41,284 nt of DNA from Ichthyophthirius multifiliis. Taxonomy: Eukaryota > Ciliophora > Oligohymenophorea > Hymenostomatida. The stretch covers positions 1 through 41,284 of the forward strand of contig NW_004085880.1 of assembly GCF_000220395.1 (NCBI RefSeq), given 5' to 3'. The translations under genes and the position numbers were made by a program. Positions 1 through 41,284 of the stretch are shown here, one piece after another. The notes under the pieces were generated by a model. That model was given only the letters and a program-made list of their open reading frames with translations, was not told where the DNA came from and made no database searches. The stretch's first letter is position 1, and the number at the start of each line of letters is the position of its first letter.

Positions 1-1
1 A

Positions 2-79
2 TAATAAGTTATTAAAAATTAAGAAAAAATGAATAAATTGCTTAAAGCAGCAATTAATTTAGAGAATAGCCAAATGTGA
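2..79 (+). CDS. 3' end of a gene truncated by the window edge
   Basis: Read with TAA as Gln, the frame entering the window gives about 25 residues ending in ...NLENSQM before a TGA at 77-79. A run of 18 or so A residues follows. The tail has mixed polar and charged residues (KLLKAAINLENS), unlike the K/I/N/Y noise of surrounding A/T DNA, and base composition falls to nearly pure A/T straight after the stop. No family can be named from so short a piece. An in-frame ATG at 29-31 means it could also be a chance short ORF. Confidence 0.4.
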
Positions 80-96
80 AAAAAAAAAAAAAAAAA

Positions 97-795
97 ATTA
101 ATTAAATTTTATGAAATAAACAATAATTAAACAAAAAAAATTATAGTATAAATTAATCTAAATTTTAATTATAAATAGTTATTATATTTTTATATAAATA
201 AATTTTAATATTAAAAACTACCAAAATAATAATTGCTTTAATATATTTTAAAATATAAATATAAAAAAATTATAATATTAAAAAGTATTAAAATTTATTT
301 TTATAAAAAAATATAAGATATTTAATAATTTTTAGTAAAGAATTTTTAATTTTTTAATTAAAATATATAAAAATAATAATAATAAAATAAATATATAATT
401 AATTAAAATGTGATTTTATTTAATAAGTAATTATTATTTTATTCATTAATAAAAAATAATTATTAATTAAAGAAAAGAAAATATTAAAACATTATATGCA
501 ATATTTATACAAAAAAATAAATTTTGCATTTATTTATATTAAATATATATGTATATATATATTCTAATTTTGATTAATATTATATATATATATGTATGCA
601 ATAAAAAAAATATTATTTAAAAATAAAAAAAAAAAATATATTTTTATAAGTAAAGATAATTTAAAAAAAAATATTTGTCTATTTTTAATAAATATAATAA
701 AATTAATTTTAAATATATATTTTGATAACATAATAGAAAAAAAAATATAAAAAATATAAAAAATATAAATTTATATATTCTTCAATAATCATAAA
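97..795. other. A/T-rich spacer
   Basis: Nearly pure A/T with many homopolymers and short (TA)n runs near 546-595. No frame on either strand shows protein-like composition. It separates two genes that converge on it, so it should hold both 3' UTRs, but no terminator or polyadenylation motif can be told from background. Confidence 0.6.
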
Positions 796-1888
796 TCATG
801 AATACTGCCAAGTAATTGTAAATTTAGCAAATAAGCTATTTATGACTTTAATTCTAAAATACCTATATTTTCCCTTTATTAAATTTAATTTAATTTAATT
901 TAATTTAATTTAATTTAATTTAATTTAATTTAATTTAATTTAATTTAAATTAATTTAATTTAATTTATTTTTAATTTAATTTTATCTTAATTTAATTATG
1001 TCTTAATTTAATTTAATTATATTTATTTTAGTATATTTTTTTTATATATTTTATTTATTATTTCAATTTATTTAATTTATTTTATATAATTTCAAAATTA
1101 TTTTTTTTTAAATAAAAAAAAAATATACTTAACACTAGTAAAATGTACAATATGATATATTAGACTATTATTTTTGAATTATTCATCAACACTTTTTATT
1201 AAACTATCTTATTAATTTTATGTAATTTTATCGCATTTTGTAAATACAATTACAATTGGTTTCATTTTTTACACTAATAATTATAAAAGCATTTAATCAA
1301 CTTATTTTATTCCATGTTCACTATCTATAAGTACAAATATTCTATGTAAATAGCTAGAATATTCTATATAATTTAACATCATTTTCCCCCAATTTTATAA
1401 TTCTTTTTTGTTTCCAACAGCAAATCCGTATCCTGGAGGGTCTACAAGTACTGACCCTTAATCTAGTTATATGAAATTTAATTCTCTTGTTTTTCCAGGC
1501 ATGTTTGATGTTTCCATTATTTTATATTTTAATAATGCATTTATTAATGAAGACTTTCCAACATTAGATCTTCCTACAACTACAAACTATTAAAAAAATC
1601 GATATTAAAAAATTAATTGGTTTAATATTTTTAATCTACTTCTTTTCTTTTTTATAAACTATTTAAATCTTATTTTTGTCTTATATTTTCTAAGTATTAT
1701 TTTAATTCTTTTGGTTAACATTAACCTTCTTTGTAAAATTTTTATGTAAATCTTTCACCCAATTGTACCTATAGTTTACTTTTATAAAATTATATAGTTA
1801 TCTTACATTATTTTACCCATTTTGGAGTATTAAATGTCGATTCGAAATTATTGTTTAATATATAAAAAGGCTTTATTTATTTTTTCAT
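796..1888 (-). CDS. EngB/YihA-type GTPase (GTPBP8-like)
   Basis: GTP-binding protein of the TRAFAC EngB family. Bacterial EngB acts in large-subunit ribosome assembly, and eukaryotic GTPBP8 is its mitochondrial relative. The G motifs are intact: G1 GRSNVGKSS near residues 88-96, G2 [10 protein letters not shown]3 DPPGYGFA, G4 TKCDK and G5 TSVK. About 83 residues precede the G domain, room for an organellar targeting region. Exon 1 is 1888-1640, intron 1 is 1639-1587 (GTAGAT...AATAG), exon 2 is 1586-1129. Intron 2 runs 1128-863 or 1128-854; both acceptors keep frame and give 257 or 254 residues. The start is the first in-frame ATG, and TGA ends the gene at 796. Intron 2 is about five times longer than its neighbours and is filled by a TTTAA microsatellite. 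Family assignment is secure; mitochondrial location is inferred. Confidence 0.9.
879..966. repeat. (TTTAA)n microsatellite inside an intron
   Basis: About 17 copies of the pentamer TTTAA, with one interruption near 947, continuing as degenerate copies to about 1020. It lies wholly inside intron 2 of the EngB-type gene on the opposite strand and accounts for much of that intron's unusual length. Confidence 0.9.
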
Positions 1889-2683
1889 TTTTGTTGTTGT
1901 TGTTGGAAATATAAGAAAAAGCTATAATATATATATATATATTAAAATAAATATTTAATAGTTTTTTGTTTATTTAATTTTAAATAAATAGTTAGTACTG
2001 TAAATGGATATAAAATATTTTTATTTAACTATTTAAAAAGGAAAAATATAAGGTGAAAAAAAATACAAATAAAAAATAATAAAATTTCGAATAAACGATG
2101 TAAATAAATATATATAAATTTAAAGATAAAACAAAAAAATATAAAATATATATCAATAAATGATATTTATTAAATTTATTGATTAAATAATTTATTTTAA
2201 ATTTTTATTAAAAAAATATATATTTGAAAAAGTAATATTTATATATATATAAAATAAAATATTAATTTTATAATATTTTTGAAAATCTAAATAATAAAAT
2301 ATATATAAAATTATAAAATATATATGTAATGCTTATTAATGAATAAATAAAATTTAGTTTATAAAAAGTTGATTTTTATTAATTTCTTAGTATAATAAAT
2401 ATCTCCATGATTTATAATTTAATATAAAAATAAATTATTGTTATTTTTAAAAAATTTATGATACTAATAAAATTACAAAATATATAAAAATAAGTTTTTT
2501 TTCAATTATTAACAATACATAAAATTATACTAATATTTATAAAGAAAAAGAAAAAAAAAATATAATCTTTATTTAAAAAAAGAATATAAACATATCCATT
2601 AAATAAGATCTTTTATTTTCAATATATAAGATATATTTGTTCAAGAAAAATAAAATTTATATAAAATTATTTTAATAAATAAA
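1889..2683. other. A/T-rich spacer
   Basis: Almost pure A/T with a short (TA)n tract near 1926-1942. It lies between the start of the EngB-type gene and the stop of the coiled-coil gene on the same strand, so it should contain the EngB promoter. No motif stands out and no coding composition was seen. Confidence 0.6.
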
Positions 2684-3934
2684 TCAAAATTATTATGTTT
2701 ATACTTCATTTTCTTTTTATAATTATTATTATTCTTAATTTTCATTTTATAACTCGATTTTATTATAACTAGAAGAAGAATTTTTCATTTTATTTACAGA
2801 TTATCTTTAATATTCTTCCTAGTCTAAATTATCTGCACTAATTTTTTATATACTTTATTTTTTCAAAAACTTTTCAGCAAACTAAGGAGCACTTAAAATC
2901 AAAGCACTTTCTAACTCTTCATAAGCGCTCTTTTACATTATTTAAGTAGATTATAATCTTTAAATGATTTCCATTTCAAATTCTTCCATTTTTTTAATTT
3001 CTCGTTGTTTTTATTACTTTATTTTATCTTCATATAACATTTTTTCTTCAATTTCTCTTTTTATAAATTCCTTCTTAATATCTTGATATTTTTTCATATT
3101 TTAATTTTTGTTTTCCTTTTATTTTTTTATAAACTCGTTTCTTTCTCTTGCAATTAAAATTTATTATTCATGACTTTTCTTTATTTTTTGTATGTTTTAT
3201 ATTTTCTAATCTTTTATTTTTTAGACGTTTTCTTTTTTCATTAATAAATATTCTTCTCTTAAAACTTTTCTTTCTTCTTGACTTTAAGCTCTTAATTATT
3301 TTACTTTTTATACTTTTTAATCTAATTTTTTTTTTTTTGTTTATTCTCTCTTTTTTTTTATATATATAATTAATCAAAAAAAAAAAAATGTTTAGTTTAC
3401 TATTGCATTTTTTTCTAAATTTTTCATTTTCAAATAATATATTTCCATAGCTTTTTTACGTGTTTCTTCAATTTTTTTTAAAGTTTTTATTTCTTCTTGT
3501 CTTAATAAAGATATCCTGTTTGCTAATGTTTATTAGTTTTCTTCCATATGTTTTCTTTCTTTTCTTGCATTATAATAATTACTTATTGTGCTGTATTTTA
3601 AATCAAAGGGATATTAGACAGATTGTTATGCATTTTCTTAAAATTCTATAGTCTCTTGGTTTTAATTAGAAAGGCTTTATTTGTTTCTTAATTCATTTCT
3701 ATTATTTAGTTCGTCTATATTATTTTATTAATCTTAAATATCTTTTTCTTATTCAAATAAATTTTCATTCTATTATGTTTCTTTCTATTACTCTAATTGT
3801 TAATTTGAATGATCTTATTTATCTTATTAATATTATAATTAGGGCTATATTTCTTAGTTATTATTTAATTAAACTTATTCTTCTTAATTATTTAAGATTT
3901 TTTCTTACTATTTTTCAAGATTTGTTTAATCCAT
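2684..3934 (-). CDS. Coiled-coil protein, Q-rich, function unknown
   Basis: A two-exon gene encodes 399 residues: exon 1 is 3934-3401, the intron is 3400-3350 (GTAAAC...AAAAG, 51 nt), exon 2 is 3349-2684, and the total is an exact multiple of three. The N-terminal 90 residues are Q/N-rich (many TAA codons). A short non-repetitive segment follows (YPFDLKYSTISNYYNAR), then about 220 residues of K/E/Q-rich heptad-like sequence typical of a long coiled coil. The stretch AYEELESALILSAP near the C-terminus is the most distinctive part. No catalytic motif is visible. Such proteins are common in ciliate cytoskeleton and basal bodies, but nothing here proves that role. Start chosen at the first ATG after an A/T-only stretch. 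Confidence 0.75.
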
Positions 3935-4356
3935 TATTAGATTTTTAAAATTTTTTTTTATAACTTATTAATAATTAATTATAACAAATTGTTTCGTTTT
4001 AAAATTAAATAAAAAATGATTAATAATTTACGTTTAAAATTATAGTATAAAAATTATATGAATTATTAATAATTATTAGTAAATATCTTTTTTATATTTT
4101 TTAATTATATATATATATATAATATTTTTTTATAACAAAAAAAAATTATTTTTAAAATGAAAATAAATATATGTATTTTTATTTATTTTAACTTTTTATA
4201 ATAATTTATATTATTTTTTAAACTTTTTTAATCATTATTAAATTAATTACTTTTTGTCTAGCTTTTAATAAATAAATTAATTATTATAGATCTAATTAAA
4301 TAATTAATTGATTTGTTAATTTATGCTTTAAATTTGGTTTAAAAAATGCTTATGAT
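3935..4356. other. A/T-rich spacer
   Basis: Nearly pure A/T with a (TA)n run near 4106-4122. No supportable gene. Minus-strand translation stays open for long stretches only because TGA is rare in such DNA. Confidence 0.5.
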
Positions 4357-5100
4357 TCATCTATTTAGTACAAGTTTACAATTTAGCAAACTAATATGAA
4401 CTCTTCTTGTTATTTTTTTTTTAGGAATAAGTTGTATAATTTTATTATTTAATACATACTTGAGTATCTTATTAATTATTTTTTAAGACTTAAATTCCTT
4501 AAATTCTTCATTAGTTTTACTTTATTTCAGGATTGAGACTAATTTCTTATTCTAAAATATAAAATTTTTAATCCTAACCAATTTTATTTTACTAATAAAT
4601 GAATTAATGAAGTCCTTATATAATATTATTTGAAATTTATAATGCTTAAAATAAATCTATATTTTTCTAAAAAAATAAAATAATAATAGCGCAATTCGGT
4701 ATATCTTATAAAATATAGTATTTCTAGGTTAACCAAATAGTATATTTAATTTTTTTTCTTATTTTATTTCCACAGGCCTTATATTTAATTTATTTTTGAA
4801 TATAATATTATTTTCCTCAAGCAAATGCTTCTAATTATTAAAATATATGTTTTTATTTATAAATAAAACTAAAATACATTCTAAAAAGTTTCGGTTTAAA
4901 TAATCATTTATTAAAAAAATTAAAATAAAATATTTTATTCTGTATTAAACCATAATTTTGAATTTTTTGATGTTTTTAGATATAAGCAGTCTTATAAAAA
5001 ATCTATATAAATTTTTAGAAAACAATTAAAAAATAAAATTATATTACATTGAATGAAGTCTTCTGAAAGTTAAATTGTTGAATAAAAATAGCATAGTAAT
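4357..5100 (-). CDS. C-terminal exons of an unrecognised helical protein
   Basis: Successive exons fit in phase on the minus strand: up to 5048, 5002-4878, 4830-4734, 4666-4593 and 4551-4357, separated by introns of 45, 47, 67 and 41 nt, three of them starting GTA and one GTT, and ending at TGA. The joined product has good composition, for example LSEDFIQ-YFLQDCLYLKTS, then KHLLEENNIIF, then NKKLVSILKQSKTNEEF, and looks alpha-helical. An optional 69-nt GTATGT intron in the last exon keeps the same end frame. I do not recognise the family; an ARM/HEAT-like fold is possible but unproven. The 5' part is unclear above 5100, where several frames look equally plausible. It may be the C-terminus of the Q/N-rich gene upstream. 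Confidence 0.6.
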
Positions 5101-5645
5101 TAATTAAAATAGAAAATAATAAGGTTAATTTCAAAATACAATAAATTTACCAATAATTTTAAAATGAAACTCATATTTAACTATAAATCTATATAAGATT
5201 ATTAATTAATAATTTTATTTTAAAGAATGCATAAATTTTGGTAAAATACATTTATATCATTCTATATTTGGATTATTTTAAAAACCTGTACTTAGATTTA
5301 AAGTTTATTGTATTAATATTTTAGGATTATTTGTATTATAACATTAATGATTTAACAAAAAAAAAATTATTAGTATGTAAATTTACGAAATTTAAAGGTT
5401 ACAAATGTTAATAAAAATATAGTTAAATAATTAAAATAATCAGGGAAATTCTTTATTAAATATATCATATCCTATAATTTAAGTTATAAATATTTAAATA
5501 CCAATAATTTTAGATAAAATAAAATAAATTTTAAATAATTTCTAATTATATAAAATATTTTTTTCCTCTTATAACATAAAAGTATTAATTACAATATAAT
5601 TATTTTAAAAAAAAAATATAAAATAACAGAATATTTAGCAAACTC

Positions 5646-7915
5646 AATAATTACTAAAGGCCTTTTATAAGTATAATATTTTTTAAAATTGCTAAAAAAA
5701 AAAATTATTTAATTTTTTAATTAAATTTAAAAAGTACATGTAGAAAAATATTAGATATTTGCATATTTTAATAATAAACAAATAAATTAAAAGTAAAAAT
5801 AATTATTTATTACATTATTATGTTATTAAAATTAAAAAATATAATTATTAAAATAAATATTATTATAAAATAATTTAAATAATTAATAAATATACATAAT
5901 ATTTTTATAATACATGAAGTAAAATATAATTATTTTTCATTGATATTAATATATAAAATTATAATATTTTTAATTAATTCTTAAATATCCTTATATTATA
6001 ATTTTTAATAAAAAAAAGTTAATATTAAAAATCTGAAAGAGTTTTTTGTTTTTTATATTATAAAGTTTAAAGAATAAATAATACTATAAAATAAGCAAAT
6101 TAATTTGATTTTTGTCTAAATAATATTTAATAAATATAACTAATATTTTATTCAGTATTATATATGAGAATTGCTTCTAAATTTATTATTATCATTTAAA
6201 AATATATTTTTTTTAGGCGAAGATTATTAAGATGAAATAATTTTACGTGTAGCTTAGATAAAGCTTTAACTTTTTTAATTAAAAAAATAAAAAATAGAAT
6301 AATTAATTTATATTTACCATTTTTACATTAAAATATTTGACTATTAATAATAATTATTTTCTTAATTTTTTTCATTGTTATTTAAATTTTGTAAAAGTTC
6401 TTAATCATATTTTTAAATATTGCTGATTTATTTATGTTCTTATTCCTCCTATATATTTTTTATAAATAAATCATAACATTCGTTGCTTTATTAAGTTTAA
6501 TAGTCTATTATTTATTTATTTAATTAAATAAATAAAATTAAATATATTTACCTTAAATTTAATTATATACTTAAAATACATTTTAAGTTTTTTAATTCTA
6601 TTGTCTAATTAATTATCTAATTATTTTAATTTTTAGATATGGTTTTAATAATATTAATCTATATTATCTTTTTCTTTTAGATTATTAGTAAATTATTGAT
6701 TATTTGTGTCATTGTTTTTCTTTTCTTACCATTTGTACTATTTATTCTTCTTGAATTCTTCAAGATTTATTTATTTATTTTGTTCTTTTGTTTCAAAATT
6801 ATTATCATCTTAAAATGAATTTTGAGAATTTTAAAAATTTAAGCCATCACATTACAAAATTTGAGTAGAATTTTTAAAATCTTAATTATTTTATAACCAT
6901 TATTGTATTTAAAATTCTGAAATAATAGAATTTGATTTTTAATTTTGTTTATTTATTTTATTTAAAAGAAGTTATTGTTATTTCATTAATTTTACAGTTT
7001 CACTATCTTAATTCTAAACTAAATCAGATTATTATATTCTTTTATTTTGGATTATTTAGTTATTTGAAGTATAATCATTTTTTTAATTATAATTTTAATA
7101 TCTATTAACTAAATTAATTTAGTTATTAATTAATTCTAAACTATTAGAATTATCATCATTTTTGAAACAATTTAAACTTTATATATTAGAAATATTAGCT
7201 TTACTATCAGAAAACGATAAATCATTATTTTTATTATTAATTTATTTTTATTTAGTTAAATAGTCTACACTTAATTTATTTTTTTAATCTAAATATTAAT
7301 TATTATTAAAAACTTAATTTTAATATTATTTTTTTCTAATAAATAAATAATTATAGATAAATATACTAAAAGCCTGATTTTTTAAAATTAAATTTTTCTT
7401 ATTTATTATTTATTGAATATTTAATAGTTTTAAAGCGATTTTATAATAATATTTATTTTAAAAATTATAATAACTAATTAATTTACAAAAGAAATATTTT
7501 TATTATTTTTAGAATATTTAGTAAGTATTTTTTACAGCTAACTTAATACTAATATTACTATTTTTAGATTTATAAAATTTAAATTTTATTTAATTTAGAA
7601 AATAATGTTTTATTTTAATGAGAATTTATTACAAATACTGTGTAATTATAAAAGTGGCTTTTTTCATATTTTTAGATTTGCTTTAATAAAAATAAATAAA
7701 ATTAGGACAGCTTTAGTTAATATTAAATTTATTTAAATTATATTTATAAATAATTTAAGAATTATTTTTCTTTTAATTTTTATTTTTAATATTTAATTAA
7801 TATTAATTAAATTAGGAAATATTATTAACATAAAATTTTTCATGAATAGATTAAAATTTTATTGGTTAAATAAAATTATCTTTAAAAAAATGATTATTTG
7901 ATTATAATTATTATA

Positions 7916-7951
<36 letters not shown>

Positions 7952-8769
7952 TATATTATTCTATTTAATTTTCTTTATATTTTTACTATTTTTATATAAT
8001 AATTTCATTTTTCTATATATTAATTTCTAAATTAATTTATTTTTTATTTTAGTTTTATTTTATTTGTGATTATTATTTTTATTTTTCTAATATTCGCTCA
8101 TTTTTTTTTTCTTAATCAAATTATTATTTTTAATTTTATAAATTATTTTGTTAAATATTTTAATATTTATCTCTATTATTATCTTTTATTTTATTATTAT
8201 TACTATATTATTTCTATATTTTTTACATTAATTTTTACTGTTCATTTAATTATTATTAATTATCACTTTTTATTATAGACATTGTTTATTTTATTTTGTT
8301 GCCATTATTTTCATATTATTATTAAATTTATTTAATTTAACATTATAATTTTTAACTTTAATGTTATTATTTAATCTTTTAATTTAAACTATCTCTTTTT
8401 TATATTATTAATATATATATTTTTTCTTTTTTTACATATAATCAATTTTTTTTGAATATCCATAATTTTAATAATTATTCTTTTCATATTCTTAATTTTT
8501 ATTTACGCTTATTTTAAAATTTGCAATATAAGAATCGGGTAAATAATTTATAATACTTTTTTAAAATTATTCATTTTAATCATTTTTTAATTAACTTTTC
8601 GAAATATATTAATTTTAGATCATATTATTACCATTATTTTGATTCAGGTAAATTTTTTATTATATTAAATATGTTTTGTTTAATTATCTGTTAGAACTTT
8701 ATGAATTTATTTATTTTTTTCGTTAAATTTTTCAAAAGAATAAGATTGTTGCCTTGTTAGTATTGGCAT
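5646..8769 (-). CDS. Large Q/N-rich protein, function unknown
   Basis: A long minus-strand reading frame with TAA/TAG as Gln, very rich in Q, N and K, with sensible short introns at 8435-8395, 6551-6505 and 6317-6264 that keep frame. Convincing blocks include YLPDSYIANFKISVNKN near 8520, NFQNSQNSFQDDNNFETKE near 6800, a K/E-rich coiled-coil stretch near 6740-6600, and a basic helical segment near 6500-6340. A ten-residue polyQ encoded only by TAA sits at about 7918-7950. The best start is the ATG at 8769, but the first exon junction (about 8650-8600) is unresolved because three frames look coding there. The 3' end is uncertain: TGA at 5646 closes the frame, but coding quality fades below about 6060. 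Possibly one gene with the exons at 4357-5100. No family recognised. Confidence 0.55.
7918..7950 (-). repeat. (TAA)n polyglutamine tract
   Basis: A pure trinucleotide repeat, TAT on the plus strand and TAA in the gene's minus-strand frame, giving about ten consecutive Gln codons inside the Q/N-rich protein. In the standard code this would be a string of stops. Confidence 0.75.
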
Positions 8770-9116
8770 TCTATAAATATTAATATCTTATATTATCTAA
8801 TATTTTTAAATTTTATATTTAAAATTTTTATGATGTTCTTTTTTTTACATTGCTCATTTTTAAATGTTGTTTAATAAGAATAAAAAAATAAAGCAAATAA
8901 TATTATAGTTAATTTCAAATTTGCAAAAATATAAAAAAGAAATATTATTGATAGTTCTAATTTACAAAAATGCTTGTAAATTTTTATAAATTTAAAATAA
9001 AATATATTTTTAAATCAATAATATAATCTATATATATAAAAATAAAAAAATACTAAAAAGATATAATTTAAATCAAAAAAAATTAAAACTAATTAAAAAA
9101 AGAGCAACTAAAAGAA
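8770..9116. other. Spacer between divergent genes
   Basis: A/T-rich DNA between the start of the minus-strand Q/N-rich gene and ferrochelatase on the plus strand, so it should hold both promoters. No promoter motif can be picked out. An ATG at 8970 lies in frame with ferrochelatase and could make part of this spacer coding. Confidence 0.5.
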
Positions 9117-10178
9117 ATGTCTAAAACAGCTGTTTTAATGCTCAATTTAGGAGGTCCAAATAATATCTCTGAAGTTACTCCGTTTCTACATCGATTTTTT
9201 TGCGATACAACAGTAATAAGAATTCCATTTGGATTAGGTCCATACATTGGAAAATTAAGAGGTCCTGCAAAAGTGACCAAATAATATCAAAAAATAGGAG
9301 GAAAGAGCCCTATAAAAGATTGGACAATAAAACAAGGTGAGAAAATGATAAAACATTTGGATATAATCTCACCATAAACAGGTCCTCATATTTATTTCCC
9401 AGCATTTAGATATGGATTGCCTTTATACCATGATTAAATAGATGAATGCATAAACAACTATTCAGAAGTAGAAAGAATAGTATTGTTTTCATAATTCCCT
9501 TAATATTCATGTACAACAGCTGGAAATGCTATAAGATATGCTTTAAAGCATATGTAAGAAAATCACAGTAGTCATAATAAGAAAATTCATATAATTGATA
9601 GATGGTTTGATAACGAGTATTACATAAAATCAATTACAAATATTTTAAAATAAGATTTAGAAACCAATTTTGATGAAAAACAAAGAGAAAAAGTTTTAAT
9701 TTTATTCACAGCCCATTCATTACCACTCGATTTTATTTAATAAGGTGATGTTTATCCTTTCGAGATTGCAAGCACAGCTGAAAAAGTAATAAAAGAAGGA
9801 GGATTTAAAAACTCTTATAGGGTCAGTTGGTAAAGTAAGGTTGGACTAAAGTAATGGCTTGCTCCTTCTACAATAAATGCACTTCAATAATATTCGAATA
9901 AGGGTTGGGAATATATAATTATTGTTCCTCTTGGATTTACAAGTGATCATTTAGAAACTCTTTATGAAATAGATCATGAAATAATTGAAGAGTTTGGATC
10001 TAAGCTTAAATATAAGAAAATTGCTAGGTCTAGAAGTTTAAATGATGACGATACCTTTTGTTAAGGATTAGCTCATATTGTTGCCGCTAACTTAAAAGAT
10101 GACAGCTATAGATCACCTAATCTAAATTTAAGATGTCCTGATTGTAAATTTAAAGAATGTAATTTGCTTTTTAAATGA
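9117..10178 (+). CDS. Ferrochelatase
   Basis: Inserts Fe2+ into protoporphyrin IX, the last step of haem synthesis, on the matrix face of the inner mitochondrial membrane. The gene is intronless, 353 residues, and closely matches animal-type ferrochelatase from the first residues ([11 protein letters not shown]). Key residues are present: the active-site His in LFTAHSLP (about residue 200), [12 protein letters not shown] (about 273-284), and PQYSCTT with Cys132. The C-terminus carries CPDCKFKEC, Cys340/343/348, with the C-x2-C-x4-C spacing of the [2Fe-2S] ligands of human ferrochelatase; Cys132 matches the fourth ligand. Gln at many conserved positions is encoded by TAA/TAG. The ATG at 9117 begins directly at the catalytic core with no presequence; an in-frame ATG at 8970 would add 49 mostly basic residues that could serve as one. 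Confidence 0.97.
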
Positions 10179-10625
10179 AGTTTGTTAATTTTTTGTTATT
10201 TTTATAATAATATTTTTTATTTTAAAAAAATTATTAATTTATTTATAAAAAAATATTTTTATTTTTTTAAAAATAAAATAATTTTTGCTTTTGTAATTTT
10301 TTTTTTTTAAGTAAATTTAAATATAGTTTCGATTTTTTAAAACCAAAAGTTTATTAATGTTTTGTTTTGTTTTGTTGTTTTTTACAGTTTTAATAAAATA
10401 ATTATTAGATAAATATCATTTCATTAAAATGTATTTAAAAATTATTAGATAATCAAAATTTAAACTAATATAAATAATAATTTAATATTAAAAAATATAT
10501 AAATACATAATTGTCTAATTTTGTTAGAATTTTTTATTTTTAAATTCATATTTTTATATTTAAATATTTTATTTCGATAAGATAATTATTTAATTTTTAT
10601 AAAATTAAAAAATAAAAATACAATA
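10179..10625. other. A/T-rich spacer
   Basis: Spacer between two plus-strand genes; it should hold the 3' UTR of ferrochelatase and the promoter of the next gene. No RNA gene or coding frame seen. A short TTTTG repeat lies at about 10361-10376. Confidence 0.6.
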
Positions 10626-12738
10626 ATGTAGTAAGACAATATATAATAATATTAATAGAATCAATAAAATTTGGTTTAAGAATAATTAAGTTTTTAAAAA
10701 TTACAATCTATTAAAGATGAAGATAACTATTAATACGAAAATCAACAAAATTATTTATATTTAACAAATAATATAGATAATTTAAATTTTTGTACAGAAC
10801 AAAATGGAGTTTAAATATTAAATTGTACATCTTTTTCACAGTAGTGTATTCCTTAGAATTTATTGAACTAACATAAAAATGTAAATTGAAAAAAATATAT
10901 AAATATTTAAAAAATAAATAAAATAAAACAAAATAGAGTATATGGTTATCCGAAGAAGGACTCCCTTAAAGCTTTATTTTAGATCTTAAAAATATACAAT
11001 AAAGACCTCGCTTTTTCAAATCTATAGGTTTTTATTGTTGGCATGATTATTCAACAAATCCTGCAGTTATTGAAATTTCTGTATCTCTTGAAGGCACAAA
11101 ATTTATTACTTGGGTTATTATTAGAGCGGAATTAGTAAATTTTATATATTTAGTAATTAATTAAGGATTTTTATTTTTTTAGAAAGCAGGTATTTAATTA
11201 TTTAGTATTGATCCATTAGGAAAAAGATATAATTATATAAAGGTATAATTTATTTTTTAATTTAATCTAAATTAAGTTATAAAAATATATTTTAGTTTAC
11301 TGTGAAAGAAACTTTTGGAGGAAGTAAAGTTTATATAAATTAATTATATTTATTGGAAGATAATATGCTTATTAAAACTAGCTAGTGCTTAATGTAATGG
11401 CCGTTACATACTACTAATAATATGGTAAATTCTTTAAGTGGATAAAAATAATCTTAAGTATTATAATAATAATAATATTCACAAAGTGAAAGAGTTAGTC
11501 AAAACAAATATGGTTAAATGAATATCTAACAGACAGAAATCTAATAATAATAGAATACTTAATAAATATAAACATCTGGCTCTAAATTTAATTATATATA
11601 AAAACCATATAATAAAAAGAATAATATAGATTCTGTATAGTATGTATAACCCTATAAGTATATATATATATTTTAATATTATTTTTTTATAATTTGTATA
11701 ATATTTTAAAGTGAATAAGGAACAACAGCTAAATCAATAATAGAAACAGAAATTAGCAAAAATTAAAACAAAAATAGTTAATAGATAAATTAACCATATG
11801 ATGTACTTTTTAAAATAAAATTTTTGTAATATATTATTTTTAAAAAATTTATATTTCTTTTTTATTTTGAAAAAAAAAAAAAAAAAAATGAAGATTTTAT
11901 CAAAAGATATATTTATTTTATAAAATGAATTGATGAATATTTAATAATCATTATAGACTTTTGGAAATATTATTTAAAAAATGCAAGAAACAAAAGAAAA
12001 TATTGTAGAAGAAATCTCTTTGTCTACTGAATCTTTATATATTTTTAAATAAGAAGTTAATTAAAGATTACTTAAATTAGAATAATAAATTATAAATTAA
12101 TAATAAGAGTAAATCAAATATTAGTAAGAAATAATAGAATCATAGAATAGCAATAAATTTTAGTCTTAATAAAAAATATAAAAATAAGGCATGATTATAA
12201 ACAGTTAAGATCTAGAAAAAGTAATTATATTAAATATTATTAACTATTTTAATTGTCTTTTTATTAAAATATTAACAATAAAAGTCTATAAACATTGCCT
12301 TAAATAGTCGACTTGGATTATTATAATAGAATATAAATCAAACTATAAAAGAATCAATAAACCTCTAGCATTAAGAGTAGAGTTAAAATATATTTAGAAA
12401 ATAATAATAAAGTAATTAAAGCCCTGATTATTAGCCTTATGATAGTTTTAAAAAATACTAAAACATTGAAAATTCACAAAAATCAATTAAAAACAATGGA
12501 AATAAAAATGTTTATTATTAAAATAAGTAAAGAGTTGTATATTTATTAGATAAACTCTAATAAAAATTGAATTTAAGAGTATACTATATAAATATTTTTT
12601 TATATACAATATTTTTATAAATATAAGTAATAAAAAGTTAAAGAGCTAAATACTGAAGAAAGAAAATCTCGAAAAATGCAAAAACTAAAATTAAAAAACT
12701 AAAATATATACAGTGATTCATCAAATGAAAATATATGA
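10626..12738 (+). CDS. Galactose-binding-like domain plus coiled-coil protein
   Basis: Eight exons joined by seven introns (10881-10936, 11135-11182, 11243-11295, 11658-11711, 11803-11893, 12221-12284, 12579-12627) give exactly 565 codons ending at TGA. Residues about 50-190 form a beta-sandwich like the discoidin/DOC1/IFT25 superfamily: NLLNQHKNSIWLSEEGLPQS followed by FILDL matches the pattern of HSPB11/IFT25 (asparagine-leucine loop, tryptophan, then PQ-F-hydrophobic). The domain closes with KVYINQLYLLED. The rest is Q-rich and then strongly coiled-coil (LQNELMNIQQSLQTFGNIIQ). A short basic tail ends the protein. Superfamily placement is a pattern judgement from sequence; a ciliary or cytoskeletal role is only a guess. 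It is much longer than IFT25, so it is not a simple orthologue. Confidence 0.8.
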
Positions 12739-13778
12739 AAAATGAAAAATCTAAAAGATTTTAAAGAATCATTTATTTGAAATATATTTATATAAAATAA
12801 TAATTTTTAAATTTATTAATTAAAAATTAAACTTTTAATGAAATTTTAAAAATAAATGTACAAAATAATATTTTGAAATAAATAATTTTAATTTTTTACT
12901 GATTCATTATATTATATATGTATGATATTTTTTATAAATTTATTTTAAATAACTATTGCTTAAATAGTTTTTAAAAAAGCAAAATATATATAAAATTATA
13001 ATAATTAATTAATTAAATAAAATTGTTCATATTGGCTTTTTTAAAAATTAAAATTATATTATTTTTTAAATATTATGCTTTTAATTTTAATCTTAATTTT
13101 TTATTATTATTTCTGTTTTAATGTTTTTATTTTTTATATATATTTTTTTTTTTCAATAAATAATCAAAATAAAGTCCGTTATCTATATTTTCAAGCCATA
13201 GTTTTTGTTGATTGATTTTTTTTAAAAAAAATTATAACTAGAACTTTCTATATTATTCTTTTTAATTTCTTAATTATTCTTTATAATACATATAAATTAC
13301 ATAATAATTAAAATATATATTTTTTAAATAAATATTTTAACAAAAATAAAATTGAATAAATATATATCATCATTAACTCTAATAAATATATATACATGGA
13401 TATCTTTATAAATTTTTAATTAAAATTATAGTATGATTTTATTAATAATTAGTTCAAAAATTTTATACTTAATTTAAATAGAAAAAATAAATTAAATAGA
13501 AAAAATAAAGAAATAAGAATAAAGATAGAAATTATATAAACCAGCAATAAAAAATTATTAATAAATGTATTTAAAAATTCAAAAATAATAATTAATATAA
13601 AATAATATATATTAAAGTTATATCATATATATATCATATATATAATTAATATAAAATAATAAAAAAATTACATTGATTATTTGATTCTGTAAAAAAGAAA
13701 AAAGTATTTATAAATTATACTAAAAAATAAAAAAAGAGTTCAAAAACAATCATAAAATTATAAAAAAATAAAATTATT
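12739..13778. other. A/T-rich spacer
   Basis: About 1 kb of near-pure A/T between two plus-strand genes, including a doubled TATCATATATA block near 13620-13645. No RNA gene or coding frame with protein-like composition on either strand. It should contain the promoter of the kinase. Confidence 0.6.
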
Positions 13779-15524
13779 ATGAATGAACAAAATTAAAAAG
13801 ATTAATGGATTGGTTAAATAGTATGTCGACACTATACAATAATAGAAAAAATAGATTCAGGATCATTTGGAAGCATATATAAAGCTAGGCGTAAAAAAGA
13901 AGCAAACAACCGTCATATAAATAGTCAAGGAGACGATTTATATGCAATAAAAATAGAGGATAATACATAAAGAAATGCAGATACATTAACCTAAGAAGCG
14001 AAAATATTATTCGATTTAAAAGGTGAAAAAGGCTTTACAAGAATGTAGTATTATATAAAAAATGATAAAACAAATACTATGGCAATGGTTTTGTTAGATA
14101 AATCTCTTGAAAAACTATTTAATATGTGTAAAAAAAAATTCTAATTAAAAACTATTTTAATGATTGCTGATTAAATGTTGAATCGTTTATTATATTTACA
14201 TTCAAAGGGGTATATACATAGAGATATTAAACCTGATAATTTTATGATTGGAAGAGGAACAGATAAAAATGTTATTCATTTAATTGATTTTGGATTAGCT
14301 AAATCTTATATTTAAAAGGATGGTAGTCATATTAGTTTTTAAGAAAAATGTGGTTTTATTGGTACTTCTAGATATGCTTCAGTTTAATCCCATTTAGGTT
14401 AGTTTTTTTTTTAAATATAAACTTAATTTATTTATATATATATATATATTTTTAGGGTAAGAATAATCAAGAAGAGATGATCTTGAGTCTCTTGGTTATA
14501 CTTTAATATATTTTTTATAAGGAGGCCTATTACCTTGGATGAATTTAAAATATAAAACTAAATAAGAACAATAATAAATTATTGGATAAATAAAATCTAA
14601 AATACCCATGAATGAATTGTGTAAAGGACTTCCTATTGAATTTAATTAATATATGGTTTATGTAAAAAATTTAGGATTTTCAGAAGAGCCAAACTATAAT
14701 TATTTAAGAAAGCTTTTTAGAACTTTATTTCTTAAAGAAAATTATGAATATGATGATGTTTTTGAATGGATTAACGGTTTTTATTTATTTTTTTATTCAA
14801 TTTTTCTATTGTTTAATAAATAATTAATAATAATAGATCCTATTACAACTGCTGATAAAAGAAATATGTTTGAAAAATTCAAATCTATGAATCCTACTCC
14901 TGTAAATAAATTAGAAACATAAAACATTGTTTAAGAAGATGAAAATTTAAGCAATCATTAAAATACAGTAGAAAAATAATTTATTTAATTTTATTAATTT
15001 TTTTAAAAAAAAAATAGCTTGAAGCCAAACTATTAAGAAAAAACACAAGAAAATCATCTTATGAATATAAAAAACAAATTGAACTATAGGTAAAAGAAGA
15101 AGAGTAAATGATTAATAATCAATAAGAAAATTAATTGGATTCATAAAATAAAATAGCTGGAAAATCCAGTAATATTGCTCATATATAAATAAGTTAAAAT
15201 GATTAAAATCAATAAGATTCAAATACATAAACTTACAATTCATATAAATAAAATTTATAAGATAAACCTAAAAATATTATATATATGATTAACAATTGTG
15301 AAAAAGAACTTGAAAAAGCTTTAGAGGATGATGATTCTACAAATGGAATTGGGGATAGGATTTAAAAACTATTTTAAGTTTAAATGAACATGTATTTTTT
15401 TATTAATAAAATTAATTAAAAAAAAATAAAAATAAAAAATATAGAAAAAGATATAAAATAAATTCATGTAAAAATAAAAATTGTAATTAAACTAATATTT
15501 GACTTAAAAATTAAAAATTTCTGA
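13779..15524 (+). CDS. Casein kinase 1 family Ser/Thr kinase
   Basis: Four exons (introns 14398-14455, 14777-14836, 14968-15017) give 525 residues in frame. Kinase motifs run in order: glycine loop [12 protein letters not shown], catalytic Lys in [19 protein letters not shown] with the catalytic Asp, and DFG in [12 protein letters not shown]1-specific signatures follow: [13 protein letters not shown] and [12 protein letters not shown], then LPW, where CK1 has the same block in place of the usual APE motif. About 220 residues follow the kinase core; they are Q/N-rich with an acidic patch (LEKALEDDD), as in the variable tails of CK1 enzymes. The last 40 or so residues become K/I/N-rich and could be readthrough of an unseen intron, so the exact C-terminus is less certain. 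Ciliates carry many CK1 paralogues, so no specific orthologue is named. Confidence 0.94.
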
Positions 15525-15750
15525 GCTATAAAACTAAAGGTCAAAACAATTTTAAATGTACATATTAAAATTTCAATAAAAATATATTTGATATAATTAG
15601 AAAAAAAAAAAAAAAAAAAGTATTTATAAATATCAATAATAAATTTACCTTGATATTTTTTTTGGAATAATACTAGAATATAAAAAATAAAATAAAAATA
15701 AAAATATTTTCTATAAATATTTTCTTTTTCCATTTAATATATTAATAAAT
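15525..15750. other. Short spacer between convergent genes
   Basis: A/T-rich gap between the stop codons of the plus-strand kinase and the minus-strand PHD gene, including an A-run at about 15601-15619. It can only hold the two 3' UTRs. Confidence 0.5.
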
Positions 15751-18700
15751 TCAATTGACATTAATATTTTCTTAATTTATATAACTTTTAAATTTAACAT
15801 TTATTTAACAATTAATTTCCTTAATAAATAAAAAAAATAAAATATTATATATACAATAAAATATTACATATTTTTAATTATTTTTATTTGCTTTGAAACT
15901 ATCGGTATTTGCTTATAATTAATTATTTTCCTTCTAATCATCTATTTAATACAGTTTCTCTTATTCTCCATTAATACTATTAGTAATATATTTTTTGTAA
16001 TTTTCAAATGAATCTTTATATTCATTAAATATTTTCATTTATTATATTTAATCCTATTTATTATAACAAAGCGTACAAATAAATTATATTTTTTCAGCTT
16101 CTTCAATACTTCCTTTATACCCCAAACATTTAAAATGGAACCATTCATTGCATATTTCACATGCTTTTTAACAAGAATTTAAATAAGTATAATTATAAAT
16201 TAAAAAATACCCATCATTTAATCTCCATAAGTATATTTTTATCTACAAATACAATATAATTGATCTGAATCCTCTTTTAAAAATTATATATTTTTTTAAA
16301 AAAAATAGAATATATTTACCATTAACTGATTCATAATTTTCAGCATATTTCTCTTCAGTTTCTTTAATTTTTTCTATTTATTTTTTAACTTTTCCAATTT
16401 TTTTAGTATTTAATTTCAATTTTTTCTTTTTATTTTTATCTTTTGATATTTTATTTGCTTTTTTAATATATTTCTTTGATAAATTTTTAATATCGAATTT
16501 ATTATTATTTTCATTTAATTTAAAAAGCTATTATTCTATTTCATTCTTTTTTAATTATCTTAATTTAAAATATTTTGATTTTCTAAACCTTTTCTATAAA
16601 ATTTATTCGAAATTTTTTTTCTAATTCTTACTTTTTTATATATTAATGTATTTTTTATATAACTCTAACTTCGTATCTGGTGATTCACATTTTATTATTT
16701 TGGAAAATTCAATTTAATTAATTATAGTTTTAAAATGTTTTAAAAATTCCTAACCAGGGAAATGAATAACCTAGTATTATAAACTTTGATTATTATTGTT
16801 ATTATTATTTTATTGAATTTATTCATCTTTTTATGTTATTGTTTCAATATCTATTTCATTGTTTTATTATTATTATTGTATTTTTTGGTTTATTTTTTTT
16901 AAATAAATTATATTTTCGTCTATATTATAATAATATATTAGTTAATTAATCACGTTTTTAATATGCTTTTTAAGCTTATTTTTTTGTAATAAATTTTTTA
17001 TTTTCTTTGAAATTTTTAATTTTTATTTCATGACTTTTTTCTTTTATTTTATTAAGTTTTTTTTTAAGATTTGGTAGAAATTTTTTATCTATTTTGCTTA
17101 TTTTTTTATATATTTTTTACAAATCTTATAATTTCTCCCTTTTTTTATAATAATTTTATTTTTATTTTTTGAAAAAAAAAAAAAAGGAAGGAAAGAAAGA
17201 AAGAAAGAAAGTAAGAAATGAAAAAAAAAAATCAAAAAAAAAAAAGAAAATTAATATATTAACTTTAATTATTTTTTTTTGTAAAAAACTTTGTATTTTT
17301 TTCTTTATAATCTAAAGTTTTAATAATTTAGAGAGGTTTATGATAATCACAATATATAATATACTATTATTTCTCATTATTTTATATTTCTAGATGAATA
17401 TTTTATATCCTTGCACATTCAGGATGAAAAGAGTAAATGCAATTATTTTTCTAACATTAAATACAAGAACCTGAGTCTATTTTTGTTGTTATTTTAAATA
17501 AAAAAATAAAAGAATATTACTTTTTTGTTTGCAAATAGCACATTCAAGTTCAAATCTTAATTAATCAATTTTATCCAATCCTTTAATATTATTAACAAAA
17601 TACTTATTTTCAAAAAAGCATTCAGGCACATATAAAATACAAGAAATGTGGCACCAAACATATTTATGTTTAGGCTATGCAATTAATTCTTATTCATCAT
17701 AATTTTTTTTACATATAGTATGATAATCATAATACAAACCTTCTTATTAAGAATTATTTTATTAACTACTTTACTCAATTTCTTATTTATTATCTTTTTA
17801 TAGTTCACATTTATTTGCAAATTCACTATATTTTAAATTTTTATTATTAAAGATATCCTAACTCATTAATATTTTGCTCGGCTTCATTGCTCCTCCCCTT
17901 TTTGTACATAAAGGACAACTTAAATATCTTCCATTCTATCCAAAAGACGTACATAATTCACAAATCCAATCTTCGTTAGGAATCTTGGGAATGCCATAAC
18001 ATTTCTAATGTACAGAGATATTGCATTTCTATAAAAATATTTAAATAAAAATATAAAAAAATCAAATAATTACTGCACAAAAAACTATTAAATCATCATC
18101 AGTATAATCACCATCATTGCATATTTAGCAAGTAATATCATTCATTTATATTTTTTTAGTTACATCATGCTATTTATTATTATTTTATTTATTGTCTTAA
18201 ACTTTATACGTTTCTTCATGAATAATTTACTATTATTTATATGTTAAATACTTTAAGTAGTCCTTTTCTATAGTATTAAGTCCATAAATATCTACTAATA
18301 TATCATTTAAATCGATATCTTATTTTTAGTAAATAACTTTTTCTGTAAAAACTTCGTTTGTTATATTATTTTTGATTTTATTTACTATTTATTTATTTTG
18401 TTCTCTTATTTATTTTAATTCAAACTAATATAATTTTTCAATTTATGAAAGGTCTAATTTTTTCATTAACTGTAATATTTCTTCGATATTATTATTGTTT
18501 GACTCTTCTTATATTTCTTCTTCTAAAGTAGTAGATTCTGATAAATTTGAATAATTAGTAATTATATTATGAATATAATTATTTTATTCGCTATTTGTTT
18601 TCTAATTACTTTATTAAATATATGTTAAATAAAGACAAATTAAATCGTTTCGTGTTTATAAAATATAAAAATCATCTTCTATTGTATAATCTGCTTTTTA

Positions 18701-19380
18701 AACTATTATTTATTTTATTAGATTTTCTTAATATTATTATTATTTTTATTATTCTTAATTTAAAATAAATTATTAATAATGCTCGTTTATTTTTTAATTT
18801 ATAAATTTAATTTATGATATATAAATCTAATTATTTTCTTCTTAATTTTTAGCTTCTATTACTTACTTTTTTTATAAATGGATTTTTTTTTTAAATAATA
18901 TAAAATTACTTTTTTATTTAGTCTTATTGTCAAATATATATTTAAAGCCTAGATTTAACTAATATTTTAATTAAAATAATCCAAAGGTTCTATATCACTA
19001 AAAAGAAGAAATTTAGGAAAATACTAAGAGCAAATAATAAACCAAAAAACAGAAGGTGTTAGAATTGTATCTATTAATAATATTTTATAGTAATAAAAAA
19101 TATTATAAATATTTTTAATCATAAAAAAATATTTACCTTTATTATTTATAAATCCATTTATTACTTAAGAAAGTGTATCCTTTTTTAAATTATTATTTAT
19201 TAATAGGTTATATAAATTCTAATATTTTTTAGGTTATTTTTTCGAGGCCTAAATATAAAAAAAATAAAGTCATTTTTTATTATTTTATTACTATTATTTC
19301 CATTATTATAGTTTGCAGGAATATAAATACAAAAAATAGATTTTCTTATTTCTTATGTGTAAGATTCGTATTTTTAATAC
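15751..19380 (-). CDS. PZP (PHD-knuckle-ePHD) plus C-terminal PHD protein
   Basis: Chromatin-reader architecture of the BRPF/JADE/AF10 type. A PHD finger (18130-17951: CQICND...VFCAKCNISVHQKC...CELC, with an intron at 18073-18029) is followed by a zinc knuckle (CPLC, about 17917-17905), then an extended PHD (about 17660-17338: WCHISC, CAICKQKNSGSCIQC, FHPEC and final CDYH; intron 17520-17477). A basic coiled-coil stretch leads to a second PHD (16273-16055: YCICRQKYTYGD, CEICNEWFHFKC, CTLC). Introns 16319-16274, 16210-16164 and 15867-15820 fit in phase, and TGA ends at 15751. The PZP module reads unmodified H3 tails in animal homologues. The N-terminal third (18900-19380) contains coding segments (SDIEPLDYFNQ, ESYTQEIRKSIFCIY) but exon phases do not close; the start may be as far as an ATG at 19641. 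Confidence 0.88.
17190..17212. repeat. (GAAA)n microsatellite in a long intron
   Basis: About five copies of GAAA flanked by long A runs, forming a T/C-rich polypyrimidine tract on the sense strand of the PHD gene. It sits in an intron of roughly 130 nt, the longest in this gene, just after the ePHD coding block. Confidence 0.7.
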
Positions 19381-19641
19381 TTTTTAAAAAATATTATAAT
19401 TAATTTACTTTAATACTTTATCTTTAAATTTAATATTTATTAAATAAAAAATATAATTTATGATGTAATAAATAATATAAATATTTATTTTATAATTTAT
19501 ATATTTATTGTTATTTGCAATACTTTTATTAATTATTATAAATTATAAATATTGTATTATTTATATATAATCTAATAACAATTTATTTGTTTATAATAAT
19601 TTTATTTCTTTTATTATTTTAGTTTTTTAAATAATATTCAT

Positions 19642-19981
19642 TATATAATATTAAAATGTATAAATTAATTATTTAAAAAAAAAAAAAATATTTTATTTAA
19701 TAAAAGTTAATTTATTATAAAATTTATATTTGTACATTAAATTAATTTTATTATATCTTTTTTTAGTTCAATATAATTTTTAAAAGAAATGCAAATTTAT
19801 ATAAATCATAAAATACAATATTTTATAATTAAAATCATCGAAAATCAATCATTCTTTATTTATATTTAGAAATAAATACATATTAATGTATAAAGTATTA
19901 TATTTATTTAAAATATTTTTATAAACCATAATATACAAAAAATTTATATAAATATATTTTTAGAAATAAATACTCTTTTAT
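19642..19981. other. A/T-rich spacer
   Basis: Between the probable 5' region of the PHD gene and the stop of the rhomboid gene on the same strand. Near-pure A/T, with no coding or RNA signal seen. Confidence 0.5.
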
Positions 19982-20870
19982 TCAAATCTTAAATCTTTTA
20001 TATAATAACCCAAAAGCCAAACCATAAATAATTGCTGATATATGAGCAGGTCTGCAAATTTCATTCACATAAAAATGCTAAAATTCATAGATTTCATACA
20101 TAAAGTAAACAATAGGTATTAAAAAAAAGGGTAAAACTCTTGTTTAAAAAAACATATAATTAGGTTTAATCGCAGTAAACATGAACAAAAAGCTAAAGAT
20201 GTAACAGCTCCATGTGACTTAGGAGTTACCATTCCAAGTTGGTGTTTTTTTGATTTTTCATAATAAAAAGTAATAGCAGTTGTAAATAGAGAATTTGTTA
20301 AAAAAAGTAAAATCATATATTTTTATTTCATATATTTACTGCATAAAAATAGTGATAAAAGCAATGGGGGACCATATACTATTATACTTCCTTTATTTAT
20401 AAATGATAAAGAACCTTTTTAAAAAATAAATTGAAATTATTAAATTATTTTTAAATTAAAATACCTAAAAATATAGCATGATAATAATTTTTTTTTGGAA
20501 TACATTCTGATATTGTAGCATGTTCAAATATATAACTATAAGGATAGTTTTGCCAGGAATAATATATTAAAGACGAAGCTAATATAATAGCAAGAGGAAA
20601 TTAGTAATCAAAATAAGTTGGTATATTTTACTCATTATTATATTATTGTTCTGTTTTTTTAATTTTTTAAATAAAATCAATTGTACTATTATTATTAATA
20701 TTTTTATATTATGTTTATTCTTATTTAATTCCCATACTTTCTTAAGCTTGTTTTTTAGCTTTAGCTATCTCATCTAGATCTTTGTCTCCTTTTAAATTAT
20801 GAAAGTATTTATAGCTAGTTTAATATTATAGATGCTTAAAAATTTGTTTATTAAGTATTTTTGAAATCAT
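19982..20870 (-). CDS. PARL-like mitochondrial rhomboid, with a one-base frameshift
   Basis: Intramembrane protease family. The N-terminus (MISKILNKQIFKHL) is basic and amphipathic like a mitochondrial presequence, followed by a linker and a first membrane segment near FPLAIILASSLIYY. The 50-nt intron is 20464-20415. Further hydrophobic segments follow, then SHGAVTSLAF where rhomboids carry the catalytic GxSG loop, and RPAHISAIIYGLAFGLL, which matches the catalytic His of the last helix. Two exons total 839 nt, one short of a multiple of three. The frame switches at the A5 run 20187-20191, and one extra base there restores a continuous 279-residue rhomboid. Serine sits one residue earlier than expected and His occupies the usual Ser position, so activity is doubtful. 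Family call rests on topology plus the PAHxSAxxYG motif. Confidence 0.75.
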
Positions 20871-21383
20871 AATTATTTAAATTTTAAAGATATTTTAATA
20901 TTTATTTATATTAAATAAATTATATCGATAAATCAATATATAATTTTTGTTAATAAAAGTTTATATATTTTATATATTGATTTATTATCTATATATTTAA
21001 TCATTTATATATAAACAGAATAATATGTTAACAAAAATTAATTTCGTAGACGTATATTTATTAATGATATTTGCTTTTGACAAAAATTGTTCTTTAATTT
21101 CTATTTTATTTTTTCATATTTACTTTTTTTGTTTATATTCTAAATTCAATTAAGTAAATTTATGTCTTAAAACAAAAAAATAAAAAATTTAAGTTTAATG
21201 AATAAAAATTAGGTAAAATTATATTATTTATTTTTAAATGAAGTAATATTTAATAGAAATAGTAAGAATTCCTAAAAATCGTATTTTAAAAAGCTATATG
21301 AATTTATACATTTAAGATAAATCTAAATATATTACATTCTAAATTTATAAAAAATATAAATATTTTATTATAAAATAAAAAAA
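20871..21383. other. Spacer between divergent genes
   Basis: A/T-rich region between the starts of the minus-strand rhomboid and the plus-strand IBA57-like gene, so it should contain both promoters. An ATG at 21198 is in frame with the IBA57-like ORF and would add 62 residues, but that stretch resembles translated A/T spacer. Confidence 0.5.
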
Positions 21384-23061
21384 ATGAATAAAAAACTATC
21401 GTTTTTCGAAAAAAAGTTAACTTAATTTTTTTTCAAATCACATTTTAATTGTGTATATTATACAGAACTAACTAATAGAAAAATAATTAGTATAAAAGGA
21501 AAAGATTCATTTAAGTATTTTTTTTATAAAATTGTAATTTTATTTAAAAAAAAAAAAAAAAGTGTTTTGTAATAGATTTAAACCAAAGATTTAAGTAGTT
21601 TTAATAGAAATACAGATTAGGCAGCTTTATATACATATTTTCTAAATGAAAAAGGAAAAATATAAAATGATGCAATAATAATAAGACCTAAAATGTAAAA
21701 TTTTATATATAAATATTAATTTTTATAAATTATTGAAAAATATATTTATGTATTTCTAATTTATATAAGATTTTATAAAGGTGAAATAAAAAAAAAAGAG
21801 AATGAATTTTGGCTAGATATAGATTTAAATCAAAAAAAATTAATTTTTAAAGGATATAAAAAAAATAACCTTAAGAAAAGTGTAGTAATTCAAGATTATA
21901 CTTAATATTTAAAATATTACTCTTTTTACGTAATATTTTTTTTTTTTTTTTAATTATTTTTAATAATTTAAAAAGAGTGAAATTTTCTAAAATGATTAAA
22001 ATAATGTTGGAAAATATTAACATATACATGATGATTCAATTTATGAATAAACAGAAAATGATGAAATATATACTTAAGTAACTTTTACTGATCCTAGAAG
22101 TGGAGCATTAGGGACAAGACTTCTATGTCCTTAGGATGGTTTAATAAATTTAAATATTATTTATATTTATTTTAAAAAGATAAATTGGATATTGAATAAA
22201 ATTTAAAATAATAATCTTTGAATATATATGAATCTTTTAGGACTATATTAGGAATAGCATAAGTATTAATTTTATTATTTTGTTTTTTGTTATTATTAAT
22301 TATAATTATTAAATTTATAAAATAAAATTTTTAAGGGTTAGGAAACTTCATAATTTTTCCCTTATTAAGTTAATGGAGATTTTTTAAACGGAATAGACAT
22401 TAATAAAAGTATATTTTAATTTTTACTAATCAATATATTTATAATAGAAAATTTTTCTGGTAGGCATAAGCTTATAGAATTTTATTAATAAGGAGTAACA
22501 AATCATATTTATATTTTAAATTATTTATTTTTTAAGATTTTAAAGAAAAGAATTATTCCTTTTATAATTTTAAATTAATACAATCAACAATATTTATACA
22601 ATAGTAAATTAATATTTTATTATACTTTTAATAATTTTTATATTAAAAGTACTTAATCCTCCATATATTTATTAATATGATAAATAATTTAATGAATAAT
22701 TAAAGGGTAAACCTGTAATTAATAGTTAAGGAGAAGAAATAGGAAATGTATTATGTAAATATAATATTCATAAATATTTATCTAAAACAAATAAAAAAAT
22801 AAAGGTAATTAAGCAAATATAGGTTTAGCATTAATAAAATATATTTATGATGGTAAATTAATATATATTATATATTAAATTAAATATTTACCAAATAAAA
22901 ACATTTAATTAATTTTAGAAAAATAAGCTAATTAAAATAATATGAAAATCAAGGTTGATTAACATAATGGATAATAGATTTACACTTAATGGTTTAATAA
23001 TAATATTTAATAATATATTAAATAAATGGGTCTTTTGAAAAATGATAATTAATTATTTTGA
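21384..23061 (+). CDS. IBA57-like mitochondrial Fe-S assembly protein (GcvT/YgfZ fold)
   Basis: IBA57 works with ISCA1/ISCA2 in mitochondria to make [4Fe-4S] clusters. Ten exons (introns 21515-21562, 21695-21769, 21930-21975, 22139-22179, 22263-22335, 22409-22447, 22495-22536, 22604-22649, 22853-22918) give about 400 residues. Family landmarks appear in order: YYTELTNRKIISIKGKDS, YTYFLNEKGKIQNDAI, FWLDID, TDPRSGALGTRLLCP, RTILGIAQGQE followed by FFPYQ, LNGIDINK, YQQGILKKRIIPF, KGKPVINSQGEEIGNVL and GLALIKY. The exon sum is one base short of a multiple of three; the break falls at the A7 run 22793-22799 and the frame resumes at GLALIKY. The conserved K-G-C-Y-x-G-Q-E signature is not recognisable after INK, where the sequence reads NFSGRHKLIEF. 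The N-terminal 20 residues are basic and Asp/Glu-poor, fitting an import signal. Confidence 0.85.
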
Positions 23062-23245
23062 TTAAATAAAAGATAGTATTTAAGATAAAATAAATTAAAT
23101 TGAACTAATAATTAATTTTATTTAATGTATTTGTTTATATTTAAATTGTATTTTATATATTTATTAATATTTTTTTTTTTAAATAAAAAATTAACTATTT
23201 TATTATAATTTAATCTTTTATTTATTTGAAATTATTATATTAATA

Positions 23246-25158
23246 ATGCAGACGCGATTTAAATGGATGCCTAAAATCAATTAAATAAATTCTTAATTAA
23301 TTAATTAAAATGAAATTCATAAATAAAATTATTTATAGTGTAAAAATCAAGATCAAAAAATCAAAATTATTTAATATTCTTCAACTGAAAGATAAAATAG
23401 AAAATATTTAAAGTATTTTATTTTTAAAAAATTATTAATTCATAATAAAATTTTATAAAGTACATAAACTTCTTAATAAAAACGCTTAACAAACAAAAAT
23501 AGAAGTTTATAGAAATTAACTTAATAATTAAATATATCAACATAATAAAATAGTGAAGATTATAAATAATTTTTTTAACAATTAAATATAAAAGAATAAA
23601 AATAATCTAATAATAAATGGCTATAAAACTCATTACCTTTTTAAGATAGTGAATATTTTAAGAAATAAAATTTAAATATAAAAAAAAATATTCAAAAAAA
23701 TGAACCTCAAACAAAAACTGATGTAAAGATTTAAAATTAAAGCTATTTTTTAAAGAGAGATTAAAAAGATATCAGTAAAACTAATTTTTAATTATTATAA
23801 TACATTATTTAAAGGTAAAAATTATTATACTTAAATAAAAAAATAAAAATATAATTAAATGGATTGTGTAAGTAAAATTAACTTAAAATGTTATAATTAT
23901 TATTATCTTTTATATTTTTAGGATAAAAAAAAATTTGATTAATTTTTAAAAAGCTAAATTTAATAAACACTCAAGAATGAGTATTTAGATGAAGAAAAAA
24001 ATATAATAAAGAGTATTTTACCAGGCATTCATTTAGAAAATATAAAGTAATATGAATTATTTTTTATCTTAAAATTTATAAAAAAGATATTAAACAAAAT
24101 GTTATAATTTTTAAAATATGGATTTATATTTGTATTAATTAATATCTTAAGAAAAAATAAATAAATAAGAAATGATCACTTATTTACATTCTGATATTGA
24201 AAATACTAAAATTATTCATAGAAAAAATTTAAGCCTATAATAATAATTGCAAAAACCTCTAAGATATCAAAAAATTCTTAATGAAGTTTAAGTAAAAGAC
24301 AATGAAAAAACTATTTAGAAAGATATTATTGAAATGTCAGAATATGAAAAAAAATTATTAGCCTAAAAAAAAAAGAAATTGCAAATAATAAGAAAAAAAA
24401 TGCTTAATTAATTATTATTGTTTGTTAAATTAAAATTAAGTCTAGATGAAGTACAAAAAAAAATAAAAAAATAAGAATAATTAATTAAATTAAAATTAAT
24501 AAAAGATACAAAAAGAGAATTTATTTATAAAATAGCCTTTTTCAAGAAAAAAATCAAAATAATTTTATTTTTATTTAAAATAATAAAATGAAGAAAAAGT
24601 ATATTAGTTGTTACAAGAAGACAAATATTTAGTTTATGATATAGATTAGGTAAACTAAAGTTTTTTAAATATTTTTATATTAATATTTAATTAATAAGCT
24701 TTATTAAACTCCTTTACATTGGGTTTGTAAAAGAAATTATATTAACCTTGCTAATTTATTATTATAATATAGACCCCATATTGATGCTAAGGATTTAGTA
24801 TTTTTTTATTATTTAATTTTTAGTTTTTTATTTAAATATTTTAGTTTGGTAGAACATGTTTATATTATGCCTTTAGGGAAGGATATTTTAAACTAATCAA
24901 ACTATTAATTTTAGAAAATGCATGTCCCTGGTCTGATACTAAAAATAATATATAATAATATTATGATAATTTATAAGATAATATTTGTAAAAGAATTTAT
25001 TAAATATCAAAAAAAGTATAAATTATTTTAATTTATTAATGTTTTATTTTTGAAACTTTTAATATAATAAGACTCATTTAATGATGTTAATTGCAAAACC
25101 AAGCTAAAGAGCAGAAATTTGGAAAGATTAAAAATATATATTTTAATAATTTTATTGA
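23246..25158 (+). CDS. Coiled-coil protein with C-terminal ankyrin repeats
   Basis: A multi-exon gene of about 520 codons. The first 400 residues are Q/N/K-rich with coiled-coil character (EYEKKLLAQKKKKL, LDEVQKKIKKQEQ). The C-terminal 130 residues contain two ankyrin repeats: TPLHWVCKRNYINLANLLL and, after the intron 24798-24844, FGRTCLYYAFREGYFKLIKL followed by LILENA. Introns that fit are 23413-23460, 24047-24086, 24650-24698, 24798-24844 and 25016-25071. The intron at 23815-23921 is long and its phase does not match the next exon, so an exon is probably misplaced there. A one-base frame change is also needed at the A5 run 24510-24514. TGA ends the gene at 25158. Ankyrin repeats indicate protein binding; the partner is unknown. 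Confidence 0.72.
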
Positions 25159-25447
25159 ATAATATTTTTATTTTTTAGAAAAATAAAATAAAAATATTAT
25201 AAACAAAAGTTAAAATAGATATTATTTATTTCAATTTAACTCCTTTTAAAATTATTAGAATTAATTTATATTTATTTATAAAAAAATAAGCTTGAAATAA
25301 ATATTTGTATTTTTTTTTAAATATATTTTTTCAACTATTTATAAAACAAGTATATATTTAAATTATATTTTACTAATTGTAAAATTTTTATTTTATTTGC
25401 TAATTATTAAAATAAATAATTTCCTTTAGTTTAAGAAATTATAAAAG

Positions 25448-25482
<35 letters not shown>

Positions 25483-26435
25483 TAATTTATAAATATTTAT
25501 TTATATATTTAATTCTATAATATTCATTCAGTATAATAAAATGTATTAAAATTATATATGCAGTAATATAAAATAGAATTTCTAGATTCTTTTTCTGTTT
25601 CCTTTATTTAAAGTATTACTAAAATTCAATTTTGGCATTTAATTTTCTCATAGTTTTTATTTAAAAAACCAATTTTTCATTTTAAATTTAAATATATCTT
25701 AATTTTTTTTAAATTTTATATAATTTTGATATATTATTTTATAAAGTTTTCATTTTTCTATCTTTATTTCGAATATTTTAAAGTTTTAGAATTTAATATT
25801 TATTTGTTTTATAAAACATATATTTTCAAAAATAAACTTTTTTTAATATTTTTATTGAATCTTTATAATTTTCAGAAATTATTTCTTAATATATATATAT
25901 ATATACATATATTATAATTTCCTATATTATAATACTGTTTTCTGAACAATATTCAATACAAGAGACATTATCATGTTAAGATTATTCATTATTCTATTAT
26001 TCAATTGAATTATTTATAAAATAAATTACATTTTTTTAATTTAAATTTCTATTTATTATATTTATTAAAATTCTATTTTTTTTTTTTTTAATAAATTATA
26101 AAAATAAAAGTTTAATCAGATTCTAAACGCAATCTTAAATTTTTTATTTCTTATTAAAGTTATGTTTTAATAATCTAAGATACAATGAATATAATAATAG
26201 AATATTTAGAGGAATATTTATTAAATCAATTTATTTATAATTTAATTAAAAATTTATTTTAGAAGATGTTAATAAATACTTCAAATTACACTTATAAAAA
26301 AATATAAATAATGTTCTTAGTATTAAACTACAAAAATTAATATCAAATAAAATAAAATAAAAATAAATATTTAACCTTTAATGGAATCCAAACCCTAAAA
26401 AAAAAATTATAAATTAATTTTAAGAAAATATTTAA
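25159..26435. other. A/T-rich spacer with (AT)n
   Basis: About 1.3 kb without a supportable gene. It holds an (AT)n dinucleotide run at 25450-25480 and another short one near 25890-25905. An ATG at 26381 opens a 70-codon frame to a TGA at about 26632, but its composition is poorer than the overlapping gene that starts at 26436. Confidence 0.55.
25450..25480. repeat. (AT)n microsatellite
   Basis: About 15 perfect AT dinucleotides preceded by CAC, the longest run of its kind in this spacer. Confidence 0.9.
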
Positions 26436-26848
26436 ATGGATAAGAACTAGGAAGAATTAATACTTAAGATTTAAAGATATTATAGTAAAATGGAAATTAA
26501 AGAAAAGGAAACATCAATATAAAAACAAAGATCTATAGTCTAAAAAATAAAAAAGTCTTTTTCAATAAACAAATTTTATTAAAATAATTCATAAATATAC
26601 AATATAATTAAACCATAATTAACAAATAAAATTGAACTTAGACAAAATAAAATATATTTAAAATTACTTATTTTATACAACTTTAGTAAAGAATATTACT
26701 ATCAAAAAGATAAATAATTTAATTTTTTCAAAAGTAATTATTAATAATCTAAATTTAAATTTTTAAAGTTCTAAATGTCTTTTAAAGTTAAGTCAATAAT
26801 ATGCATTCTAGTTTAGTTTTACAATAAAGACCTAAAAAAGTTAAATGA
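26436..26848 (+). CDS. Small basic protein, function unknown
   Basis: Two exons, 26436-26733 and 26769-26848, joined across a 35-nt intron (GTAATT...TAAAG) give exactly 125 residues ending in TGA. The N-terminus is charged and helical (MDKNQEELILKIQRYYSKME), and the C-terminus reads SLVLQQRPKKVK, with composition clearly unlike spacer DNA. The intron is shorter than most here, and without splicing the frame stays open to a later TGA at about 26960, so the C-terminus could differ. No family recognised; an upstream exon cannot be excluded. Confidence 0.55.
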
Positions 26849-27457
26849 AAGAAACAATATAATAAATTTATTAATAAAGGAAATAATAAATTTAAAAAAA
26901 ATAATTAATATTAGTTAAAGCCTAAATTTTTTAAATTATATTATGTTGCAATTAAAAAACTGATTAAAATTATTTTAATTAAGAATTAAACAAAAAAATA
27001 TAAGCTTCTCAATGGAATATATATTTAATTATAATAAAAATAATTATGTTAAAATATGCTAAAAATAGTATTATTATTTTAATTATATATTTATAAATCA
27101 GGCGTATAATAAAAAACTATATATTATAGATATTAAAAATTATAAAAAATGTGAATATATTCAAAAAAGTTTAAATAATAAATATATTATGATTTTAATG
27201 AATAATTTAAATTTTAATAATAATATTAAATTTTATATTTATATTAAATTTTTAACAATAAATTTAAATATACTTTTCATATAACTATTTTTTTTTAAAT
27301 TATAAAAAGTCATTATAAATAATAATCTGTAATACAATTTTTTATATATAAATAAATATTCTTATTCCTTAATTTATTAAATACATAATTTTATGAATAA
27401 TAAAAAATAATTTAAAATATTTACTTTAAAAATTATAAAAATAATATACAAGTTATT
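26849..27457. other. Spacer between convergent genes
   Basis: A/T-rich DNA between the small plus-strand gene and the stop of the minus-strand MORN gene. No gene seen. Confidence 0.55.
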
Positions 27458-29182
27458 TCATTTCCATCTAATCCATTTACCATTTTACCATATTCCTTCT
27501 TTTTCTTAATTAAAAGGGTTAATTTCAATACCTTCTCCATCTTACAATCCATAATTCCAGTTTCCACTATAAATATGTCCATCGGGCCTTTTTATTTAAA
27601 AAATAATAAAAAAATATTAATAGAAAAAAAAGTAATACCAAGAGTATATACCCTAACCATGAGGAATATTATTTTCATAACTTCCTTCATATTTACTTCC
27701 ATCAGGCCAAATATAAATTCCTCTTCCCTATTTAACCCCATTCAAAACTTCCCCTAAATATTTTTCTCCATTAGATTCAATAATCTATTTATAAAAATTA
27801 AAATTAAACATTTTAAAAGAGTATTTACCTCTCCTTAACCAGTCATTTCTCCATTATTAAAATCTCCAGAATAAATAACTCCGTTTTCAAATTTAATATT
27901 ACCTTGCCCATGAATTTTTCCCATTTAAAAATCTCCTTTATAGATATATTTACCAGTGCATTGTTCTTCTCCTTTTCCATGCCTTTAATCTTCGAACCAT
28001 TCTCCGTCATAAATAAAATCCCCTTTTAAGGTTTTAAAAACGCCTTTACCATGAGCTTTGTAATTTAAACATTAGCCTTAATACAAATCACCATTATTTC
28101 TTATAATTCTTCCCATTCCAAATGGTATATCTTCTTTCCAATATCCTTCATAATAGGCTCCATCTGGGAAAATAATTTTACCTCTTCCGTGCCTTTATTA
28201 TTCTTTAATATGTCCATAATATATGGATCCATCTTCATATTCAAAAGGACCTTATTCGGGAATATTATTATAATACGAGTCTTCCATTCTGAAATTCAAA
28301 GAGCCGTTTAATCTGATAGCTTCTAATACATTTTGATTTTTAAGGGAAGGAAACTATTCAATTTTTTTTAATGTTTTTAGTTATTTGTTTTCTTTATCTT
28401 TTTTTTTTTTTTTCTTTTTTTTTAATAAAAAAATAAATGATTATTTTACCTGCTGTTATTTTGGTTAAAACCATAGATTATTTTAATTATAATTTCATAG
28501 CTTAAGATTAGTTTTATTAAAGAATAGGTTGTTCTTTTGAAAGATCAATACTGACTATTTATGGTTTTTATTTAGTATGAACTTAACTATTTTTAGTAAA
28601 AATACTTTTTTTCATTTAATTTTCTTCTTCATCTATACCTTCAATAAATTATTTAAATTTTCTATACATTTCTTTACAGCTTTAATCAAAGTTTTCTTTA
28701 ATTTATTCAAATAATTGTTTTGATTATTAATTTTTTTTATAATAAACTTTATTTTCATACATCCTTTGCAATTATTAAATAACTTAAATTGCTTCGACTT
28801 TAATGTTATTTAAAGGTGCGTTACTTTTAATTATTTTTAAAACTTAATCTTCATTATTAGGTGTATCTAAATCTTTTTCATCATTATTTGAATTAAATAT
28901 TTTCGAAAATATATTGCTATTTTTTTCTTTCTTTTTATTATTTAATAAATCATTATATTTCTATTTTATTTCACTAACTTTTGGTTATATTTTTTTGTAT
29001 TCACTTTTAATATTTTCTTTTAAAAATGTTTTTGCACTTTCAGATAATTAAAAAAATATCTTAAATAATTAAGAAAAATCCTAATCGATTTCATTTGTTT
29101 CTTATTCGCAATGAAATTAATAACTATTAAATTTATTATCTAACTCTGTAAATATATCATTAATCGATGGTAATAATTTCAT
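27458..29182 (-). CDS. MORN-repeat protein with N-terminal helical region
   Basis: Four exons (introns 28449-28398, 27828-27785, 27638-27588) give exactly 525 residues. The first 245 residues are alpha-helical and charged (MKLLPSINDIFTELDNKF at the start, many K/E/Q). From about residue 285 come nine consecutive MORN repeats, for example YYGHIKEQQRHGRGKIIF, YYEGYWKEDIPFGMGR, IYSGDFNNGEMTGQGE and IYSGNWNYGLQDGEG, running nearly to the end (NGKWIRWK). MORN repeats bind membranes or cytoskeletal partners and are common in ciliate and apicomplexan cortical proteins. No kinase, MYND or other catalytic domain is attached. The start is well supported because upstream frames collapse to A/T noise. 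Confidence 0.92.
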
Positions 29183-29691
29183 TTGAATTCGGTTTTAAGT
29201 TAATATAAATTATTAATATTCTTATATGTAATATTTATGGTTTACAGTATGTTTTGGATCATTATTTATACATAACTCACACATCAAATTACCATATGTA
29301 CAATTTTCAAAGCAACATATATATCTTACTTATTTATTATGTTTTTAACAAGTCAATAAATTTATTATTCCTTAATTTTTGTTTGACATATTTGTTTATT
29401 TTTATTGTGAAAAAAAAGTTATTTGTCTTTTCTTTTATTTATTTAAAATTTACTTTTGGATAACTTTATTTACTTATTTTTAATTTTAAGAGTTTTTAGT
29501 AAAAAAAAAAAATAAAAAAAAAAAATTGAATTATTATAATAAATATCTAAAATAAGAAGATAAAAAAATAATTATATTTATTTATTTTTTTTTAAAAAAA
29601 ATATATTAATTAATTTTAATAAATCTTTAATATTTTCTATTCAAACTAAAAAAAAAATATTATAAAGTAAACCACCTTTTTTCATTTTTTA

Positions 29692-29724
<33 letters not shown>

Positions 29725-29740
29725 ATATGTTATATATCAA
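29183..29740. other. A/T-rich spacer with long poly(A)
   Basis: Lies between the MORN gene start and the kelch-MORC stop, both on the minus strand. It includes an uninterrupted A29 run at 29694-29722. A plus-strand frame at 29254-29463 is a hydrophobic low-complexity artefact of T-rich DNA. Confidence 0.6.
29694..29722. repeat. A29 homopolymer
   Basis: The longest uninterrupted homopolymer in the window, just downstream of the kelch-MORC stop codon on the opposite strand (poly-T in the sense of that gene), so it is not a retroposed poly(A) tail of that gene. Length in the assembly is unreliable for such a run. Confidence 0.85.
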
Positions 29741-32700
29741 TCAATCAAATTTTATTCCTTTTTATAATTCAGGTTCTTCATCAGAACTTTTAGCTTTTTA
29801 TTTGTTTGGAACTTAAAGCTGCTATTATTATTATTTTAAATTATAAACTAATTCTTTCAAACTTAACCTCATGACTGTTTCAAAATACTTATTTTCTAGT
29901 CCCTAATATAAAAAAAATAAAAAATAAAAAAAAATTAAATATTAATTATATATACTGTATAAAAAAGATTAGGTGAAATAAACTTATCTAATTCAATAGT
30001 TCCTATATACTTGAATAAACTAGATTAATTTCTTGTTTTATTTAATATTTTTTCAATGAAAAAAGATCCAAATTAATCACACTCTACTCTACCAATAAGT
30101 CTATTTTAAGAATAAAGTAAAATTCCTTAATGATGCTCAGCAGAAGTATTTTTTCTAGTAGTTGCTCCCTCTATTTTTTTTAATTTTTATTTCTTTTAAA
30201 TATTCAAAAAAAAAAAAAAAAAAAAAAAATAGTAATACCTTTGATATCAAGTAAATCATTTTAAGATTAGTTTTCAATAGTAGAATCTTAATTATAATTA
30301 GCTTATTCATAAAGGATTGCCTTTCCAGTATCTTTGATTCTCTAATATGACTCAACATTAATTTCTTTCAAAAATCTTCTATCTTTTTATCTTCTTAATA
30401 CATCAGAATAACAAATAAAATTAACATTTTAATCATTTAAAGTAAAATGTAGATTTTCAGGACGTTCAAAAAAAAGATGTTAAATATAACTTTTTAAGCT
30501 AAAATCAATAAGTCTTTCTACTTATTCTTTTTTTTCTTTAAATTGAGTTTTTTTTTTTAATGTAATATCATTTTTTTATTAATTATAAGAAAATTCATAA
30601 TTATATCCATTTTTTGAAGGAATACGTTTTAAATCAAATATATATATATAATTTCCTCTATCATGCTTTATTAATTATTCTTCATTCATTAAAAAAGCTA
30701 TATTATTCAATATTGTTCTTTTATTTTAGTCTCCGTTTTCTGTTAAGTATTACTTCTTTTTTACATCATAGCTATATACAAATATTATCAGTTCTTGTAA
30801 ATTTGGATTTATTTTTATATTTGAACTTATTAATCCTAGTATTTATTTAATAAATAAAAAAATATTATTAACAAAAATTATTTTTTAATTACCAACATTT
30901 AAAATACTATTAGATTTATTTTTTGAAATAAATAAAACACTTTATCCAAGTCTTAAACCAGCAAATTTGATATTATTTCCATACTAAATTTTTAGTTATT
31001 CTTAAATATCAGCTTGCTGTAGTTCTTTTTAAGTTTTTGGATATTAGATTTATTAATGAATATCAAATTTATATAACATATCAACAAATTCATATTAATT
31101 AAATCCTTCGCTATCATCATATATCTAAAAAAAAAGTTCGAAATTTTCAATAACATTTTTATCGATTGATTAATTTAGTAAAATACCATTAACTTTTTGC
31201 TGGTATTACTATTAAATTAACTCATCTTTTTAAATTTGTTATTTATTATAAATATTGTTGTAAACATCTCTTTTTTTAAGATACATTAAATTTATTTTTA
31301 TTTATTAAGATTTTCTATAAAGGGCATTATCAACCAAAAGTCCGAAAGCAGCAAATGGATAGTTTATTAAGTTTGAAATTGCATTTAAAAATGATAAAGA
31401 AATATAAGGTTATCTTATTTTTAACATTATACTTTATTATTATTATTCATTTTAATTTCCCTTTTGTATTTCTTCATCAATTTAAATTTATTATTTTAAT
31501 TACTATTATTATATTTAAGAAATTTATTATATCTATTCTTATTAATTATTTTCATTAGGTACTTAATCATTATCGTTTTCAATATTAATAACTGTTTAAC
31601 CTTCAAGTTTATATTTTTTTATTAGTTATAATTATTGTATTTAATCTTGCTATTCTTATGTCATATTAAAAGCAACTTAGCAATCATGACATATTTTAAG
31701 CTTTTATATTATAAAATAAACATAAAAAATTTTAAAAAGATACATTATTTGAATTTGTTTATTAATTTTTTTTTTTTCCATTTAATTTATCCTCATAATT
31801 TAAAATTAAAACTAAAGTAATATCTTAGCATGATTCATCTTTCATCATACCTCCAAAAAGAATAATTTGATCTTTATAAGCTTCAGTTGAGTGGGAAATA
31901 ATAGGGTTAAATTAAGCATATCTATGCTTTTTTGATGCAACTTCAATCCAAAAGTTATTTAAGGTATCAAAAGCCCAAATATCTTGCAAAAATTTAGATT
32001 CAGTTTCCGCACTATATCTTTCTCCTTCTCCTCCAATAATAAAAATATATCTATCTTTATAAACAGTAGTTGAATGAGAAGCTCTAGCAATAGGTTTTCT
32101 CTCATCTTAATTAATACAAATTTACATAATATCAACAGATTCGTTTTTACCATCATTAAAAACATTAAACTAAATATATAATATTTATTTGATTTATATA
32201 TTTAAATAAAAAATACTTTAATCTTATATAAATCATTAAAAAAAATATCAATTTCTCCAACATTTTTTCCTTACCCACCAAAAATATATAATAATCCATT
32301 AACATTAACAAAACTAAAGCTTTCTCTAGCTTCAATAATAGCTCCATGCTTATTAGTTACCTATTTCCAAGTATTTTAAATACTATCAAACATATGCATA
32401 TCATTATAAATAAGCATATTATCTTCGTCTTAACTATTCAAACCTCCAAAAATAATTAAATATCTATCATCTAAAGTACATCCTTAATGTCCTTCTCTAG
32501 GATATGGATTGTTTCCTGAAGCTTCTATTTATCTCCATTCGTTTTTTTAAGGGTCAAAACACCAAAGATCATTTTTTAATTTTTAATTTGCTGTTTTTCC
32601 CCCAAACATATATATTTTTCCATCTATTAAAGATATAATATGAGAATCTCTATGTTCTGGATTATTTTAAGAATTTATGCTAATTTTCTCCCATTCATAA

Positions 32701-33133
32701 GTTTCACAATCTAATCTATACATTTATGATTTTGTACTTTCGTCATAGTTTTTATCCTCTATATAACCTCCTATTAAATACATGTATTTATCAATCATAA
32801 CAACTTAATGACCCCATCTTTCTAAAGGATAATTAGGAGCTATTATTTTTTATTTATTTTTTTTCTATGATTAATCACCATGTTATTATTAGGTACCACT
32901 TTCATTACTGTTTATTTCGGATTGTTCTTGTTATTATTTTTAATTACGCTTTTTGTTACTTTTATTTAACCATTTCGCATTTTGAAATGGAAGTTATTGT
33001 TTTTTTGATGGTAATTCTTCTTGATTTGAATTTTATTATTGTGCACTTTTTTGATTTTCTTCTCTATTTTTTTTAGATTTGTTTATTTTTATTTTTAGAA
33101 AGTTTTTTACTTCGATAAATCTTGACTAGACAT
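29741..33133 (-). CDS. Kelch-MORC protein (kelch propeller, GHKL ATPase-like, S5)
   Basis: Seven exons (introns 33110-33064, 32216-32170, 31743-31701, 30892-30836, 30238-30171, 29955-29903) sum to exactly 1026 codons including TGA, giving 1025 residues. After a Q/N-rich N-terminus come six kelch repeats marked by double Gly (YLIGGYIED, YMFGGKTA, LIIFGGLNS, LYIFGGQGK, YIFIIGGEGE, IILFGGMM). A Q-rich linker leads to a GHKL domain: NYPFAAFGLLVDNAL (about 545-559), YDDSEGF (about 625), YGNNIKFAGLRLG and GLISSNIKI. The transducer-like part ends with QGILLYSQNRLIGRVE and YIGTIELDKF, as in MORC S5 domains. No CW finger is seen. MORC ATPases compact chromatin and silence genes; apicomplexan MORC also carries kelch repeats. 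The N-box Glu and the DxGxG Gly are replaced, so ATPase activity is uncertain. Confidence 0.88.
30206..30229. repeat. A24 homopolymer in an intron
   Basis: Poly(T) on the sense strand of the kelch-MORC gene, within its intron 30238-30171, just after the 5' splice site. The splice sites on both sides keep the reading frame, so the run is spliced out. Confidence 0.85.
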
Positions 33134-33721
33134 GCTATTTTATTTTTTTAAAAAAAGATTTATAAAATGAATTGAATTTTATTTTTTTTATATAAAAATA
33201 TATATAATTTTCAAGTATATTATAATTTAAATTTTTTTTTTTAAATAATATAATTTTTTTAATGAAAATATTCTTATTATATTTAATACTTAAAAAAATA
33301 AAAAATTATAGATAAAATAATATTTTAAAATATTATAAGTATTTTCAATCAAAGATTTTTATTTAAAAATAAAAATTGGTCTAACGTTATACTAATATTT
33401 ATTACAGAATTAAAAATTTAATTATTTTTAAATTTTAATAAATAAATTTTTTTGTTATTATAATAAATAAAACAAATATTTTTCATTAATAAAAATTTAT
33501 ATATAAAATAATTCTAATAGCTAAAAAATAAATAAGATTTTGAATAAAAAAAAAAAATATTAATATTATTTTTCAAAAATAATTAGAAAAAATTAAATAT
33601 AAATAAAATTTTAAATTTTTAAGTAAATAAAAAAGAAAATTAAAAAAAACATTAATTTATATTCTAAATAAAATTAAACAGAGCCTCCGATTAATTTAAT
33701 AAAAAAATAGAAGATAATTAA

Positions 33722-33748
<27 letters not shown>
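33722..33748. repeat. (AT)n microsatellite
   Basis: About 13 AT dinucleotides in the spacer upstream of the kelch-MORC start. Confidence 0.85.
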
Positions 33749-33752
<4 letters not shown>

Positions 33753-34634
33753 TATCTAAATTCGTATATTTTATTAATAAAATTTTATTAGATAAAGAAC
33801 AAAGTTAATGTTCTTTAATTACATATTTTCTTATTTTTAATATATAATTTTCTTTAAAAATCTTCATCGGCTAATTATATATATATATTTTTATTTTTAT
33901 ATATATATTTATTATATTTTTTTCCTATTTTAAATATTAAAATTAATATTTTATTAAAGCAAACTAAATAATAAAATTAAAAATTCATTAACTTTTTTTT
34001 TACAATACATTTTCTTTTATTGTTAAAAGCTAATATAAAAAAAATTTATATTGAAATAAAATAACAAATTTTTTTACATTATATATTTTTATTTGAATAA
34101 AATTATTATTTATTTTGAATTTTCATTATAATAATCTAAAATTTTAAATATATTCAAATTTTTTGTTTAATTAATTTTTCATTTTTCTATTAGTTTATAT
34201 AATTTATTATATTCATTTTGTTTTATTTATAACTTAAATAATATTTATAAAATATTAAGTTATTGTAATTTCTTATTTATTAATAAATAAATATTATTAT
34301 TCTCTTCTTTATTCAAACTAAAAAAATTAATCTATAATTATATCACTTTTAATTGTTTTTTCTCATAAAATACAGACCATTTCAACTTTTACTTTTTTAA
34401 TATTTTTTTCAATTATAATTAACAAAAATATAATAAAAAATGTATTATGTCCTATTTTATTTTTAATTGAGTTTTATAAAAGAAAAATTATAAAAATAAT
34501 AAAAAAAAAAAAATGCTAAAAACTAAAATAATATAATATCTTTATTCATTTTTAAATTTAAGATAATAAATAAATTAATTATTAGATTTTATATTAGTTT
34601 ATTATATATTTTAATTTACTTTTTCAACTAAATA

Positions 34635-34754
34635 TCATGTTTTGTTTTTTAATTTCTCTTTTAATGTCATTTTTAATAGTTTCTCATGTTTTAAAAACTC
34701 ATTGATTTTTTTTAAAGAATTATAATATATCCGCCTGGAAAACACTTTATACAT
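34635..34754 (-). CDS. Possible 39-residue ORF
   Basis: ATG at 34754 opens a frame ending at TGA 34635 whose product is basic with mixed residues (MYKVFSRRIYYNSL at the start, then KHEKLLKMTLKEKL). It stands out from the surrounding K/I/N/F noise and lies in the only G/C-containing patch of this spacer (CCAGGCGG). The second frame also looks plausible there (KCFPGGY), so it could instead be a terminal exon of another gene or chance. No family recognised. Confidence 0.25.
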   Translation of the reverse strand: MYKVFSRRIYYNSLKKINEFLKHEKLLKMTLKEKLKNKT

Positions 34755-35186
34755 ATATATGAGTTTAATTAATAAAACTTTTTTGTTTAATATATATTTT
34801 TAAGCTTCTTTCAAGAAATAAAAAAAATTTATTATATTATTTTTTTAAAAAATATTTTTCTATTATCCAAGATATACTTATTTTTATTTAATTTTTAGAT
34901 ATTTTAAGTTAATAAATATTTATGAGTTTTTTTTTTATTATATTTTTTAGAATTAAAAATATTTATTTTATAAAAGTTAAACATTAAATGAATATATTAA
35001 AAAAAAAATTAATTTTTTTATAGATTAAATATTTTTTATTAAATATATTTAAATAAAATTAAAAAAGTTTTTATTTATCCATAATCTTTTCTTTTTTTTA
35101 TTTATTATATAAATCTTAAAGTAAATTAAAATTTTTTTCTTTAATGTTAATAAAATTAATATAAAAATAAAATATTTATTTAGTTT

Positions 35187-38100
35187 TCATTTATTTTAAT
35201 CTCTCGATTTATTTTAATCTCTAGATTTGTTTTAATCTCTAGATTTATTTTAATCTCTACATTTATTATTTTTATAGAAATTCTCGTATTTATCATGCAA
35301 ACCTTTTTTAATCTGTGAATACGATCTACTATTAAAAGAGTTATTATTACTTTTATTTTATTAAACTAAATATTCTTCCCATTATTATTAACAGGAACAA
35401 TTATATTTAAAACAATGGCATTCGTTTTCATAAAATAGTCTAGTTTGAGGGTAAATTTAATCATTTTATTCAGAAATAATACTATACAATTTTTATTTTT
35501 CCTTAATTTCAGTATAATTTAAATTTTTTTTTTAGGTAATTCATAAAAAGTCAAATCAAGTTTCGAATAACTAACAGATTTATTTTGTTTATGTTAATAT
35601 TTACTTTTTTATGTTATATTTTTATATTTTCAAACTTATTAGATTATTTAGAATTAAAAGAAGAATTATTAGAAGAATGTAAATTACTTACCTAAGGAGT
35701 TAGGAAATAAGGTTTTTAAAATTAAGCCTTTTTAAATTTTTAATAATCCAAGGCTGAATGTTCTTAATTTAGTAAATTATTATCTCTCTCTATCGATGGA
35801 TTTATTAAAATATCATCTTTTTATTATTAATTATTATTTGCATTTTCTCTTTTCTTAATGTTTTATTCTAGGAAATCTTTTAATTATTAATCATTATTAT
35901 TATTTTATTGTTCTTCTTATTGTTTGAGATTTAAATATTTATTATTTTCGCTTTATTGAAAGTCTAAATTATAATTAAAATCACTATTGTTTTATTTTTC
36001 TTATTATTATAAATTTTTAGTATTTTTTGTTGTTTTCTTTTAGTTTTATTATGTTATGTTTTATTCGATTTCTTCTATTTCATTATAATTTTAATTAAAT
36101 GGATTCGTTTAAGAGATTCTTTACTCTACTTAATTTTTATTTTCATCTTTTTCTTAATTGTTAAAACACTTTTGCACTTAAAATAAACCACGTTTGGTTT
36201 TACATACTGTCTTATCAAATATATCATAAGACTTTCTTGAACTTTTGTTAATCTCCGTTTTACTTTTTTAAATTTTTGTGTCTAAGGAAGGATTAGAATT
36301 CAAAGAAACTTTCAAAGTTTGTTGTTTTTCATTTTTATTTTCTTATTTATTTAATTTTTATTCCTAAAAATCTTATTCTTTATTATCTTTTTATAATACT
36401 ATTAACTCATTTTTTTTATTTATGGAATCTTATTTTTATACTCGACTTTATTTATTCTTTGCTTCCCCTCTCTATGAAAATTATTATTACTAATCCTTTG
36501 AATTTATTAGATTTTATGAATAACTTGAAATTGATTTAATTTTAGGTTGAGTTTAGCTTGCTTATAATTAGGGTGTTCCATTAAATTTTTATAATAAAAT
36601 AGTCTGCTTTTAATTTTTAGAATCAATTTAATCTATTTGTTTTTTTCGCTTTCATTTCTATTATTCTCATTAATTTATTTATTTAAAACAAGTTCTAAAT
36701 TTTAATTTTTTTAATAGGTTTATTATTATATCTATTTTTTTAAACCTATTTATTTATTTTTTCATTTTTATCTTAATTTTATTCTTTGTTTTTTATTTGT
36801 TTTTCTTTATTATTATTTTTTATTTCATTTTATATTTATCTTAACCTATTTTTTTATAAAGAATTATTACTTTTTTTCTATTCATTTTAAAGCTAAAATT
36901 AGATTTCAGATTATTTATTTTGTATATTATAATCTTCTTCGGGATGATTTAAATCTTATGAATCATTTTTGTATTAAATTATGTCTTTAGTTTTAGGGTT
37001 TTCTATTTTATTTATTTCTTAATATTATTTCATTTAATTTATATCTTCTTATTTAATTTTATCTTTACTCTAATTTTTTCGCTTTAAGCTATTTTAATTA
37101 TTATTTTCATTTTTTTCTAACTATTATTATGCTTAATATTAATTATTTCGTACTTATTTTTAGGAATTTATTTTCTAAAATTCTAACTTTGCTTTGTTTT
37201 CTTAAGCTTATTATTATATTTTCGATTCTTATGTCATTTTATTAGGGTTAATTTCTTATATTTATTAAACTATTTTATTATTTTATTATTAATTATTATC
37301 ATTTAAACTATCAGAATCTATAAAATATTTGTCTTCATTTTTTTATTAATTGTCCTAAATTTCTTTTTATTATAAATCAATTTCTTTTTATACTTGGAAT
37401 TCATCTTAAAATTAAATTTTGTTGGTTAATTTTTTCTTTTTTGTATTATTTAAATTTTCAGATCCTAAATTTTATTAAGGTTCTAGCTTTTAATTACATT
37501 CTATTTAACTTTTTTAATCTTAATTTTATTCTTATTCGGTATGTTATTATTCTTAATTTTATATGTTTTAGAAACTATATTATTATTAATTATTTTAATC
37601 ATATTAATGAGTATAACTATTCTAACCATTTGAATTATTTTGTTTATTTTATTAATACTTATTTTCTGTTTTAGAATTATATACACTATAATTAAATAAG
37701 TATTATTCATTTAATTATTCTTCTAATTTATCTATACTCATTGGACTTTCCTATTATTTTGTTTTCTTTGAAACATTATCATTATTTTTTTATCGACTTT
37801 TTATTTTATTATTTTATATTTAACTATCGATTTAAATTTATTTTTATTAGGTTTATTAATTTAAAAGAACTTCATTACTTTAACTTATTTATTTTTATTA
37901 TAAATTTTCTTATTTTTATTATAAATTTTATTCATCATTTTAAGTATCTATTTAATCATTATTTAATGTTTATTGATCTAAATTTTAAGTTTTTTACCTC
38001 CTTTAATAACTATAGCATTTGGATCAAAAAAGTTGTTTTATTTTATATTTTTCAATCTAGAATAAATACTAAAAATTTTTTATTTATTTGAATTTAAATT

Positions 38101-41100
38101 TTTTATGTTATCATTATTTCCTTCAGTTAAAGATTATTTTCTATTTAGAATAGTATCAAATTATCTATTAGATTTACTCTATTCATTTTAATCAAATTTT
38201 AATTTTTTTATTCATTTTATTTTGTTTATTCTATTTTTTCCAATGTATCTTTATTATTTTTTAATACTTATGGGCTTTATTTTTATAAAATTGATTAAGA
38301 TTTTTATTTTTATATATTTTTTTATTTTTTTATTATGTTTTCTGTTTCTTTATTTATTTATTATTTACTAGAGTTATTATTATTTATACTTTCCTTTAAA
38401 TTACTAGATATAATATTTTATTTTTCTATTTAATTTATTACTTTATTTTACGTGTTTAGAATTTCATTTTTTTAATTATTAATTTTGCTATTTTCATTAC
38501 TATTTTTTATATTACTAACTTTATCTTTAATAATTTATTAATTATTTAATAATATTTCTTATTTATTTTTTAAATTTTGTTATGAAAAATCCTCTTATTT
38601 ATTATTTAAATTTTGTTATGAATATTATTCATTTTATTGATTTTTATTGTTTTAAATTTCATTTTAATGACTTTTATTGTTTTAAATTTGATTTTAATGA
38701 TTTTTATTATTTTAAATTTCATTTTAATTAATATTTTTAATTTAATCTTAACTTTTGATATCTTTTTTCGAACTATAAAATGAAATTTTTGGCTTTTTAT
38801 ATTATTAAATTTTATTAGTTTAAACTTATTTTTATATATTTTAATTTTGTAATTAAGTTTTTATTTTTTCTCCTTATTAAAATTCAATATCGCAAAAAAT
38901 TTCTTAACTTTAATTTTTATTAGCTTTTTGTTTTTACAAATCTTCTAGAATTTCTTGATTAAATTAGTCATTATTTTACTATTAAGAAAAAATATAATCA
39001 TTTTTTTTAAAGAATCTTAATTAACTTTTTAATATTATTTTTATGATTATTAGTTATTATTATTTATTTATTATTGTTAATTTTGTTAAACTTAGTCTAA
39101 TGATTAACTGCTTTTATTTTCAATCTATTTATAAAATTATTATATATGTTTTTATTTTTTTTATTTTTTTTCACAGGTTTTTCTTATTAAATTAGATTCT
39201 ATTTTTAAATAATTTATTCTTATTTATTTTAATCATTAAATAACTAATTATTATCAATAAATTATTTACCTAAAGTTTCTTAATTTTTATTCAAAGGTTA
39301 ATTTTATAGAAATTAATTATTTTATTTTATATTATTATTTGGATCATTTCTTTATTATATAGTAGGATCTTTAACTGTTTATTCATTTTATTATTTAATT
39401 TAACTTTTTTTTAAATTATCTTATAAAATATCATTTAAGCTTTCTTATATATTTTAAATTTAAGAATTAGAAGAAGAAAAATTATTTTGTAATTAAATTT
39501 ATTAATTATTTTTTTAAGAATTATTCATTTGATACTAATTATTTTTATCTTTTGGTATTTATTCATTTAATTATTTAAGTTAACTTTTTTTATTTTATCT
39601 TCTTAAATTTCATTTAGGCCTTCTTATATATTTTAAATTTAAGAATTAGAAGAAGAAAAGTTATTTTATAATTAAATTTATTAATTATTTTTTTAAGAAT
39701 TATTCATTTGAAATTAATTATTTTATTTTATATTATTATTTGGATCATTTCTTTATTATTTAAGTTAACTTTTTTTTATATTATCTTATTAAATATCATT
39801 TAAGCCTTCTTATATATTTTAAATTTAAGAATTAGAAGAAGAAAAGTTATTTTATAATTAAATTTATTAATTATTTTTTTAAGAATTATTCATTTGAAAT
39901 TAATTATTTTTATCTTTTGATAACTATTCATTTTATTATTTAAGTTAATTTTTTTTATATTATCTTATTAAATTTCATTTAAGCCTTCTTATATATTTTA
40001 AATTTAAGAATTAGAAGAAGAAAAGTTATTTTATAATTAAACTTATTTATTATTTTATTAAGAACTATTCATTTGAAATTAATTATTTTATTTTATATTA
40101 TTATTTGGATCATTTATTTATTATATAGTAGGATATTTTACTTTTTATTCATTTTATTATTTAAATTAGCATTTTTTAATATTTTCTTCTTAAATGTCAT
40201 CTTAGCTTTTTTATGTATTTTAATTTTAGAAATTGGAAGAAGAAAAGTTATTTTGTAATTAAATTTATTAATTATTTTTTTAAGAATTATTCATTTGAAA
40301 TTAATTATTTTTATCTTTTGGTAACTATTCATTTTATTATTTAAGTTAACTTTTTTTTATATTACCTTATTAAATATCATTTAAGCCTTCTTATGTTTTT
40401 TAAATTTAAGAATTATTTATTTGAAATTAATTATTTTATTTTATATTACTATTTGGGTCATTTCTTTATTATATAGTAGGATAATTTACTTATTATTCAT
40501 TTTATTATTTTAGTTAATTTTTTTTTATATTATCTTCTGAAATTTCATCTTAGCTTTCTTATGTATATTAAATTTATGATTTTTAAGAAGAAAAGTAATT
40601 TAATAATTAAATTTATTTATTATTTTATTAAGAATCATTTTTTTAAAATTAGTACTAATTATTATTTGAGATTTAATTAATCAATATTTAATTATTATAA
40701 TTATCATTTATATTATTTTCTTATTACTAAACATATAAAATTTTTTCTTTACTATTTAAATTTTGTAATTAATTAGATTAATTCAAATTTTAATTAATAT
40801 TTTGGATTTTAGATATTTTAGAATTATCATCATCTTGAAAAAATAAACTATTATTTTCTTAGTCAGTGTTTGTATTTTCTTCAATTATAGTTTCTTTATT
40901 TTAATAAAATTAATTTTAATTATTTTTTAATAAAATAGCTTATTTTTTTTTTTTTAATTAATTTATTAAATTTAGATTATTTATTTATTTTTTTAGTTTT
41001 ATATTTATTTTTATTAATTAGTATCATAAAAAAAATCATTATTATTAATATTATCTATATTATTAATATTATCAAAATTTATTTAATTTTAAATTTTAAT

Positions 41101-41160
41101 GTTTTAATCATTATAATTATTTTTACAATTATCATTATCTTTATAATTATAAGTATTTTA

Positions 41161-41192
<32 letters not shown>

Positions 41193-41284
41193 CATTATCA
41201 TTATCATTATCATTATCATTATCATTATCATTATCATTATCATTATCATTATCATTATCATTATCATTATCATTATCTATTATC
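35187..41284 (-). CDS. Giant Q/N-rich repeat protein, 5' end outside the window
   Basis: With TAA/TAG as Gln the minus strand is coding from the window edge to TGA at 35187, about 2,000 residues, overwhelmingly Q, N, K, S and D. Landmarks from N- to C-terminus: an Asp-Asn dipeptide tract (41277-41164), ENTNTDQENN (about 40860), a tandem array of roughly 60-residue repeats (40640-39300; NNFSSSNSQIQNIQESLND recurs), a 10-residue repeat (38730-38641), a stretch SIYSRLKNIKQNNFFDPNA near 38050, FDKTVCKTKRG near 36210, a Cys cluster ECHCFKYNCSC near 35400, and a terminal RDQNKS repeat. Frame is lost by one base at several A/T homopolymers (listed in findings). No catalytic domain recognised. Such proteins are prion-like or scaffold-like in composition; function is unknown. 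Confidence 0.65.
35189..35260 (-). repeat. Four 18-bp tandem repeats encoding RDQNKS
   Basis: Four copies of an 18-bp unit (plus-strand form ATTTATTTTAATCTCTNG) that translate on the minus strand to RDQNKS repeated up to the TGA. Copies differ at one to three positions, and most changes are silent or in the last codon. Confidence 0.85.
38641..38730 (-). repeat. Three 30-bp tandem repeats encoding a 10-residue unit
   Basis: Three adjacent 30-bp copies encode HQNEIQNNKN-like decapeptides within the giant Q/N-rich gene. Copies differ by two or three bases. A looser repeat (SQQNLNNKQE) lies just downstream on the plus coordinate at 38560-38620. Confidence 0.8.
39300..40640 (-). repeat. Tandem array of about 180-bp coding repeats
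   Basis: Seven or so copies of a unit of about 180 bp, marked on the plus strand by TAAGAATTAGAAGAAGAAAA at 39461, 39640, 39826 and 40005, then degenerate copies to about 40590. Observed spacings of 179 and 186 bases bracket 60 codons. The minus strand reads NNFSSSNSQIQNIQESLND in the clearest copies. Divergence rises toward higher coordinates, where part-units are missing. Confidence 0.85.
41164..41277 (-). repeat. (ATTATC)n hexanucleotide repeat, Asp-Asn tract
   Basis: Nineteen perfect copies of ATTATC, continuing to the window edge. In the frame of the giant Q/N-rich gene the minus strand reads GAT AAT, an alternating Asp-Asn tract of at least 38 residues; the flanking frame (NNQNTYNYKDNDNC) supports this reading over alternating Ile-Met. 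Confidence 0.9.

What the first reader, a model, noticed from the sequence alone, without database searches (positions are those of the whole stretch)
29741..33133. Single-gene kelch-MORC fusion in a ciliate
Kelch repeats and MORC sit in one 1025-residue frame across a 43-nt intron (31743-31701) that is in phase 0. If treated as two genes, the kelch stop (31684) would lie only 19 bp from a MORC ATG (31664), too close for separate ciliate transcription units. Apicomplexan MORC, a master repressor of stage genes in Toxoplasma, also has N-terminal kelch repeats, so this would point to an alveolate-wide architecture.
Basis: partly seen in the sequence, partly recalled or inferred. Interest (0 to 1): 0.8.

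Follow-up and report, generated by a model that had tools for sequence, protein, structure and literature searches.

The report
Ciliate kelch-MORC protein with degenerate ATPase
A fish-parasite ciliate has one gene that joins a kelch propeller to a MORC chromatin module, a combination described in print as peculiar to malaria-type parasites, but its ATP-cutting residue appears to be lost.

Summary
The finding is real. The minus-strand gene at 33133..29741 of this Ichthyophthirius multifiliis contig reads, under ciliate code 6 and across six GT-AG introns, as one 1025-residue protein: six-bladed kelch propeller, CxxC motif, Q-rich linker, GHKL domain, S5 domain. A Tetrahymena utriculariae protein (P0002) aligns end to end, over every splice junction. 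The 19 bp between the supposed kelch stop and MORC start is coding, so the two-gene reading fails.

MORC identity rests on the published MORC-only S5 motif (GILLYSQNRLI) and a profile match to MORC3, E 2.2e-6, the only PDB hit below E 0.35 (reversed control 0 hits). Pfam cut-offs are not reached.

New here: the catalytic glutamate (E35 of MORC3) is leucine in both ciliates; no CW finger; a second, more degenerate kelch-MORC lies on contig C903; no canonical MORC was detected. The architecture matches apicomplexan MORC as described in papers, one of which says kelch 'seems to be unique' to it. Common descent with apicomplexans could not be tested. Function as a non-hydrolysing chromatin scaffold is inference.

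The parts
33111..33133 (-). exon 1 (MSSQDLS.., start codon)
   Evidence: N terminus aligned with P0002, weakly conserved
33064..33110 (-). intron 1, 47 nt
   Evidence: GTAAAA..AAATAG; joins the ATG to the kelch frame
32217..33063 (-). exon 2: basic/Q-rich N terminus and kelch blades 1-4
32170..32216 (-). intron 2, 47 nt
   Evidence: junction matches P0002
31744..32169 (-). exon 3: kelch blades 5-6
30893..31700 (-). exon 4: CxxC (aa 436/439), Q-rich linker, GHKL with FGLLVDNA, YDDSEGF and YGNNIK
30836..30892 (-). intron 4, 57 nt, in frame without TGA; spliced out in P0001, no counterpart residues in P0002
30239..30835 (-). exon 5: end of GHKL and most of S5
30171..30238 (-). intron 5, 68 nt (missed by the public model P0001)
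29956..30170 (-). exon 6: MORC signature GILLYSQNRLI in S5
29903..29955 (-). intron 6, 53 nt; a splice site at the corresponding place is predicted in the paralogue on C903
29741..29902 (-). exon 7: C-terminal tail, stop TGA

Best explanation
It is a single gene for a ciliate kelch-MORC protein, most likely a nuclear scaffold of gene silencing. The six-bladed propeller would dock partner proteins. The GHKL+S5 module would dimerise and hold DNA or chromatin as in other MORCs. With the catalytic glutamate lost but the ATP-binding asparagine (N39), a lid glycine (G101) and the lid lysine kept, it would bind nucleotide at most and not cycle it. Shown here: gene structure, domain order, homology to MORC, a full-length relative in Tetrahymena, Leu at E35 in both species. 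Inferred: nuclear location, DNA holding, silencing, absence of hydrolysis.
For: One spliced frame of 1025 aa. End-to-end Tetrahymena relative. Kelch by Pfam, E 5.2e-61, scored on the five-intron version. The profile of the two MORC parts finds MORC3 6o1e_A at E 2.2e-6 in three collinear stretches, with one other listed hit at E 0.35; adding the paralogue gives MORC3 alone at E 2.3e-7; the reversed-sequence control gives 0 hits at E<=10. The S5 motif GhXhhpXXRhl, said to set MORCs apart from other GHKL proteins (passage of PMC2292703), matches in both species; with my choice of residue classes it occurs once in 82,564 six-frame residues of the window, and 20 of 20,000 shuffles of residues 441-1025 contain it. 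E35A and N39A leave almost no detectable ATPase activity in MORC2 (passage). Plasmodium and Toxoplasma MORC are linked to HDAC and ApiAP2 proteins (passages).
Against: No expression, localisation or biochemical data. Both structure predictions failed (mean pLDDT 37.2 and 30.3), so the fold is untested. A single-sequence PDB search found nothing (on the version that retains intron 4). Curated Pfam cut-offs are not met. AP2, ELM2 and CW domains were not found in this genome (the ELM2 and CW searches had no positive control). In ES cells the Morc3 E35A mutant fails to localise properly (passage), so loss of E35 could also mean a changed role.
Confidence: 0.65

Rival explanations
1. Two adjacent genes, a kelch protein and a MORC protein, with the apparent fusion created by assuming the 43-nt intron.
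For: With the intron retained there is a TGA at 31686-31684 and an ATG at 31664. The P0002 alignment has a four-column gap right at this junction.
Against: The Tetrahymena protein continues through both parts; the bases between stop and ATG encode part of the CxxC segment seen in both species; the public model P0001 also joins both parts, with a different splice. P0001 and P0002 are themselves gene predictions as far as the calls show.
Confidence: 0.03
2. The C-terminal half is a GHKL protein of another family (MutL, HSP90) and not MORC.
For: Pfam reports only a sub-threshold HATPase_c_3 match for the window protein.
Against: MORC3 is the only significant PDB hit, although MutL and HSP90 structures are many (recalled); the MORC-specific S5 motif is present; P0002 matches Morc6_S5 weakly.
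Confidence: 0.04
3. The kelch-MORC fusion arose independently in ciliates and apicomplexans, so it says nothing about the alveolate ancestor.
For: Kelch proteins are numerous in this genome: 23 of 29 listed matches to P0002 lie in the kelch part only and on contigs other than C923 and C903 (a lower bound). CW is absent, and two copies are present rather than one.
Against: Same order (kelch, then GHKL) in another alveolate phylum; a fusion described as seeming unique to apicomplexans (passage).
Confidence: 0.35
4. The GHKL of this protein is still an active ATPase that uses another acidic residue in place of E35.
For: N39, DD of motif II, the lid Y-G-N and K, and the S5 arginine are retained in Ichthyophthirius.
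Against: Leucine at E35 in both species, histidine at D38 in T. utriculariae, Gly to Asn in the lid and Ser in place of the usual Gly in motif II (consensus recalled).
Confidence: 0.2

Closest known systems
Apicomplexan MORC (PfMORC PF3D7_1468100, PbMORC, TgMORC)
   Same: Kelch motifs and a GHKL ATPase-type domain in one protein (passages in PMC7820235, PMC7440042, PMC12891473, PMC11483127); kelch first in Plasmodium.
   Different: No CW finger (described for apicomplexans), probably much shorter (PfMORC-GFP runs at about 300 kDa), S5 signature present whereas PfMORC is said to lack an S5 fold, catalytic Glu lost, two copies rather than one.
MORC3 (PDB 6o1e; the listing names no species, human by recall)
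   Same: Best PDB hit; three collinear stretches covering motif I, lid to S5, and the S5 signature.
   Different: MORC3 has Glu at position 35 and a CW finger by its name, and no kelch (recalled).
Second Ichthyophthirius kelch-MORC on contig C903 (minus, 9426 to about 6480; L016)
   Same: Kelch propeller, CxxC, degenerate GHKL, S5, and a predicted splice site at the corresponding place before GLEF/GLEN.
   Different: No Glu in motif I; N39 is Phe or Asn depending on a one-residue gap; no YGN..K lid seen by eye; S5 motif R to Q.
Tetrahymena utriculariae ABPG72_014482 (P0002)
   Same: End-to-end match and the same Leu in place of the motif I glutamate.
   Different: Longer acidic linker; D38 is His.

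Membership tests
MORC family (Iyer et al. 2008) | S5 motif GhXhhpXXRhl that unites MORCs to the exclusion of other GHKL proteins | tested here: met
   GILLYSQNRLI (Ich aa 916) and GILLYQDERLI (P0002 aa 1066); definition from a passage of PMC2292703. The C903 paralogue has Q in place of R
MORC family (Iyer et al. 2008) | sequence homology of the GHKL+S5 module to MORCs | tested here: met
   MORC3 E 2.2e-6, best of 2 hits listed at E<=10, and E 2.3e-7, the only hit listed; reversed control 0. Against: single-sequence search 0 hits, Pfam matches below cut-off
MORC family (Iyer et al. 2008) | all four GHKL motifs for ATP binding intact | tested here: not met
   E35 to L, lid Gly103 to Asn, Ser in motif II; N39, G101 and K105 kept. 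Filed therefore as a degenerate MORC homologue, not a canonical MORC ATPase
MORC family (Iyer et al. 2008) | GHKL and S5 folds | tested here: inconclusive
   models of pLDDT 37.2 and 30.3 with 4 and 3 sequences are not usable
Apicomplexan-type kelch-MORC | N-terminal kelch propeller followed by MORC in one polypeptide | tested here: met
   six blades; apicomplexan side from papers only
Apicomplexan-type kelch-MORC | CW-type zinc finger | tested here: not met
   no Trp after residue 364, no Pfam zf-CW match in the window protein or P0002
Apicomplexan-type kelch-MORC | single morc gene per genome | tested here: not met
   second kelch-MORC on C903
Apicomplexan-type kelch-MORC | grouping with apicomplexan MORC in a tree | not testable with these tools

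The most novel reading that the evidence does not exclude
Ciliates of this lineage keep no catalytic MORC. They silence chromatin with a pair of kelch pseudo-MORCs, one that can still bind nucleotide without cutting it and one that has lost still more of its nucleotide site, held together through their CxxC motifs and S5/GHKL faces as a fixed clamp: an ATPase-independent descendant of the alveolate kelch-MORC corepressor. (Lowered from 0.2 to 0.18 on checking, because one search leaves open whether the second copy has lost N39.)
Probability: 0.18. Interest if true: 0.78.

Novelty: new variant of a known kind. Interest (0 to 1): 0.55.

Why it matters
Kelch-MORC represses sex-associated genes in Toxoplasma with HDAC3 and ApiAP2 factors (passage), and its kelch propeller has been said to seem 'unique to apicomplexan MORC proteins' (passage, PMC7440042). 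A ciliate example moves the question of its origin outside that group and points to Tetrahymena, where function can be tested with standard genetics (T. utriculariae has it; T. thermophila was not checked). Leucine at the catalytic glutamate in both ciliates asks whether MORC silencing can work without ATP hydrolysis.

Tried and rejected
Structure: two AlphaFold2 jobs, on P0002 with 4 rows and on the exon 4-5 stretch (intron 4 read through) with 3 rows, gave pLDDT 37.2 and 30.3; no fold search was run on them.

Protein database: three searches (MORC region of the window protein, MORC region of P0002, kelch region of P0002) found 2, 2 and 30 proteins. P0001 and P0002 are in each; the other 28 of the kelch search were seen only as table rows (organisms named there are plants, bacteria and one fungus; many rows have no organism) and their sequences were not inspected. 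The two MORC-region searches scored only the candidates sharing most words (7982 and 7996), so absence of other ciliates and apicomplexans is not evidence of absence. The C903 paralogue did not come back under an Ichthyophthirius name either.

Canonical MORC in this genome: HATPase_c_3 finds 5 places, which read as a PMS-type MutL, an MLH1-type MutL, two HSP90 and one Grp94-type protein (names from my reading of the translations, no database search). The degenerate kelch-MORC itself is not detected by that family, so another diverged MORC could be missed. Morc6_S5 found nothing, with no positive control. The C-terminal part of the C903 paralogue finds only itself, 4 of 4 matches.

Motif I of the C903 paralogue: the first alignment, made by eye without a gap, gave E35 to V and N39 to F. 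MAFFT placed the stretch elsewhere and hhalign did not cover it. A local alignment puts it on motif I (2 of 5000 shuffles reach the score against the window protein, 88 of 5000 against P0002); with its one-residue gap N39 would be kept. Only the loss of the Glu holds in both.

Partners: AP2 not found (control rang in 1 of 14); ELM2 and CW not found, uninformative because the controls did not ring.

Literature: 10 searches. In the listings for MORC with kelch/ciliate, Tetrahymena, Paramecium, Ichthyophthirius or alveolates I saw no paper on a ciliate kelch-MORC; passages of three of those papers were read and do not mention one. Farhat et al. 2020 is not held under the DOI that I tried and is known only as cited in other papers.

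Full report
Origin. The public protein P0001 is named as Ichthyophthirius multifiliis and its longest contig is 41284 bases, the length of the window. I. multifiliis and Tetrahymena utriculariae are both Hymenostomatida, in different suborders. The window has 0 ORFs of 150 aa under the standard code and 139 under code 6.

Gene structure. From ATG 33133 to TGA ending 29741 the minus strand gives a 3078-nt coding sequence over seven exons, 1025 residues, one TGA, with 89 TAA and 10 TAG read as Gln. The six introns are 43-68 nt, GT...AG, GC 0.04-0.13 against 0.18-0.30 in exons. My first five-intron model had 1044 residues. Comparison with P0001 and P0002 showed that 30892-30836 is an in-frame intron. 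Searches were run on the five-intron version.

One gene or two. With intron 31743-31701 retained, the kelch frame stops at 31684 and the next ATG in the MORC frame is 19 nt on. But P0002 continues through both parts, and the 36 nt from 31700 encode LKICHDCQVAFN, aligned with KTCNTCEVVYN in P0002 and comparable with NICEICQQFF in the C903 paralogue. The DNA that a two-gene model calls intergenic is therefore part of a coding stretch whose CxxC recurs in three sequences. Conservation around it is modest (12 of 36 residues identical, and a four-column gap at the junction itself).

Domains. Kelch: Pfam E 5.2e-61, six GG-containing blades at residues 105, 162, 214, 270, 336 and 396. MORC: Pfam gives HATPase_c_3 below its cut-off for the window protein and Morc6_S5 below its cut-off for P0002. 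A single-sequence search of the PDB found nothing. The two-sequence profile found MORC3 at E 2.2e-6 plus one hit at 0.35 (UBX domain-containing protein 7). Adding the paralogue gave MORC3 alone at 2.3e-7, and the reversed control gave none. The MORC-specific S5 motif of Iyer et al. 2008 (passages read) is matched in both species.

Degenerate ATPase. Numbering by the MORC3 chain, the motif I stretch PFSAVAELIDNA corresponds to PFAAFGLLVDNA (Ich) and PFTAFGLLVHNA (T. utriculariae): E35 is Leu in both, D38 is Asp or His, N39 is kept. The lid reads YGNNIK against YGNGFK (G101 and K105 kept, G103 to N). Motif II reads YDDSEGF, with Ser where the GHKL consensus has Gly (recalled). In MORC2, E35A and N39A leave almost no detectable ATPase activity and are described as hydrolysis and binding mutants (passages of PMC11185635); G101A is used as an ATP-binding mutant of Morc3 (passage of PMC8516933). 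The ciliate protein therefore resembles a natural hydrolysis mutant; this is inference from sequence.

Second copy. Searching the same genome with P0002 gave 29 matches: 4 at this locus, 2 on C903 covering the kelch part up to the CxxC, and 23 elsewhere in the kelch part only. Downstream of the C903 kelch are a GHKL-like remnant and an S5 part. hhalign of the MORC profile with this part gives E 1.8e-9 over 272 columns, 29% identity, starting after motif I. Its motif I stretch aligns with that of the window protein beyond chance (2 of 5000 shuffles reach the score; 88 of 5000 against P0002), though MAFFT placed it elsewhere in the three-row alignment. The Glu is absent; whether N39 is Phe or Asn depends on a one-residue gap. 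The S5 arginine is Gln. One stretch of that gene has two possible splice readings, so its exact protein is uncertain.

No canonical MORC was seen. The five HATPase_c_3 places read as MutL and HSP90-type proteins. This is weak evidence, since diverged copies, this gene included, escape that model.

Comparison with apicomplexan MORC rests on papers only: kelch and GHKL in one protein (passages), a CW finger, one gene per genome (Plasmodium). The ciliate protein shares the order, lacks CW and has two copies. [quoted passage not shown] the present gene argues against that. Whether the fusion is ancestral to alveolates remains open.

Function. By analogy with Plasmodium and Toxoplasma MORC, which are linked to HDAC and ApiAP2 proteins (passages), I propose a chromatin-silencing scaffold. 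AP2 domains were not found in this genome, so recruitment must differ or the search missed them. The CxxC segment, present in all three sequences seen, could bind metal between chains; that is speculation.

Noticed in passing
G000:C903 minus strand 9426 to about 6480 (L016): A second kelch-MORC gene with a more degenerate GHKL (no motif I Glu, no lid seen by eye, S5 motif R to Q) and two possible splice readings near 7640-7500.
   Followed up: partly
window 32798..30204, minus: The public model P0001 starts at an internal Met, skips the CxxC stretch and ends in intron 30238-30171 with a run of Phe; it carries only a kelch name.
   Followed up: yes
window 29389 downwards, minus: Next gene on the same strand begins 351 nt after the stop; its start (CQKHNKQVRYICCFENC..LMCELC..H..NH) looks like a B-box to the eye, but Pfam gives no match at E 0.001 for the ORF.
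   Followed up: partly
window 15754-17887, minus: Two overlapping ORFs with a PHD finger (E 0.00025, below cut-off) and a PHD-like zf-HC5HC2H_2 domain (E 5.3e-7): perhaps another chromatin gene.
   Followed up: no
window 8970-10175, plus: Ferrochelatase, Pfam E 7.5e-84.
   Followed up: no
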